This document shows, piece by piece, positions 1 to 64,000 of a stretch of DNA of 64,000 bases. The notes under the pieces were generated by a model. It was given only the letters and a program-made list of their open reading frames with translations, was not told the DNA's origin and ran no database searches. The number at the start of each line of letters is the position of its first letter. Position 1 is the first letter of the stretch. Both the position numbers and the translations under genes were made by a program. This stretch comes from Desulfurella acetivorans A63 (GTDB lineage Bacteria; Campylobacterota_A; Desulfurellia; Desulfurellales; Desulfurellaceae), in the NCBI GenBank assembly GCA_000517565.1, contig CP007051.1:1139039-1203038 (forward strand). Reading direction: 5' to 3'.

Positions 1-910
1 TTTTTGGAAATTGCTGGGCAAAAGCAAGGCGTGTTTTTTCTTCCTGGGACTGATATGCTAGCTTATATGCAACTATATCTACCCGATTTGTTACATTACT
101 ATATAAATCTTCAAGATCCGGTAAATCAAAATTATTGTTAGGCACAAAATTAATTTTTAATTTTGCACTTAAAGGAATGCCCAGTATATTATTTAAACTA
201 TCATTTTCTTTTTCTAACATGGTTTTAGTATCCAGATATTGAATTTTTGATTTTTCGTACTCATTTTTTGCTAATTGCAAATCACTTAATAAAACAAGAT
301 GTTTATTGTAGGCTACCTTTACAGTATCGTAAATTTTCTTATAAAGGTTTAATTTATCTGATAGCTCTTTCAATACTTGTTCTAAATAATATATGTTTGC
401 TACCTTTATTTTTGAATCCTGCATAATTTGGTATGCATTAAAATTATAGCTTAATTTTTTTGACTCGTATTCAAACAAAGCACTTTTTACTTTTAAATTA
501 TGTGAAAATATCCAATCAATTGGATAAGAAAGTCCAACTGAATATCCATTGTATGTATTGACAATATTTCCAGCTACAGGAAAACTCGTATCAAATGAAA
601 TGCTCGGATTTGGTATTGTTTTTGAAATACCAATTTGAGCTTCTGCAATTCTTAAATTATCTCTTTCAATTTTTAAAGTTGGGTTAAGAATTAAAGCCAG
701 ACTTGCAATATCATTTTCATCCAAAGGTTCATTATTTTCAAGTTTTGTTAAAATAATTTTACCTCTGGGATACTTCATGAGTTCTTTTTTATCAATATGA
801 CTTATTTTTTTGTTAATCTGGGAATTATTTATTTCTAGTGGTTTATATACAGCACAAGCTGATACAAAAAAAATTACAGCAAAAAAACCAAAAAAAACAC
901 GTTTTAACAT
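1..910 (-). CDS. TolC-family outer-membrane efflux lipoprotein (3' end outside window)
   Basis: This is the outer-membrane channel component of a tripartite efflux pump. The frame is open from an ATG at 910 to the window edge, so the C-terminus is missing. The start has a hydrophobic signal ending in a lipobox VSAC with the lipidated cysteine at residue 19. It is followed by the helical repeats of an OEP/TolC protein, including the typical stretch 'LALILNPTLKIERDNLRIAEA' read in part as NPTLKIERDNLRIAEAQIG. It lies 58 bp downstream of a sensor kinase and is the last visible gene of an efflux operon with EmrA- and EmrB-like partners. Family assignment is firm; the substrate is unknown. Confidence 0.85.
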   Translation of the reverse strand, partial: MLKRVFFGFFAVIFFVSACAVYKPLEINNSQINKKISHIDKKELMKYPRGKIILTKLENNEPLDENDIASLALILNPTLKIERDNLRIAEAQIGISKTIPNPSISFDTSFPVAGNIVNTYNGYSVGLSYPIDWIFSHNLKVKSALFEYESKKLSYNFNAYQIMQDSKIKVANIYYLEQVLKELSDKLNLYKKIYDTVKVAYNKHLVLLSDLQLAKNEYEKSKIQYLDTKTMLEKENDSLNNILGIPLSAKLKINFVPNNNFDLPDLEDLYSNVTNRVDIVAYKLAYQSQEEKTRLAFAQQFPK

Positions 911-968
911 ACCTACACCACCCTAGTTGATTTTACTTTCTAATTTATTTCACGAATCTTACAAGATT

Positions 969-2330
969 TTAATGTTGGAAAATTATACAAAAAATAGTTC
1001 CGCAATTCAACTTGCTTTTTACCTTTATTTTTGCTTCATGTGCTTTAATGATTGCTTTTACCAAAGAAAGTCCAAGGCCTAAGCCTTGTTTAGATCTACT
1101 TTTATCTGCTCTATATAGTCTTTCAAAGATATATGGTAAATCTTTAGCATCTATACCTATGCCTGTATCACGTATAAAAAGGCATATTTTATCATTAATT
1201 TCCAATGCTTTAATTGAGATTTTGCCGTTTGGTTTGTTGTATTTTATTGCATTATCCATTAAATTAGATAATGCTTGTCGCAATCTATTAAAATCACCAT
1301 ATATGTATATATTTTCATTACATTTTACGCTTAAGTTCATATTATGTTCTTCAATAACGTAATCGTACAAATCAATAACATCGTCTATAAGCTTTTTAAG
1401 CTGTATCTTTTCTATATTTAATCTTAGTGAACCTGTTTCAATTTGTGATATATCTACAATCGCATTTAATAATGTTAATATTTTGTCAGATTCATCAAGA
1501 CAACTAAGTAATGCATCTTTTGGGTTTAGTTTAGATTGTTCGCTTAATGCAAGCTCACTGGTAATTTTAATTCTTGTTAGAGGCGTTCTTAGATCGTGGG
1601 CTACATTGTCAATTGTTTCTTTTAAAGACTTTACAAGTACTTCAATTTTATCAAGCATCTTATTTATGATAACGCTTAAGTCGTAAAGCTCATCCTGAGT
1701 GTTTTCTACTTTTATGCGTTCATTTAATTTACCTGTATTTATAATGTATTGAGCGGTTTGTGTAATACTTTTTATTGGTAAAAGTATTTTTCTTAAAGCA
1801 ATAAGACCGCCAATTATACCCAAAAGCATTGTAAATAAAATCATACCGAAGAAAATTTCTCTAAATTTTTCAAGCAACTCTTCTGTACTTGCTACATTTT
1901 TACCAACAACTATCGTATAGCTTGTAGCTTGGTAAATTTGAAATTTAAATGTTTTATCATCCAAATTAATGGTAAAAAACTTTTTTTTGGATTTAATGTT
2001 TTCTATTATTTTATTTCCTAATTCCAACTTTTTAAAATTCTCTGAAACATATAAAGGCTTATTCTTAAACAAAATCTCGATAACAAAATCTTCTTTTTCT
2101 TTATGAGAAATATGTTTGTCGATATTTGATAAACCATATTTTTGTATATCAAGCAAAATTTTTTCCATTTCAAGACTAATAGAAGTTGTTTCTTTATCTC
2201 TAAGCGTAGCAGAAACTATAAAATATGCCAGCAAAAATAAAAATATAGCATTAGATATGAATATAGCACTATACCACAGTAAAATTTTTACTGAAATTTT
2301 AGAAAAAAAATTACTTTTCTTTAAGAACAT
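969..2330 (-). CDS. Sensor histidine kinase of efflux operon
   Basis: Membrane sensor kinase of the OmpR-partner class, 453 aa. Two membrane segments (about residues 17-41 and 162-180) flank a periplasmic sensor of about 120 residues. A HAMP linker follows, then HisKA with the phospho-acceptor histidine at residue 245 in DNVAHDLRTPLTR, and a HATPase with the N box (NLMDNAIKYN) and G boxes DTGIGI and GLGLGLSL. The layout resembles CusS/heavy-metal-type kinases. Its start overlaps the response-regulator gene by 20 bp, so the two are co-translated. Its place between the pump genes and the TolC gene suggests that it controls this pump; the signal is not visible. Confidence 0.9.
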   Translation of the reverse strand: MFLKKSNFFSKISVKILLWYSAIFISNAIFLFLLAYFIVSATLRDKETTSISLEMEKILLDIQKYGLSNIDKHISHKEKEDFVIEILFKNKPLYVSENFKKLELGNKIIENIKSKKKFFTINLDDKTFKFQIYQATSYTIVVGKNVASTEELLEKFREIFFGMILFTMLLGIIGGLIALRKILLPIKSITQTAQYIINTGKLNERIKVENTQDELYDLSVIINKMLDKIEVLVKSLKETIDNVAHDLRTPLTRIKITSELALSEQSKLNPKDALLSCLDESDKILTLLNAIVDISQIETGSLRLNIEKIQLKKLIDDVIDLYDYVIEEHNMNLSVKCNENIYIYGDFNRLRQALSNLMDNAIKYNKPNGKISIKALEINDKICLFIRDTGIGIDAKDLPYIFERLYRADKSRSKQGLGLGLSLVKAIIKAHEAKIKVKSKLNCGTIFCIIFQH

Positions 2331-2982
2331 AGCCTACGCCATGTACAGTATGTATAAGCTTTTTATCGAATGGATCATCAATTTTTTTTCTAAGTCTATG
2401 AATAAGCACATCAACAACATTTGTCTGTGGATCAAAATCATATCCCCATATGCTTTCTAAAATCATTGTTTTAGTTACTATGCGTCCAGCGTTTCGCATT
2501 AAATATTCAAGTAAAGAGTATTCTTTTTTTTGCAATTCTATCTTTTTACCATCTTTTGTAACTTCTCTTGTTAGTATATCCAAACTTAAATCTGCATATT
2601 GTAAAACCGTTTCCTTAATATTATTAACCCTTCTGTAAATGGCATTAATGCGCGATAAAAGTTCACTAAATGCAAAAGGTTTTGTTAAATAGTCATCTGC
2701 ACCAAGCTCCAAACCTTTTACTTTATCATCGGTGGCATTTTTTGCACTAAGTACAATAATAGGTGTCTTATTTGCTTTTTCTCTGAGTTTTTGTATAAGC
2801 TCAAAACCATTTAGTTTAGGTAGCATAATGTCAATAATTGCAATATCATAATTTTCATTCATAAGAAAATAATATGCATCTTCACCATTATCAAAAACTT
2901 GAATAATGTAACCTAATTCCTTAAAACCCTTAGCTATAAAGCTACTAATTTTTTCATCGTCTTCAACTAAAACAATTTTCAT
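2311..2982 (-). CDS. OmpR/PhoB-family response regulator
   Basis: DNA-binding response regulator of 223 aa. The receiver domain has the acidic pair at residues 8-9, the phosphorylated Asp at residue 51 (IIDIMLPKLNG) and the conserved Lys in VLSAK. A winged-helix domain fills the C-terminal half (VDVLIHRLRKKI, HTVHGVGYVL). It overlaps the upstream MFS gene by 4 bp and the downstream kinase by 20 bp, so pump, regulator and kinase form one operon. Autoregulation of the efflux operon is the natural inference. Confidence 0.92.
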   Translation of the reverse strand: MKIVLVEDDEKISSFIAKGFKELGYIIQVFDNGEDAYYFLMNENYDIAIIDIMLPKLNGFELIQKLREKANKTPIIVLSAKNATDDKVKGLELGADDYLTKPFAFSELLSRINAIYRRVNNIKETVLQYADLSLDILTREVTKDGKKIELQKKEYSLLEYLMRNAGRIVTKTMILESIWGYDFDPQTNVVDVLIHRLRKKIDDPFDKKLIHTVHGVGYVLKEK

Positions 2983-4526
2983 AGCGTCACCCTCTTATCT
3001 TTAGTTTGTTTTGTTTTTATAAAGAATATTAAAAAAAATAATGGTAATGTAAAGTAAATAATTAAATGGAATACATCCTGATAACCCATAATTGCACTTT
3101 GTGCTGACAACAAATTATTCATTAAATCAATTGCTGCGTGGTAACTATCTGCAAAAGAAAATCCGTGTGTCACTAAATATTGCCTTGTGCTATCTAAAAA
3201 ATTTTGAAAAATAACGCTCGATTGACTAAAATTTTGGACCAAAGCATCTCTGTGAAAAACCTCTCTTCGCTGAAGCATTGTTGCAGCAAATGATATACCA
3301 ATAGAACCCCCAATATTGCGTGCAAAGTTTATTACACCACTTGCATCTCCCATATCTTCTTTTTTTAGAAACTTATAAGCAACTAAATTGATTGGTATAA
3401 ACATAGCTGGCAACCCAAAACCCATAATAATCCTTGCCCATGCAAAAACATCGAAAGATGCAGTTAAATTAAATTCACTCATTAAATGAAGAGAGTATGC
3501 AACAAGCAAAATACCAGCTCCTACAAGCACTTTAATATTAACCTTATTTGATAATTTACCGATAATTGGTGCAATCATCAAGCTTGCAACACCACCTGGT
3601 GCAATAACATATCCTGCTTTAAGTGCATCATAGCCCATAAGTGTTTGGACCAATATTGGGAGTAAAGCCAAAGAAGAATATAGCACAAAACCAGTCATAA
3701 ACATTAAAAAAACACCTATAGAATAATTTACGTCTTTAAACAATTTAAACTTTATTATAGGTTCTTTAGAAAAAGCATTCTTTATGATAAACATAGAGAT
3801 AAAAAAGAATGCAAACAAAGCCAAAATCACAATTAAATTTGAGTGAAACCAATCTTTATTTTGCCCTTGATCAAGCATTATTTGAAGAGAAGCTATTCCA
3901 ATAAAAATAAAACTTAAAGCCAAATAATCAATTTTTAACTTAGAATTAGCCCTCGCATAAGGTGGATCTTCTACTAAAATCATAGTTAAAATTGTAGCTA
4001 AAATGCCAACTGGAACATTGATATAAAATACCCACCTCCACGAATATTGATCAGTAAGCCAACCACCAATCACAGGACCTAAAATTGGTGCAAAAATTAC
4101 ACCAATTGAAAAAATACTCATAGCCATTCCGCGCTTTTTTTCTGGAAAACTCTCCATCAGGATTGCTTGAGATACAGGCTGCAAACCCCCACCTGCAAAA
4201 CCCTGAATTGCCCTTGCAACAAGCAAAAAATAAAAATCAAAAGATAAACCACACAATGCAGACGATATTGTAAATAAAACAATACTTCCAATAAAATAGC
4301 GCTTCCTGCCAATTTTTTGTGAAAGCCAACCAGTTATGGGCAAAACTATTGCATTTGCTGCTAAATATGAAGTTAAAACCCACGTGGAATCTGTAACAGT
4401 AACAGAAAGTGAACCAGCTATATGAGGCAATGCTACATTTGCAACAGATGTGTCAAGCACTTCCATAAATGTGGCTAGCATCACAGTAAGAGCTATAACG
4501 TATGGGTTTACTTTCTGTTGTGTCAT
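2979..4526 (-). CDS. emrB: EmrB-type MFS drug exporter (DHA2 family)
   Basis: Inner-membrane proton/drug antiporter of 515 aa, the usual length for 14-helix DHA2 transporters. Family signatures are visible: LDTSVANVALPHIAGSL in helix 1, RKRYFIGS in the 2-3 loop, ARAIQGFAGGGLQPV and the motif C-like GPVIGGWL. It works with the membrane fusion protein encoded 10 bp upstream and the outer-membrane protein at the end of the operon to export compounds across both membranes. It overlaps the response-regulator start by 4 bp. The symbol is by family; the substrate is not predictable. Confidence 0.9.
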   Translation of the reverse strand: MTQQKVNPYVIALTVMLATFMEVLDTSVANVALPHIAGSLSVTVTDSTWVLTSYLAANAIVLPITGWLSQKIGRKRYFIGSIVLFTISSALCGLSFDFYFLLVARAIQGFAGGGLQPVSQAILMESFPEKKRGMAMSIFSIGVIFAPILGPVIGGWLTDQYSWRWVFYINVPVGILATILTMILVEDPPYARANSKLKIDYLALSFIFIGIASLQIMLDQGQNKDWFHSNLIVILALFAFFFISMFIIKNAFSKEPIIKFKLFKDVNYSIGVFLMFMTGFVLYSSLALLPILVQTLMGYDALKAGYVIAPGGVASLMIAPIIGKLSNKVNIKVLVGAGILLVAYSLHLMSEFNLTASFDVFAWARIIMGFGLPAMFIPINLVAYKFLKKEDMGDASGVINFARNIGGSIGISFAATMLQRREVFHRDALVQNFSQSSVIFQNFLDSTRQYLVTHGFSFADSYHAAIDLMNNLLSAQSAIMGYQDVFHLIIYFTLPLFFLIFFIKTKQTKDKRVTL

Positions 4527-4536
4527 CTATAGCCTC

Positions 4537-5622
4537 TTAATGTTTAACATGAACTGTAACTTCACAGTTTAAACCAACCCTTAGAGGATATTTTTTGTAG
4601 TCGTATGGGTAGAGCTCTATTCTTACTGGTACCCTCTGGACTATCTTTATGTAGTTTCCAGAAGCATTCTGTGGTGGTAGTAGTGAAAACCTATCACCTG
4701 TTCCTGCATCTATGTCTTTTACGTAGCCTTTAAATTCTACACCTGGGTAAGCATCTATGGTTACTGTTGCTTTATCGCCTATTTTTATTCTGTGTATCTG
4801 TGTTTCTTTGAAGTTTGCATTAATCCATGCAGGCTTTAGAGGTACTACCATAAGTAGTGTTTGACCTGGCTGAACATATTGACCAACCTCTATGTTTTTT
4901 TGAGTTACAATACCATCTACAGGGGCTATTATGTTTGTATGTTTTAAGTTGTTTTGAGCTATGTTTATCTGGTTTTTCAAGCTTTTTAATTGATTTTCAT
5001 AAGATTTTATCTGTTCATTTATCTTGGCTACCTGGTATGTATAGCTTGATAGGCCAGAAATTTGTGATTGCAACGACTGAATATTGCGCTGCTGGGCTTC
5101 ATAGGCAGATAAAGCCGCATGGTATTTTTGATTTTCTATTTCAAGCTCATTTGCAGATACCACTTTCTGGTTGTAGAGGTTTTCATATCGCTTTAGATCA
5201 AGACGAGCTTTGTGTAAATTTACCTTGTAGGATTCAAGCTGAGCAAGGGAAGCTTTTATGTTTTCTTCCAAAGAACCAATCTGACCAGTTGAACTTTTTT
5301 GTATGGATAAGCTTTCCTGTTTTAGACTATTTATTGTATCAAGTGTTGCATTGTACTGGTGCATTAGACTCTTTAGCTGGTTTTCATAGTCAACTGGGTC
5401 AATCTTTACAAGAAGCTCACCTTTTTTAACATGAAAGAAATTATCAACATAAACATACTTTATTAAACCACCTACTTTTGGTGATAAATAATAGATATGT
5501 GAATCTACCTGAGCATCATCTGTAGTAACCAAGTTTCTTGTGTATATCCAGTAGATTATACAGGCAATGGTAATTACAACTACACTTGCAATAAGAATAA
5601 GCTTTTTTTTAGAGTTGGACAT
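4537..5622 (-). CDS. emrA: EmrA/HlyD-type membrane fusion protein
   Basis: Periplasmic adaptor of the efflux pump, 361 aa from the chosen start. One N-terminal membrane anchor (about residues 7-28) leads into the barrel-sandwich half motif TTDDAQVDSHIYYLSPKVGG, a long coiled-coil hairpin (about residues 85-215), the second half motif NIIAPVDGIVTQKNIEVGQY and a beta-barrel (FKETQIHRIKIGDKATV). I chose the ATG at 5622 because GGAGG lies 8 bases before it. A longer version from 5640 would put that ribosome-binding site inside the gene. It starts only 48 bp after hslU, so read-through from the protease operon is possible. Confidence 0.9.
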   Translation of the reverse strand: MSNSKKKLILIASVVVITIACIIYWIYTRNLVTTDDAQVDSHIYYLSPKVGGLIKYVYVDNFFHVKKGELLVKIDPVDYENQLKSLMHQYNATLDTINSLKQESLSIQKSSTGQIGSLEENIKASLAQLESYKVNLHKARLDLKRYENLYNQKVVSANELEIENQKYHAALSAYEAQQRNIQSLQSQISGLSSYTYQVAKINEQIKSYENQLKSLKNQINIAQNNLKHTNIIAPVDGIVTQKNIEVGQYVQPGQTLLMVVPLKPAWINANFKETQIHRIKIGDKATVTIDAYPGVEFKGYVKDIDAGTGDRFSLLPPQNASGNYIKIVQRVPVRIELYPYDYKKYPLRVGLNCEVTVHVKH

Positions 5623-5669
5623 GGATTTTCCTCCAAACAAACGATTAATTAATTTTTCTTATAAAAAAA

Positions 5670-7037
5670 TTACAAAATGTACTTACTTAAATCTAAATTC
5701 TCAACAATATCAGCAACTTTTTGCATCACATATTCATCATCAACAGTTATATTATTATTTTCAACATCAGGTGCTTCAAACAAAATATCTTCTAAAACTT
5801 TTTCAATTAGAGTGTGGAGTCTTCTTGCCCCAATGTTTTCATTTTTATCATTAAAATATTCAGCAAGTTCTGCAATTTTTTTTATGGCGTCATCTGTAAA
5901 AGTTAAATTAATGCCTTCCGTTTTTAATAATTCAGTATATTGCTTAATTAAAGCGTTTTTGGGTTGAGTTAAGATTTTGTAAAAATCATCTTTAGTTAAT
6001 GCTTGTAATTCCACACGAATTGGGAACCTTCCTTGGAGTTCAGGTATTAAATCGCTGGGTTTTGTTTGATGAAAAGCACCAGCAGCTATAAATAAAATAT
6101 GATCTGTTTTAATTACACCTATCTTTGTATTTATTGCACTACCTTCTATAATAGGCAATAAATCTCTTTGAACACCTTCTCTTGATATATCAGGTCCGCC
6201 TCCTGCAGTTTTACCAGCAATTTTGTCTATTTCATCAATAAATACAATTCCCATATTACTTACAAGCTCTCTAGCAATTTCTTTTACTTTTTCTTTATCA
6301 ATTAAATTTTGAGCTTCTTCCTCTTTGAGTATTCTTTTTGCTTCTTTAATTGTTACTTTTTTTGTTTTCTTTTTCGAAGGCAGCATATTGGAAAGTAAAC
6401 TTTTTAAGTTTGAGTCAAAATCTTCCATCATTGGCTGTGATATTTCAATAAAAGGTATTTGCATAGATAAATCTTTTTCTTCTATAGTAATTTCAATTAC
6501 TTTATCGTCTAATTCACCTTTTTCAAGTTTTTCTCTAAATTTTTCACGCGTCTTTTTTATACTTTCTTCTTCATCACGATTTTCTTCATAAATGGAAATT
6601 TTCTTCTTAACAGGAGGGACCAAGATATCTAATAATCTAGACATTGCAATCTTTTGGGCCTGCTCATCAACTTTTTCTAATTCTTGCGCTTTTGCTGTTT
6701 CATAACCTACGCTTGCCAGATCTCTAATAATTGACTCTACATCTCTTCCTACATATCCAATTTCTGTAAATTTTGTTGCTTCAACTTTGACAAATGGTGC
6801 ATTAACTATCTTTGCCACACGTTTGGCAATTTCGGTTTTGCCAACACCAGTAGGTCCAATCATCAATATATTTTTTGGTATCACATCTTCTTTAATATCA
6901 TCGGGTAATTTACTTCTCCTATACCTTGATCTTAAAGCAATTGCAATGGCTTTTTTTGCCTGAGCCTGGCCAACTATATATTTATCTAAAAATTCTACTA
7001 TTTTTTTGGGTGTTAACTCTTTTAAATCATTCTTCAT
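5670..7037 (-). CDS. hslU: HslU, ATPase subunit of the HslUV protease
   Basis: AAA+ unfoldase that feeds proteins into the HslV peptidase chamber. At 455 aa it has the normal length. The N-terminus [20 protein letters not shown] is typical, Walker A is [13 protein letters not shown] (about residues 61-73), Walker B is [12 protein letters not shown] after the I-domain insertion, and sensor 2 is [12 protein letters not shown]. The C-terminus [10 protein letters not shown] matches the tail that docks into HslV. It overlaps hslV by 4 bp in the order hslV-hslU. Confidence 0.97.
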
Positions 7038-7576
7038 GTTCTCTCCAATTTATCAACTATAATGTTTTCATTTGTATAAATGCATATTGAAGATGCAATC
7101 TTTAGCGATTCTAGGGCAATTTGTTGGGCATTTAAATCAGTATGATTAAGTAAAGCTTTTGCAGCAGCTAGCGCATATGGGCCACCAGAACCAATTGCGC
7201 ATATATTTTCATCAGGAGATATTACATCTCCACTTCCCGATATCAAATACATACTATCTATATCGCATGCTATAAGCATAGCTTCTAGGCGGCGCAATAT
7301 TTTGTCAGTACGCCAATCTTTCGTTAACTCAACTGCAGAACGCGTTAAATTTCCGCTGTATTTATTAAGCTTTTCTTCAAGTCTCTCAAACAAAGTAAAA
7401 GCGTCTGCACTTGCTCCAGCAAAACCTACTAAAATACTATCATTGTAAAGCCTTCTGATTTTTTTTGCTTTGGCTTTCATTACTGTATTTCCTAGTGTTA
7501 CCTGTCCATCGCCTGCAATTGCTACCATATTGTCTTTTTTTACGGCAATTATTGTAGTTGAATAAAACTGTTGCAT
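7034..7576 (-). CDS. hslV: HslV, peptidase subunit of the HslUV protease
   Basis: Threonine peptidase of the proteasome-beta fold, 180 aa. The family start TTIIAVKK and the block [16 protein letters not shown] are clear, as is [14 protein letters not shown]. Most HslV proteins begin Met-Thr-Thr and expose the catalytic Thr by removing Met. Here six residues, MQQFYS, precede the TT pair, so Thr7 should be the nucleophile and a short propeptide must be removed. The gene begins on the last base of clpX and overlaps hslU. Confidence 0.96.
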
Positions 7577-8829
7577 TATTTACCCTGAGTTGCAAACTTG
7601 GATTTTTTTAACAAAATAGGCTCTTTACCTTCCTCTACAGTTTCTTTTGTAACTATACATTCTTTTATTTCGTGCTTTATTGAAGGAACCTTGTACATGA
7701 TGTCATTCATTACTTCTTCCATAATGCTACGTAAACCCCTTGCACCAACTTTGCGCTCAAGAGCTTTTTTTGCGATCGCTTTTAGGGCATCATCTTGTAT
7801 AGTTAGTTTAACATGCTCAAGCTCAAATAACTTCTGGTACTGTTTAACAAGTGCATTTTTTGGTTCTGTAAGTATTTTAATAAGTTCATTTTCTTTTAAA
7901 TCTTCCAATGTTGCAACAACATGAAGCCTTCCCACAAGCTCTGGTATTAGTCCATATCGTACCAAATCTTGTGGTGTAACATTTTGCAATAACTCTGATA
8001 TATTTAGTTCTTCTTTGGACTTTATAGGGCTATTAAAACCAATACTTTTTTGGTTTAATCTGCGAGCTACAATATCAGCCAATCCTTCAAATGCACCACC
8101 ACATATAAATAGGATATTTGTTGTATCAACTTGAATAAATTCTTGTTGTGGATGCTTTCTTCCACCGTATGGGGGCACATTTACTACGCTGCCTTCAATA
8201 AGCTTAAGTAAAGCCTGCTGAACTCCTTCGCCTGATACATCTCTTGTAATTGAAGGGTTTTCGCTTTTTCTTGAAATTTTATCAATCTCATCAATATATA
8301 CAATGCCTTTTTGTGCTAAAGCTACATTGTAATCAGCAGCCTGCAAAAGCCTAACTAATATATTTTCTACATCTTCTCCTACATAGCCAGCTTCGGTCAA
8401 GCTAGTAGCGTCAGCAATAGCGAATGGTAAATTCAAAATCTTGGCAAATGTCTTTGCAAATAATGTTTTACCCGTACCTGTCGGTCCAATAAGCAAAATA
8501 TTGCTTTTTTCTAATTCAACATCTGAGTTTAGCAAATTTTGGTTTGAGTTTATTCGTTTGTAATGGTTATAAACCGCTACGGATAATGTTTTTTTAGCTC
8601 TTTCCTGCGAAATTATATACTCATCTAATTTTTTCTTGATTTCTTCGGGAGTGAGGTTGTATTTTTGAGTGTCTTCGTTTTCTTTTCTTATATCTTCAGC
8701 TAAAATATTATTGCACAATGCAATACATTCATCACAAATATAAACACCAGGTCCTGCTATTAACTTTTTTACTTCATCCTGAGACCTACCACAAAATGAA
8801 CATCTAAGTGGCTCTTTTGGTTTTGCCAT
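7576..8829 (-). CDS. clpX: ClpX, ATPase subunit of ClpXP
   Basis: AAA+ unfoldase partner of ClpP, 417 aa. The zinc-binding domain has Cys10, Cys13, Cys32 and Cys35. Walker A is GPTGTGKT (about residues 115-122), Walker B is [14 protein letters not shown], and the ClpP-docking IGF loop is visible as SIGFNSP. Pore motif YVGE occurs in [10 protein letters not shown]. It sits 2 bp after clpP and directly before hslV, giving a continuous tig-clpP-clpX-hslV-hslU block. Confidence 0.97.
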
Positions 8830-8831
8830 AA

Positions 8832-9428
8832 TTATTTTTCTCCTGTTTCTCTTTTTTGAAGCACTTTATCTATAATACCATACTCAAGTGCTTCCTGTGC
8901 GCTCATAAAATAATCCCTTTCGGTATCTTTTTCAATAGTGCGCAATTGTTTGTTTGTGTGTTTACTTAAAATTGTATTTAATTCCTTTTTTAATCTGAGT
9001 ATTTCTTTTGCGTGAATCTCAATTTCACTTGCCTGCCCCTGAACGCCTCCTAAAGGCTGGTGTATCATTATTCTACTATGAGGCAAAGCGTATCTTTTGC
9101 CTTTTGCGCCTGCTGCTAAAAGCACAGCTGCCATTGAAGCACAGCTACCAATGCAAATCGTTGACACTTCTGGTTTTATGTACTGCATTGTATCATAAAT
9201 GGCGAGACCACTTGTAATAATACCACCTGGAGAATTAATATATAAATATATGTCTTTATCTGGGTCTTCAGATTCCAAAAATAACAATTGACTAACTATT
9301 ATATTTGCAAGGTAATCGTCAATTTCACCACCAAGCATTATTATTCTATCCTTTAAAAGTCTTGAATAAATATCGTAGGCTCTTTCACCATGTGGCGTTT
9401 TTTCTATTACTATTGGAACTAAACTCAT
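8832..9428 (-). CDS. clpP: ClpP, proteolytic subunit of Clp protease
   Basis: Serine peptidase of 198 aa forming the Clp chamber. The catalytic triad is visible: Ser98 in GSCASMAA, His123 in MIHQPLGG and Asp172 in DTERDYFMS. The short N-terminus [20 protein letters not shown] is the family norm and needs little processing. It overlaps tig by 4 bp. Confidence 0.97.
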
Positions 9429-10717
9429 ACTGCTTCCTCTTTAACAGCATTTTCAAGCAAAAAATCCAAAACCTTATCACTTAATAAATCAACTTTTATT
9501 AAAGGTAGCATGCCTTTTTCTTCATATTCTTTATAAAGCTGTTCAAAACTTTTTCCGCTAATATTTGCTTCTTTTTCTATAGCATTTCTTACCTCTTCGC
9601 CGCTTACATCGATGTTTTCTTTATCAGCAATTTCAAGCAATAAAAATGTTGCTTTAACACGTTTAACTGCTTCTGGCTCAAATCGTTCTCTAAGTTTTGC
9701 AGGTTTATATTCTTCTTGCTTTAAGTCGATACCCCTATAATATGCATTTTTTACAAAATCCATTATCAAATTGCTCGTTTCCTTACTTACAACTGTCTGA
9801 GGAAGTTCAAAATCATGAGAATCAAGTAGCTTTTCTAATATTTCTTCTTTTTGTCTTTCTATTTCTTGAAGTCTTTTATTTTCAGCCAACCTTTTTTTGA
9901 TATCTTCTATTAAATCATTTACTGTTTTAAAATCTTTGTTTATTTTTTGTGCAAATTCATCGTTTAATTCTGGTTCAATAACCTTTTTTATATTTTTTAA
10001 GGTTATTGTCAACTCAACTTGCTTTCCTGCAACTGATTTTATAGAGTGCTCTTGCGAAAATGTGACAGTAATTGTTTTTTCATCATTTTCTTTCATGCCT
10101 ACAATTGCATTTTCCACTTCACTTATTAGTTGGTTTGTCCCAAGCTGAACATACAAATCTTTACCAGTTAAATCTTTGATTTCTTCGCCTGTTTGAACAT
10201 CTTTTGCTTTAATATCAAACACAACAACATCGTTTAACTTTGCTTCTTCGTGTGAGTCTTCAAGCGAGCTAAAAGCACTTTTTAGTTGTTTAATTGATTT
10301 GTCAATGTCTTCTTGGCTAACCTCGTATGGCTTTTGTGACACCTTTATGCCTTTGTATTCTTTTAATTCAATATCTGGCTTAACCTCAACTTCTACTTCA
10401 AAATAAAAACCTTCTTCGTTAAAATCTTTAACATTTAAAAATATAGGATCTGATACAACCGATAAATTATTTTCTGAAACGCAAAAACGATAGCCTTCTT
10501 CCAATAAATCTCTTTTTACATCTTCATCAATGTCTTTACCATAGTTTTTAAGTATAATTTCTTTTGGTACTTTACCTTTTCTAAAACCTTTGATATTAAC
10601 AGTCTTTTTAAGGTGATTTATGATATCTTCCTTTGTCTTTTGAACTTTTTGTATTGGAACTTTTATAAACATCTTCCTTTTTGATGGTTGAACTTTTTCT
10701 ACTTTTACTTCAAACAT
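9425..10717 (-). CDS. tig: Trigger factor, ribosome-associated chaperone
   Basis: Folding chaperone and peptidyl-prolyl isomerase at the ribosome exit tunnel, 430 aa. The ribosome-binding signature GFRKGKVPK (about residues 44-52) lies in the N-domain, the FKBP-like domain in the middle ([27 protein letters not shown]), and a helical C-domain follows. I chose the ATG at 10717, which has GGAGG four bases upstream; the longer frame from 10777 adds 20 residues unlike the family. tig-clpP-clpX is a widely conserved gene order. A promoter is visible at 10749-10777. Confidence 0.95.
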
Positions 10718-10748
10718 TTGACCTCCATAAATTTTACACGCTTTTACC

Positions 10749-10777
10749 AATATAACAAATAACAATCTATTTTTCAA
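10749..10777 (-). promoter_or_regulatory. Sigma-70-type promoter of the tig-clp-hsl operon
   Basis: On the minus strand TTGAAA (10777-10772) and TATATT (10754-10749) are separated by exactly 17 bases. Transcription should start near 10742, about 25 bases before the trigger-factor ATG. No heat-shock-type inverted repeat was recognised next to it. Confidence 0.6.
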
Positions 10778-10810
10778 ATAAAATTACACAAAACCAAAGT
10801 TTTAATTTAC

Positions 10811-10838
10811 TTGACTTTTTTTATTAAAGCTATATATT
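10811..10838 (+). promoter_or_regulatory. Promoter of a small intergenic transcript
   Basis: TTGACT at 10811-10816 and TATATT at 10833-10838 with a 16-base spacer. The -10 region lies inside an inverted repeat AAGCTAT (10827-10833) / ATAGCTT (10843-10849), which could be an operator or the 5' end of the RNA. It points away from tig and drives a very short unit that ends at the terminator near 10910. Confidence 0.5.
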
Positions 10839-10844
10839 GGAAAT

Positions 10845-10916
10845 AGCTTGGTTTTCCCCCTCTTTTAAGGCGTGAAAAGTTTCCCCCTCGATAAAAACTT
10901 TTCACGCCTTTTTTAT
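10845..10916 (+). ncRNA. Candidate small RNA with two CCCCCUC motifs
   Basis: A transcription unit of about 70 nt lies between the predicted promoter at 10811 and a strong terminator ending near 10916, with no ORF in it. It carries the same C-rich motif twice: GTTTTCCCCCTC (10851-10862), predicted single-stranded, and GTTTCCCCCTC (10879-10889), in the terminator loop. C/U-rich loops of this kind are known in regulatory RNAs that bind G-rich ribosome-binding sites, for example RepG in Helicobacter. An untranslated leader of the following metF gene with an attenuator is the alternative, but metF has its own promoter after the terminator. Confidence 0.5.
10867..10916 (+). terminator. Rho-independent terminator of the small RNA
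   Basis: Perfect 15-bp stem, AAGGCGTGAAAAGTT (10867-10881) with AACTTTTCACGCCTT (10896-10910), closing a 14-nt C-rich loop and followed by a T run on the plus strand only. It ends no annotated protein gene, which is why a small RNA is proposed. Confidence 0.85.
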
Positions 10917-10929
10917 TAAACAATAAAAC

Positions 10930-10958
10930 TTGAAAAATTTTAGTTAAAATTGTAATAT
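10930..10958 (+). promoter_or_regulatory. Promoter of metF operon, probably giving a leaderless mRNA
   Basis: TTGAAA at 10930-10935 and TAATAT at 10953-10958 with a 17-base spacer. The ATG of the following gene lies at 10968, only 9 bases after the -10 box, so the transcript would begin within about four bases of the start codon. There is no Shine-Dalgarno sequence in between. Confidence 0.6.
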
Positions 10959-10967
10959 TTGCAAGTT

Positions 10968-11801
10968 ATGAGCATTGCATCGCTTATTGCAAAAAAAAAA
11001 TTGTTAACCATAGAATTTAACCCTCCTAAGAATACTGATATACAAAAACACATTTTAAAACTTGAGCCATTTAAAAACATTGTAGATGCTATTAATGTAA
11101 CAGATTCTCCAATGGCAAAACCAAGAATGAATTCAATTGTTTCTGCAAATTTTATTAAAGACATAAGCGAACCAATCTTTAACCTAACATGCAGAGATAA
11201 AAATAAAATTGCAATTCAATCTGATTTACTAGCAGCAAGTGCTTTAGGTTTAAAAAATATTTTAGCTATTACTGGTGATCCTGCAAAAGACAATGACAGT
11301 GTATATAAAATCAATGTATTTGAGTTAATTAAATTGATAAAAAATTTAAATGAGCAATTCAATACTGGTTTTTTTATTGGATGTGCAAGCGACATACCAA
11401 AAACAAATAATATTTCTTCAATAGAGTCAAGACTTAAAAGAAAATCTGAAATTGGAGCAGAATTTGTTATCACGCAACCAATATTTTCAAAAAACGATCT
11501 GGAAAGATTTTTAGAAGCAAGCAATAATATAAAAATCCACAAAATTATAGGTATAATGCCGATTGTAAGCTACCAAAGCGCGTTGTATCTAAATAATAAT
11601 GTAAAAGGTATCAATATACCTAAATTCATATTATCTAAATTTGAAAACGCTTCAATAGAAGATTTTAAGCTTATAACATTTGAATTACACAATAAGCTTT
11701 TAAATGATATCAAGAATTTATTGCCATATATTGATGGTTTGCATATAATGAAGCTTGATTATGAAATTGCTCAATTAACAAAAAAATTTTTGGAGGTTTG
11801 A
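10968..11801 (+). CDS. metF: Methylenetetrahydrofolate reductase-like protein
   Basis: Flavoprotein of the MetF family, 277 aa, which reduces 5,10-methylene-THF to 5-methyl-THF for methionine synthesis or the methyl branch of the acetyl-CoA pathway. Family landmarks are TIEFNPPKNTD at the start, NVTDSPMAKPRMN, the NILAITGDPAKDND flavin/folate block and AEFVITQPIFS. The ATG at 10968 was preferred to an upstream TTG at 10959; neither has a ribosome-binding site, in keeping with a leaderless transcript. The stop overlaps the next ATG. Confidence 0.85.
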   Translation: MSIASLIAKKKLLTIEFNPPKNTDIQKHILKLEPFKNIVDAINVTDSPMAKPRMNSIVSANFIKDISEPIFNLTCRDKNKIAIQSDLLAASALGLKNILAITGDPAKDNDSVYKINVFELIKLIKNLNEQFNTGFFIGCASDIPKTNNISSIESRLKRKSEIGAEFVITQPIFSKNDLERFLEASNNIKIHKIIGIMPIVSYQSALYLNNNVKGINIPKFILSKFENASIEDFKLITFELHNKLLNDIKNLLPYIDGLHIMKLDYEIAQLTKKFLEV

Positions 11802-12094
11802 TGGATATTTTTAAAGAAGGTTTAGAGCCTGTAAAAGAGCCAACACAAGAAGATGTTGTTGATGCTATAAATATGATTCTAGATAAAGCACCAAAATGGG
11901 CCATAGTAGAAGAATTAGAAGAAATTGCTGAGTATATATTAATTTTAGAAAAAGCTTTAGAAAAAAATGGTATAGCTCTTGATAAAAATGATATGAACGA
12001 AATTAAATTCGAAGATGAAGAAGAATTTAAAAAAGAAAAAAAATGGTTGTTGCTTCATTTTGTTGGAAAAATTATTAAAAAAGAGGGCCCTTAA
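11801..12094 (+). CDS. Small acidic protein of unknown function
   Basis: I do not recognise this 97-aa protein. It starts with an ATG sharing its first base with the metF stop, and GGAGG lies five bases upstream, so it is translated. It is helical and highly charged, with an acidic C-terminal stretch ([14 protein letters not shown]) and no membrane segment or cysteine. Tight coupling to metF suggests a related role, but no function can be read from the sequence. Confidence 0.7.
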
Positions 12095-12096
12095 CT

Positions 12097-12660
12097 ATGT
12101 CAATTCTATCAGACAAAGAAATTATTAAAAGAGCTAGACAGGGTATGATTGAACCTTTTGCAGAAACACAAGTAAAGTTAGTAAATGGCAAAAAGGTTAT
12201 CTCTTATGGAGTATCAAGCTATGGGTATGATATGCGTATATCCAATGAGTTTAAAATCTTTACCAATGTAAACAATTCTATTGTTGACCCCAAGAACTTT
12301 GATGATAAAAGCTATGTGGATTTTGTAGGTGATGTTTGTATAATACCGCCAAATAGTTTTGTTTTAGCAAAAAGTGTAGAGTATTTTAGAATCCCAAGAG
12401 ATATCCTAACCATTTGTGTAGGTAAATCTACATATGCAAGGTGTGGAATAATTGTTAATGTAACACCTTTTGAGCCAGAATGGGAAGGATATGTAACAAT
12501 TGAGATATCAAATACAACACCACTACCAGCTAAAATTTATGCCAATGAAGGTATAGCACAGGTAATATTCTTAAAAGCAAGTGAAGTATGTCAGGTTAGT
12601 TATGCGGATAAAGGGGGTAAATATCAAAAACAAGAAGGTTTAACATTACCAAAGATATAG
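12097..12660 (+). CDS. dcd: dCTP deaminase
   Basis: Deaminates dCTP to dUTP for thymidylate synthesis; 187 aa, a homotrimer in the family. Signatures include [14 protein letters not shown] at the N-terminus, [17 protein letters not shown] with the nucleotide-binding Ser-Arg region, and [14 protein letters not shown] with the catalytic Glu. The end QEGLTLPKI is typical. It starts 2 bp after the small unknown gene and is part of the plus-strand operon. Confidence 0.95.
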
Positions 12661-12680
12661 AAGTAATGAGAGGAGTTTTT

Positions 12681-13430
12681 ATGTCAGGACACAATAAATG
12701 GAGTACAATTAAGCACAAAAAAGCAAAAGAAGATAGTAAACGTGGAGCTATTTTTACAAAAATAATTAAAGAACTTACAATAGCAGCCAGACTTGGCGGA
12801 AAAGACCCAGAATCTAACCCTAGACTAAGGCTAGCCATAGATCGTGCAAAAGAAGCAAACATGCCAAAACAAAACATAGAAAAAGCTATTTTAAAAGGTG
12901 CTGGTGAACTATCCGGTGTTTCTTATGAAGAAGTACTCTATGAAGGTTATGGTCCATTTGGTGTAGCAATGATAATAAAGGCTACAACAGACAATAGACA
13001 GCGCACCACTTCAAGCATAAGACACATATTGAGTAAACACGGAGGCAGCCTTGGTGAAGTGGGATGTGTTTCATGGATGTTTGATAATGTAGGCTATATA
13101 ACTTTAAAATCTGAAAAAAGCGAAGAAGAAATGCTCGAAATAGCACTTGAGATTGGAGCAAAAGACGTAAAATACAATTCTGAAGATAATATTTATGAAA
13201 TAATTACAGAACCTAAAGATTTAATGAGTATAAAATCACAACTGGAAAAGAATGGTTTTACAATTGAAAGTGCAGAGTTAACCCTGTTACCACAAACAAC
13301 AGTCAAACTAGACGCAGAACAGGCAAAAAGTATGATAAAACTTATGGACGCTTTGGAAGATGATGACGATGTGTCAAATGTTTATGCAAACTTTGATATA
13401 CCAAACGCGATATTAGAAGAACTTGAATGA
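12681..13430 (+). CDS. yebC: YebC/PmpR-family protein
   Basis: Member of the YebC family, reported as a transcription regulator and more recently as a translation factor for proline-rich stretches; 249 aa. The start SGHNKWSTIKHKKAKED is the family signature, followed by NPRLRLAIDRAKEANMPK and YEGYGPFGVAMIIKATTDN. The ATG at 12681 has GAGGAG upstream and matches the family start; an earlier ATG at 12666 overlaps the ribosome-binding site. It overlaps the next gene by 4 bp. Confidence 0.95.
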   Translation: MSGHNKWSTIKHKKAKEDSKRGAIFTKIIKELTIAARLGGKDPESNPRLRLAIDRAKEANMPKQNIEKAILKGAGELSGVSYEEVLYEGYGPFGVAMIIKATTDNRQRTTSSIRHILSKHGGSLGEVGCVSWMFDNVGYITLKSEKSEEEMLEIALEIGAKDVKYNSEDNIYEIITEPKDLMSIKSQLEKNGFTIESAELTLLPQTTVKLDAEQAKSMIKLMDALEDDDDVSNVYANFDIPNAILEELE

Positions 13431-14404
13431 GTGAAAAATACCTTGGGATTTTGAAAAGTGATGATCCGCTTTTTTTTTATTTAAATAAAATTAAAGAACT
13501 TAAACTTCACAATTTTGTCCCTGTAGATTTTTATTTGGTTCAATCATTTTCAAACATGAAAACAAATGTTTATAAATACACATCAAATTTTGACGGCACT
13601 TCTTTTGTAGTCAAGTTTTTTGGAAAAAACTCAACGGTTAATAAAAAAATAGCAATAAAAAGACTTTTATGGGAATTCAATAAGCTAAAATTCTTTCAAT
13701 CATGCTCAAATAAAAAGACTAAAGTTATAAACCCCTACTGTTATCTGCCAGATATTGATTGTGCTTTAGTTGAACCATACATTAATGGGAAAACACTTGA
13801 TTATTATATAAAAAGTGCTATTGAAAAAAATGAAAAAAATAAACTTTACAAAAGATTAGAATTACTAGCTTTGCTTTTTAGTTGTATTCACAAAAAAGTT
13901 AATCAAGATAATTACGATATGATTGTAGAAAAAAACTATTGTTCAAAAATCCTGCATACATTGTACAAAAACAGTTTAATCGACAAAAACAAAATGCTTA
14001 GCATAAAAGAAAAATGTATAAAAAAATTTTCCGAAATTAGACATAATACAACACACATACATGGTGATGCAACCACTACAAATTTTATATATGCAAATGG
14101 GTCAATTTATGCTATTGACATGGAAAAAGCAAAAATTGCAAGTCTTGAGCTTGATTTAGGTTTTATAGTAGCAGAGCTTAAACATCATTTCATGTTATTT
14201 GGACAAAAAGATAATGATGCGTCAGAATACATATCGTTTTTTTTAAATAATTATTGCCTTTTATCATCTAGAAATATAAACGATATAGAAAATAATCTGG
14301 AAATTTTCATATCTTTGGGTCTATTTAGAATTGCACGCAATATGTATTTAGATGCAAATTATAGGAAACTTTTGGTAAAAAAAGCTATAGATTTGATACA
14401 ATGA
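13427..14404 (+). CDS. Phosphotransferase-fold (APH/choline-kinase-like) protein
   Basis: A 325-aa protein with the kinase-like catalytic core HIHGDATTTNFIY (Brenner motif HGDxxxxN) and the metal-binding IDMEKA about 15 residues later. The N-terminal lobe has a Lys-containing strand (SFVVKFFGK) and a glutamate in VEPYINGKTLD. The family phosphorylates small molecules, sugars or antibiotics; the substrate is unknown. Its place before a HAD phosphatase and in an operon with LPS sugar genes would fit a sugar or LPS-core kinase, but this is only context. Confidence 0.7.
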   Translation: MSEKYLGILKSDDPLFFYLNKIKELKLHNFVPVDFYLVQSFSNMKTNVYKYTSNFDGTSFVVKFFGKNSTVNKKIAIKRLLWEFNKLKFFQSCSNKKTKVINPYCYLPDIDCALVEPYINGKTLDYYIKSAIEKNEKNKLYKRLELLALLFSCIHKKVNQDNYDMIVEKNYCSKILHTLYKNSLIDKNKMLSIKEKCIKKFSEIRHNTTHIHGDATTTNFIYANGSIYAIDMEKAKIASLELDLGFIVAELKHHFMLFGQKDNDASEYISFFLNNYCLLSSRNINDIENNLEIFISLGLFRIARNMYLDANYRKLLVKKAIDLIQ

Positions 14405-15111
14405 AATACAAAAACATTTTTTTCGATTTATATGGAACACTTATTGATATAAAAACAGATGATTATAAACCTGAAATCTTTTATTATTTATCAAATTTTT
14501 TGAATTATGAAGGGATAAGGGTCGAAAAAGAATTTTTTCAATTAAGATTTGAAGAAAACATAAAACATCAACTATCAATCTCTCAAGAAAAATACCCGGA
14601 TGTTGATATCAAAAAAGCTTTTTATGATACAATTTTGAGTTTTGGCTATAACACCTGTGATTATCTTCTTGATACAATAATGAAGATATATAGAACTTTG
14701 AGTATATTAGAATTCAAGGTCTTTGATGATGTGCACAAAGTGCTTTCAAACTTAAAGAAAGATTACAATTTAGGTTTAATATCAGACGCACAAACAATTT
14801 TTTTATATAAAGAAATAGGAATACTATCTTTAGAAAGCTATTTTTCAAGCATTACACACTCAAGTGTACTAGGTTTTAGAAAACCAGATGAGCGGATATT
14901 TAAAATTGCACTGGATAAGCTTAATGCCAAAGCTAACGAAAGTGTATATATCGGCGATAGTATAAAAAGGGATATTGGTTCGAAAAAAGTAGGTATGACA
15001 TTTATTTTAGTCAAACGTGGAGAATCTATTTATGATAAGGAATTTGGCGAAGCTGATGTTGTAGTTAATACACTTGAAGAAGCCCAGCACTATATTAGGT
15101 CAAATGTATGA
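14401..15111 (+). CDS. HAD-superfamily hydrolase
   Basis: A 236-aa HAD phosphatase of subfamily IA. Motif I is IFFDLYGTLIDI with the nucleophile and acid Asp spaced as usual, motif II is LGLISDAQ, the motif III Lys is in GFRKPDERIF, and motif IV is VYIGDSIKRDIGSKKVGM. Such enzymes dephosphorylate sugar or nucleotide phosphates. It overlaps the upstream kinase-like gene by 4 bp and glnD by 4 bp. Confidence 0.85.
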   Translation: MKYKNIFFDLYGTLIDIKTDDYKPEIFYYLSNFLNYEGIRVEKEFFQLRFEENIKHQLSISQEKYPDVDIKKAFYDTILSFGYNTCDYLLDTIMKIYRTLSILEFKVFDDVHKVLSNLKKDYNLGLISDAQTIFLYKEIGILSLESYFSSITHSSVLGFRKPDERIFKIALDKLNAKANESVYIGDSIKRDIGSKKVGMTFILVKRGESIYDKEFGEADVVVNTLEEAQHYIRSNV

Positions 15112-17645
15112 ATTTATTAGAATTTGCAGATATTAAATTAAAACAAAAAAAAATCTTATTTGAACAGCTAAGATCGTTAAATAAAAAAACAAAAAGCGGC
15201 AGAAGTTTATTAAAAATACACTCAAAATGGGTAGATGAAGTTATTCAGGAATTTTATAAAAATTTTTCACAAAACACTCAAAACTGTATAGTTGCACTGG
15301 GTGGATACGGCAGAAACCAGCTTAATCCTTACTCTGATATTGATTTAATGATACTATATACAAAACTTGATAACTCAATAGAAAAATTATCAAAAGACTT
15401 ATCTGACCTATTATACAAGCTAGGTTATGATACATCTGTTATAGTAAGAACACTAAAAGATTGCTTTGAGCTTTCAAAAAAAGACGATACCATAAAAACA
15501 TCTCTAATGGATAGTAAGTATATATGTGGCAATCAAAAACTCTTTTTGAGATACGAATTTATACTTAAAAAAATAATTGAAATGGACAAAGTTTCATATG
15601 TTAAAACAAAAATAGAATCTTATCAAATACGACACGCAAAATATGGGAATACTGTATTTGTCTTAGAGCCAAATATTAAAGAAGGTGTTGGCGGACTTAG
15701 AGATTACCATAGTGTAGTATGGATTTATAAGGCTATTTTTAACACAAAAAACGCTCTTGATATGAAAAAACATAATTTAATGACAGACTTTGATTATGAA
15801 ACACTTACATCTGCCCTTTATTTTTTGTGGCGCTTAAGAAACGCAATGCATTTTGTAGCAAACGGCAAAAATGATATACTGTATTTAAACCTTAGAGAAG
15901 CTATTGCAAGTGAAATGCAAATCTACGCTTCATCGTATTTTAGTGCTCAAGAAAGATTAATGAGAAAATACTATTATTACGCTAGAAAAATGCAAGATGT
16001 GTGCGAAAAACTCATTAATAAAGCTGCTATCTATATTAGCGAAAATAAAAATCCTGTCGTATTTGAAATAGATAGCAAAACCAAAGTAGTAAACAATCAC
16101 CTAGAGTTTTATGATGATCTTAATCTATACAATATCTTGATTCTTTTTTACTACAGTGTTCGCTATTGCGTAAATCTTTCTTTTGACACCATTTATTCAA
16201 TAAATACAACAAATATATCAAATCAAAAAAATGACCCATTTACTTTTAAATTATTTAGGCTTATATTTTCTTATCCCAAACCCATATACAAACAAATATA
16301 TCAAATGCACAAATCAAATTTATTAAACAAATTAATCCCGGAGTTTGGAAAAATTTATTGTTTAAGTGAGTATAGCATGTATCACAAATATACAGTAGAT
16401 GAACATTCGTTGCAAGCATTGTATTTCTTGGATAAACTTTTTGAAAAAAAAACAGATAGTCCTTTTATTATGAGACTTCAACATATTTTTTTATCCTTAA
16501 ACGAAAGGGATTTGTTTCTGCTTAGGTTTGCTGTACTATTGCATGATATCGGTAAGCTCAAAAAACAAAAACATGAAGTATTGGGTGCTGAAATGTCGCT
16601 TAAGATATCTGATAGATTTGGTTTAGGAAAAGAATTAAGACAAGATCTTTATTTTTTAATTAAAAATCATTTACTCCTAAATAGAGTTATTTCATACCAA
16701 GATATTGACGATACTAAAACAGTTTTAAATGTATTAAATACAGTAAAAGATAAAAGAATGCTAAATTTGCTCGTACTACTAACCTATGCAGATATGAATG
16801 CAGTAAATGATAATGTGTGGAGTAAATGGAAAGAACAATTGCTTGAAACGCTGTATATAAGATTAATATTATCGCTTGAAAAAAAAGATCAAAACTTTCT
16901 TATCTTAACAGATGCCAAAAAAAAGAAAAAGAACTTACTAAATCAAATTCAAGAAAAAGATATCCTAGATTTTTTAAACCGCATACCAGAGAGTTTAATA
17001 TTTGACATGGATGAACAAACTATTTTACAATTATTAAAAACATTTTCAAAACCACAAAAAAATAATTATTTTATGGTTGAACAAAAGGACGAGTATGCAA
17101 GATTGTTTGTGCTTGCCAAAGAAAAGATAGGACTTATTAACAAAATAGCTGGCATAATGCTTTGCGCAAATGCCAGCATAATTTTAGGCAAAACATACAC
17201 CCTTGACAAAAATAATACAATTGTTGTTTTTACAACAAAAAATAAAAACTTAAATGAAAAATATATTGAAGAGCTTTTTTTAAAGTCTGAGCAAGATGAG
17301 TCTTTTTTGGACGAATGCGCTCGAAAAAATACAAATAAGTTTTTAAATAGATTAGAAAAAACAAAAATAGAAATGTCTATAAAACGTATTGAAGTAGAAG
17401 TTGATAATAACCAAAGTGATATATACACAGTTGTTAGAATTCATGCACCTGATAAATTAGGTCTTTTATACGATATTACAAAAGTATTTAAAGATCTAGA
17501 AATTTTTATTGGATCCATTATTATTGACACTAAAGGTGAAGTGGCTGTGGATACTTTTTATGTTTTGTCTTCTGGGTTTAAAAAAATTTACGATAGTAAA
17601 TTTATAGACTTGCTCAAAGCAAGGCTTTACGAAATTTTATCATAA
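15108..17645 (+). CDS. glnD: GlnD, PII uridylyltransferase/uridylyl-removing enzyme
   Basis: Nitrogen-sensing enzyme that uridylylates and deuridylylates the PII protein; 845 aa. The nucleotidyltransferase motif GGYGRNQLNPYSDIDLMI is near residue 64, followed by GVGGLRDYHS. The HD hydrolase motif LLHDIGKLKKQKHE follows near residue 480, and ACT domains close the protein (VVRIHAPDKLGLLYDITKVF). All functional parts are intact. It overlaps the HAD gene. Confidence 0.95.
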   Translation: MNLLEFADIKLKQKKILFEQLRSLNKKTKSGRSLLKIHSKWVDEVIQEFYKNFSQNTQNCIVALGGYGRNQLNPYSDIDLMILYTKLDNSIEKLSKDLSDLLYKLGYDTSVIVRTLKDCFELSKKDDTIKTSLMDSKYICGNQKLFLRYEFILKKIIEMDKVSYVKTKIESYQIRHAKYGNTVFVLEPNIKEGVGGLRDYHSVVWIYKAIFNTKNALDMKKHNLMTDFDYETLTSALYFLWRLRNAMHFVANGKNDILYLNLREAIASEMQIYASSYFSAQERLMRKYYYYARKMQDVCEKLINKAAIYISENKNPVVFEIDSKTKVVNNHLEFYDDLNLYNILILFYYSVRYCVNLSFDTIYSINTTNISNQKNDPFTFKLFRLIFSYPKPIYKQIYQMHKSNLLNKLIPEFGKIYCLSEYSMYHKYTVDEHSLQALYFLDKLFEKKTDSPFIMRLQHIFLSLNERDLFLLRFAVLLHDIGKLKKQKHEVLGAEMSLKISDRFGLGKELRQDLYFLIKNHLLLNRVISYQDIDDTKTVLNVLNTVKDKRMLNLLVLLTYADMNAVNDNVWSKWKEQLLETLYIRLILSLEKKDQNFLILTDAKKKKKNLLNQIQEKDILDFLNRIPESLIFDMDEQTILQLLKTFSKPQKNNYFMVEQKDEYARLFVLAKEKIGLINKIAGIMLCANASIILGKTYTLDKNNTIVVFTTKNKNLNEKYIEELFLKSEQDESFLDECARKNTNKFLNRLEKTKIEMSIKRIEVEVDNNQSDIYTVVRIHAPDKLGLLYDITKVFKDLEIFIGSIIIDTKGEVAVDTFYVLSSGFKKIYDSKFIDLLKARLYEILS

Positions 17646-17650
17646 TAAAA

Positions 17651-18325
17651 ATGGAAAAAGAAAAAGTATTTCCAAAAGATATAAATGAAATTATTAGTGT
17701 TGGTCAAAATATCAATATAGAAATACTTACTGGTAATTATAAAGGAATTTATTACTCGTATGTTTATGATGAAGATAAAGATGGTTTTTTAATTTTCCCT
17801 CCAACAGATAGTTTAGGTAGAATGGGTTTTGTTAAAGTAGGGGATATGGTATCAGTTAGTTGCATATCAAAAAAAAATATGAGAGTCGCATTTGACTCTA
17901 AAATCTTACAAATTATAAAACACACCGACAAAACATTATACAAAATCACCAAACCAACAGAATTTTACAAATACGAGTTTAGAGAAAATTTTAGAGTAGA
18001 TGTTTTGTTAAATGCAACATGTTATTTTTATGACACATCAAACAAACTCCAGACAAAACAGGCAAGTATATTAAACTTAAGCGCTTCTGGTGCGAAAGTA
18101 TCGTTAAGTGAGTTTTTTGAACTAAACAAACCAATTATACTTGAGTTCACTTTAGAAAATAAAACATTTAATGTTAATGCAACAATTGTAAGAAGATTAC
18201 AAATTGATAAAAATACATATCACTATGGTGTGAAATTTGAAGAAATGGATCATAAAGACAAAGATTTTTTGATTAAATTTTGCTTAAAAAAACAAATGGA
18301 ACTTTTGCGCATGCAAAGAGGTTAA
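17651..18325 (+). CDS. PilZ-domain protein, YcgR-like
   Basis: A 224-aa protein with an N-terminal flagellar-brake-like domain (about residues 15-100) and a C-terminal PilZ domain. The c-di-GMP-binding signatures are present as RENFRVD (RxxxR type) and NLSASGAKVS (DxSxxG type, with Asn in the first position). Such proteins slow flagellar rotation or tune surface behaviour when c-di-GMP is high. It starts 5 bp after glnD without a clear ribosome-binding site. Confidence 0.8.
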   Translation: MEKEKVFPKDINEIISVGQNINIEILTGNYKGIYYSYVYDEDKDGFLIFPPTDSLGRMGFVKVGDMVSVSCISKKNMRVAFDSKILQIIKHTDKTLYKITKPTEFYKYEFRENFRVDVLLNATCYFYDTSNKLQTKQASILNLSASGAKVSLSEFFELNKPIILEFTLENKTFNVNATIVRRLQIDKNTYHYGVKFEEMDHKDKDFLIKFCLKKQMELLRMQRG

Positions 18326-18326
18326 A

Positions 18327-19253
18327 ATGATAAAAACTATAAAACGTTTAAAAATTGCTGTTATCGGAGATGTAATGCTTGATCATTATGTATTTGGAAA
18401 TGTTGATAGAATTTCTCCTGAAGCACCTGTACCTGTTTTAAATGTTAAAGACGAAAAATTTTATTTAGGTGGGGCAGCAAACGTTGCAAGGAACTTAAAA
18501 GATTTAGGCGTTAATGTTTACCTTATTGGTTGTATTGGCAAAGACGAATCAGCAAATATTTTTAAAAAACTTTGTGAAAATGAAAATATAAATGCAAAAC
18601 TTATAGAAACAAATAGAATTACAACAAAAAAAACTCGTATTGTGGCACATTCTCAACAAATTGTTAGGGTAGATAGAGAACAAAAGCAACCTATAGATTA
18701 CAAAACAAAAAATGAAATTGTAAAAGCAGTAACAAAAGAAAATATCGATGCGATTATTATTTCTGATTATGGAAAAGGAGTAATTTCTTCTAAACTTATT
18801 GAAGAATTAAGAAATATATTTGATAAATTCATTAGTGTGGATCCAAAAGTAAATCATACAAAAATGTACAAAGATGTAGATCTTATAACACCAAATTTAA
18901 AAGAAACTCAAGATATGAGTAAAATTGAGATACAAAATGATAATGATTTAAAAAAAGCTGCAAATATAATTATCAAAAACACAAAATGTAAATATTTGCT
19001 CGTTACTCAAGGCGAAAACGGTATGACTCTTTTTTCTCAAAACGGATTTACATACCATGAAAAAGCTTTAGCAAAAGAAGTTTATGATGTAACAGGGGCT
19101 GGAGACACTGTAATTGCAGTTTCTACTATGTGCTTTGCTTTAGGTTTTGATCCTATAAAAGCTGTTAAGCTTTCAAGTATTGCAGCATCTATTGTTGTAG
19201 GAAAACGTGGCACATCTAGTGTTAAATTTGAAGAAATAAAGGATTATCTATGA
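18327..19253 (+). CDS. rfaE1: Heptose-7-phosphate kinase (RfaE/HldE kinase domain)
   Basis: Ribokinase-family enzyme of 308 aa that phosphorylates D-glycero-manno-heptose 7-phosphate on the way to ADP-heptose for the LPS core. Signatures: GDVMLDHYVFGNVDRISPEAP at the start, seen as GDVMLDHYVFG and DRISPEAPVPVL; YLGGAANVARNLKDLG; and the C-terminal VTGAGDTVIA with the catalytic Asp. The adenylyltransferase domain that is fused in E. coli HldE is absent, so a separate rfaE2 gene is expected elsewhere. Confidence 0.9.
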   Translation: MIKTIKRLKIAVIGDVMLDHYVFGNVDRISPEAPVPVLNVKDEKFYLGGAANVARNLKDLGVNVYLIGCIGKDESANIFKKLCENENINAKLIETNRITTKKTRIVAHSQQIVRVDREQKQPIDYKTKNEIVKAVTKENIDAIIISDYGKGVISSKLIEELRNIFDKFISVDPKVNHTKMYKDVDLITPNLKETQDMSKIEIQNDNDLKKAANIIIKNTKCKYLLVTQGENGMTLFSQNGFTYHEKALAKEVYDVTGAGDTVIAVSTMCFALGFDPIKAVKLSSIAASIVVGKRGTSSVKFEEIKDYL

Positions 19254-19963
19254 GAATAGCAGTTTTAATACCTGCTAGATTGCATTCAACTCGCTTTCCT
19301 AAAAAACTCCTATACAAAGTTAAAGATAAAAGCATCATTGAGTGGACCTATCTTGGTGTAAAAAATTCTAAACTAGCCAATACTTGTGCAGTTCTAACGG
19401 ATTCTAAAGAAATTAAAGAAATTATAGAAAATATAGGTGGCAAAGTCTATTTAGTGGAAGGTAATTTTCCAAGTGGTACTGATAGAATTGCCCATTTTGT
19501 TGCTGATAAAAATTATGAAATTATTGTTAATGTACAAGGCGATGAACCATTAATAGATGGGCAAACAATAGATAATCTCATAACATTTTTTATTAAAAAT
19601 AAACTACAAATGGCAACTTTAGCTGTAAAATGCAATGAATGCGCAGATAATATAAACGATGTTAAGGTTGTTGTTGACAAAAACAACTTTGCACTGTATT
19701 TTTCGCGCTCTAAAATACCATACAACGCTAATTTTTACGATAACTATTTAAAACATATTGGTGTTTATATATACGATAAAAATACCTTGCTTTTTTTACA
19801 CAACCAAAAACCTACTGCACTAGAGTTAGCTGAAAAGCTAGAACAGTTAAGAGCTCTTGAGTATTCAATAAAAATTGGCGTACTTCAAGTATCAAAGCAC
19901 TTTATTGGTATTGATACAAAAGATGACCTACAATTATTTGAACAGTATATTAACTTTAAATAG
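19250..19963 (+). CDS. kdsB: CMP-KDO synthetase
   Basis: 3-deoxy-manno-octulosonate cytidylyltransferase of 237 aa, activating KDO for lipid A attachment. The N-terminal IPARLHSTRFPKKLLY, NVQGDEPLIDGQTID and HIGVYIYDKNTLL blocks are characteristic. It overlaps rfaE1 by 4 bp. Together they show that the organism makes LPS. Its end overlaps the convergent fbp gene by 8 bp. Confidence 0.93.
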   Translation: MRIAVLIPARLHSTRFPKKLLYKVKDKSIIEWTYLGVKNSKLANTCAVLTDSKEIKEIIENIGGKVYLVEGNFPSGTDRIAHFVADKNYEIIVNVQGDEPLIDGQTIDNLITFFIKNKLQMATLAVKCNECADNINDVKVVVDKNNFALYFSRSKIPYNANFYDNYLKHIGVYIYDKNTLLFLHNQKPTALELAEKLEQLRALEYSIKIGVLQVSKHFIGIDTKDDLQLFEQYINFK

Positions 19964-20927
19964 ATGTCATCTTTTTAAATAAATCTACCTCATATTTTGA
20001 ACCAATAATAAGCGGCGTCCTATCGTGCAATGTTTGTGGGGTTTTATCCAATATATCAACCAAACCATCGCATGAAGCTCCGCCTGCGTGCTCCACAATA
20101 TATGAAAGCGGAAAAGCTTCGTACAATAATCTTAGTTTTCCTTTTTTATTTTTTTCATCTGCTGGGTATAAAAATACCCCACCTTTCAGTAAATTTCTGT
20201 GAAAATCAGAAACAAGAGAACCAATATAACGAGATGTATAACCTTGATCCTTTAAAGTTTCAATATAGTCTCTTATCTTTTTGTCCCATTTATTAGAGTT
20301 TGCTTCGTTTACACTGTAAATATTGCCTTTGGGTGGTATTTTTATATCCGGATGGGACAACAAAAACTCACCAACGCTTGGATCAAGTGTAAAACCATTT
20401 ACACTCCCACCAGCACAATATACAAACATTGTAGAAGATCCATACACAACATATCCTGCAGCAATCAAATCTCTGCCTTTTTGCAATAAATTGTCTTCTA
20501 AAGAACACTCTTCTTCTTTTTTTCTAAAAATACCAAAAATTGTACCAATACTAACATTAACATCTATATTAGAAGAACCATCAAGTGGATCAAATACAAC
20601 AACGTACTTTCCTTTTTGATACTTAGGTGGTACTTCTATTGCAGTTTCTACTTCCTCAGATGCCATAACACATACTTTGCCTATATGGTCCAATGCTTCA
20701 ATCATCTTTTGATTTGCAAACACATCGAGTTTTTGCTGAGTCTCACCAAAAATATTTTGTGTATCTAAACTCCCCAAAATATTCACCAAGCCTGCTTTAT
20801 TAACTTCTCGTGCAATAATCTTTGAAGCAAATGCAATCTGCTCTAAAATAATTGTAAAATCACCTGTAGCTTCTTTAAATCTCCTTTGTTCTTCAAGGAT
20901 AAATCTACTTAAATTTATAAGCGCCAT
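19956..20927 (-). CDS. fbp: Fructose-1,6-bisphosphatase, class I
   Basis: Gluconeogenic phosphatase of 323 aa. Metal and substrate sites are visible in FDPLDGSSNIDVNVSIGTIF, the active-site region ASEEVETAI, and YIGSLVSDFHRNLLKGG. The C-terminal AGGASCDGLVDILD is the AMP-enzyme-type end. It lies 12 bp after the lactate permease and may be co-transcribed, which fits gluconeogenesis from lactate. Confidence 0.95.
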   Translation of the reverse strand: MALINLSRFILEEQRRFKEATGDFTIILEQIAFASKIIAREVNKAGLVNILGSLDTQNIFGETQQKLDVFANQKMIEALDHIGKVCVMASEEVETAIEVPPKYQKGKYVVVFDPLDGSSNIDVNVSIGTIFGIFRKKEEECSLEDNLLQKGRDLIAAGYVVYGSSTMFVYCAGGSVNGFTLDPSVGEFLLSHPDIKIPPKGNIYSVNEANSNKWDKKIRDYIETLKDQGYTSRYIGSLVSDFHRNLLKGGVFLYPADEKNKKGKLRLLYEAFPLSYIVEHAGGASCDGLVDILDKTPQTLHDRTPLIIGSKYEVDLFKKMTSI

Positions 20928-20939
20928 AGATTGCCTCCT

Positions 20940-22523
20940 TTACAAGTAAATAAATATCATAGACAAAATACCAACAACCAAACACATAAATAATACTGGC
21001 AAAATTGTTGCTTTTATAAATTGGGCTTCTTCTTTTCCACCAACACCAATCGTTGCTGCTGCATTTGTAATTTTTGACGGTGTGATAGCTGATGCGATGC
21101 CACCTCCTACAGCATGAGCCGCATAAATCCACATAAATGCATTTGCACCTACAGTTGATATTGTAGCTTCCCACTGAATTTTTGCAAACAAAACATTAGA
21201 CGCAGTAGCGCTACCTCCCACAAATGCCCCGATCAAACCCAAAAATGGTGCAACTAACGGATAAAAAGATCCAAAACTTTTGGCAAAACTACTTGATATT
21301 ATAATGTCCATATTGTTTTGAGTAAAGTTTAAAGATGGAACTAATTTTGAGCCAACAACATCCATACCAGACCATGCCATTATGTATGCAACGCTAAAAA
21401 ATAATGAGTAAGCCAAAAATGGCCCCCAAATCCTTTTAAGCCAAAGCTTTGTAACCTTGTTTAATTGTTCTTTTGTGGGCTTTAAAATAAATATTGATAG
21501 TATACCAACAACCATAATCCAAAACCATACACTGGAAAGAATATTTAAATCTTCTTTTTTATCAGCAAAAATGTGAATTATTTCATAAGGATTTAGTAAA
21601 TTACTCAAATAAAGTTTAACAGAATGCATATTTACAATAAATGATAATAAAATAAGAATAATAAAAGGAGAAGATGCGACAAGTAGATCTTTTTGAAAAA
21701 AAGTCCGTCTTTGAGTAGAATTCGAGCCATTTTTATAATAAAAGTATACAAAAACCATAGTGGCAAGTCCTGATAATACACCTATAATTTCAACCGGCGC
21801 AATTCTTGACCATGCCAAAAATAAAGCAGTTAAAGATAATACCAGACCAGAAAGCGTCGCAGCAATCCAGTTCTTTTTTAACGCATGCATCCCTCCAACG
21901 GTGTATAGCATCAAAAATGCAAACAACATAGAAATAAAAGGCAAAAATGCCGTAATCTTAAAAGTATACTCCCACACAAAACTCGACAAACTATCTATAC
22001 CAGGTGGCTTTATACCAAAACCCATAGCGACCTTTGCAGGCAACGTAATGGGTATAGAAAATAACGCAAATGAAGTTAGTGGATCATAGCAAAGAATGCT
22101 TATTGCAATAGCTGCAACAGGACTGAACCCAAGGAGTCTAAATATCGGTGGAAACATAGCAGGTGTTACCATACCAAGAGCAGTTGATAAACTACCAAAA
22201 CCCATACCTAAAAATAATGTTTGTTCTTCTTTGTTTTTAGTTATGCCTTTTATATAATCGATAATTTTAGATAAAGCTTTTGTTTCATTCATTAAAAAAA
22301 TTAAAAACATGGTAAATGTAACAGCCAGAGAAATACCAAGCGCTTTTACAATACCCATTATTGTTGCGCCCCATACTACAGCATATGGTGTTTTAAAATA
22401 GTAAACAGCTATTGCAAAACAAAGCAACCAGCCAGCAACAGACACAAACGTACCAGAACGATTAAAAACAAGCATACCTGCCAACACAAGCAAAATAGGT
22501 AAAATGGCAAAAAGAAAGTCCAT
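20940..22523 (-). CDS. lldP: L-lactate permease
   Basis: Integral membrane lactate transporter of the LctP family, 527 aa with about 13 hydrophobic segments. Recognisable stretches are MGIVKALGISLAVTFTMFL and the C-terminal VGGSATASNVLFAKIQ and AHAVGGGIASAITPSKI. It would import lactate or glycolate. A good promoter lies at 22552-22580. Its ribosome-binding site is unusually G-rich (GGAGGGGG, 22525-22532) and is complementary to the C-rich motif of the candidate RNA at 10845. Confidence 0.9.
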   Translation of the reverse strand: MDFLFAILPILLVLAGMLVFNRSGTFVSVAGWLLCFAIAVYYFKTPYAVVWGATIMGIVKALGISLAVTFTMFLIFLMNETKALSKIIDYIKGITKNKEEQTLFLGMGFGSLSTALGMVTPAMFPPIFRLLGFSPVAAIAISILCYDPLTSFALFSIPITLPAKVAMGFGIKPPGIDSLSSFVWEYTFKITAFLPFISMLFAFLMLYTVGGMHALKKNWIAATLSGLVLSLTALFLAWSRIAPVEIIGVLSGLATMVFVYFYYKNGSNSTQRRTFFQKDLLVASSPFIILILLSFIVNMHSVKLYLSNLLNPYEIIHIFADKKEDLNILSSVWFWIMVVGILSIFILKPTKEQLNKVTKLWLKRIWGPFLAYSLFFSVAYIMAWSGMDVVGSKLVPSLNFTQNNMDIIISSSFAKSFGSFYPLVAPFLGLIGAFVGGSATASNVLFAKIQWEATISTVGANAFMWIYAAHAVGGGIASAITPSKITNAAATIGVGGKEEAQFIKATILPVLFMCLVVGILSMIFIYL

Positions 22524-22551
22524 ACCCCCTCCGCATTAATTATTTACAGAT

Positions 22552-22580
22552 ATGTTAATTAAAAATAAAAACATTGTCAA
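22552..22580 (-). promoter_or_regulatory. Sigma-70-type promoter of lldP-fbp
   Basis: Minus strand TTGACA (22580-22575), a 17-base spacer and TAACAT (22557-22552), about 29 bases before the permease ATG. The -35 box is a perfect consensus. Confidence 0.65.
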
Positions 22581-22633
22581 GAAAATGTAAAGTTATAATT
22601 TTAAATTACAAGATTTATAAACTAACTATAAAA

Positions 22634-22999
22634 TTAAATACCTTCGTACTTTTCTACAATTTTGTTATCTTTATCAACTATAACAACTTTTGGTACAACT
22701 TTATCTGCTTCACTATCGTCTACCAGCCCAAAAGCTGCTATTATAATTTTATCACCTACAGCAACTTTTCGTGCTGCTGCTCCATTTAGACAGATTACAC
22801 CCGAACCCCTTTTGCCTTTTATTGTGTAAGTTTGAAACCTCTCACCATTATCTATGTTCCAAATATGCACATACTCATATTCTTTCATGTTTGCCGCTTC
22901 CATTAAATCTTCATCAATTGTTATGCTACCTATATAATGCAGGTCTGCCTGAGTAACCGTAGCCCTATGAATTTTACCAATAAGCATATTTCTAAGCAT
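22634..22999 (-). CDS. panD: Aspartate 1-decarboxylase
   Basis: Pyruvoyl enzyme making beta-alanine for pantothenate; 121 aa from the ATG at 22999, which aligns with family starts and follows a G-rich ribosome-binding site. Self-cleavage should occur between Gly24 and Ser25 in HYIGSITID, and the Ser becomes the pyruvoyl group. Tyr and Arg of the active site lie in WNIDNGERF and KGKRGSG. It is the last gene of panB-panC-panD. Confidence 0.95.
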
Positions 23000-23009
23000 A
23001 ATCCCCCCT

Positions 23010-23855
23010 TTAAATCCACATATTGTCAATTAGTCTAGTTTTTCCAAAAAACACTGCCAAAGATATCAAAGTTTTACCCAAAACTACTTCCTTTAACTCA
23101 CTCAAACAATCAGTTGAATTTATGCTAATGTAATCAATACGCGCTAAATCGTAAGAATTTATAACATCTTTCATATTCTGGATAATTGTTTGTGAATCAT
23201 AAATTTTTGCATCTATTAACTCTTTTGCCTTATCAAGAGCTTTTTTTAAACAAATAGCTTGAGAGCGCTCTTTAGCATTTAAATAAACATTTCTTGAACT
23301 CAAAGCTAAACCATCTGCATCCCTTTTAATTTCACAAGGCACAATTTCTACATCAAGATTTAAGTCTTCCACCATTTTTTTTATAATAATTAGTTGCTGG
23401 GCATCCTTTTTGCCAAAATATGCCCTAGTTGGTTTAATAATATTAAATAGTTTTAAAACAATTGTTGTTACACCTTTAAAATGAGTGGGGCGCGATTTTC
23501 CCTCAAGCGGTTTACTTAAAAAAGAAACCTCAACGTAAGTTTGATAACTTTGTGGATACATTTCTTCATAGCCTGGGTAAAATATTACATCAACGCCATT
23601 TTGTTCACACAAAATTCTATCTTTCTCAAAATCTCTTGGGTATGTGTTAAAATCTTCATTTGGCGCAAATTGCAATGGATTTACAAAAATGCTAACTACT
23701 ACAATATCATTTTGTGATCTAGCTTTTTGGATTAAAGATAAATGCCCTTCGTGTAAATAACCCATCGTAGGCACAAAACCAATGCTTTTTTGTGCTAAAA
23801 TTGCTTTTTTTGAAAACTCTTTCATTTGCTCAATAGTGTGTATAACTTCACTCAT
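23010..23855 (-). CDS. panC: Pantothenate synthetase
   Basis: Joins pantoate and beta-alanine with ATP; 281 aa. Signatures: [15 protein letters not shown] with the HIGH-like motif, [16 protein letters not shown], and the KMSKS-like region LSSRNVYL. The ATG at 23855 (MSEVIHT) has GGAG upstream and overlaps the end of panB by 8 bp. A longer frame reaching 23882 is not supported. Confidence 0.95.
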
Positions 23856-24642
23856 ATGAATACTCCAACGTTGGAAATTCATTGTTTTTCACTTCTTTAA
23901 TATAGTCTTTAATACCCTTTAGAGCATCTTGTTTTAATGAAGCGTATCTTTTAACAAATTTTGGTTTAAAATCATCAAAAAGCCCAAGCATATCATGAAA
24001 AACCAATACCTGGCCATCACAATAAAGCCCTGCCCCAATACCTATAGTGGGAATTTTTAGCTTTTGTGTAATTTCTTTTGCAAGATTTAGCGGTATAGCT
24101 TCCAAAACTATAGCAAAAGCACCTGCTTGCTCCAAACTAATCGCATCATTTATTAATTTTTGCGCTTGTTCTTCAGTTTTTGCTCTTACACTGTATGAAC
24201 CAAAAATATTGATAGACTGCGGTGTAAGCCCCAAATGACCAATAACTGGTATACCACTTGAAACCAATTTAAAAACGGTTTGAGCAAACTCTTCACCACC
24301 TTCAAGTTTTACACAATCGCAAAGTGTTTCTTTCATTATCCTACCAGCGTTTTCTAATGCTTTTTCGGTTGATGTTTGGTAACTCATAAATGGCATATCA
24401 ACTATTAATAACGCGTTGCTTACACCTTTTTTTACGATTTTACCATGATAAATCATCTCATCTAAACTAACTGGCAATGTAGAATTATTTCCCTGCACAA
24501 CCATGCTTAGAGAGTCTCCAACAAGTATCGAATCAATACCAGCTTCATCTGCAATTTTTGCCTGGGTATAGTCATACGCTGTAATCATAGTTATTTTTTC
24601 TTTTGATTTCATACTCACAAACTTTGGTACAGTCATTTTCAT
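23848..24642 (-). CDS. panB: Ketopantoate hydroxymethyltransferase
   Basis: First committed pantothenate enzyme, transferring a hydroxymethyl group to 2-oxoisovalerate; 264 aa. Typical blocks are ITAYDYTQAKIADEAGIDSI, VGDSLSMVVQGNNSTLPV and GHLGLTPQSINIFGSY, with the catalytic Glu in VLEAIP. AAGGAG lies 6 bases before the ATG. A hairpin lies directly upstream (24664-24702) and may terminate the folK transcript or attenuate this operon. Confidence 0.95.
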   Translation of the reverse strand: MKMTVPKFVSMKSKEKITMITAYDYTQAKIADEAGIDSILVGDSLSMVVQGNNSTLPVSLDEMIYHGKIVKKGVSNALLIVDMPFMSYQTSTEKALENAGRIMKETLCDCVKLEGGEEFAQTVFKLVSSGIPVIGHLGLTPQSINIFGSYSVRAKTEEQAQKLINDAISLEQAGAFAIVLEAIPLNLAKEITQKLKIPTIGIGAGLYCDGQVLVFHDMLGLFDDFKPKFVKRYASLKQDALKGIKDYIKEVKNNEFPTLEYSYE

Positions 24643-24663
24643 AAATTACTCCTTATTAAATAA

Positions 24664-24702
24664 AAAAAGCCCAAACGCATTTTACACGCATTTGGGCTTT
24701 TT
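24664..24702. terminator. Bidirectional-type terminator between folK and panB
   Basis: Perfect 12-bp stem AAAAAGCCCAAA (24664-24675) / TTTGGGCTTTTT (24691-24702) with T runs in both directions. On the minus strand it lies about 70 bp after the folK stop and about 20 bp before panB. A second small hairpin, CTCC-CACG-GGAG near 24729, lies upstream of it. A panB promoter must overlap this region, so an attenuator role is possible. Confidence 0.75.
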
Positions 24703-24768
24703 ATTCTAATTTGTTCGCTTAAAGCTCCCACGGGAGTCTTTGTGCTATTTAACAAAAAATTTAACCTC

Positions 24769-25254
24769 TTAACAAACAATTTTTATTGAGTCGCGATCCC
24801 GTTCGCGCTCAAGTAAAACTTTAACATTTTTACCTAAAATGTTTAAGTTATCATTTAACTCATTTAAAGCTACAAGCCAAAAACATCTATTTAGTAAATA
24901 CCTATGGGGAATGTTCAAAAAATCACCCTTAATAATGATATCCCAAAATATTAAAATGTCAATATCGATATTTCTTGGACCCCATTTTATGATAGTCTGC
25001 CTACCCATCGCCTTTTCAATTGACTTTACAAAAATTAAAAGCTCGTATGGATCTAGATCAGTTTCAATTTCTATAACCTGGTTATAAAAGTTTTCCTGGT
25101 TTTTATAACCCCATGGTGGGCTTTCGTACAAACTTGAAAATTTTAAAATATTTATTTTGTTGTTTTGTTTTATATAATTAATAGCATCTTGTATATTTTT
25201 CTTTCTATCGGCTATATTTGACCCCAAACCTAAAAAAACATTATTGTATTTCAT
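24769..25254 (-). CDS. folK: Dihydropterin pyrophosphokinase (HPPK)
   Basis: Transfers pyrophosphate from ATP to 6-hydroxymethyl-dihydropterin in folate synthesis; 161 aa. Signatures: FLGLGSNIADRKKNI, SSLYESPPWGY, and the metal-binding WGPRNIDIDILIF. It overlaps the preceding aminotransferase by 4 bp and is the last gene of a four-gene operon. Confidence 0.94.
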   Translation of the reverse strand: MKYNNVFLGLGSNIADRKKNIQDAINYIKQNNKINILKFSSLYESPPWGYKNQENFYNQVIEIETDLDPYELLIFVKSIEKAMGRQTIIKWGPRNIDIDILIFWDIIIKGDFLNIPHRYLLNRCFWLVALNELNDNLNILGKNVKVLLERERDRDSIKIVC

Positions 25255-26402
25255 AATGATTTTATAGCATCAACTGCTTTTTGTATATTTGGGTTTGTGA
25301 TGCTTATCCTAAAATAACCTTCACCGTAGTCTCCAAAACCTACACCAGGCGTTACCACAATCCCTTTTTCTTCAAGTAATTTTTTAGTAAAGTCTTTAGA
25401 ATTATAACCATGCGGTACTTTTACCCAAAAATAAAATGTAGCAAGTGGCTCTTCAAACTCAAAATTTGCTTTTCTTAGTGCTTGAGCCATCTGGTTTTTG
25501 CGCTCTTGAAAGATGTTTCTTATAGGTTCATTTAGCGATTTGTAGTTATTTAGGGCAAAAATGCCAGCTGTTTGCAATGCTCCAAACACACCTGAGTCTA
25601 CATTTGTTTTAATTTTGGCCAGACCATAGATACCCTCTTTATTGCCTACAGCAAAACCTATCCTCCAGCCGGTCATGTTAAATGTCTTTGAAAAAGAATG
25701 TAGCTCAATGCCAACCTCTTTTGCTCCATCAATTTCCAAAAAACTCACTGGTTTGTAATTATCGTAATAAATTTCAGAATATGCATTATCTGATGCAACC
25801 AAAAAACCATATTTTAAAGCAAGTTCAACAACTCTATTGTAAAAATCTTTCGTGGCAATAGCGCTTGTTGGATTATTTGGATAGTTTATAAACATAATTT
25901 TTGTTTTATTCAACACGCTTTTATCAATTGCGTCCAGATCTGGTAAAAAGCCATTTTCTTTCAAAAGTGGCATCTTATAGACAGAACCACCAGCAAACAT
26001 TGTGGCAGTAGCATAAACTGGATATCCTGGATCTGGTACAAGCGTATAATCGCCTTTGTCAACAAAAGCAAGTGGCAAATGAGCAATGCCTTCTTTTGAG
26101 CCAATTAGAGCAAGGCATTCATTTTGTGGGTCTAAATCTACATTAAACCTATCTTTATACCAGTTTGCTACAGCTGCTCTAAACTCAAAACTTCCTTCGT
26201 ATGAGGGGTACTGATGGTTTTGAGGATCCTCAAGGGCTTGTTTTGCAGCTTCAATAATTTCTTTTGGCGTTGGTATATCTGGATCACCTATGCCTAAATC
26301 AATAATCTCAACGCCTTTTTGCTTTACCTGTGTCTTTAGTTTATCAATTTCTGCAAACAGATAGGGTGGCAGTTTTTCAATCCTTTCTGAGAGTTTAAAC
26401 AT
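25251..26402 (-). CDS. dapL: LL-diaminopimelate aminotransferase-type enzyme
   Basis: PLP-dependent class I aminotransferase of 383 aa. The start KLPPYLFAEIDKLK and DLGIGDPDIPTP match DapL2-type enzymes, which convert tetrahydrodipicolinate to LL-diaminopimelate in one step for lysine and peptidoglycan. The PLP Lys is in HSFSKTFNMTGWRIGFA; NYPNNPTSAIA and SDNAYSEIY are the cofactor-binding blocks. Alanine- or aspartate-type activity is the alternative. Confidence 0.8.
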   Translation of the reverse strand: MFKLSERIEKLPPYLFAEIDKLKTQVKQKGVEIIDLGIGDPDIPTPKEIIEAAKQALEDPQNHQYPSYEGSFEFRAAVANWYKDRFNVDLDPQNECLALIGSKEGIAHLPLAFVDKGDYTLVPDPGYPVYATATMFAGGSVYKMPLLKENGFLPDLDAIDKSVLNKTKIMFINYPNNPTSAIATKDFYNRVVELALKYGFLVASDNAYSEIYYDNYKPVSFLEIDGAKEVGIELHSFSKTFNMTGWRIGFAVGNKEGIYGLAKIKTNVDSGVFGALQTAGIFALNNYKSLNEPIRNIFQERKNQMAQALRKANFEFEEPLATFYFWVKVPHGYNSKDFTKKLLEEKGIVVTPGVGFGDYGEGYFRISITNPNIQKAVDAIKSL

Positions 26403-26404
26403 TT

Positions 26405-27163
26405 TTACTCCTTTACTGGATTTATTAATTTACCTATTTTTTCTATTTCGATCTCTATAACATCACCTACTTCAACGCCGCCAACACCGCTTGGCGTACC
26501 AGAAGCTATTAAATCACCCGGATATAATGTCATTATTTGAGATATAAATGAAACAAGCTCATACACATTAAATATCATATGTGATGTTGTAGAATTTTGC
26601 CTGATTTGCCCATTTACTTTTGTTGTAATTTTTAGATTCATAGGATCAACTTCAGTTTCGATAAAAGGACCAATTGGTGCAAATGTATCAAAACCTTTTG
26701 CCCTGGTCCATTGCCCATCAATTGATTGTAAATCTCTTGCTGTAACATCGTTTATAATTGTATAGCCAAATATGTAATCTTTAGCTTGATCGACAGATAC
26801 ATTTTTACATACTTTGCCAATTACCACACCCAGTTCTCCTTCATAATCAACTCTTTTTGACATATGTTTGGGATAGATAATAGGTTCGTTTGGACCAATA
26901 ACAGTACTTGAAGGTTTAATAAACATTTTAGGCACACTTGGCTTTTCATCTTTCATTTCCTGAATATGATCGTTATAATTAAGACCAATACCAATGATTT
27001 TTGAAGGTAAAACTGGTGGCAAAATTTTTATGTCATTTATGTTAGCTTCTTTAATAACTTCAAAATTGTTATACAAAAAATTATTTGACAAACACTTTAC
27101 ACTTTCATTTTCAAGCAACCCATAATACTCTTTGTTCTCATGATAACATCTCAAAAACTTCAT
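26405..27163 (-). CDS. Fumarylacetoacetate-hydrolase-family protein
   Basis: A 252-aa FAH-fold protein. Metal ligands lie in VDYEGELGVVIGK and the motifs IGIGLNYNDHIQEM, YTIINDVTARDLQ and ASGTPSGVG are typical. Members hydrolyse or isomerise acylpyruvates or decarboxylate oxaloacetate, and the exact reaction cannot be fixed from sequence. It overlaps tsaC by 4 bp and precedes dapL by 2 bp. Confidence 0.85.
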   Translation of the reverse strand: MKFLRCYHENKEYYGLLENESVKCLSNNFLYNNFEVIKEANINDIKILPPVLPSKIIGIGLNYNDHIQEMKDEKPSVPKMFIKPSSTVIGPNEPIIYPKHMSKRVDYEGELGVVIGKVCKNVSVDQAKDYIFGYTIINDVTARDLQSIDGQWTRAKGFDTFAPIGPFIETEVDPMNLKITTKVNGQIRQNSTTSHMIFNVYELVSFISQIMTLYPGDLIASGTPSGVGGVEVGDVIEIEIEKIGKLINPVKE

Positions 27164-27735
27164 AAACCCCCCAAAAAATTTTTAATAGTTTCGGCTCTAT
27201 CGCCTTCTCTTAATATAACTTTATTTTCAAAATCTACAATAGTGGATGCTGTGTTTTTTGTTTTACCTGTTATAATAACATCAACAATACCAAAATAATA
27301 CTTTATCAATTCTTTTGAGTTATTAATTGGTTGTTTTTTTGAGATATTAACACTTGTTGAAGTTAGCGCAGAACGCTCTACAATTTTTTTAATATAAGGA
27401 CCAAAGGCAAGACGATAAGCAGTTTTTCCATCCTTTGAAACATAAAAAGGCAAATTTATTTTATTTTTTAAAATTAAAGTAGCGCCTAAATTTAACAAAT
27501 TCAAAGCTTCTTCATCCACGTACGCACTTTTTAAAACAAAATCAAGACTGCACAGAACTATCAAAGGATTTGATAAATCTCTTCTTTTTATCTTAAAAAT
27601 CTTTTTGTTTGCATAAGTATTAAATATAGATGCACCAATACCATATATGGTATCTGCCGGGTAAATAACAACACCATTTTTAATGTTATATAAATACTTA
27701 AAAGCATCTTTATCTTTACATACAATTGTTTTCAT
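27160..27735 (-). CDS. tsaC: Threonylcarbamoyl-AMP synthase (YrdC/Sua5 domain)
   Basis: Makes threonylcarbamoyl-AMP for the t6A37 tRNA modification; 191 aa, YrdC domain only. Signatures: VVIYPADTIYGIGASIF, KIKRRDLSNPLIVLC, and the C-terminal STIVDFENKVILREG. No ribosome-binding site precedes the ATG. Instead a -10 box ends six bases upstream, so the mRNA is probably leaderless. Confidence 0.92.
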   Translation of the reverse strand: MKTIVCKDKDAFKYLYNIKNGVVIYPADTIYGIGASIFNTYANKKIFKIKRRDLSNPLIVLCSLDFVLKSAYVDEEALNLLNLGATLILKNKINLPFYVSKDGKTAYRLAFGPYIKKIVERSALTSTSVNISKKQPINNSKELIKYYFGIVDVIITGKTKNTASTIVDFENKVILREGDRAETIKNFLGGL

Positions 27736-27740
27736 AAAAA

Positions 27741-27769
27741 TTTATAGGGTAAGTAGTGGGCTTAATCAA
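27741..27769 (-). promoter_or_regulatory. Promoter of tsaC operon, leaderless
   Basis: Minus strand TTGATT (27769-27764), a 17-base spacer and TATAAA (27746-27741), then five T and the ATG at 27735. The spacer is part of an imperfect hairpin, TAGGGTAAGT / ACTCACCCTA (27745-27779), which may be an operator. Confidence 0.55.
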
Positions 27770-27917
27770 CTCACCCTAAACAAATTCTATTATTATTTGT
27801 AACCATAATTCAACTCAAAACCTGTATTTTTTATTTGTAAAATGAAAGCAATACAAAACTTTGCTCATGAGATGAAATTATCTACTATTTTACTATTAAA
27901 TCTTTCTGACATATCAA

Positions 27918-28042
27918 AACACATTGCAACTTACGATGATTTCATTTTCAGAAATTCGAAAAATTTGGCAAAACTTACTTTTACTCATCATTTATATTTT
28001 ACCAAATTGTTAATCATATTGCAACCGCTTTACATAACTATC
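27918..28042 (-). pseudogene. Relic of an S24 (LexA/CI-type) repressor C-terminus
   Basis: The stretch 27736-28060 has no intact gene. On the minus strand it reads YVKRLQYD, stop, QFGKI, stop, then SKFCQIFRISENEIIVS. This lines up with MVKRLQYDYQSGKI and DNKLYQTFLVSEDEIVI of the S24 protein at 29834-30328. Seventeen bases are identical (28016-28032 against about 29955-29971). Several stops make it clearly dead. An 81-codon plus-strand frame over the same bases is not supported as a gene. Confidence 0.6.
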
Positions 28043-28061
28043 AAATATCAGATAAAAATAA

Positions 28062-28090
28062 TTGACAATTTTTTATGTAAGGTATAAAAT
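28062..28090 (+). promoter_or_regulatory. Promoter of cas6
   Basis: TTGACA at 28062-28067, a 17-base spacer and TAAAAT at 28085-28090, about 30 bases before the TTG start of cas6. The -35 is a perfect consensus. Confidence 0.6.
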
Positions 28091-28120
28091 AATACTATAA
28101 ATTTATTTTAAGAGGATTTA

Positions 28121-28852
28121 TTGAGAATTAAAATTATTCTTGAGAGCCCAAAGAGTATTGTTTTACAGGTAGGGTTTAATTCTATTATTCAATGGTTTAT
28201 TTATAGTAACATTAAAGATTCATGGCTACACGATATAGGTTTTAAATATGAAAAAAGACAATTTAAATTATTTTGTTTTTCATTTTTTTTAGAAAAAGCT
28301 CAATTTATAAACGAAAAAAAATTATTCATTTTTCCAAAAATTGTAAGTTTTATATTTTCTTCACCGGTAGATTGGATAATAGAAAACCTAGCTTCAAAAA
28401 GCTTTACAACTAAAAAAATAAGTTTCTGGCAAAATGAATTATACCTATCAGAAGTTTCGGTATTAAAACCCCCACAAATTACACAAAATGAAATTAAAAT
28501 TAGAGCTATTACACCCATAGAAGTTCACTCAACCTTTCAAATATATAAACAAAAGAAAACATACTATTATAATCCATATGAAAAAGAATTTTCTCTTTTA
28601 ATTGCCAATAATGCAGCAAAAAAATGGGAAGCATTTTATAAAAAACCACCAGAATCAGAATTAAAATTAGAACCAATAGGTTTTAACAAAGAAAAAATTG
28701 TCAGATTTGGATCAAAAAATAGTTTAATAATAAAAGGTTGGACTGGTAATTTTAAGTTGCTTGCTGATTCTAAGATGTTAGGGTTTATTATTGATGCTGG
28801 TTTAGGTAATAGAAACAGCCAGGGTTTTGGAATGGTAGAAGTAATCCAATAA
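28121..28852 (+). CDS. cas6: Cas6 CRISPR endoribonuclease, orphan
   Basis: A 243-aa RAMP-fold protein. The glycine-rich C-terminal signature of Cas6, GLGNRNSQGFGMVEV, is intact, and the mid-region IRAITPIEVHSTF matches the second ferredoxin-like domain. Cas6 cuts pre-crRNA inside the repeat hairpins. The start is TTG at 28121 with GAGG five bases upstream; no ATG fits. Only a broken cas8b start follows and I find no repeat array nearby, so it is an orphan or acts in trans on arrays elsewhere. Confidence 0.85.
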   Translation: MRIKIILESPKSIVLQVGFNSIIQWFIYSNIKDSWLHDIGFKYEKRQFKLFCFSFFLEKAQFINEKKLFIFPKIVSFIFSSPVDWIIENLASKSFTTKKISFWQNELYLSEVSVLKPPQITQNEIKIRAITPIEVHSTFQIYKQKKTYYYNPYEKEFSLLIANNAAKKWEAFYKKPPESELKLEPIGFNKEKIVRFGSKNSLIIKGWTGNFKLLADSKMLGFIIDAGLGNRNSQGFGMVEVIQ

Positions 28853-28903
28853 TTTTTACTTAGGTTTTCTGAAATTTTTAAAATACGCTTCAGTGGAGGA
28901 TTA

Positions 28904-29256
28904 ATGATTGAAGCTATTTATCAGATAAGTCTAACACAAAAAACTAAAGATTTTCTGGAAGAATTCATAGAAGACATTGGAAACAATTACAAACATGTTT
29001 TTAAAATAAAATTAAACATATCAAATATTGATCATCCTTTATATGAAGGAATCGATAAGAATTTGATGCAAATAAAAAAATGAAATACTTTTACAAAAGA
29101 GGCAATCCAAATGTTCCTGACAGAACCCCTACTTCAAAAATTACAAAAATAGAAAAAACATTCAAAAATAAAATAAAAAATTTTTTCTTAAAGTATTCTC
29201 AAACAAATGAAGATCAATTGACAAAAGATAATAAAAAACTTCCGAAAAGCTTTTAG
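28904..29256 (+). pseudogene. Cas8b (Csh1/TM1802-type) N-terminal remnant, frameshifted
   Basis: An ATG with GGAGG upstream starts MIEAIYQISLTQ, 59 codons to a TGA at 29081. A second frame begins at 29080, overlapping that TGA, and continues KYFYKRGNPNVPDRTP, TSKITKIEKTFKNKIKNFF, up to a stop at 29254. Both parts resemble the N-terminus of type I-B Cas8b, where a 'YKRG...TPT.KI..PEKTF' pattern is usual. The frames meet at a run of seven A (29074-29080), so one base was gained or lost. The rest of the protein and all other effector genes are missing. Confidence 0.6.
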
Positions 29257-29290
29257 CTAAATATCTACTGTTTACTTTTTTAATGTTTGT

Positions 29291-29373
29291 GTCATTCTGA
29301 AGCGATAGCAAATAATCTATTCATTTTTTATGTTTAGGAGATCCTTCGTCGCTTACGCGCCTTTTAGGATGAC
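29291..29373. repeat. REP-like interspersed repeat
   Basis: Begins GTCATTCTGAAGCGA and ends TTAGGATGAC; the ends are imperfect inverted repeats (8 of 10). The inner AGATCCTTCGTCGCTTACG resembles the GTCAT(C/T)CTGA...GGATCTTTCG type of dispersed repeats found in many bacterial genomes. No coding potential. Apart from it and the cas8b remnant, 28853-29568 holds nothing recognisable. Confidence 0.5.
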
Positions 29374-29568
29374 AAAAAGGAGCGTCATTGTAAACCACTA
29401 GCGAAAAATCTGCATTTAGTAATTTTTTTTAAGCAATGAGATTATTCATCAGCCACTAAAGTGGTCTTCCCAATAAAAAAATAATTCAGTAATAACGTAA
29501 AAATCTGGTTATTTCCCACATACTTATTACACTATCTAAAATATTATTGCAAAAAATTAAAAAATAAA

Positions 29569-29647
29569 TGGGGTGAGTAGTGGGACTTGAACCCACGGCC
29601 CCCAGGGCCACAACCTGGTGCTCTAACCAAACTGAGCTATACCCACC
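29569..29647 (-). tRNA. tRNA-His (GTG)
   Basis: A complete cloverleaf reads on the minus strand. The acceptor is GTGGGTA / TACTCAC preceded by the extra G-1 that is diagnostic of tRNA-His and opposite C73. The D-arm is GCTC..GAGC. The anticodon stem is CCAGG / CCTGG with loop TTGTGGC, anticodon GTG. The T-arm contains TTCAAGT and CCA is encoded. It follows a tRNA-Arg fragment by six bases. Confidence 0.93.
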
Positions 29648-29653
29648 ACAATA

Positions 29654-29702
29654 TGGTGAGCCGCGAAGGGATTCGAACCCCCAACCAACGGATCCGAAGT
29701 CA
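29654..29702 (-). pseudogene. 3' half of a tRNA-Arg (TCG)
   Basis: On the minus strand GACTTCGGATCCG gives an anticodon loop CTTCGGA (anticodon TCG, Arg), followed by a T-arm with GGGGGTTCGAATCCC, the acceptor 3' strand GCGGCTC, discriminator A and CCA. Upstream of the anticodon loop the sequence does not form the 5' anticodon stem, D-arm or acceptor strand, so the 5' half is missing. This is the usual trace of integration or deletion at a tRNA 3' half. It marks the boundary of the accessory island to its right. Confidence 0.75.
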
Positions 29703-29833
29703 ACCCCTATTAAACTCACCCGTTTTTATTATTCTTATTTTAATAAGCATAACTCAAAGCCAAATAAAACTTGCAATTTTTTGGGTGCAAATATGGTGCA
29801 ACAGAAAATTTTGCATACCAAAAACCACATAAT

Positions 29834-30328
29834 CTAAATTTCTCTGCCATACCATACCACCCTGCCGTTTATCACAATTTCGTCTTCCGAAACTAAAAAC
29901 GTTTGATACAGCTTGTTATCACTCATCACTAATATTTTGCCAGATTGATAATCGTATTGCAACCGCTTTACCATGATGGAATCTTCACTTTTAACAGCTA
30001 TAGCATATATTCCGCCGGCTTTATCCAAATAATTTTGATTATGATTAACTAAAATTATATCGCCTGATTTAAACGTAGGCTCCATGCTGTCACCGACAAT
30101 TTCTATAAGTGACAACTTTTGAGGATCGCCAAATTTGGAATGCTTTACCCAGTCGCCTTCCACAATACAGGAAAGACCTTTTGCCTTTTCTGTATTGTCT
30201 ATAAGTTTTAAATCAGGACATACGCCTTTGGCAGTGATTTGCTTGCCGTCAGATAAAAGCTGTAAAATAGCAAAAGAACTTTCTTCGTCATAAAAGGCAA
30301 CCGTTTTAATTGTAGCCTCAATCTTCAA
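29834..30328 (-). CDS. S24 peptidase-domain protein with a RecD2-like N-terminus
   Basis: A 164-aa protein with a TTG start and GGAGG upstream. The C-terminal part (about residues 78-164) is the S24/LexA-type self-cleaving domain, with Ser in IVGDSMEPTF and Lys in SIMVKRL. Such domains normally follow a DNA-binding helix-turn-helix. Here residues 1-77 instead resemble the N-terminal OB domain of RecD2 helicases: KTVAFYDEESSFAILQL, then EGDWVKHSKFGDPQ. It is probably a deletion chimera or a new regulator or protease; no HTH is visible. Confidence 0.7.
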   Translation of the reverse strand: MKIEATIKTVAFYDEESSFAILQLLSDGKQITAKGVCPDLKLIDNTEKAKGLSCIVEGDWVKHSKFGDPQKLSLIEIVGDSMEPTFKSGDIILVNHNQNYLDKAGGIYAIAVKSEDSIMVKRLQYDYQSGKILVMSDNKLYQTFLVSEDEIVINGRVVWYGREI

Positions 30329-30372
30329 AAAAAGCCTCCATTAAATACAAATAATGCATTACTTTTAAACTT

Positions 30373-30636
30373 TTATTTTTTTAAAGTTCTTATAAGATTT
30401 TCAATATCCAAAACAGCCATACTACCGCCGTCAAAGCTTATCAATTTGTTTTTAATAAATTCTTCTCTTTGGTTTTTATATATATACCTTCTAATCGTAT
30501 TCTCTTTTAAATTTGTATTTTTTGCTATAAAATCTATTGCTGCATTTGTATGAGGTATTGCAATCTTATCTACTAATTGTTTATCAAAATAATAGCTTAT
30601 TATAGCAGTATCTCCTTTAAATTTTATTTCCCAACT
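30373..30636 (-). pseudogene. Remnant of a small helix-rich gene
   Basis: A minus-strand frame of 87 codons without a usable start encodes WEIKFKGDTAIISYYFDKQL, AAIDFIAKNTNLKENTIRRY and SFDGGSMAVLDIENLIRTLK. The middle looks like a helix-turn-helix. It begins exactly at the 30-bp inverted repeat that bounds the insertion-sequence cluster. An ATG at 30640 would join it if one T were removed. I do not recognise the family. Confidence 0.4.
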
Positions 30637-30658
30637 TCATCACTTTTCCACCTAAAAC
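30629..30658. repeat. Left copy of a 30-bp inverted repeat
   Basis: TCCCAACTTCATCACTTTTC and the following 10 bases recur in inverted orientation at 33629-33658 with one mismatch in 30. The two copies bound a 3.0-kb cluster of insertion-sequence remains. A plus-strand hairpin AAACCCTT / AAGGGTTT with a T-rich tail (30655-30685) lies just inside. Confidence 0.8.
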
Positions 30659-30875
30659 CCTTCTCTAAAGGGTTTTTGTTTTTTTAGGCACTACGTTATC
30701 CTATACACAGATGTTTTTAAACTAACATCCATAAGTTTATAGATTTTTTGAATTATAATATACCCGCAAATCAATACAGAATTTTTGGAGTTTTTATTCC
30801 TTTAAAAAAATTCTGTTAATGATTTAAAATGTATTGGTTTTATTTTAAGAGTTTAAAATTACAAAGGGTACTTAA

Positions 30876-31150
30876 ATGAGCGTCAAAAGTAAAAGCAACT
30901 CAAATGAGTTTAAAGCAAAAGTAGTGGTAAAGGTTTTGGAGAACTCTAAAGTATGAAAATGTTTATCTGTTAAACTATTCTACAATAAGCAAGGCAAGAG
31001 AAAAATAGCAGAATACATTTGCTTTTACAATTACAAAAGACCACATGCAAGCGTAGACTATAAAACACCTATGAGTGTCTATATGGCTGGTCTAGAGAAG
31101 GTATCGCAAATGGGGAATAAGAAAATTAAAAAAATTGACTTAGCAAAGGG
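30876..31150 (+). pseudogene. IS3-family transposase, deleted remnant
   Basis: An ATG at 30876 starts SVKSKSNSNEFKAKVVVKVL, the beginning of an IS3-type OrfA, but a stop follows at 30954. About 50 bases later the end of an OrfB appears (KIAEYICFYNYKRPHASVDY, KTPMSVYM), the C-terminus of an rve integrase domain. The catalytic middle has been deleted. The right edge runs into the IS256 remnant. Confidence 0.7.
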
Positions 31151-31325
31151 TTACAGGTTAATCCGTTTCTTCTGTTTTATTTTCCCTTTAAAGCTTCTTG
31201 AGCTATAAACGAGTCTATTTCAGCAGATAGGGTTTTTTCAACTATAGTTTTTATCAAAGGGGTAAATATACCACCCTCTCCAAAAAAGTTGTCTTGCAAT
31301 GCTATCCTTTTTACAATCTCATTAA

Positions 31326-33497
31326 CCCATCTTCGTCACTTTAGTGCAGAATAAACTGTCATTATAGGATCTTGGATTCCTTTCACAGCCATTATGGATT
31401 TTGTTTTATATTTAGAGCTTGGATATTGTTTAGGAGTTTTTTATTGTATTTTTTGCATTTGTTTGCAATAGATAGATAATAATTTTGTTTTTATTGCACT
31501 TCTTGTTTTATTTTTGTCTGTATTGCAGAAATTATACGGTTTTAACATAAATTCTTTTATTCTTTTTTTTATCTTATTCATTTACTGTTTTTAATATCTT
31601 GGCACTTAAGCCCAAGGCATTTAATATTTTTTCGTGTGTGTATTCGGGCTTGGAAGTTTTTCTTACTTTCATTGGACCACTTTTAGTGTTAAAAGAGATT
31701 GTTGAGCGAACAAGAGTGGAAAGCTGTTTTACAAGTATAGACCACCTTGAGTTAATGCCGTGACTTTTAAGCTTTGTTCTTATGTAGCAAACTACATGGT
31801 AGGAAAGAGTGGTTATGAATAGGTGTGATATAATACTTTCTTTTCTTTGGTGGTATATAGGCCTTAGGCTAAAATCACTTTTTAGGGTTCTGAAGGTTTG
31901 CTCTACATCATTTAGCATGACATAAGTATTGTATATTGATTGGGCATCAAGGTCTGTAAGGTTTGTTCTTTGAATGTATGTTCCGCCAAAGCTGTATTGG
32001 GCTTTATCTTTATCTTTATCTTTATCAAATAACCACTTTATGTCTGTTACCTTGTTTTTGTCTGCTATTACCTCTATTGTATAAAACCGTGCAATTCTAC
32101 TGTATCTTTCTTTAAGCGCTCCAAGGCGTTGCATTATGGCATTGTAGCTTTTTCTTGAGTTCTTTTTAGAAAGGCTTGATTTTAAGTTTGAGAGGAAAAG
32201 CTCAAATTTCTCTTTAAACTTCTCCATCATGGAAGTTTCTTTTAGCTCTTTGGCATCGCTTTTTACATACAGGTAGGATTCATCGTCTTATTTTTCTATG
32301 TAGGCTTTTAAAGAGTAGTTTTTTAGATCTATTGAATCATTGTAATCTATATCTTTGAGCTTTAGCGATCTATCCCTTGATACAACTATGTATTTGTAGT
32401 TGTGTTCTTTTAAGTAAGAAATATTTTCTTTAGTAGCAAAGCCAGCATCAAACACAATGCACTTTTGTATAGAAGCATCCATAGTAATGCTTTCTATCAT
32501 AGAAGAAAGTGTTTTGGGTTCAGATACATTGCCTTTGAATATAAAGCTTTTTACAGGAAAGCCGTATTGGTTTAAAGCAAGGGCTAGACTTACCAAAGGA
32601 CAATCTGTTCTTTTTTCTTTGGAGTGGCCATATTGGACTAAATCAGTATAGGCTTTGTTTTTCATAGAGCTTAGATTCTATTTGTTCTTTTTGATTGAAG
32701 AGTTTGTCTTGAACTCTATACAGACTAGACAAAGAAAGTTTATTGAAGTTTGTGTCTAAAAGCTCATCTATTGCGCTTTGATTTTGAAGGAAAGAATGGA
32801 TGGAGCATTCTTGTGTGTTTCCAAATAGCTTGCCCGTTATAAGAGCTATTGTTGTATTTATTTCTTTTTTTGAAAACCCGAGCCCTTTTAGGATTCTATC
32901 TATACTGAGAGATTTTAGAGCCTCTAAAATAATATATTCTGCTCCTATTGTCCTTACCTTTGAATGCTTTATGCTGTCAATATCAACGGATGTAAATTGC
33001 GCTGGAGTATGATTATCAACTGTATTGCTGTTTCTGTTTTTCCTTATTATTGTGTCTGCGTAAAATTCGGCTAACTCTTCTATTTTAGGAGAAAACCCAA
33101 AAAGAGGTTAGGGGCGATTGTATAGTATATCACGTATTCTTTTGGCAAGAAGCTTGAACTCCTCTTTGGTAAGATCGCTTAACTTGTTTGAACTTCACAG
33201 ATACAAGATAACTTCCTGCCTTGGTTCTTTTGGCGTGTTGTAAGATTGGACAAGCTCATATGCTGTGTATTTCTTATTGTTCTTTTTGTCTAATTTTGCG
33301 ACAGGACGAATATACATAAAAAGCAATATACACTATCAAATTTCATTTGTTAAGTGTTATATTAATATTCAGTCACTCAATTAAGCTTTTTGGGCAAAAT
33401 GATAAAGATAATTACAAAAGATGCCTTCTGGATAATGTTTATGCTTTTATAGGTAAAGCATTTTAGCTAAACTTGGGAGGTTTTTGACGAAGATGGG
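31326..33497 (-). mobile_element. IS1634/IS4-like element inserted at TTAA
   Basis: A 2172-bp element with 13-bp perfect terminal inverted repeats CCCATCTTCGTCA, at 31326 on the plus strand and inverted to 33497, flanked by TTAA on both sides (31322-31325 and 33498-33501), which is the target duplication. It carries one broken transposase gene, sits inside an IS256-type transposase gene, and is the youngest layer of the cluster. Confidence 0.75.
31574..33317 (-). pseudogene. IS1634-family transposase, inactivated
   Basis: Starting at 33317 (MYIRPVAKLDKKNNKKYTAY) the transposase can be followed over about 560 codons. It has in-frame stops after EVILYL and RDILYNRP, a frameshift with a small deletion near 32640 that removes the region of the first catalytic Asp, and a further TAA at 32288 after AYIEK. 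The second Asp (CIVFDAGF) and the C-terminal Glu region (LNDVEQTFRTLKSD) are still readable. Not functional. Confidence 0.8.
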
Positions 33498-33628
33498 TTA
33501 ACATCAATACCTTTTAGTAGCTTTTGAGTTTCCTGTTCACTAAAATTCATAACTGGTCAAACCTCCTAAAAAGTTAAAATATTTTACACATTTTCATTCT
33601 GGTTTGACACAGAATAATGAATGGCCTT

Positions 33629-33658
33629 GTTTTAGGTGGAAAAGTGATGAAGTCGGGA
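33629..33658. repeat. Right copy of the 30-bp inverted repeat
   Basis: GTTTTAGGTGGAAAAGTGAT followed by GAAGTCGGGA; it is the inverse of 30629-30658 with one mismatch. It lies just outside the start of the IS256 remnant (IS end with TGTGTCA near 33604-33610) and 31 bp from the moaD-like stop. Confidence 0.8.
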
Positions 33659-33689
33659 GGATTTTAGAATGTACCACAAAGAAATCTAT

Positions 33690-33974
33690 TTACAATAAGT
33701 TCTTTCCACAGCCAACTGGAGGAAAAAGATGAACAGTATCACTGTTTTTTAAAATAGTGTTTAGTTTGTCCAGGTGAAGTATGTTAACACCATTTACCAA
33801 TATCATAGCACCTTTGATAACTTCTCCTTCTTCTACAAGCTTTTCTTTAATAACTGGGCTAAATTGATTAGACAGCTTATCTAAAAGCTCTTTTACACTT
33901 ATTGAATCTATATCAAGTATTATTTCTATGTTGTTAGTTATTTTTCTTAAAACTGCGTAAAATCTAATTTTCAT
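33690..33974 (-). CDS. moaD: MoaD/ThiS-family sulfur carrier, without terminal Gly-Gly
   Basis: Ubiquitin-like sulfur carrier of 94 aa for molybdopterin or a related pterin cofactor. The fold markers are RFYAVLRKI, VKELLDKL, MILVNGVNI and the end DTVHLFPPVGCG. Working MoaD proteins end in Gly-Gly, the site of thiocarboxylation. Here the reading is PPVGCG followed by KNLL and a stop, so the diglycine is absent. It may be inactive, be trimmed, or use another chemistry. AGGAG lies eight bases before the ATG. It is the last gene of the molybdenum region. Confidence 0.75.
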   Translation of the reverse strand: MKIRFYAVLRKITNNIEIILDIDSISVKELLDKLSNQFSPVIKEKLVEEGEVIKGAMILVNGVNILHLDKLNTILKNSDTVHLFPPVGCGKNLL

Positions 33975-34027
33975 AATTGATTGTCTCCTTTTTTAAAATT
34001 TGTTTTTATTATTTCTAGTCCTCTGAT

Positions 34028-34651
34028 TCAAATTTTGATATTATTTTGTTTTAGAGAGCAAGGATTTAAATTGATGCCTCTTACAACATGCCCACGAGAA
34101 TTGCTTTCTAAAAGGACCATGCCAGAATAATCAACACTTATTGTAAATATTTTTTGTAAAGGCATTTCAAATATACTTGCTAAAATTACTCTAATTACGC
34201 CAATATGGGTTACTATGAGAATTTTATCGTTTTTTAAGGCTTTTGAAATAACATTTTGAAATTCTTTCATTACTCTATTTTGCAGATCTCTAAAACTTTC
34301 TCCATTAGGAGGACTGTAATTAGCTAAATCAGCTCCTCGTTGGTTGTATTCGTTGGTAAGTTTTTGTCTAACGTAATCCATTGGCAGACCTTCCCAATCG
34401 CCTAGGCTAATTTCACGAAATGCTGGATTTTCTTCTATATTGTGTTTTTCACTAAATATATTATACACTGTTTGTTTTGATCTTGTAAGGTCGCTAGTTA
34501 TAATACGTGTTAAATATTGCCTTTTAAAAAAATTTCTCCATTCTTGAGCTTGCATTTCACCTTTTTCGCTTAGTGGTAAATCAATCTGACCTATGTATTT
34601 TCCACTGTTATTATTTACAGGTTCAGCGTGGCGTAGCAAATAAATTATCAT
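34028..34651 (-). CDS. Histidine phosphatase family protein
   Basis: A 207-aa phosphoglycerate-mutase-fold phosphatase. The catalytic start is YLLRHAEPVNNN (RHG-like, with Ala), the acid region is EISLGDWEGL and the second His is in IVTHIGVIRVIL. Similar proteins lie next to MobA-like/HD genes of molybdenum hydroxylase clusters, as here; the substrate is unknown. Its ATG overlaps the end of the upstream MobA/HD gene once that gene's frameshift is repaired. Confidence 0.8.
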   Translation of the reverse strand: MIIYLLRHAEPVNNNSGKYIGQIDLPLSEKGEMQAQEWRNFFKRQYLTRIITSDLTRSKQTVYNIFSEKHNIEENPAFREISLGDWEGLPMDYVRQKLTNEYNQRGADLANYSPPNGESFRDLQNRVMKEFQNVISKALKNDKILIVTHIGVIRVILASIFEMPLQKIFTISVDYSGMVLLESNSRGHVVRGINLNPCSLKQNNIKI

Positions 34652-35815
34652 TTAATATTGTATCCTATACTACTTAATAGAGAATTTATAGACATACCTA
34701 TCTGTTTTTCTATACGTTCTTTTGATTTCAAAGCACATTTCAGCTTATTTTCTATAGAACACTTAATCTCTGCATCTTTTTCATATTTTTCTATTTTTAA
34801 ATGATATCTTTTTCTATATCTATAAAACTCTCCTCTAAAGTATATTTATCTGCTATGAAAACAATTTCTGCAGGAGTAATCGGATCACTGTCTTTTATAC
34901 ACATATCCATATGGTTGCGTATCGCCTCAGCTACCTCAATAAAACCAAGATCATTCAAAATTTTGGCACCTTTTACATCATGATTTTCTTCATAACGCAC
35001 AATATCATGAAGCAATCCAGCGGCCTTAACTATATCTGGATTGATATTTAAACCTTTTTCATTTAAACTTTTTGCTATAGTTTCTGCAAGCAAAGCAACT
35101 AATTTTGAGTGAGTTTTTATTTTATGGCTCACTGAGTAATATTGTAAAAGTGCAAAACATTCTTTTAGGTTTGGAACATTCAGATAATTTATAGAATTTT
35201 TTATTATTTCGTAATCTTGAGGTGTATCTACATCCAAGAGCATATATTCGTTAGGTGTAAATACTTCAACAATATGAGTCTTATAGTTTTCTAAAAAACC
35301 TTGTAATCCATTTTTGCCATCCCATGAAAGCAGCTTTTCTGCAACACTGGAAGGAAAAAGCGGAGGATGACCTCTTTGATTTTTAAAAGTAGGTATAATA
35401 ATTCGAGATCTGTCGTTAAGCCAAGTTTCTAAAACTAGTTTCAAAGTACAATTACGTATTAAGGGAATATCAACTGGCAGAACAAAAAAAGCATCACACA
35501 TAGAAGCTATATGTTTTACTCCAAGACATACAGAGGAAAACATTCCTCTTGATGGATCAGGGTTGTGAATTTCCATTACTTGTTCGCTAGAAATGACTCT
35601 ATGTATTTCTTCAGTATTATAACCTGTAACTACAACTATTTTATCAATACCAAAATCATGAAAAGATTTATTTCTTCCTCTATAAAAGTTTTGTTATTTA
35701 TAGGCAGCAGAGCTTTATTTTTGCCCATTCTAGATGATTGACCTGCTGCTAGTATTATCGCTCCAATATTTGAGCTTTTTATGTTTTTTTGATCAAATAA
35801 AGTTAAATCATTCAT
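34648..35815 (-). pseudogene. MobA-like nucleotidyltransferase/HD-domain fusion, two frameshifts
   Basis: Reading across three frames gives one gene. From 35815: MNDLTLFDQKN, then AIILAAGQSSRMGKNKALL, the MobA/MocA nucleotide-binding start. A shift near 35675 leads to FHDFGIDKIVVVTGYNT and the rest of the transferase. An HD domain follows (AAGLLHDIVRYEENHD, AEIVFIADKY). A second shift near 34805, in a run of A, gives an extra tail, HLKIEKYEKDAEIKC up to GYNIK, ending at 34648. Adding one A at each site gives 389 codons. Members of this type mature molybdenum hydroxylases. It is either a recent pseudogene or has two sequencing errors. Confidence 0.75.
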
Positions 35816-35844
35816 ATTTCAAAATACAAAATTTACTAAGCTAT

Positions 35845-36661
35845 TTATCCTCCAATATTAGAGAATGGTTGGTGTATGTTGTTGTCTAAAAGTTTGTGTT
35901 GACGAGGTTTTATTTTAATTGATTGAATTAAAGTAAAAACTATGTATGTAGTGTTTTCTAACATATAATACTTGCTTAGCACATTTGTTTTATAATATGT
36001 TGTGGGCTTTAGAATATGGTGTTTTTCGATGATAGTTTTTACTTCATCAATTGAAACAAAGTTTTGCTTAAAGCCTTTGTTATAATCCGAAGGCATATAC
36101 TCAATAAAGCGTATTTTGTAATTTCTAGTTAATGCAAATTTTAAAATGTTTTCAATCCATTCCAGGTTATAGTTTCGCATAACAACGGTATTAATCTTAG
36201 TGTTTGCAAATCTTACTGCATCTAGCGCGTCAAAACTCCTTGTAACATCTTTGATGTTGTCAAATTTTGTAATTTGTTTGAACTTTTGCGGGTCGAGAGT
36301 ATCAAGACTTACTGTAACTCTAGAAAGTCCTGTGTTTTTTAAATGATTTACATAAAGAGTTAGTAAACTACCATTGGTTGTTAACGAAATATCTTTAAAA
36401 CCTATTTTAGATAACATTTCAACTAATTTAAAAATGTGTTTTCTTATTAGCGGTTCGCCTCCGGTTAGTTTTATTTTTTTTACTCCTAGATCATAAGATG
36501 CTTTCGCACAAACTGCAATCTCTTCGTAAGTCAATATCTCACTCATAAAATGGAACACCTTATGATGGCATACAATACAAGCATCTATAATTACATCTAT
36601 TAGTTACAGATGATCTTAAGTAATCAATCTTTCTGTCAAATGGGTCTATAAGTTGTGTCAT
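35845..36661 (-). pseudogene. moaA: MoaA (GTP 3',8-cyclase) pseudogene
   Basis: The start at 36661 reads [20 protein letters not shown] and the radical-SAM triad CNYRCLYC, then meets a stop and a frame change near 36580. The body from 36558 is intact (IKLTGGEPLIRKHIFKLVEM, LSRVTVSLDTLD, KINTVVMRNYN). The C-terminal part that should hold the three cysteines of the second [4Fe-4S] cluster is missing: the text jumps from YMLENTTYIV to KPRQHKLLDNN and the usual end NIGG. Both defects make MoaA activity very unlikely, so another moaA is expected in the genome. Confidence 0.8.
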
Positions 36662-36736
36662 TTATACCTATTTTAATATTAAATTGTGTTTTTCAACACC
36701 AATTCTATGTTTTTTAAACTCAAAAAACAATAGTTT

Positions 36737-37567
36737 TTATATTTCAAATACACTGCCAACGCTTGCAAAGAAAAATCTATCTTTGAGCTTGTTGTATAAT
36801 TTTGCTCCAACTTCTAAACCTGTGCAATGTGAAGCACCTAGTTTCTGTATATTGTATTTTTCTATCACTTCAAGTACGCTATTAATATGCTCTTGTGATG
36901 CAAAACCTAAATGTGTGCCGCCTATTACAGCATAAATTTCTTTTTTGCCCGTTTTATTTATGAAGTGATTTAAAATATTGATGATACCAGCATGAGCACA
37001 ACCTAGTATAATAACAAGACCCTTTGAAGTTTCTATGGCCAAAGAGAAATCATCCCATATCTCATCTTGTATTAACTCGCCATTGTTTATAACTTTCATT
37101 TCTTTATCAATTTTTTCAAATTCTGTTTTACGTTCAACTTCTCCGGATGAAAAAATACCTTTTTCTATTTCTTTAAATTCTTTATGAAAAACAAATTTAA
37201 CACCAAGGCTTTCTAGATAAGCTTTACTAAACGGTATCCCTATATATCTTTTTATTTGACCTATAGACCAATATCTATTAGAAAAAATGTCTGGATGTCC
37301 AAATGTCTCAATTGGAGATTTAAATTTCAAAAGATCGACAATGCCACCTGTATGGTCGTAATGTCCGTGAGATATATACAAAAACTTTATGGTGGATAGG
37401 TCCTTTTTTAAAGCAATCGAATTATTCAACAATGCTTTGCCTTGTCCAGTATCAAATAAAAAGTTAAAATTAGGCGTTTCTACAAAAGCACTAAAACCGT
37501 GCTCTCCGATAACATCAAATGGTACTACTACACTATTTTCTGCTAAAATAGTAATTCTTAACTCCAT
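36737..37567 (-). CDS. Metallo-beta-lactamase-fold hydrolase
   Basis: A 276-aa MBL-fold protein with the metal motif ISHGHYDHTGG, a later metal ligand region LGCAHAGIINIL and the terminal His in GASHCTGLEVG. It resembles the family annotated as dihydropterin-ribofuranosyl-aminobenzene phosphate synthase-like proteins. That the genuine substrate is a pterin would fit the Moco surroundings but is unproven. The ATG at 37567 follows GGAGGAG; an ATG at 37582 overlaps that site. Confidence 0.8.
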   Translation of the reverse strand: MELRITILAENSVVVPFDVIGEHGFSAFVETPNFNFLFDTGQGKALLNNSIALKKDLSTIKFLYISHGHYDHTGGIVDLLKFKSPIETFGHPDIFSNRYWSIGQIKRYIGIPFSKAYLESLGVKFVFHKEFKEIEKGIFSSGEVERKTEFEKIDKEMKVINNGELIQDEIWDDFSLAIETSKGLVIILGCAHAGIINILNHFINKTGKKEIYAVIGGTHLGFASQEHINSVLEVIEKYNIQKLGASHCTGLEVGAKLYNKLKDRFFFASVGSVFEI

Positions 37568-37602
37568 ATTATTCTCCTCCATTTATAATTATTTAAAAAA
37601 AT

Positions 37603-38019
37603 TTACTTTACACTTAGCATTTCTTCAGTTATTAAATCTTCAATGTCGCTTACTTCTTGGATTATTTTTGTAACAGGATCAGGGAAAAATTCCGCTAACA
37701 AGCCTATGGAAATTGCAGAAAGAAATGTTTCATTGTTATCCGTTTCAAATATTACGTAAGTACAAGGAAGAAGAGTAGACATTTCGTCTTGCGCATTTAC
37801 TATCTGGCTTGCATAAGAAGCATTACATAAAAAATAAATAACCATATTTTTGATATTTTTAAGCTCGAAACCACTAGAAATAATTGATTTATTAAAATCC
37901 CACATTGGAACGGGAAAACTCCAACCTTTAGACTGTTTTACCAAATTTTCAAACTTTTCTTTTGCTGCTTCAAAACCAAATGGTGATTTTACCTTTTTGA
38001 TTAGTTCGCTACTTTTCAT
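37603..38019 (-). CDS. DUF302-like small protein
   Basis: A 138-aa soluble protein. The central stretch with SKGWSFPVPMWDFN, VIYFLCNASYASQIV and PCTYVIFETDNNETFLSAI looks like the DUF302 fold, a small alpha/beta domain of unknown function. AAAGGAGGG lies upstream of the ATG at 38019. It is 35 bp before the MBL gene and probably in its operon. The function is not known. Confidence 0.6.
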   Translation of the reverse strand: MKSSELIKKVKSPFGFEAAKEKFENLVKQSKGWSFPVPMWDFNKSIISSGFELKNIKNMVIYFLCNASYASQIVNAQDEMSTLLPCTYVIFETDNNETFLSAISIGLLAEFFPDPVTKIIQEVSDIEDLITEEMLSVK

Positions 38020-38089
38020 TTTCAAACCCTCCTTTTAAAATACCGCAATTACCAATACAAGCCTGGAAAATAATTTCATAAAGTACACC

Positions 38090-39274
38090 CTATATAAAAA
38101 AGAATTCGAGCATCTCACCTTTTTTTGCAATTTCTACTTCTTTTGGTATAGCTAAAAACGCATTTGCTTTAGATAGGGCACTAAAGTCACCAGAACCATT
38201 GTAATTTATCTTATAGGCTACATAACCGTCTTGACAAAAAGCTACTTTTGTTGGCAAAAAATGCATTCTATCCGATTTTTTTTTGTAATCAAAATCAATC
38301 TTGCACTTTAGAAAATCCACATCAAAATCTTTGCATTTTAACATCTTTGAAATAATATTTCCTACAAACAACCTAAAGACACTAAATGTTGATACCGGGT
38401 TTCCTGGTGAACCAATAATAAAACAATTGTCTTTTTTTGCTATAATTGTTGGTCTTCCTGGTTTCATATCAATGGTTCTAATTAGTATTTTGGCGCCTAT
38501 GGCGTTTAGCGCTTCCTGGGTATAATCCTTATCGCCAAATGAAGATCCGCCTGTTATTATTACGATATCACAGTTTAAAACAGCACTATGCAGTGTATGT
38601 TCGATCAATTTTGGGTCATCTAAAATACGTCCATAATCAATCGCTTCTTGATTAAACTGTCTTATCTGGGCAATTAAACTGTAGCGCGAGGTGTCAACAA
38701 CGCTTGTTGGTTTTTGTGGCTCACCAATATCAACTAATTCATCACCTGTTGTAATAACGCCAATATTGAGCTTTCTGTAAACTTTTACGCTTTTATAGCC
38801 AAGTTGTGCAAGTAAATTGATCATATTTGGTTTTATTAGAGTACCTTCTTTTAAAACAAGCTCATTCTTTTTTAAATCCTCTCCAAGGTAAGCTATATTT
38901 GAACCTTTTTTTGGTGGTTTTATAAATTCAATAAAACCGTCTTTTTCTATTACAGCTTCAAATTCTACCACACTATCGCAATCATCTGGCACTTTAGCGC
39001 CTGTCATTATGCGCACGCAATACCCTTTTTGGGTCTTAATGTTTGTTTCTTGGCCTGCATAAATTACATCTTGGATTTTAAGCCTTTTAGGCAAATCATC
39101 TTCAAATCTGAAAGCAAAACCGTCCATTGTGGCTTTGTTAAATGGGGGAAAATCTATATTTGATATAATATCAATTGCCAGTACTCTGTTTATAGACTCA
39201 ATTAAATCAACCTGTTGGGTTTGAGCTACAAGCTCTGGCTGAATTGATTGGATTGCTTCATAAAATGTGGTCAT
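38090..39274 (-). CDS. moeA: MoeA, molybdopterin molybdenum/tungsten transferase
   Basis: Inserts the metal into adenylylated molybdopterin; 394 aa. Signatures: PFNKATMDGFAFR, RIMTGAKVPDDCDSVV, VITTGDELVDIGEPQKP and TGGSSFGDKDY, followed by the catalytic PGRPTIIAKKDNCFIIGSPG region. It lies 7 bp after the FAD gene of an AOR cluster, so it may supply tungsten or molybdenum to that enzyme. Confidence 0.93.
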   Translation of the reverse strand: MTTFYEAIQSIQPELVAQTQQVDLIESINRVLAIDIISNIDFPPFNKATMDGFAFRFEDDLPKRLKIQDVIYAGQETNIKTQKGYCVRIMTGAKVPDDCDSVVEFEAVIEKDGFIEFIKPPKKGSNIAYLGEDLKKNELVLKEGTLIKPNMINLLAQLGYKSVKVYRKLNIGVITTGDELVDIGEPQKPTSVVDTSRYSLIAQIRQFNQEAIDYGRILDDPKLIEHTLHSAVLNCDIVIITGGSSFGDKDYTQEALNAIGAKILIRTIDMKPGRPTIIAKKDNCFIIGSPGNPVSTFSVFRLFVGNIISKMLKCKDFDVDFLKCKIDFDYKKKSDRMHFLPTKVAFCQDGYVAYKINYNGSGDFSALSKANAFLAIPKEVEIAKKGEMLEFFFI

Positions 39275-39280
39275 GAGAAC

Positions 39281-40501
39281 CTACCTATAGTTAAGCTTAC
39301 TTAAAAATTTTGGATAGTTCATAAATTGATTTAGATTATGAAAAATATCTATTTTGGTGCGTGTTTTTACTAGATTATAGTAAAGTCCTGCATCGTTTGT
39401 GTCTTTAATAAGTGTTGCTCCAATTATAAAACCAGATTCATCAAAAAAGAGTTTTCTATAAAAAAACCTGCCTGGATCGTAAAACTCTATATTTTGTGCA
39501 TCGTCTTTATTGTAACCAACAACAGCAACATCTATACCAAAAACCTCTGTTGTGTTGTTTTTTATACTACCGTCGTAGGCTACATTGATACCTAAAATAT
39601 TTTTTGCTGCAATAATTGCTTGCTCAACTGCCGTTATCCAGTTACCTTGAATGACGCTTTTTCCTGTGACAAAATCTCTACCTTGAGCACAATCGCCAGC
39701 TGCATAAACATCCTGAGCGCTTGTTTTGCAAAAATCGTCTATTATGATTCCTTTGTCTGTTTCTATCTCGCCTTTTAGAAAATCTACATTAGGCACAACA
39801 CCTTTTCCTACAAGGAGTAAATCACAATCTATTTGATGATTGGATTTTAAGCTAAGTTTTATTGAGCCATCCAAATTATCTTTTATGCTTTCTACATCAT
39901 CATGTTTGTAGATAAATACATTTTTGTCTTTAAATATTTCTTCTAAGATATATGAAGCGCTTTTATCCACCACCTGAGAAAAAATTCTATCAGATGAAAC
40001 TATTATGTGTTTTTTAACATCATCTTTTAAATGAGATAGCGTTGGTAAACTAACAAGACCTGCACCAAGTGCCGCAACAGATTTTGCATTTGAAAATAAC
40101 TTGCGCAATTTATCTGCATCGGATATATTTCTCAAAGTTAACACCTTTTCATGCTTTATATGCGACTGTTTTGCAAAAGCACCTACTGCAATAAGCAAAT
40201 ACCTGTATGTATATGTATCAAACTGCGTATAGATTGTTTTTTTATTTGTATCAACTCTAAATACTTCATCTCCTAAATAAGCGTCAATGCCATTTTTTGC
40301 ATAAAAGCTTTTATCTACAATGTAGAGATGATCTTTATCTGTATCAAATCCTGCATAGTAAGGTGTTAGGACCCTTGAGTATGCGCTCTCAGCTTCTTTA
40401 TCAAATACAGCAACAGACATTTTCTTATCAAAAGCTCTTATAGTCTTTATTGCACTTAAACCCGCTGCTGAGTTGCCTATTATAATTAAATCATAGTGCA
40501 T
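39281..40501 (-). CDS. aorC: FAD/NAD-dependent oxidoreductase, AorC-like
   Basis: A 406-aa pyridine-nucleotide-disulfide-type reductase: FAD motif IIGNSAAGLSAIKTI at the N-terminus, an NAD-binding site at AALGAGLVSLPTL, and the second FAD motif VYAAGDCAQG. In Aromatoleum the tungsten aldehyde oxidoreductase has three subunits, with an FAD subunit that passes electrons to NAD or ferredoxin. The gene order here (Fe-S, AOR, FAD) is the same. It may also recycle electrons from acids to aldehydes. Confidence 0.8.
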   Translation of the reverse strand: MHYDLIIIGNSAAGLSAIKTIRAFDKKMSVAVFDKEAESAYSRVLTPYYAGFDTDKDHLYIVDKSFYAKNGIDAYLGDEVFRVDTNKKTIYTQFDTYTYRYLLIAVGAFAKQSHIKHEKVLTLRNISDADKLRKLFSNAKSVAALGAGLVSLPTLSHLKDDVKKHIIVSSDRIFSQVVDKSASYILEEIFKDKNVFIYKHDDVESIKDNLDGSIKLSLKSNHQIDCDLLLVGKGVVPNVDFLKGEIETDKGIIIDDFCKTSAQDVYAAGDCAQGRDFVTGKSVIQGNWITAVEQAIIAAKNILGINVAYDGSIKNNTTEVFGIDVAVVGYNKDDAQNIEFYDPGRFFYRKLFFDESGFIIGATLIKDTNDAGLYYNLVKTRTKIDIFHNLNQFMNYPKFLSKLNYR

Positions 40502-40557
40502 TTATCCCTCACTTTGGTTTTAAGCGCAAAGCTTTAAAAGACTTTGCGCTTAAAATT

Positions 40558-42366
40558 TTATGCAATATTTAGCTCTTTTAGCTTTTCTTGCGTTGGCACT
40601 CCGTCAGATCCCCAACCACGCTCTTTGTAGTACTCAGGCAAAAGCTCAGATAACTTTGCAACCATGCCTTTTGCCGGGCCTTCTTTTACTGGCTCTTCAA
40701 GCAAGCGTTTTGGAAGTGTGTCCTGAGATGGATCAATACCAGCTTTGAGGTTAAATAAGCGCTCTATATTATATATGCGCTCTCCTGCTTTCATCATATC
40801 GTTTTGCGTGTAATTCAAGCCAGTAGCTGCAGTAAATAGGTTTGTTATGTGGTTTATGTTTATTGCAAATGTGGTAAACAAACACATACCCACAGAGTCC
40901 ACCACTGCTGTCACATCCTGGAAAGTTTTTGTCCAGAAAGCTTTATTTTCTGTTGTATAAGGATCAAGTTTTTCCGGTACACCCATAATTTCTGGTGAAA
41001 TCATATAGCCTCTAACATGGCAGGCACCACGGTTTGAAGTAGCATACTCCAAAGCCATACCTTGAGCTACCCTACCATCGTATGCTGGAAATTCCTGTTT
41101 TTTTACTGTCATGGAAAACTCTGGGTGTCCATACAAACTTGCAAGTCTGTATGAGCCAAGCGCAAGCTTATCCCCAAATCCTTCTCTCTTGCCAGTTAGC
41201 TCAATCATTTTAACCATTGCATCAGCATCTCCAAACTTTAGAGGCATTCCTATATCGGCTTGAGGAATTATGCCTTTTTCAAACATCTCCATAGCACATG
41301 CTACAGTAGCGCCTGCACTTATTGGGTCCATACCATACTCGTTACATAAATAATTTGCTTTTGTAATTGCACTTAAATCTGATACGCCGCAATCTGAACC
41401 CAAAGCAAATATTGTTTCGTACTCTGGACCTTCACCTGTTTGAGCCTTGTACCTAGGGTCAACTAATTTTGTAACCCTTGCACATCCTATCATGCAGGAC
41501 ATACAGGCTTTATTTCTAACAAGCAAGGTGCTAGCAAGTGTTTCACCAGATATTTTTTCTGCATCTTCAAACACATCTGCCTGGAAGTTTCTTGTTGGAA
41601 GCAAGCCATTTTGGTTTATAACATTCACAAGCACAGCTGTGCCATATGCAGGAAGCCCAGCTGAAGTTACAGGCGATTCTTTTATTGCCCTGAAAGCATC
41701 TGTTGCCGCTTCTCTAAACTTCACTCTATCTGCTACCTTAACACCCAATGTGCCCCTTACAGCTATAGCTTTTAGATTCTTTGAGCCCATTACAGCACCA
41801 ACACCGCTTCTGCCTGCTGCCCTGTGCTTATCATTCATAATAGCTGCGAATAATACCTGCTTTTCACCTGCTGGACCAATAGAAGCAATCTTTGCATCTC
41901 TATGGAAAGTTGAATGTAGATAATCTTCTGCTTCATCAGAGGTTTTGCCCCATATTTTAGAAGCATCTTTTATGGCTACCTGGTTGTTATAGATTGTAAC
42001 ATAAACCGGGTGAGCTGCTTTGCCTTCTATTATTACAAGGTCAATACCCGCATACTTTAGTTCAGCTGGGAAATAACCACCAGAATTTGAACAAGCAATC
42101 GTGCCTGTTAGAGGAGATTTTGTAATCATCATATAGCGACCATTTGCTGCACCGTATGTACCAGTCAACGGTCCTGGGGCAAGTATCAGCTTATTATCTT
42201 CAGAAAATGGGTCAACCGTTGGGTCTACTTCTTCCATGAAATACTTTGAACCAAGACCCCTGCCGCCTAAATACAGCTTGGCCCACTCGTAGTTTAAAGG
42301 CTCAAAAGCATAAGTCATTTTAGAGAGGTTTATCCTTAAGACATTTCCTATCCATCCACCAAACAT
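40558..42366 (-). CDS. aorB: Tungsten/molybdenum aldehyde:ferredoxin oxidoreductase (AOR), catalytic subunit
   Basis: A 602-aa AOR-family protein with the pterin-binding N-terminal domain ([57 protein letters not shown]). The single [4Fe-4S] cluster is held by CMSCMIGC near residue 290 and a later Cys in [13 protein letters not shown]. It oxidises aldehydes to acids with a tungsten bis-pterin. It overlaps nothing but is 1 bp from the Fe-S subunit gene. Confidence 0.93.
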
Positions 42367-42367
42367 A

Positions 42368-42847
42368 CTACACCTCCAATCGTCCTTCTTTTACAACATT
42401 TACATAGTTTAGAATCTTTGTCCTAAGAGGTGCATCCTCTTCCTCAAATGTTAGACAACCTGTTGGGCAAAATGCGACACACTCCGGGTAATCGCCGCCA
42501 CAAAGGTTACATTTATCCGCTTTTTGTTTGTACTCCACATACTTTATCATACCAAACGGACAAGCACTTACGCATGTTCTACAACCTACACATTTTTCTT
42601 CAATTACCTCTACCACACCTGTGTCTGGGTGCTTTACTATAGCACCAGATGGACATGCTCTAGCACACCATGGATCATCACATTGCTGGCATGTAACCGT
42701 AACAAACGAAGCTTCTTCCAAAAATACTTCATTGTAGATGCGAGACAAACTTGGGGCAAACATACCATGATGTTTAAAAGAACAGGCAAGCTCGCAGGTT
42801 TTACAACCAATACACTTTGAAGGTTCGATTCTAATTCGCTTTGACAT
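42368..42847 (-). CDS. aorA: Polyferredoxin-type Fe-S subunit, AorA-like
   Basis: A 159-aa protein with four cysteine sets for [4Fe-4S] clusters: [37 protein letters not shown] and CNLCGG..CVAFCP. It would wire electrons from the AOR subunit to the FAD subunit. GGGAGG lies seven bases before the ATG and no gene precedes it for 60 bp, so the AOR operon starts here. Confidence 0.88.
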
Positions 42848-42908
42848 AGAAACCTCCCTGATTAACTTTTTAATTAATTATAACCCAAATTTATATTTTT
42901 TCAATTTT

Positions 42909-43712
42909 TTATATAAATCCCTTTTTTTGATTTGAAACACATTTATTGTTTGCTATAGTTTCGGCTATTATAGATATTGCTATTTCAAAAGGAGTTTCAG
43001 CTTCTATGTCCAACCCGATTGGAGCAAAAATTTTATCTAAAAAACCATTATCTAAACCAAGCTCCTTGGCTTTAGTAAAACACTTTTCCTTCCTCTTTAG
43101 ACTCCCTATCATGCCAATATAACCAAATTTTATACCTTTGTTGAATAAAGATTTAAGTATATACGGATCGTCTTTGCCACCAGCTGTAACTAAAACAATA
43201 TAATCTCCTTCTTTCAAAGGCATTTCTGAAATGCTTTCTTTAAATTTCTTATTAAAAACCGCAGCTTTTGGAAAATTTTCGGTATTTGCTAGCTCAGGTC
43301 TTTCATCGCAAACAATTATATTAAATGTGTCGTCGAGGCATATTATTTCATAAAGCTTTTTTGCTATGTGACCTGCACCAAATATAACATAGTTTGGCTT
43401 TTCTCCAATATATTCTATAAATATCTGTATAGACCCTCCACATACCATACCAAGAGAACTTTCACTGTCTTCTTTTAATACATATGTTTTAAGTAAACTT
43501 TTATGAGTTTTGAATATATTTTTAGCTTCATCAATAACATCTTTTTCTACTAATCCTCCTCCAATGGTTCCATATATGGTGCCGTTTTTGTCTATTATCA
43601 TTTTAAAACCAATTTTACCAGAAGTTGAAGATTCAGCGTTGACAACAGTTGCTATGACGAATTCTTTACCATTTTCGATAAATTCGGCTATTCGTTTATA
43701 AATTTGTTGCAT
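42909..43712 (-). CDS. xdhC: XdhC-family molybdenum hydroxylase maturation factor
   Basis: Binds molybdopterin and supports sulfuration and insertion into xanthine-dehydrogenase-family enzymes; 267 aa. The XdhC N-terminal part has FVIATVVNAESSTSGKIGF and GTIGGGLVEKDVIDEA, with MVCGGSIQIFIE. The Rossmann part has YVIFGAGHIAKKL and FGYIGMIGSLKRK, with the end APIGLDIEAETPFEIAISI. The ATG at 43712 has GGAG nine bases upstream; an ATG at 43727 lacks a site. Its presence fits the XO-family pair at 44-48 kb. Confidence 0.88.
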   Translation of the reverse strand: MQQIYKRIAEFIENGKEFVIATVVNAESSTSGKIGFKMIIDKNGTIYGTIGGGLVEKDVIDEAKNIFKTHKSLLKTYVLKEDSESSLGMVCGGSIQIFIEYIGEKPNYVIFGAGHIAKKLYEIICLDDTFNIIVCDERPELANTENFPKAAVFNKKFKESISEMPLKEGDYIVLVTAGGKDDPYILKSLFNKGIKFGYIGMIGSLKRKEKCFTKAKELGLDNGFLDKIFAPIGLDIEAETPFEIAISIIAETIANNKCVSNQKKGFI

Positions 43713-43778
43713 TGCTAAATTCTCCATTGGCCATTTTTAAAATCTCCTTTTTTGTCAGCTTATATTCACTTATTCAAC

Positions 43779-43942
43779 TCACACATGTTTCTTGCCTATA
43801 GATAGAAATTTTTCTATGTCGCTTTGATCTATTATATGTCCTTTCTTAAAAAAAGCGGACCCTTTTTAACGCCTAGAATAATCTCAGTTACATCTGCACC
43901 TAAAGCCTTACCTACAGCATTTTCCGTTTTAACTTTATTCAT
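43779..43942 (-). pseudogene. N-terminal remnant of a molybdopterin-binding (MoCF) protein
   Basis: From an ATG at 43942 reading MNKVKTENAVGKALGADVTE, IILGVKKGPLF, then after a shift in a T run KKGHIIDQSDIEKFLSIGKK and a stop at 43779. This matches the start of MoeA/CinA-like molybdopterin-binding proteins ('KTEDAVG..L..DIT.I.PG..KG..F.KGHII...DI..LL..GK'), but nearly 300 residues are missing. No other feature is seen in 43713-43987. Confidence 0.6.
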
Positions 43943-43987
43943 AACAAAAACTCTATCATTCTTATCCTCAAATAAATTAAGCACTCA

Positions 43988-44021
43988 ATTTGCAGTCTGC
44001 TTTAAAAAGCAGACTGCAAAT
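43988..44021 (-). terminator. Strong hairpin after the FAD-subunit gene
   Basis: A perfect 16-bp stem, ATTTGCAGTCTGCTTT (43988-44003) / AAAGCAGACTGCAAAT (44006-44021), begins about 10 bases after the repaired stop of the FAD subunit. There is no real T run on either side, so it could be a processing or RNA-stability hairpin rather than a classical terminator. Confidence 0.5.
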
Positions 44022-44030
44022 AAATTTAAA

Positions 44031-45037
44031 TTACAAAGATAAAAGAGTCCTTTTTACAACCACTTTAGACAATTTCACTTTATAAGCATTTTTGCTTAGA
44101 GGTGTTGCTCCTTGAACAGATTCTTCACATGCTTTTTTAGCAACGTCAGGAGTAATTTTTTGCCTTTTAAAAAGTTTTCTGCCTGTGTAGCCCTAATAGG
44201 TTTTGGGTCAACAGATCCAAGAAATATTCTAACGTCTTCAATGGTATCACTTGACATGTTAGCACAAATTGCTGAAGATACAACAGATTCATCGATAAAT
44301 TTCCTAAAGCTTATCCTCATGAAAGCTTGTTTTATTTTTTTATCAGGCTTGGGTATCTGAATTTCTTTTACTATCTCACCTTCGGCAAGAATTGTATTGC
44401 TAGTCACACCCATCTTATCTTGGTAGAATTCTTCAATTGGAATAGTTCTTTGTGTTGTTACAATTTTAGCATTAAGAGCTGAAAGCGCAACAGCTATATT
44501 TGAGATATTAACAGCGTATCCCATATCTGATCCTCCAAATATGCTCAGGTATTGATTCATTCCTTCATTTGCAATATAACTAGGATCAGAAATCAATTCT
44601 CTTGCTATTGGGTTTGGGTTCCACATATACCAGGAGTATGGTTCTTTACATACTTCTCCACCTATGGTCATTAGGTTTCTATGTTGTGGAGGAGCAGATG
44701 TCAAAGCCGCTTCAGTTAGCGCCTTGTAGGTACTATCCACTATTTTGTTTTCCAAAATTTCGGAGAATGTTGTTAGGGCGCCTATTTTAAGGAAGCCAGA
44801 TTCTTCTTTAATGTATTTTAGCTCTTTAATGCCTTTAAGGTTAATGATTTTTTCAGGGTACACAGGAAATATCTTCAGTCTGAGGGCGGGAATAATATTT
44901 GTTCCTCCAGCCATTAATTTAGCTGACCCTTTATACTTTTGTAACAAGTCTACAGCTTCCTCAATGGATTTTGGTATAAGGTAATCAAAATTGCTTAATT
45001 TATCACTAAAATAATAAGGTTTGACTGTCATACTCAT
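44031..45037 (-). CDS. FAD-binding subunit of xanthine-dehydrogenase-family enzyme, frameshifted near the end
   Basis: CoxM-type FAD subunit: AGGTNIIPALRLKIFP, LKIGALTTFSEILE, and QHRNLMTIGGEVCKEP for flavin binding. One frame ends at 44096, but restoring one A in the A6 run at 44156-44161 continues the protein as KKITPDVAKKACEES, then SKNAYKVKLSKVVVK, to a stop at 44031. This is the normal C-terminus of the family (335 aa). The region after TIGG resembles the insertion of 4-hydroxybenzoyl-CoA reductase beta subunits, but its cluster cysteines are absent. It follows the Mo-subunit gene by 1 bp. Confidence 0.8.
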
Positions 45038-45038
45038 T

Positions 45039-47879
45039 TTACCTTACCTCCTTTTTATCTAATGCATCAAGAAGTCTAATTGCTGTAAAGGGGCTTTCGT
45101 AGTTATCTGGTGCTATACCTAAAGCATTATGGACTGCATTGCCTATGGGTGATAATGCAGCAGTAGAAGTATCTTCTCCTACTCCAACAATTCCATAAGC
45201 TCCTGGACCTTTACCTACTTCAATAACCCGTGCGACTATCTTATCTGGAACTTCTCCTATTGTTGGGACTTTGTAATCTTTTAAATTTGTAGTCAGTAAT
45301 ACACCTGTTTTTGGATCCCATACTTCCTCTTCAAACAATGTTCTGCCTATAGGCATAAATAAACCGCCATATATTTGACCGGCTATACCACTTGGGTACA
45401 TTGCAGTTCCAACGTCATGAACATGAACCGTTTTTTTTATCTCTGTAAGGCCGGTTTCCGGGTCTACTTCTACTTCTATAAAGTGAGCTTGAAAACATTC
45501 ATATTTTCTCTTTCTATGGTGCCCATAGGCGCAATCATAAGAACCCAGAGGTCCGTAGTCACATTGAGACATTGGGTAAGTTGTTACGCTTACAAAAACG
45601 TCATATGGAGCTATAGCTTCGGATATCGTAAGAAATTCTTTCGGGTTGTGTTTTGGAAATACTTTTCCGTCTTTAAGTTCTAAAACTTCAGGGGAAAGCA
45701 TCATTTTCTTTGATGCTCTATCTATTATTATGCTTTTAGCTTTTTGACAAGCATTCCAAACAGCATCTCCATCAGCTGCTGTAGTCCAAGAACCTCCAAT
45801 GTCACCTAAAAGTGCTCCTACATCGTTAGTTTGGCTAGCAGCTGCAGTAAATCCAACCTTCTCTGGGTCTATACCCAAAACCTCTGCTGGTATGTAACGA
45901 ATTGCCGGATGAATACCTACACCTGTATCAGGAGTCATTCCTATGATTGATACCGATCCGTCTTCCATTACTCTTAATCCTACAGCAGCATGAGCTCCTG
46001 CTCCCCATTCCCAGTATCCAGAAAAACCAATACCATGGTATTTCCCATTAGATAACAATTTATCTCCTGGTTTATGCCACTTTTTATCCCATTCTATTTC
46101 TTTTTTCCCTATTTCTATTGCTTTTTTAAGACTAGGTACTCCTGATTCACATGCATTTTTCAATGTTACTTCTGTTGGGTCAAGATTTAAATCCACAGCC
46201 ACACGATTCATAATGGCACCGTATATCCATGCCGTACCATCCTGTTCACATCTAGCCCACCACATAGGTGACTTATTAGTCCAAACTATATGCTGATCAT
46301 GAAATAAATTGGGTATTTTAGTAAATATCTCAAAATATCGCATTGGCATATTCCAACCCTTAGGAAACCAGAAAGTTGCTCCTCCACCATCATCTCCACC
46401 ATTATCTACTATGCTTCTTAGATGTATAGCGGTTATAGTACCATCATTTTTTGCACCTACTTTGTAGTATGCAACATGAACTGGATAATGGTAGTCAAAG
46501 TAGTATCTTCGATTTCTACTGGCTATTTGAACTGGTCTTTGCTGATCTTTCGAAATTATAGCTGCAGCAATTTGATCTCTTGTGCCTGATCTTTCAGTCA
46601 TCAAATCACCACCACAAGATCCCCCAACATAAGCCACTTTTAAATGAAGATTTGATTTTGGTATACCAAGAGCACTTACTATTTTCCCTTCTCGCCATCT
46701 TGGATCTTGAGCTTTGATCCATATATGCAAGTGGTCACCTTCCCACCATGCTGTTGCAGTTCCAATATCATCACAAGAATGTAGCTTACTCCTATAAACA
46801 ATCTTGCCTTCAATAATGCGATCCGCCTCTTTAAAACCTGCTTCTATATCACCTAATGACCATGTATCGGATATAAGTTCATTGCTATTAGAATTTATTT
46901 CTGGATGAATTTTTGGAGCATCAGGCTTTAAGGCATCTTCTGGGTCCAATACAAATGGCAACTCTTCCCATTCTACATCTAGTGCATTTAAAGCTTTATC
47001 GCACAATTCTTCAGTTTCAGCTACAACTATAACTCCAGCTTCATCTCCCTCAAACTTTGGTTGGTTGGTGATAATTGGATAATAATTGTTCCATCCAACT
47101 TTAGGCAAATCTTTAAATAAAGGATGTTCCCATGTATATACCTCAAAGACTCCAGGGATTTCTTTTGCTTTGCTTGCATCAACCTTTTTAACAACTGCAT
47201 GAGCATAAGGAGATATCAGCCACTTAGCATATAGCATATTTGGAAGAATCATATCGCGCGAGTATTTTGCTTGGCCAGTAGCTTTCGGATATGCCTGATC
47301 GGCTCTAGTCAAAATATTGGTTCCGATAAATTGATAGGCGCACTCATCTCTTTTTTCAATTTTGAAATCAACTATTTCTTCTGCTTTTTTTATTTCTTTT
47401 TCAAGCTTTTTGGGATCAGATTTCTCGCACATTTTCGCTGCTTTTAAAACAGCTACAATATCTTTTGGGTAGAGTCCTTCTCTTCCAAGAACCCCAGATA
47501 AAGCCTCTTTAACGTCTTCTAAAGTGGGATTTGGATTTTTATCCAACAAAGCTTTGGCGGCAACAATTTTGCCGGGAATATCATAGCCACCTTGTATGTG
47601 TTCTTCTTCTACAAAAGCTTTAACAAGAGGGTGTTTTTTCGCTGCAATTCCTTCAATGGTTTCTATGTTGCTTCCATCAGCATCCATAGCTAATACAAAA
47701 GACGCTGGCACTACCTTACCATCCATTATAACCGTATCCCAGCCACCTTCTCCTAAACTTATTCCATCTTTAGTTCCAGTTAAACCAAGCTTATTTCTTA
47801 GTACATCAAGAAGTGTATCGTTGGGCTGAACAACGATGGTTTCTTCTTTACTGTTTACAGTAAATTTAATAATGTTCAT
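45039..47879 (-). CDS. XO-family molybdenum subunit fused to a cysteine-free ferredoxin-like domain
   Basis: A 946-aa protein. Residues 1-150 follow the [2Fe-2S] subunit of CO dehydrogenase/xanthine dehydrogenase enzymes closely (TLLDVLRNKLGLTGTKDG, ETIEGIA, AAKALLDKNPNPT, VKEALSG). Yet every cluster cysteine is replaced: Ile40, Gly45, Asp48, Ser60, Gly97, Asp100, Gly132, Glu134. Residues from about 188 form the molybdopterin subunit (ILTRADQAYPKATGQAKYSR, VAYVGGSCGGDLM) and keep the active-site Glu near the end (GIVGVGEDTSTAALSP). GGAGG precedes the ATG. The fold is kept while the electron wire is gone, so a non-redox or internally balanced reaction is possible. The substrate is unknown. Confidence 0.85.
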   Translation of the reverse strand: MNIIKFTVNSKEETIVVQPNDTLLDVLRNKLGLTGTKDGISLGEGGWDTVIMDGKVVPASFVLAMDADGSNIETIEGIAAKKHPLVKAFVEEEHIQGGYDIPGKIVAAKALLDKNPNPTLEDVKEALSGVLGREGLYPKDIVAVLKAAKMCEKSDPKKLEKEIKKAEEIVDFKIEKRDECAYQFIGTNILTRADQAYPKATGQAKYSRDMILPNMLYAKWLISPYAHAVVKKVDASKAKEIPGVFEVYTWEHPLFKDLPKVGWNNYYPIITNQPKFEGDEAGVIVVAETEELCDKALNALDVEWEELPFVLDPEDALKPDAPKIHPEINSNSNELISDTWSLGDIEAGFKEADRIIEGKIVYRSKLHSCDDIGTATAWWEGDHLHIWIKAQDPRWREGKIVSALGIPKSNLHLKVAYVGGSCGGDLMTERSGTRDQIAAAIISKDQQRPVQIASRNRRYYFDYHYPVHVAYYKVGAKNDGTITAIHLRSIVDNGGDDGGGATFWFPKGWNMPMRYFEIFTKIPNLFHDQHIVWTNKSPMWWARCEQDGTAWIYGAIMNRVAVDLNLDPTEVTLKNACESGVPSLKKAIEIGKKEIEWDKKWHKPGDKLLSNGKYHGIGFSGYWEWGAGAHAAVGLRVMEDGSVSIIGMTPDTGVGIHPAIRYIPAEVLGIDPEKVGFTAAASQTNDVGALLGDIGGSWTTAADGDAVWNACQKAKSIIIDRASKKMMLSPEVLELKDGKVFPKHNPKEFLTISEAIAPYDVFVSVTTYPMSQCDYGPLGSYDCAYGHHRKRKYECFQAHFIEVEVDPETGLTEIKKTVHVHDVGTAMYPSGIAGQIYGGLFMPIGRTLFEEEVWDPKTGVLLTTNLKDYKVPTIGEVPDKIVARVIEVGKGPGAYGIVGVGEDTSTAALSPIGNAVHNALGIAPDNYESPFTAIRLLDALDKKEVR

Positions 47880-47996
47880 ATCTACCTCCTTCTAAAAAAT
47901 TTTGTCTCACAGTTAAGATTCTTCACAACTTACGCTCAACTTTTTAATAATAAAATTCTTAATTTTATATTAATACACATAAAATAAAATTTTACT

Positions 47997-48037
47997 ATTA
48001 ACCAAAAGTATAAAAATTATATATACTTTTGGTTAAT
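47997..48037. promoter_or_regulatory. Large inverted repeat upstream of the Mo-enzyme operon
   Basis: In the 550-bp gap 47880-48430, ATTAACCAAAAGTATA (47997-48012) and TATACTTTTGGTTAAT (48022-48037) form a perfect 16-bp inverted repeat 118 bp before the ATG. Related half motifs (TATACT, AAGTATA) follow at 48045-48058. It is a candidate binding site for the LuxR-type regulator encoded just upstream, or a hairpin. Nothing coding was seen in the gap. Confidence 0.5.
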
Positions 48038-48122
48038 GAAAAGGTATACTAAAGTATAGATAACAAAATTATTTATATTTGTTAAGCATAATAATCTATG
48101 TCCATAAAAAATCTTCTTTACC

Positions 48123-48136
48123 ATTCGTATACGAAT
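48123..48136. promoter_or_regulatory. Perfect palindrome ATTCGTATACGAAT
   Basis: A 14-bp perfect dyad in the same gap, with another ACGAAT-like half (AAACGAATAAAA) at about 48183. It looks like a dimer binding site for a regulator. Which protein binds is unknown. Confidence 0.45.
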
Positions 48137-48430
48137 AAATGCTATCATAATGGAATTTCATATCTATGGGGACTGCAAATTAAACGAATAAAATCCTATC
48201 AAATAAGTTTTTTTGTTCGTGTAAAATTAAAGTAATAAAAATAGGAAAAAGAAGCTATAAATTATAAAATTTAATTGATTCTATGATTGCTAAACTAAAA
48301 CATGTGTGATTTTATAGAAGAGCACATATTGGTTTTAAATTTAGACAAAACAAAAAATTAATTTTCGTTAACAACATAAATTTTAGTTAGTAAAATAATT
48401 AAATTACGTAAAATTTAAAAGTCATTTTTT

Positions 48431-49057
48431 TTAAATATCTACTAGACCTCTTTTTAAAGATTCTCGAACAATTAATGTTCTAGAGGTTACTCCTAGTTTT
48501 TCCATAATCTTGTGAACATGCATTTTAACTGTACTTTCACTAATAAAGAGCTTTTCAGAAATTTCATTATTTGATAATCCTTCAAATATCAATTTTACAA
48601 TTTGCTGCTCTCTTTTAGACAGAATATTTTTTTTATTAGGTTTTCTGATTTCTTCTAAAACTGTGTCTATAAGATTGAAATCTATTGCATTTTTCCCTTC
48701 ATGAATTAATCTGATTTGTCTTAATAATTCTTCTATGTTTGAATCTTTTAGTACATATCCCTTTGCTCCAGCACGAATAGCACTTATCATATCTTTTTCA
48801 CTATGAAAAGCAGTAATCATTATGACTTTTAATTGAGGATAGTTTGTTAATATTTCTTCACAAACATCAATTCCGTTTGAATCAGGTAACTTAATATCCA
48901 TAAGCAATATATCTGGAAGGTTTTTCTTTAGAACTTTTATAGTTTCATTTTCATTTGAGGCTTCACCAATAACACGTATATCTGATTCTAACTCAATTAC
49001 TGCTTTTAAACCTTGCCTAAACATTATATGGTCATCAACAATAACAATCTTTATCAT
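48431..49057 (-). CDS. NarL/LuxR-family response regulator
   Basis: A 208-aa two-component regulator: receiver domain (VIVDDHIMFRQGLKAVIE, phosphorylated Asp in LLMDIKLPDSNG, VIMITAFHSEKD) and a C-terminal LuxR helix-turn-helix (LSKREQQIVKLIFEGLSNNE, STVKMHVHKIMEKL). It overlaps the kinase gene by 4 bp and lies upstream of the Mo-enzyme pair, which it probably controls. Confidence 0.92.
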   Translation of the reverse strand: MIKIVIVDDHIMFRQGLKAVIELESDIRVIGEASNENETIKVLKKNLPDILLMDIKLPDSNGIDVCEEILTNYPQLKVIMITAFHSEKDMISAIRAGAKGYVLKDSNIEELLRQIRLIHEGKNAIDFNLIDTVLEEIRKPNKKNILSKREQQIVKLIFEGLSNNEISEKLFISESTVKMHVHKIMEKLGVTSRTLIVRESLKRGLVDI

Positions 49058-50390
49058 GTTTTATTATCATCGGGAATAGTGAAAATTATTTTTGTTCCTT
49101 TTGGCTCTAAATTGATAATTTCTATATTGCCGTTTATTTCTTTTATTTTTTTAAACATTATTTTTAATCCAAAATTTTTTCCCGAAGTCATTTTTTTTAT
49201 ATTATTTCTTTTAATGCCCTTTCCATTATCAGATATTTCTATTATAGTTTTCTCCTTAAAAAGCTTAACACTTATTGTTGCCTCGGTTGCTTGAGCGTGT
49301 TTAATAATATTGTGTAAAGATTCATTAATTATAGTGTATATAACTTTGTTTTGTTGGATCGTATACCTCTTAAGTTCTCCATGCACAAAAACATTTATTT
49401 TTATGTCTGTAAGGTTCTCAAATTCTTTAACTAAATCATGTACTAAGTCTAAAAAAGATCTTTCAGGGTTAAAAGACAAATCAAAAATCGTATCTCTAAT
49501 TTGAGAAACCGCTTTTTTCGACAAGTCTTTAGTGATTTTAATCTGTTTATAGACATCCGATTCTTCTGGTATTTTCCTTAAACACCATTCCATATTTAAA
49601 CCTATAGTTAAAAATACTTGAGCAATAGTATCATGCAAATCTAATGCTATTCTATTTCTTTCTTCACTAATAATTTGATTTTTCTGTGCTTCAGTTATTT
49701 TCGCATTAGCTTTTTCTAATTCGCAAATTTTTATTTCCAGTTCTTTTTTTCTTTCTTCTAGAATTTTTCTCAGATATTCTCTTTCATTTATATATCTACA
49801 GTTCTCGATAGACACTACAAACAAGTTTGACAAAGTTTGCAATAAATGATGATCAATATCTGAAAAATAACTCGTTTTATAAATTTTAAAACATATTGTT
49901 CCAATAAAATGCCCACCTTTTCTAATAGGCAAACATACAGTATTAAATATATCCGAATAATCTCTATTAATGTATAATTCAGATTTATCTGCAATATAAT
50001 CAAGAATTGTTTGAAAATTTTTTGGTATTGAAGAATAATACAAAATACGTTTAGAATTATATATTATAAAGGGAGATATAGCTTTGTAAATTTCATTATT
50101 CAGAAAGAAAATTACATATTTGACTTTAAATACACTAATGATTATTTTTGAAATTCCTATAAAAACTTCTTCTAACTCTTTAGTTACACTATTTATTATT
50201 TGAGAAACATTTTCAAGCGAATAAAATACTTTTTCTAGTTGTAAATTTTTATTTTTTACTTCTTGAAGTCTTTTTTTTAACTCTGCATAATAAGATTTTT
50301 TAAAACCACTTGCACCTGTTATAACATCAATCAGTTCATTCTTTCTAATGTAATAATTTTGTCTATCTCGCTGTCTACATCAAAATTCAT
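49054..50390 (-). CDS. NarX/DegS-type histidine kinase with GAF domain, N-terminal frameshift
   Basis: The kinase core is intact: HisKA_3 with SEERNRIALDLHDTIAQVF and HATPase with IEISDNGKGIKRNNI and GLKIMFKKI. A GAF-like sensor lies before a coiled coil. The frame is open up to about 50345 without an ATG. An ATG at 50390 gives MNFDVDSEIDKIITLER and then meets a stop, whereas adding one A near 50341 joins it to NELIDVITGASGFKKSYYAE and the rest. A cut at the internal TTG (50043) would lose half of the sensor. No membrane segment is visible, so it senses a cytoplasmic signal. Confidence 0.75.
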
Positions 50391-50401
50391 AGATAATAAA
50401 T

Positions 50402-51553
50402 TTACAAAGCCTTTTGAAAAATATTTTGTATATCCTGTTCATTAGCATCTCGTGGATTAGTTAAAATGCAAAAGTCCGATAAAGCATTTTTGCTAATGTG
50501 AGGTATATTGCTTTCGTTTACGCCCGAATAACTCAGTCCTTCTTCAATGCCTAAATCAACACACAACTCTTTGACAAGTCTAACAACCATATATGAAAGT
50601 TCTCTTGTGTTTGATGCTTTTATATGTTCATCAGCAACATTAGCTATATTCACAAACTTTTCTGTACATGCTATTAAATTGAATTCTAAAACATAAGGTA
50701 GCAAAATTGCATCAATTTCGCCATGCGGCTGATCCAAAAGACCACCAACTTGATGAGCCATTGCATGAAGCAATCCTAAACCAGCATTGGAAAAAGCAAT
50801 TCCGGCTTGAAGGCTTGCTAAGGCCATTTTCTCTTTAGCGTATAAATCAGTTTTGTTTGCTACCGATCGTCTTAAGTATTTAAAAATTATTTTTATTGCA
50901 TTTAATGCCATTGTGTTAGTAAATTCATTGGCAGAAACTGATAAATATGATTCTATTGCATGACTAAGAGCATCAATACCGGTATTTGCAGTTAATTTAG
51001 GATCTTTGGTTGTTAACAAAAAAGGATCAATTATGGATATGTCTGGAACCAGTGACCTATCAATTAAAGACATTTTGATTTTACGCTTAGTGTCAGTTAC
51101 GATTGCAAATTGAGATACATCTGCACCAGTTCCTGCAGTTGTAGGTATCATAATCATTGGTGGAAGTGGGTTCCGAATTTTATTTGCTCCTTCATAGTCA
51201 TTTATAAGTCCACCATTTGTAGCTATAATTGCTATTGCTTTAGCCGCATCAATAGAACTCCCTCCACCAATTCCAATAATTGAATCACATTTTGAACTCA
51301 AATAAAGTTTTACACCTTGGTTTATTTCAAAATCTTTTGGGTTTTGAGTTATTTTGCTAAATACTTTATACTCTAAGTTTGCATTATTTAGTATCTTTGA
51401 TAACTTTTCAAGCCAGCCTGCTTTAATAATACCTTCGTCTGTTACAATAAATGGCTTTTCTCCGCCAAGTTGGGTTAAACTTTTTCCAGCTTTATTTATT
51501 GAATTTACTCCAAAAATAATTTCTGGTATTAAAATTTTTGCAATATCACCCAC
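50402..51553 (-). CDS. Iron-containing (type III) alcohol dehydrogenase
   Basis: A 383-aa NAD(P)-dependent alcohol dehydrogenase. The nucleotide site is GIGGGSSIDAAKAIAI, TTAGTGADVSQFAIV follows, and the metal ligands are the Asp and His in GIDALSHAIESYLS and the His residues in LLHAMAHQVGGLLDQPHGEI. It interconverts an alcohol and an aldehyde. Together with the AOR set and aldehyde dehydrogenase it would handle fermentation aldehydes. It precedes the kinase gene by 11 bp. Confidence 0.9.
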   Translation of the reverse strand: MGDIAKILIPEIIFGVNSINKAGKSLTQLGGEKPFIVTDEGIIKAGWLEKLSKILNNANLEYKVFSKITQNPKDFEINQGVKLYLSSKCDSIIGIGGGSSIDAAKAIAIIATNGGLINDYEGANKIRNPLPPMIMIPTTAGTGADVSQFAIVTDTKRKIKMSLIDRSLVPDISIIDPFLLTTKDPKLTANTGIDALSHAIESYLSVSANEFTNTMALNAIKIIFKYLRRSVANKTDLYAKEKMALASLQAGIAFSNAGLGLLHAMAHQVGGLLDQPHGEIDAILLPYVLEFNLIACTEKFVNIANVADEHIKASNTRELSYMVVRLVKELCVDLGIEEGLSYSGVNESNIPHISKNALSDFCILTNPRDANEQDIQNIFQKAL

Positions 51554-51609
51554 TAGAGATGCCTTTTTTGTAATAGATTAAATATACTACTTTCATCTTG
51601 TGTATTCCG

Positions 51610-51645
51610 TTTTAATTGGACACCGATTACAATTTTAACTGGACA
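51610..51645. repeat. IS21-like end, tandem motif
   Basis: TTTTAATTGGACA (51610-51622) and TTTTAACTGGACA (51633-51645) are direct repeats with one mismatch, spaced 10 bases apart. This is typical of the multiple end repeats of IS21-type elements. No transposase is present. The stretch 51554-51799 otherwise holds no gene. Confidence 0.45.
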
Positions 51646-51799
51646 TTCAAACACCTGGGTTAATCCCTTAGTCTCTTAGTAGCACATTCTAATCTTTCTG
51701 TTAAAATTTAAGTGTTTTTATTGGGTCTTTTTATTAACCAGGTTAAGTGTTAGTTAGTGTATTGTTTTTTTTTGCAATTGTTTTTCATTGATTCTCCTT

Positions 51800-51868
51800 T
51801 CAATTGTATCTAATTTTTTCCAAGCTATGGTAATCTAGTGCTTCTTGCTTTAGGGTTTTGTCTTGCAT
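51800..51868 (-). pseudogene. N-terminal stub of a malic enzyme
   Basis: AAGGAG and an ATG at 51868 start MQDKTLKQEALDYHSLEK and then a stop after RYN. The EALDYHS motif is the invariant beginning of bacterial NAD(P)-malic enzymes (EALxYHSxGRPGK). Only 22 codons remain. The gene would have been co-transcribed with the glutamate dehydrogenase 14 bp upstream and was cut, probably by an IS21-type event. Confidence 0.6.
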
Positions 51869-51882
51869 TTTGTCTCCTTAGA

Positions 51883-54800
51883 TTACGCCACGCCCTCCAA
51901 TCTATCATAAAGCAACAATACAGGGTGTAGGTTATTTGCAGATAGTGTAGAAATAGAGTTTAGCTGGCTTATATAGCTATCAAAAAAAGTCTTTTTAGCA
52001 TTTAGCAGTGCTTGAATACTACTGTCATATTCGTTTAGAATTTTCATGGATATTTTTACCATAGCCATAGTGTATTTTCTTATCATAGAAAATTGAGCAA
52101 ACCTGTCCCACTCGTTTACAATTCTTATTGAGTTTATGTAGTCTATGACTTTTTGGAAACCAAAGACTTCGTTTGTTTTTTCTATTGTTTGAACCACCTG
52201 GATAAAGTTTTTGTCAGTTTTTCTTGTTATGTAGTATGCCAATATAAAGTCATCCATAAAGTAGAATTGAGCGATTTTTTCTGCTAGTTCTTTTGAAAAG
52301 TATTTAGATAGCTCTTTTGTTTTTTCTTCGTACTTTGATTTAAATACACCTTCTTTTATGGTATTTTCAACATAGTAATCCATGTAGCCTAATATTTCTT
52401 GTTTGTACACATACTCTATAATTGAATCACCAAATAGGTATAGCTGGTTTGTAGCAAATTTTTCTACTGCGTAAAACATATCTATTATGGTGTTATAGAT
52501 TACTGATTGATCAATCTTATCTTCAAAAGAAAATATTTCGTTTCTTATATTTTGCACATCAAGAAGATCGTATATGAAAATAAGCGTTTTTATTATAGAT
52601 GTGTAAGGCTGGTTTGTAAGCATGTTTAGCTTTATCAGACAACCCACACCATTGCTGTTCACAATAAGGTTTGTAATGTAGGTTGAGCCTATTTCTTTTT
52701 TCAATAGGTGCTTTTGTATGTGTTCTTTGTAGACCTCTCTTGCAGAAGGTGGAAAGTAAAGCAAAGCGTATTTATCTATCAGGTATTTGTCAAAGTTTGT
52801 TTCTTTTAGTATGTTTGTATACATAAATATCTTTAGAAAAGAAAGCATAATAGAAAGCTCAGGTTTGGTATAGCCAATACCTGAGTCAATGCGAGCTGCA
52901 AGTGTTAGCTTGTTTGGAAAGTAATATTCAGATTCGCTAAATAGCTTTTTTTGCTTGAAAAACTCAACTAGCTCATAGAATATCTCTGGTTCTTTGATAG
53001 ACCTTATCTCGTCAAGAGACACAGCCAGGCTTTGCATGTAGTTATGGTCAAGCACCCTTTGTATGACTTCAGGTGTAAGTTTTTTTAAAATAGCATTGCG
53101 CTCATCTAGGTCTTTAATTACTTTAGATTCCATTAGATCATTTAAGAGAATTTTGAGGTTTACTTCCTGATCTGATAGATCAACACCTGCTGAGTTATCC
53201 AGAGAGTCTGTATTTATTTTACCTTTAAGCAGTGCATACTCAATGCGAGCTTTCTGTGTGAAACCTAAATTTGCACCCTCTCCTACAACCTTTGCCATTA
53301 CCTGGTTTGCATTTATACGTACATTGTCATTGGTTTTATCGCCTGATTCTTCGTTTGTTTCATCGCTTGCTTTAACGTATGTTCCAACACCACCCATCCA
53401 TAGCAGATCGACATCTGCTTTGAGTATCAGTTTGATTAGATCTTCTGAAGAGACTCTATCTTCGTTTGTTTTTAAAAACTCTTTGGCTTGAGGTGATAGC
53501 AAAATGGATCTTTCATCTCTTTTGCATATAAAGCCACCTTTTGATAGTACCTCTTTGTTGTAAAAACTCCAGCTTAGGGCATTGTCAAATAACCTTTTTC
53601 TTTCTTTGTATGAAGCTTCTATATCTGGGTTTGGGTCGATAAATATTTCTTTATCGTTAAAAGCTGCTTTTAGCTGTATATTTTTTAGTTCAATCATAGC
53701 ATTTCCAAACACATCTCCACTCATATCCCCAATGCCAACGACGCTTATTGGCGTTGAGTCAAGTTTTATGCCAAGCTCTCTAAAGTGTCTTCTTGTGCAC
53801 ACAAGGGCGCCTTTTGAAGTAATACCAAGCTCTTTATGGTCATAGCCGAACTTACCACCGGAAGCAAAAGCATCTTTTAACCAGAAGTTGTATTCATTTT
53901 GGGCTATATCATTTGCAATGTCCGAAAACTTTGCTGTGCCTTTGTCTGCTGCTACAACAAGGTAAGGGTCAAAATCATCATAGCATACTACTTCATCTGG
54001 CCTGATACGCTCTTTTGAGCTTGAATAGTTATCTGTGATATCAAGCATGCCTCTAATTAGTGTTTTGTATGATTCAATGGCTTTTTCTTGTAAGTCACCC
54101 CCATTTGTGTGCTTTATTATAAAACCGCCTTTTGAGCCTACAGGGACAATGACAGCATTCTTTACCATCTGTGTTTTCATTAGTTCTAAGATCTCTAATC
54201 TGAAGTCATCTTTTCTATCGCTCCATCTTATACCACCTCGCGCTACCTTGCCGCCTCTTAAATGACAGCCTTCCATTAAAAAAGAGTGTACATATATCTC
54301 ATACATAGGTCTTGGAAGGGGCATTTTTGATACCTTAGAAGAGTCTATTTTTAAAGATATGTAGTGGTAAGGTTTTTGTTTGTAAAAGTTTGTTCTGATT
54401 GTAGAGTCTATTATGTTAAATATAGCAATTAGTATCTTGTAGTCTTGTATATTGTTTATTGTTTCCAATTCTTTATTTATTTGCTCAAAGAGTTCTTTTG
54501 TATTGCGCTGTTCTAAAGTTGGGTTAAACTTTTGATCAAATGCTTCGATAAAGCGCTTTGACAAATGGGAGTACTTAATTAAAGAACCAAGCATTGATAT
54601 CCTTTTTACGCTAAAATCTACCTGCATCAGGTAATTGCCAAATGTCCTTAATAAGTCTATCTGTTTGTAGTCCAAAAGCTCTTTTGTGGTAAGTATATTT
54701 AGCTCATCGTTTTCTACAACCTTATCAATTACAGCAAGAAAGTTTTCTTCTACAAGACGGGCATTTTTTTCTATGTCAAAGTCAAAGCTCTTTTCTATAT

Positions 54801-55149
54801 TGTACCTTTGGATAAGTATATTTTTATCTTTAATGTTTAACTCAAAGAAATCTTCATACAATGCATTTAATCCTAAGTTTTTTAAAACAGGTAAAACTTC
54901 GTATAAAGGTATTTTGCAAAAAGCATAAACCTTAAAAAACAACTCATCTTTGTGCTTAAAAAACCTTACCTGTTTATTTTGAGTTGCTATTACATCCAGT
55001 ATTGCCTGTGTATCAATCAGTGCTTCATCTGGTTCAATGTTTAGCTTGTAGTCATCATTAAAGCAAGATAAACACGAGTCTTTGATATTGTGTCTGGCTA
55101 AAAGCTCAGAGTAGGAAGAAGACCAGGCTGCCTCATTTTGAAAAGTCAT
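51883..55149 (-). CDS. Large NAD-specific glutamate dehydrogenase
   Basis: A 1088-aa member of the large NAD-GDH family that deaminates glutamate to 2-oxoglutarate. The catalytic block is RGGKVARGGIRWSDRKDDFR, QMVKNAVIVPVGSKGGFII, then ASGGKFGYDHKELGITSKGA and VVGIGDMSGDVFGNAM for NAD binding. The regulatory N-terminal part is shorter than in the 180-kDa class. It starts 45 bp after the PPOx-family gene. Its job fits the neighbouring aminotransferase, which produces glutamate. Confidence 0.9.
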   Translation of the reverse strand: MTFQNEAAWSSSYSELLARHNIKDSCLSCFNDDYKLNIEPDEALIDTQAILDVIATQNKQVRFFKHKDELFFKVYAFCKIPLYEVLPVLKNLGLNALYEDFFELNIKDKNILIQRYNIEKSFDFDIEKNARLVEENFLAVIDKVVENDELNILTTKELLDYKQIDLLRTFGNYLMQVDFSVKRISMLGSLIKYSHLSKRFIEAFDQKFNPTLEQRNTKELFEQINKELETINNIQDYKILIAIFNIIDSTIRTNFYKQKPYHYISLKIDSSKVSKMPLPRPMYEIYVHSFLMEGCHLRGGKVARGGIRWSDRKDDFRLEILELMKTQMVKNAVIVPVGSKGGFIIKHTNGGDLQEKAIESYKTLIRGMLDITDNYSSSKERIRPDEVVCYDDFDPYLVVAADKGTAKFSDIANDIAQNEYNFWLKDAFASGGKFGYDHKELGITSKGALVCTRRHFRELGIKLDSTPISVVGIGDMSGDVFGNAMIELKNIQLKAAFNDKEIFIDPNPDIEASYKERKRLFDNALSWSFYNKEVLSKGGFICKRDERSILLSPQAKEFLKTNEDRVSSEDLIKLILKADVDLLWMGGVGTYVKASDETNEESGDKTNDNVRINANQVMAKVVGEGANLGFTQKARIEYALLKGKINTDSLDNSAGVDLSDQEVNLKILLNDLMESKVIKDLDERNAILKKLTPEVIQRVLDHNYMQSLAVSLDEIRSIKEPEIFYELVEFFKQKKLFSESEYYFPNKLTLAARIDSGIGYTKPELSIMLSFLKIFMYTNILKETNFDKYLIDKYALLYFPPSAREVYKEHIQKHLLKKEIGSTYITNLIVNSNGVGCLIKLNMLTNQPYTSIIKTLIFIYDLLDVQNIRNEIFSFEDKIDQSVIYNTIIDMFYAVEKFATNQLYLFGDSIIEYVYKQEILGYMDYYVENTIKEGVFKSKYEEKTKELSKYFSKELAEKIAQFYFMDDFILAYYITRKTDKNFIQVVQTIEKTNEVFGFQKVIDYINSIRIVNEWDRFAQFSMIRKYTMAMVKISMKILNEYDSSIQALLNAKKTFFDSYISQLNSISTLSANNLHPVLLLYDRLEGVA

Positions 55150-55194
55150 TGTTGTCTCCTTTAAAAAGCTTTACAATTAATTTGTATTAGATAA

Positions 55195-55800
55195 TTAATA
55201 CAGATCATTTTCTTGAATAAACCCTATAGTCTCTAAATCAATCTTTTTACCTCTTTTTTTAAGGTTTTTAAGCAAGTTTGATTTGTTTTCATAAGATTCA
55301 TGTTGATTAAATCTAAATTTTGCGCTAATACTATTAATATCAATTTCTAAAACTAAAACTTTATCAAGCATTTCTTTATACAAATTGTTGGGGTAAATTG
55401 GTTCAAAACCACCTTCGGGCTGGAATTTATTCATTAAAGCCATAAGTATTTGTGATTTTAGATCGTCATTTTTTATTATATTAACTACTCCGATTGCATG
55501 AATAGATGCAAAAAGCTGGCCAGCAAAACATGCAATATCTTCACTTTTAAAGTACGATGGTATTTGAGAATAAGCTTTGAATGTTGTAAAATAAACTAGT
55601 GGTTTAGTTTTAATTATATCAATCTTTTTACCAGAATTTGCACTATGAAAATAAATATGTTTATTATGATAAACAAAATTAACAGTTGTTGCGTATGGTT
55701 TATTATTAAAATCCACAAAAGAAAGTGTACAAAATGAGCTATCATTGAGTAATTTATCTATTTTAGCTCCCTCTGTAATTTCAAATTCATTCCGTCTCAT
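55195..55800 (-). CDS. Pyridoxamine-5'-phosphate-oxidase-fold flavin protein (NimA-like)
   Basis: A 201-aa split-barrel FMN protein: start MRRNEFEI, DSSFCTLSFVDFNNKPYATT, NKHIYFHSANSGKKIDIIK. Such proteins are linked to nitroimidazole reduction or other flavin redox chemistry; the substrate is unknown. The family usually starts at MRR, so I chose 55800; an ATG four codons upstream is possible. Confidence 0.75.
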   Translation of the reverse strand: MRRNEFEITEGAKIDKLLNDSSFCTLSFVDFNNKPYATTVNFVYHNKHIYFHSANSGKKIDIIKTKPLVYFTTFKAYSQIPSYFKSEDIACFAGQLFASIHAIGVVNIIKNDDLKSQILMALMNKFQPEGGFEPIYPNNLYKEMLDKVLVLEIDINSISAKFRFNQHESYENKSNLLKNLKKRGKKIDLETIGFIQENDLY

Positions 55801-55837
55801 ATGTGTTTCCATTCAAACTCAACAATCGTTACTTAAT

Positions 55838-57262
55838 CTAACCCAAATTTATCATAACCATCTTTATATTTGTCATTTCTTCAATGGCAAATCTCACACC
55901 TTCCCTGCCAATACCAGAGAGCTTATTTCCGCCATAGGGCATATTGTCTACTCTAAATATTGAGGTATCGTTTATCATTACACCACCTACATCAAGGTTG
56001 TCTATAGCATAGTGGATTTTTCTTATATCGTTTGTGTATATGCCTGCTTGAAGACCATAGTCTGAATCATTTACATGCTTTATTGCTTCTTCAAAGTTAT
56101 CGTACTCTACAATAGACACAATAGGTGCAAATACTTCCATGCACATTACCTTCATATCTTTTGTGGTGTTTCTAAGCACTGTTGGGTATAGTATCCTGCC
56201 TTCTGTTTTGCCACCGCATACAAGTGTTGCCCCTTGAGAGATTGCTTCGTCTATCCAGGACTTTGCTCTAAGCGCTTCTTTTTCATCGATCATGGGACCA
56301 AGCTCTACATCTTGATCTAATGGGTTTCCTACTTTGAGACTTTCTGTTGCCTGCTTGAATTTTTCGCTAAACTCATCTGCTATTTCATGGTGTACATATA
56401 TGCGTTGCAGTGATATGCAAACCTGACCTGAGTTTGAAAAAGCACTTGTTATGCATCTAGGTATGGCTTTGTCTATATCTGCATCTTTTTCTATTATTGT
56501 TGCTGAATTGTTTCCAAGCTCCAAAGTTACCCTTTTTATCCCAGCTTTTCTTATAATGGAATCACCTACTGCAGGTGAGCCTGTAAATGTTACTTTCTTA
56601 ACCGTTGGGTGAGATACCAAATAATCACCTACACTTGAGCCAGAACCAATTACCACATTAAATACACCTTCTGGCAAACCGGCTTCTTGCAGTATTTCAG
56701 CCAATATCAATGCAGTAACAGGTGTGGTTGACGCTGGCTTTAGCACAATTGTGTTGCCTGATGCTATGGCGGGTGCTACTTTGTGGGCAACAAGGTTTAG
56801 TGGAAAGTTAAAAGGTGTAATAGCAGCAATAACGCCCATTGGTACCCTTATATAGTAGCCTACCCTGTTTGTACCAGATACACTTGCATCCAAAGGTACA
56901 GTTTCACCGTGAATGCGCATAGCTTCACAGCTTGCAAACTTGAATGTCTCATAACCCCTTATTACTTCACCTATTGAATACTTCCATGCTTTGCCTGCTT
57001 CTTTGCAAATTACAGTAGCTATCTCATCTTTGCGCTTTAGTATCAAATCCGCAGCTTTTTGAAGTATCTCGCTGCGCTTGTAGGCAGGGGTTTTTTTAAA
57101 CTCATCAAATGCTTCTTGCGCAGAATTTACTGCCAAATCAACACTTGATGTATCGCACAATGGAACTTTTGCAAAAACTTCACCCGTATATTTTTCTGTT
57201 ACATCCAATAATTTTCCTGTTTCAACCCATTTGCCGCCTATAAAGGTTTTGTAAGTTTGCAT
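55838..57262 (-). CDS. NAD(P)-dependent aldehyde dehydrogenase
   Basis: A 474-aa ALDH-family enzyme. The catalytic Cys is in AFSNSGQVCISLQR, the general base Glu in VTLELGNNSATI, and NAD binding in FTGSPAVGDSIIRKAG. The best-matching group is lactaldehyde/succinate-semialdehyde-like dehydrogenases. The ATG at 57262 follows AGGAGG; the earlier GTG lies inside the binding-site spacing. Next to a GABA-type aminotransferase it may oxidise the resulting semialdehyde. Confidence 0.9.
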   Translation of the reverse strand: MQTYKTFIGGKWVETGKLLDVTEKYTGEVFAKVPLCDTSSVDLAVNSAQEAFDEFKKTPAYKRSEILQKAADLILKRKDEIATVICKEAGKAWKYSIGEVIRGYETFKFASCEAMRIHGETVPLDASVSGTNRVGYYIRVPMGVIAAITPFNFPLNLVAHKVAPAIASGNTIVLKPASTTPVTALILAEILQEAGLPEGVFNVVIGSGSSVGDYLVSHPTVKKVTFTGSPAVGDSIIRKAGIKRVTLELGNNSATIIEKDADIDKAIPRCITSAFSNSGQVCISLQRIYVHHEIADEFSEKFKQATESLKVGNPLDQDVELGPMIDEKEALRAKSWIDEAISQGATLVCGGKTEGRILYPTVLRNTTKDMKVMCMEVFAPIVSIVEYDNFEEAIKHVNDSDYGLQAGIYTNDIRKIHYAIDNLDVGGVMINDTSIFRVDNMPYGGNKLSGIGREGVRFAIEEMTNIKMVMINLG

Positions 57263-57378
57263 AAAAGACACCTCCTGCTAGTTTTCAAAGAAATTGTTTC
57301 AAAATTAATTTTTAATTTTCTAAAAAATAAAACATCAAACTTTTTTTAATTTAATAAAAACTTTCTATAAAAAAACAC

Positions 57379-58734
57379 CTAAACATTTAAAGCCGGCGGA
57401 ACTTTTTTATAACCTTTTGATACAATAGCACCATAAATTATACCTAAAATTAACCATGTAAAACCTAATATTTTAGCATCTTTATTCAAACTTATCCATA
57501 CATAAAAAATGATTACAAATCCTATTATAGGGAGTACTAAATATTTAAACAAAGACACAACGTCTGTCATTTTCTTGCGTATTACAAAATAGTTAATTAC
57601 GGTAAGATGTATGACTAAATAAGCAGTTAACGCTCCAAAATTTATTAGATTAGTAATGAAATCCAAACTCATCGAAATAGATGCAATTACTGATATTATT
57701 GCAATTAAAATCGAATTTATATATGGTGTTTTATATTTAGGATGAACTTTAGACAAAAATTTTGGTAACATTTCATCACGAGCCATGCTATAAATAAGGC
57801 GTGCAAATCCTGTTTGAGTAACTAAAGCGCAAGTTATAGCTGAAACTATGACTGCTAAAAATACTAAGAAACGTAGCCATACGCCACCAGCTTTTTGGGC
57901 TATAAAGTAAAAAGCTACATCTGGATTAGTAAAACTATTATAGTTTGGCCAAACTGATGCTGCCATATAAGTTTCAAGAACAAATAATGCACCCATTACA
58001 ATAACAGTTGCAATAATCGCTTTGCCCATTATTTTTGATGGGTTTTTAGTTTCTTCAGATAAAGTACTAAGAGCATCGAAACCCAAATAGCCCATAACAG
58101 CAACAGAAGTAGCCGAAAGTAGACCACTTATATGAAACTTTGAAGCGTCAAAAAAAGGTTTTATATTAAAACTACCAATATGTTTATAATATACACTCCA
58201 AAAAGCAGCTAATACAAATAGAAATATAACAATTAATTCAAATATAAGTATAGTTATATTTGTTTTTGTAGTCAATTCAATTCCTATTATACTAATAAAC
58301 GTATTAATAGCTATTACAATAATAATCCAACCCCAATATGGAATAATAGGCATTAATTCTGATAACCACAATCCAGTAACTAAATATAAAAAACCTGGTA
58401 ACAAAACATAATCTAACATTATAGTCCATCCGACAACAAAACCTATATGCGCATTAAAAGAACGTTGAGCATATGAATATATTGAGCCAGAAATTGGGAA
58501 TTCGGTTGCCATTCTAGAATAGCTTAAGGCAGTAAAATACATTGCAACAGCTCCAAACAAAAAAGTTAATGCTATCATACCACTACTAGGTCCCACAACA
58601 ATCCCGTATAAGTTCATTGGTGCCGTGGGATTTAAAAATGTTATTCCATAAACTAATAATGCCCAGAAAGATAGAGATCTTTTTAGTTCTTGTTTGTAAC
58701 CAAAACTCTCAATACTGTCTACATTATTTTCCAT
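57379..58734 (-). CDS. APC-family amino acid/amine permease
   Basis: A 451-aa membrane transporter with about 12 segments. Signature pieces: GPSSGMIALTFLFGAVAMYF, FPISGSIYSYAQRSF and YLGFDALSTLSEETKNPSKI. It resembles putrescine/GABA importers. It begins 20 bp after the aminotransferase gene and is in the same operon behind the sigma-54 promoter, so it likely imports the aminotransferase substrate. Confidence 0.88.
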   Translation of the reverse strand: MENNVDSIESFGYKQELKRSLSFWALLVYGITFLNPTAPMNLYGIVVGPSSGMIALTFLFGAVAMYFTALSYSRMATEFPISGSIYSYAQRSFNAHIGFVVGWTIMLDYVLLPGFLYLVTGLWLSELMPIIPYWGWIIIVIAINTFISIIGIELTTKTNITILIFELIVIFLFVLAAFWSVYYKHIGSFNIKPFFDASKFHISGLLSATSVAVMGYLGFDALSTLSEETKNPSKIMGKAIIATVIVMGALFVLETYMAASVWPNYNSFTNPDVAFYFIAQKAGGVWLRFLVFLAVIVSAITCALVTQTGFARLIYSMARDEMLPKFLSKVHPKYKTPYINSILIAIISVIASISMSLDFITNLINFGALTAYLVIHLTVINYFVIRKKMTDVVSLFKYLVLPIIGFVIIFYVWISLNKDAKILGFTWLILGIIYGAIVSKGYKKVPPALNV

Positions 58735-58754
58735 AACACAACCTCCAATTTAGT

Positions 58755-60101
58755 CTATACGACTGTTTTCATAGCTTTTTCTAATATCTCTAAGCCATTT
58801 AATAACTGTTTCTCTGTTATCGCCAACGGCATCAAAAACCTAATCACATTACCTCTTGTTCCAGCACTTAAAAGCAACAATCCATTTTTCCAGCATTCAT
58901 TAATAATTTTTGTTGTTTCTTCTTTTGCTGGTTCTTTTGTTTTTCTGTCTTTTACTAATTCCATAGCTATCATTGCTCCACGGCCTCTTACATCACCAAT
59001 AATTTCGTATTTTTCTTTCATCTCATTTAGCTTTTCCATGCAAGTTTTTCCTATAAAATTTGCTTTGTCACAAAAGTTATTTCTTTGCATAATCTCTATA
59101 ACTTTCAATCCCGCAACACAAGCGAGGGGATTGCCGCCAAAAGTTCCTCCTAACCCTCCGCTATGCGTAGCATCCATAATTTCCGCCTTTCCTGTTATAC
59201 CAGCTATTGGTAGCCCGCTACCCATTGATTTAGCTGTGGTAATAATATCAGGATAAACGTTCCAATACTGGCTAGCAAACATTTTGCCTGTTCTGCAAAA
59301 TCCACTTTGAATTTCATCGGCTATTAGCACTATTCCATATTGATCGCATATAGATCTAAGTTGTATGATATATTCATCTGGTGGAATGATAAAGCCACTT
59401 TCACCTAGTACTGGCTCTATAATAATGGCTGCTATCTCTTCTGGAGCAATTTCTTCTATAAAAAAATCATCAAACAATTTTACACATTGCATGCTACACG
59501 TACTTTTTTCTAGCCCTAAAGGACATCTATAGCAATATGGATAATACATTCTATGAACACCTGGGGCAAAAGGTCCAAAACCAAACTTGTATGGCTTTAC
59601 TTTACTTGTTAGCGTCATTGTCATTAACGTCCTGCCGTGGAATGCACCATTGAAAGCCACTATTTCTGTTCTACCTGTATATTTGCGAGCTATTTTTATA
59701 GCGTTTTCTACAGCTTCTGCGCCACTGTTTACAAAAAAAGTCTTTTTCTTGAAATCTCCCGGAGTTATTTCGTTTAATTTTTCCGCTAATTTAATGTAAG
59801 GCTCATAGTTTACTACCATTGAACATGTGTGAAAATATTTTTCTGCTTGTTCTTTAACCGCGGATACTACTTCAGGATCACTGTGACCAATATTCATAAC
59901 ACCAATTCCACCAGCAAAATCTAAAAAAATATTACCGTCGACATCTTCAATTATTGCACCTTGAGCTTTTTCTATAAATGTTGATGTAAGTTGTGAGACA
60001 CCAACCGGGACATTGTTGTTTCTTTGCTCCAATAAATTTTTAGCTTTTGGCCCTGGAAGCTCGGTAACGATTTTTGGTTCCTCTACTAAATTAAAATCCA
60101 T
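58755..60101 (-). CDS. gabT: 4-aminobutyrate-type aminotransferase
   Basis: A 448-aa class III PLP aminotransferase. TFFVNSGAEAVENAIKIARK, AFHGRTLMTMTLTSK, LIADEIQSGFCRTGKMFA and the PLP Lys in TAKSMGSGLPIAG are intact. The closest style is GabT/omega-amino acid aminotransferases, yielding glutamate and a semialdehyde. GGAGG lies six bases before the ATG, and a sigma-54 promoter is 44 bp upstream. Confidence 0.88.
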   Translation of the reverse strand: MDFNLVEEPKIVTELPGPKAKNLLEQRNNNVPVGVSQLTSTFIEKAQGAIIEDVDGNIFLDFAGGIGVMNIGHSDPEVVSAVKEQAEKYFHTCSMVVNYEPYIKLAEKLNEITPGDFKKKTFFVNSGAEAVENAIKIARKYTGRTEIVAFNGAFHGRTLMTMTLTSKVKPYKFGFGPFAPGVHRMYYPYCYRCPLGLEKSTCSMQCVKLFDDFFIEEIAPEEIAAIIIEPVLGESGFIIPPDEYIIQLRSICDQYGIVLIADEIQSGFCRTGKMFASQYWNVYPDIITTAKSMGSGLPIAGITGKAEIMDATHSGGLGGTFGGNPLACVAGLKVIEIMQRNNFCDKANFIGKTCMEKLNEMKEKYEIIGDVRGRGAMIAMELVKDRKTKEPAKEETTKIINECWKNGLLLLSAGTRGNVIRFLMPLAITEKQLLNGLEILEKAMKTVV

Positions 60102-60144
60102 TTTACACCTCCATAGTAAATTAATAATTTTCTATTTTAATACT

Positions 60145-60161
60145 AAGCAATAAGTGTTCCA
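60145..60161 (-). promoter_or_regulatory. Sigma-54 promoter of gabT-permease operon
   Basis: Minus strand TGGAACACTTATTGCTT has the -24 GG and -12 GC pairs exactly 10 bases apart, matching the TGGCAC-N5-TTGC consensus in 7 of 10 core positions or better. It lies 44 bp before gabT, and the sigma-54 activator gene is adjacent on the upstream side. An AT-rich gap (60162-60286) could hold activator sites. Confidence 0.7.
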
Positions 60162-60286
60162 CTGCTTTAAAATAAACTTTATATTAATAAAATTATTAAT
60201 TTAAGATAAAGCTTTAATGCAAAAATGACTTAGTAAAAATATAATTCTTTTTTTGTAAGTAAATCGATTAATTCAAATATGAATTT

Positions 60287-62071
60287 TTAATCCATATTTG
60301 AATTAATATCTATTTTATATTTCTTTAATTTTCTTACAACACTGGATTGGCTAATTCCTAGAACTTCAGCCATTTTATAAGTGTTTTTGTGAATTTTATA
60401 GGCTTTTTGTAACAATTGTTTTTCTAAATCATCTATAGATTTTTTTAAAGGAAAAATATAGTCAATTTGCAAAGTTGTAGAATTTTGGTTAAAAAAGAGT
60501 GATGGTAAATCTGATTTTTCTATTAAGTTTTTGTCTATAGTAACCACCAGTCTTTCTATAATATTTTCCAGCTCTCTTACGTTACCAGGCCATTGATATT
60601 CTAAAAAGGCATCAAATACTTTTGGACCAAGTTTTTTATTGGTGTTATATTTTTTATTATACTTTTCCATAAAGAAATTTGCAAGCAATGGTATGTCATC
60701 TTTTCTTTCGCGTAATGGTGGTATATTAATTTGAATTACATTTAACCTATAAAATAGATCTTCTCTGAATTTATTTTCTTTTACTAATTTTTCTAAATCT
60801 TTATTGGTAGCGGCTATCAATTTAAAATCAGATTTAATAGGTTTTATGCCACCTACTTTTATAAAACTTTTTTCATCCAATACTTTTAATAGTTTCACTT
60901 GCATTCGCAAAGGCAATTCGCTTATTTCATCTAAAAACAAAGTTCCATTATTTGCTAATTCTACATATCCAATCTTACCTTCATTTCTTGCTCCCGTAAA
61001 AGCTCCTTTTTCATAACCAAAGAGTTCTGATTCGATTAAATTTTCAGGTATAGCCCCACAATTGATATTAACAAATTCATGGTTTTGCCTGTTACTTAAT
61101 TTATGAATGATTTCCGCAAAAAGGGTTTTTCCTGATCCAGATTCTCCGCTTAAAACGATATGAGAGTCAACGGTAGAGATCCTTTTAATTAAATCCACTA
61201 AATTTTTCATTTGCGGGCTTTTATATACAACATATTCAAATAAGTTTTTCTCGTTTTTTATTTCTTTTAATTTTAAATAATATTTTTCCATTAGTTTTTC
61301 GGTTTTATTTAATTTTTCTTTTAATGTATATATTTCAGTAAGATTTTTTGATGTGCTAAACACTTTTAATAATTTAAAGCTATTATCAAATACAGGTAAA
61401 CCATAAACCATTAATACTTTTCCAGTTTGAGTTTTTTGGATAATAGAAATATGTTTTTTCTCCTTGATAGCTTTAAGAGTTACAGATGGTTTAAAAATTC
61501 CTTTATTCTCTAGTTCTTTTACATTTAAATTAATCAAATTTGCTTCGTTTAAATTATAGTATTCTTCACAAACTGGATTGTTAATACCGATAATTGTACC
61601 TTTATCATCAGTTACCATTATCTCGTCATAATACATTTCGTAAAACATTTCTATTTCCTTGTTTATATTGTTTAACAATTGAAATGTAATATTAAAAGAT
61701 TCGCTATCATACTTTTCATAAATTACGATCAATCCCCCAATGATTTTAGAATTTAACGTTATTGGAGCTAGATCCAAATAAAAAATATTGTCTTTAAAAA
61801 ATACTTTTATTGAAGAAAAGGCTTTTCCTTCTAGGCACAGTTTAATATAATCTTTGTCTATATTGAAGAAATTTTCAATATCATTATAAATTGTAGCTTT
61901 AAAATATTTCTTGGATTTTGTATTGAGGTAAATAACTTTACCTTCTGAATTTACGATGAATATTAATTCATCGAATGAATCAATTAAAATACGCATAACA
62001 TTAGATGTTTTTCTTTGACCAAAAATATTTTCGAGAATATTTTCTTTAAAATTCTTAATATTTTTCTGCAT
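60287..62071 (-). CDS. Sigma-54-dependent activator with PAS domains
   Basis: A 594-aa enhancer-binding protein. Two PAS-like sensor regions (about residues 20-125 and 140-245) are followed by an AAA+ domain with GESGSGKTLFAEIIH, the sigma-54 contact loop ELFGYEKGAFTGARNEG and NNGTLFLDEISELP, and a C-terminal Fis-type helix-turn-helix (MAEVLGISQSSVVRKLKKYK). It probably senses an amino acid or amine and drives the gabT operon. The gene has no ribosome-binding site and a promoter close to its ATG. Confidence 0.92.
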   Translation of the reverse strand: MQKNIKNFKENILENIFGQRKTSNVMRILIDSFDELIFIVNSEGKVIYLNTKSKKYFKATIYNDIENFFNIDKDYIKLCLEGKAFSSIKVFFKDNIFYLDLAPITLNSKIIGGLIVIYEKYDSESFNITFQLLNNINKEIEMFYEMYYDEIMVTDDKGTIIGINNPVCEEYYNLNEANLINLNVKELENKGIFKPSVTLKAIKEKKHISIIQKTQTGKVLMVYGLPVFDNSFKLLKVFSTSKNLTEIYTLKEKLNKTEKLMEKYYLKLKEIKNEKNLFEYVVYKSPQMKNLVDLIKRISTVDSHIVLSGESGSGKTLFAEIIHKLSNRQNHEFVNINCGAIPENLIESELFGYEKGAFTGARNEGKIGYVELANNGTLFLDEISELPLRMQVKLLKVLDEKSFIKVGGIKPIKSDFKLIAATNKDLEKLVKENKFREDLFYRLNVIQINIPPLRERKDDIPLLANFFMEKYNKKYNTNKKLGPKVFDAFLEYQWPGNVRELENIIERLVVTIDKNLIEKSDLPSLFFNQNSTTLQIDYIFPLKKSIDDLEKQLLQKAYKIHKNTYKMAEVLGISQSSVVRKLKKYKIDINSNMD

Positions 62072-62083
62072 AATTCGATTGTA

Positions 62084-62112
62084 ATTCTATAATGAAATCA
62101 AAATATGGTCAA
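62084..62112 (-). promoter_or_regulatory. Sigma-70 promoter of the activator gene, near-leaderless
   Basis: Minus strand TTGACC (62112-62107), a 17-base spacer and TAGAAT (62089-62084). The start codon is at 62071, so the leader would be only about six bases. The -35 box overlaps the end of lipA. Confidence 0.5.
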
Positions 62113-62960
62113 GTTTTTCTTGGCACTAAGCTATTGTAAGCATTCTCTGCATGATAGGAGCTTCTTGTAAAAACAGAAGATTCCACATATTTAAAACCTA
62201 TTTTTTTGGCAATGCTTTTATAGTGTTCAAACTCAGACGGATCTAAGAATTTGGTAACCGGAAGATGATCTTTTGATGGTTGCAGGTATTGTCCTATAGT
62301 TAAAATATCGCACCCTGTTTGTGCAATATCATTCATGGTATCAATTACTTCATTTTGTGTTTCGCCAAGACCTACCATTATGCCAGACTTTGTTATAAGG
62401 TCTGGCTTGAGACGCTTTAAGCTTTTTAAAACGTTCAAAGATCTGTTATAATCAGCCTGAGGTCTTGCTTGAGGATAAAGTCTTTTTACAGTTTCTATAT
62501 TATGTCCAATGATCTGAGCTCCAGAATTTGCAACTGCTTGCAAACATTCAGTTTTAACTTGAAAATCTGGTATTAAAAGCTCAATTTTAACATTGAGTGG
62601 TTTAAGTTTTTCAACTACTTTTACAAAGCATGATGATCCAAAATCAGGTAAATCGTCCCTCGTTACGCTTGTTATTACAACATATTTCAAGTTTAAATAT
62701 TTTACAGCCTGAACAATCATGTCAGGTTCTTTGAAATTAATAGGTTCTGGTTTATGATGAACTACGTTACAAAATCTACAATTTCTGGTACAGTACCTTC
62801 CCATAATAAGAAACGTCGCGGTTTTTAACGCAAAGCATTCGCTTATGTTTGGACAAAACGCTTCTTCACATACAGTATGTAAGTGTAAATTTCTTAAAAT
62901 TTCTTGCATGTATCCAATATTTTCCATATTTAAGTTTTTTTTAAGCCAATAAGGTACCAT
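62109..62960 (-). CDS. lipA: Lipoyl synthase
   Basis: Radical SAM enzyme that inserts two sulfurs into octanoyl domains; 283 aa. Both cluster motifs are present: the auxiliary CEEAFCPNISEC and the radical-SAM CTRNCRFC. It ends with the Arg-Ser-Ser-Tyr region (FTRSSYHA) that holds the serine ligand. It overlaps lipB by 20 bp. Confidence 0.96.
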   Translation of the reverse strand: MVPYWLKKNLNMENIGYMQEILRNLHLHTVCEEAFCPNISECFALKTATFLIMGRYCTRNCRFCNVVHHKPEPINFKEPDMIVQAVKYLNLKYVVITSVTRDDLPDFGSSCFVKVVEKLKPLNVKIELLIPDFQVKTECLQAVANSGAQIIGHNIETVKRLYPQARPQADYNRSLNVLKSLKRLKPDLITKSGIMVGLGETQNEVIDTMNDIAQTGCDILTIGQYLQPSKDHLPVTKFLDPSEFEHYKSIAKKIGFKYVESSVFTRSSYHAENAYNSLVPRKT

Positions 62961-63603
62961 AATCTAACTCATATTTAAAAATTTTAGAGAAATTTTCTTC
63001 ATAAACATCCATAATGCTATCTAGTGGAATACGATTTTGTGTTATTTCAAAAATAGAAGTCATATGCTCATTTGAAAGACCGCATGGAATTATAAAATTA
63101 AAATGATTCAAATTAGGATTAACATTCAAGGCAAATCCATGCATGGTGATTTTTTTTACTATTCTGATACCTATTGATGCAATTTTTCCACTATCAGTCC
63201 AAACACCCCTGTAATTTTCTTTTCTATAAGCTTTTAATCCAAAAACAGATAAAGTATCTATTATCGTTTGCTCAAGATTATGTATGTAATCGTGAAAGGT
63301 TAGATTTTCCTCTTCAATGTCTATAATGGGATACCCCACAAGCTGTCCTGGGCCATGGTATGTTACATCGCCGCCTCTGTCAACAAAGTGTAACGCAATA
63401 TTGTGTTTTTCTAATACAGTTTTTTCAACCACTATGTTTTCTATTTTACCTGATTTGCCAAGTGTTATAGTAGGTGGGTGCTCCAAAAGCAAAAGCACAT
63501 CCTGCAAAGATTCATTAAGCTTTTTTTTTACTAATTCGTGTTGGATTTGGTAAGCTTTTGAATATTCAACGACACCCAGCCTATAAACACTGCATTTATT
63601 CAT
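62941..63603 (-). CDS. lipB: Octanoyl-ACP:protein octanoyltransferase
   Basis: Transfers octanoate to lipoyl domains; 220 aa. Family motifs: VDRGGDVTYHGPGQLVGYPI, the Lys in GKIASIGIRI, ALNVNPNLNHF and the catalytic Cys in IPCGLSNEHMTS. Paired with lipA, so lipoate is made de novo. Confidence 0.95.
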   Translation of the reverse strand: MNKCSVYRLGVVEYSKAYQIQHELVKKKLNESLQDVLLLLEHPPTITLGKSGKIENIVVEKTVLEKHNIALHFVDRGGDVTYHGPGQLVGYPIIDIEEENLTFHDYIHNLEQTIIDTLSVFGLKAYRKENYRGVWTDSGKIASIGIRIVKKITMHGFALNVNPNLNHFNFIIPCGLSNEHMTSIFEITQNRIPLDSIMDVYEENFSKIFKYELDYGTLLA

Positions 63604-63605
63604 AA

Positions 63606-63944
63606 CTATTTGGCAAATTTATCTAAAGCGTTTTGAACATATTGGGTATACATTAGAGAAGGACCACCACCCATTAATACTGCTACCCAGGAGGCTTCCA
63701 TAATTTCCTCTTTGGTTGCACCTTTATCAAGAGCAGATTTAACATGGTAATCTATGCACCATTCACATTTTACTGCAATGGATATACCAATTGCAATGAT
63801 TTCTTTAATTTTTGAAGAAAGGGCACCATCTGATTCAATAGAGTTCATTAAACTAAAGAAAGCTGTTGTTTGCTTATTCCACTCTTTTGAGAAGCGATTT
63901 AGATTGTCATTTAATATATTTAATAATTCTATAGGATCATTCAT
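63606..63944 (-). CDS. AhpD-like/carboxymuconolactone decarboxylase family protein
   Basis: A 112-aa helical protein with the peroxidase-type motif CEWCIDYHVKSALDKG (CxxC followed by His), as in AhpD-like proteins that use lipoylated partners for peroxide reduction. The ATG at 63944 follows GGAGG. It lies 2 bp before lipB and overlaps the end of an upstream gene, so it is part of the lipoate operon. Confidence 0.85.
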   Translation of the reverse strand: MNDPIELLNILNDNLNRFSKEWNKQTTAFFSLMNSIESDGALSSKIKEIIAIGISIAVKCEWCIDYHVKSALDKGATKEEIMEASWVAVLMGGGPSLMYTQYVQNALDKFAK

Positions 63945-64000
63945 ATTTTCCTCCATATATTTTGCTTGCATTTTCCAAAACTTCTTTGAGTTTGTTTATA
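63937..64000 (-). CDS. 3' end of an upstream gene (start outside window)
   Basis: A minus-strand frame open to the window edge ends INKLKEVLENASKIYGGKYE and a TGA that overlaps the AhpD-like ATG by a few bases. Only 21 codons are visible, so the product cannot be named. The overlap says it belongs to the lipoate operon. Confidence 0.55.
   Translation of the reverse strand, partial: INKLKEVLENASKIYGGKYE

Follow-up and report, generated by a model that had tools for sequence, protein, structure and literature searches.

Known enzymes of the xanthine oxidase family, molybdenum enzymes whose oxidised substrates include aldehydes and purines, move electrons through iron-sulfur clusters, and the locus described here raises the question of what such an enzyme might still do once its cluster ligands have been replaced and the surrounding folds kept. 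The locus lies in a stretch of 64,000 nucleotides (the window, that is, all the DNA analysed here) from the genome of Desulfurella acetivorans A63 (1.82 Mb, two contigs), where the minus strand carries, in this order, genes for a molybdenum subunit, a FAD subunit, XdhC, AorA, AorB, AorC and MoeA. Two [2Fe-2S] clusters are the minimal feature of the xanthine oxidase family (PMC9370002), and the part of the literature covered by our search describes no cluster-free member, as an earlier note on this DNA had supposed.

The fused subunit and its missing cluster ligands

The molybdenum subunit (45039..47879, minus strand) fuses a [2Fe-2S]-type domain (residues 1-155), here cluster-free, to molybdopterin-binding domains (residues about 195-946), an assignment based on the open reading frame, Pfam, alignment and a structural model. 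The reading frame of 946 codons (2.84 kb) has no internal stop and begins with an ATG just after a strong ribosome-binding site (AGAAGGAGG). Fer2_2 scores 55 bits (cut-off 30.3), and Ald_Xan_dh_C, MoCoBD_1 and MoCoBD_2 all exceed their Pfam cut-offs; Fer2, the first-cluster domain, was not found by Pfam in the 946-residue protein. The AlphaFold model is confident overall (mean pLDDT 81) and weaker where the cluster loops used to be; away from these loops, the N-terminal domain reaches a pLDDT of at least about 90. Foldseek matches the model to the Desulfovibrio aldehyde oxidoreductases (1dgj, 1sij), 4-hydroxybenzoyl-CoA reductase and CO dehydrogenase; Fer2_2, the model and Foldseek thus agree on the fold of the [2Fe-2S]-binding domain of the family. 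The G+C content of the gene (38.6%) is above that of the window (31.8%), yet its GC3 (0.24) and codon usage are host-like, and composition was dropped as evidence of recent horizontal transfer. Upstream of the gene, an inverted repeat read by eye (47998-48036; 15-base arms TTAACCAAAAGTATA and TATACTTTTGGTTAA, 9-base gap) might serve the MadR-like regulator described below as its operator.

The earlier note had reported that all eight expected cysteines of this domain are something else and had proposed an alignment with homologues as the check. That alignment, over 45 domains from about 40 other genomes, yields the same eight residues: Ile40 (codon 47760-47762), Gly45 (47745-47747), Asp48 (47736-47738), Ser60 (47700-47702), Gly97 (47589-47591), Asp100 (47580-47582), Gly132 (47484-47486) and Glu134 (47478-47480), all on the minus strand within 47478..47762. 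The homologues read CCCCCCCC at these columns, with cysteine in every aligned case but one serine (in L051; the last position of L011 is unaligned), and the eight conserved cysteines of the family are thus represented 0/8 times. The further claim that the domain is conserved and has not decayed at random was borne out on the columns conserved to 90% or more across 39 homologous domains: 17 of the 18 non-cysteine columns are kept and none of the eight cysteine columns (Fisher test, p = 5.8e-6). In a tree built without the cysteine columns, the branch of the N-terminal domain (1.29) lies within the range of cluster-bearing domains (median 0.95, maximum 2.24), and the cysteine content of the molybdenum part is 1.17% against a homologue mean of 1.19%, that is, normal outside the cluster sites. 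Taken together, the ordinary branch, the kept columns and the normal cysteine content elsewhere indicate that the domain stayed under normal constraint and lost precisely its cluster ligands.

The FAD-binding subunit (44096..45037, minus strand; 313 residues as read) is of the PaoB/HcrB type by profile, alignment and model, with FAD_binding_5 at 128 bits. Its absence of extra-cluster cysteines is more marked than the earlier note had stated, since the [4Fe-4S] loop is kept and all four of its cysteine columns are replaced (S135, A145, Y154, G173). The model folds except at this former cluster loop, and its best Foldseek match is 4-hydroxybenzoyl-CoA reductase. The subunit keeps 65% of its conserved columns, the fewest among all rows, and its C-terminus is frameshifted: the original end (44034..44159, minus strand) now lies in another frame, beyond an A-run near 44149-44164. 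Judged from the sequence, with 12 of 12 ligands gone in two subunits, no iron-sulfur wire can run from molybdenum to FAD. Starting from cysteine codons, the replacements require a minimum of 15 base changes in the molybdenum subunit and 7 in the FAD subunit, 22 over 12 codons, which rules out both sequencing error and recent decay.

The molybdenum pocket, the nearest relative and the neighbourhood

In the pocket of the molybdenum domain, Arg543, the glycine loops and the catalytic glutamate of the G(x)GE motif, Glu902, are all kept. The domain retains 74% of the conserved columns, the lowest value of all rows (median 93%), followed by its nearest relative, L044 (83%), and shows unusual replacements in conserved pocket motifs, Cys422 for phenylalanine and Asp371 for glutamate. 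Nine of the changed columns can be read in L044, and six of these are changed there too, so that a good part of the divergence belongs to the clade as a whole and does not reflect decay. The two proteins form a fully supported clade with a long stem in the molybdenum-domain tree, are about 37-40% identical in both subunits and have the motif WWxRCEQ in common. The L044 contig starts within the molybdenum domain, which places the N-terminal part off the contig; this part was not found in the L044 genome or in three relatives. In the FAD subunit of L044, all four [4Fe-4S] cysteines are retained, so that the inserted four-cysteine loop typical of PaoB/HcrB has 4/4 cysteines there and 0/4 in the window. 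The ancestor of the clade therefore very probably had clusters, and their loss would have occurred on the window's own line.

Eleven cysteines are left in the molybdenum subunit, three of which (C369, C422 and C544) align to conserved pocket motifs; it is conceivable that they form a new metal or thiol site. The idea that Cys544 makes a copper site of the CO dehydrogenase kind is unsupported, the same residue being carried by the unrelated L040 and L055. In these two proteins, the Arg-Cys loop is present and leucine replaces the catalytic glutamate (GAKEAGLF), and they are possibly another branch with altered chemistry.

The genes around the pair are a mixture of intact and breaking ones. The XdhC-family maturation factor, recognized by profile (42909..43727, minus strand), is intact and has its MVCGG cysteine (C96), and the tungsten-type aldehyde oxidoreductase set that follows, with moeA, aorC, aorB and aorA (38090..42847, minus strand), is likewise intact. 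Between the FAD gene and xdhC, about 54 codons of a molybdopterin-binding protein gene remain (43782..43942, minus strand), frameshifted and with the rest deleted; this remnant resembles a Peptoclostridium molybdopterin-binding protein. Eight to nine kilobases downstream lie a DVU_1551-type NTP transferase gene, akin to molybdopterin cytidylyltransferases, with two frameshifts, near both ends (34702..35815, minus strand), and a moaA copy that is out of frame at the N-terminus and cut short at the C-terminus (35845..36661, minus strand). One branch of molybdenum cofactor synthesis has possibly been lost from this genome, as the state of these genes would suggest. Upstream of the operon, a MadR/MadS-like response regulator and histidine kinase (48431..50043, minus strand) possibly serve as its regulator; together with an ErcA-like iron alcohol dehydrogenase (48431-51553 for the whole group, minus strand), they suggest that the operon is regulated by alcohols or aldehydes.

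These neighbours alter the picture drawn by the earlier note: its conserved domain and lost wire stand, but it overlooked the breaking accessory genes and the frameshifted C-terminus of the FAD subunit. With frameshifted and truncated neighbours, the enzyme pair may be on its way out today. The breaks look recent, because the genes, though broken, are still good matches to their own families, whereas the cysteine losses must be older in view of the many substitutions needed. Two phases thus call for explanation: an old one, in which the wire was selectively removed, and a recent one, in which the helper genes erode.

The pair is sparsely distributed. Whole-genome searches of two congeneric genomes returned no match to the molybdenum subunit; the allele with normal cysteines that the earlier note had named as a refutation is thus absent from both, neither having any copy of the gene. 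Both congeners have aorABC-moeA (96% and 80% DNA identity), and the stretch from 42.9 to 51.8 kb was not found in either, save for small pieces near its ends; one has hydrogenase-maturation genes upstream of aorA, and the contig of the other ends there. The window genome itself contains no second member of the family in a genome search. Among about 450 distinct genomes searched, with large phyla thinly covered and four whole-genome searches falling on very small phyla or re-sampling the same genomes, L044 was the one close relative, and no second cluster-free homologue was found. A scan of genome contigs with peptide patterns, which were poor ones, returned one distant actinobacterial gene, plasmid searches gave matches at about 33% identity only, and a viral collection held no match to the molybdenum subunit.

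Explanations for a complex without a wire

We tentatively prefer the reading that the locus encodes a cluster-free molybdenum enzyme whose chemistry takes place at the molybdenum domain alone, direct use of the molybdenum site included. Its observed basis is the loss of 12 ligands with the folds and the pocket residues kept; that molybdenum is still bound and catalytic, and for which type of reaction, we infer from the sequences. The enzyme would have originated as a PaoABC-like molybdenum aldehyde oxidoreductase with two [2Fe-2S] clusters, molybdenum cofactor, FAD and an extra [4Fe-4S] cluster, from which the internal electron wire was removed as selection held the fold. A molybdenum centre deprived of clusters would be unable to feed FAD, and since an electron pair on the molybdenum would have no route to the flavin, the remaining function would most likely be chemistry at the molybdenum domain, with Glu902 as the base. 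The simplest such chemistry would be a redox-neutral reaction, for instance the addition of water or a hydrolytic transfer, and less simply a direct exchange of electrons with an external partner; both the cluster domain and the FAD subunit would persist as structural parts, the latter now eroding. We favour a cluster-free enzyme because the long reading frame and XdhC are intact and the pocket residues have been kept. The breaking accessory genes, the 74% of conserved columns in the molybdenum domain, Cys422 and Asp371, and the failure to find a second cluster-free homologue count against it. Redox-neutral catalysis is unproven, although the conserved Glu902 and Arg543 and the intact XdhC would fit it, and the narrower claim that the protein is a redox-neutral member with neither iron-sulfur clusters nor wire, and hence the first cluster-free branch of non-oxidoreductases in the family, is in our judgement doubtful.

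A serious contender is that the protein is a former enzyme which no longer carries the molybdenum cofactor and has either a non-catalytic role or entered an early stage of loss, with accessory genes and FAD subunit decaying around it. This account draws support from the breaks in the cytidylyltransferase-type gene and in the C-terminus of the FAD subunit, from the frameshifted or truncated moaA copy and molybdopterin-binding gene, from the share of conserved columns, which in both the molybdenum domain and the FAD subunit is lower than in any other row, and from the absence of the gene from the two congeners searched. Neutral decay, however, would not remove 12 ligands and keep the rest of the domain, and a 2.84-kb reading frame that is intact beside several frameshifted neighbours points to selection now or until recently. 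XdhC, too, is intact with its conserved cysteine, and the characterised member of that family inserts and sulfurates the cofactor (PMC2997495). By analogy, the molybdenum centre might instead trade electrons directly with an external partner, such as the ferredoxin AorA or the flavoprotein AorC, which we consider unlikely. The DMSO-reductase-type enzymes DorA and TorA are cluster-free and exchange electrons directly in this way, Glu902 and Arg543 are kept, and a four-cluster ferredoxin-like AorA and the AorC flavoprotein are encoded directly downstream; but AorA, AorB and AorC are a set of their own, present in congeners that have no xanthine-oxidase-type pair, and in known members of the family the molybdenum is deep and electrons exit via the clusters.

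Two further accounts would do away with the loss itself. Four of the eight replacements (Asp48, Ser60, Asp100 and Glu134) offer oxygen side chains that might still bind clusters, but with these no cluster could have more than two ligands (Asp48 and Ser60; Asp100 and Glu134) where a [2Fe-2S] cluster needs four; as Ile40, Gly45, Gly97 and Gly132 are unable to bind iron and the [4Fe-4S] loop now holds Ser, Ala, Tyr and Gly, ligation of this kind is very improbable. An assembly or sequencing artefact, which the several regional frameshifts at or near homopolymer runs might bring to mind, is scarcely credible: the 12 ligand codons of the two genes are at least 22 substitutions away from cysteine, and no insertion or deletion accounts for them.

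If the preferred cluster-free enzyme is still active, it would represent a new way of working for the xanthine oxidase family: a natural member with the whole wire gone from two subunits would test the chemistry of the molybdenum centre on its own, and would offer a ready-made protein for molybdenum spectroscopy, in which the metal is otherwise masked by absorption from clusters and flavin. If it is a former enzyme, the locus would record how such a complex comes apart step by step, with the ligands lost before the accessory genes and the flavin subunit.

Comparison with known systems

The periplasmic aldehyde oxidoreductase PaoABC and the Methylobacillus aldehyde oxidase (5y6q, 5g5g) resemble the window complex in their set of subunits and in the long loop of the FAD subunit, and 5y6q_B is the best solved match of the FAD subunit of L044. 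The window complex differs from PaoABC in having no cluster cysteines in the small domain or the loop, in the fusion of the small and molybdenum parts, and in that no close cysteine-bearing relative is known. 4-Hydroxybenzoyl-CoA reductase (HcrABC, 1rm6) is the best solved sequence match of the molybdenum part (185 bits) and has the same extra [4Fe-4S] loop in its FAD subunit, whereas the window complex has none of the 12 cluster cysteines and scores far below the cut-offs for that enzyme (TIGR03194, 278 vs 994.55 bits; TIGR03195, 116.7 vs 404.55 bits). The Desulfovibrio MOP (1sij, 1dgj) is likewise a fused [2Fe-2S] and molybdenum chain, with an NTP transferase of the DVU_1551 type and a factor related to XdhC again nearby; it has two clusters where the window protein has none, and the NTP transferase of the window is broken. 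In CO dehydrogenase, the copper-binding cysteine of the AYxCSFR loop of CoxL aligns with Cys544, but the window protein reads WWARCEQ and has only the cysteine position in common with Form I; the motif is WW(A/F)RCEQ, the clusters are absent and Cox accessory genes were not seen. The one parallel found in the literature searched for a redox-neutral molybdenum hydroxylase, likened here by description only, is the Michael hydratase MhyADH of Alicycliphilus, for which hydration of enones was claimed and whose authors themselves later doubted the hydratase activity (PMC4052635).
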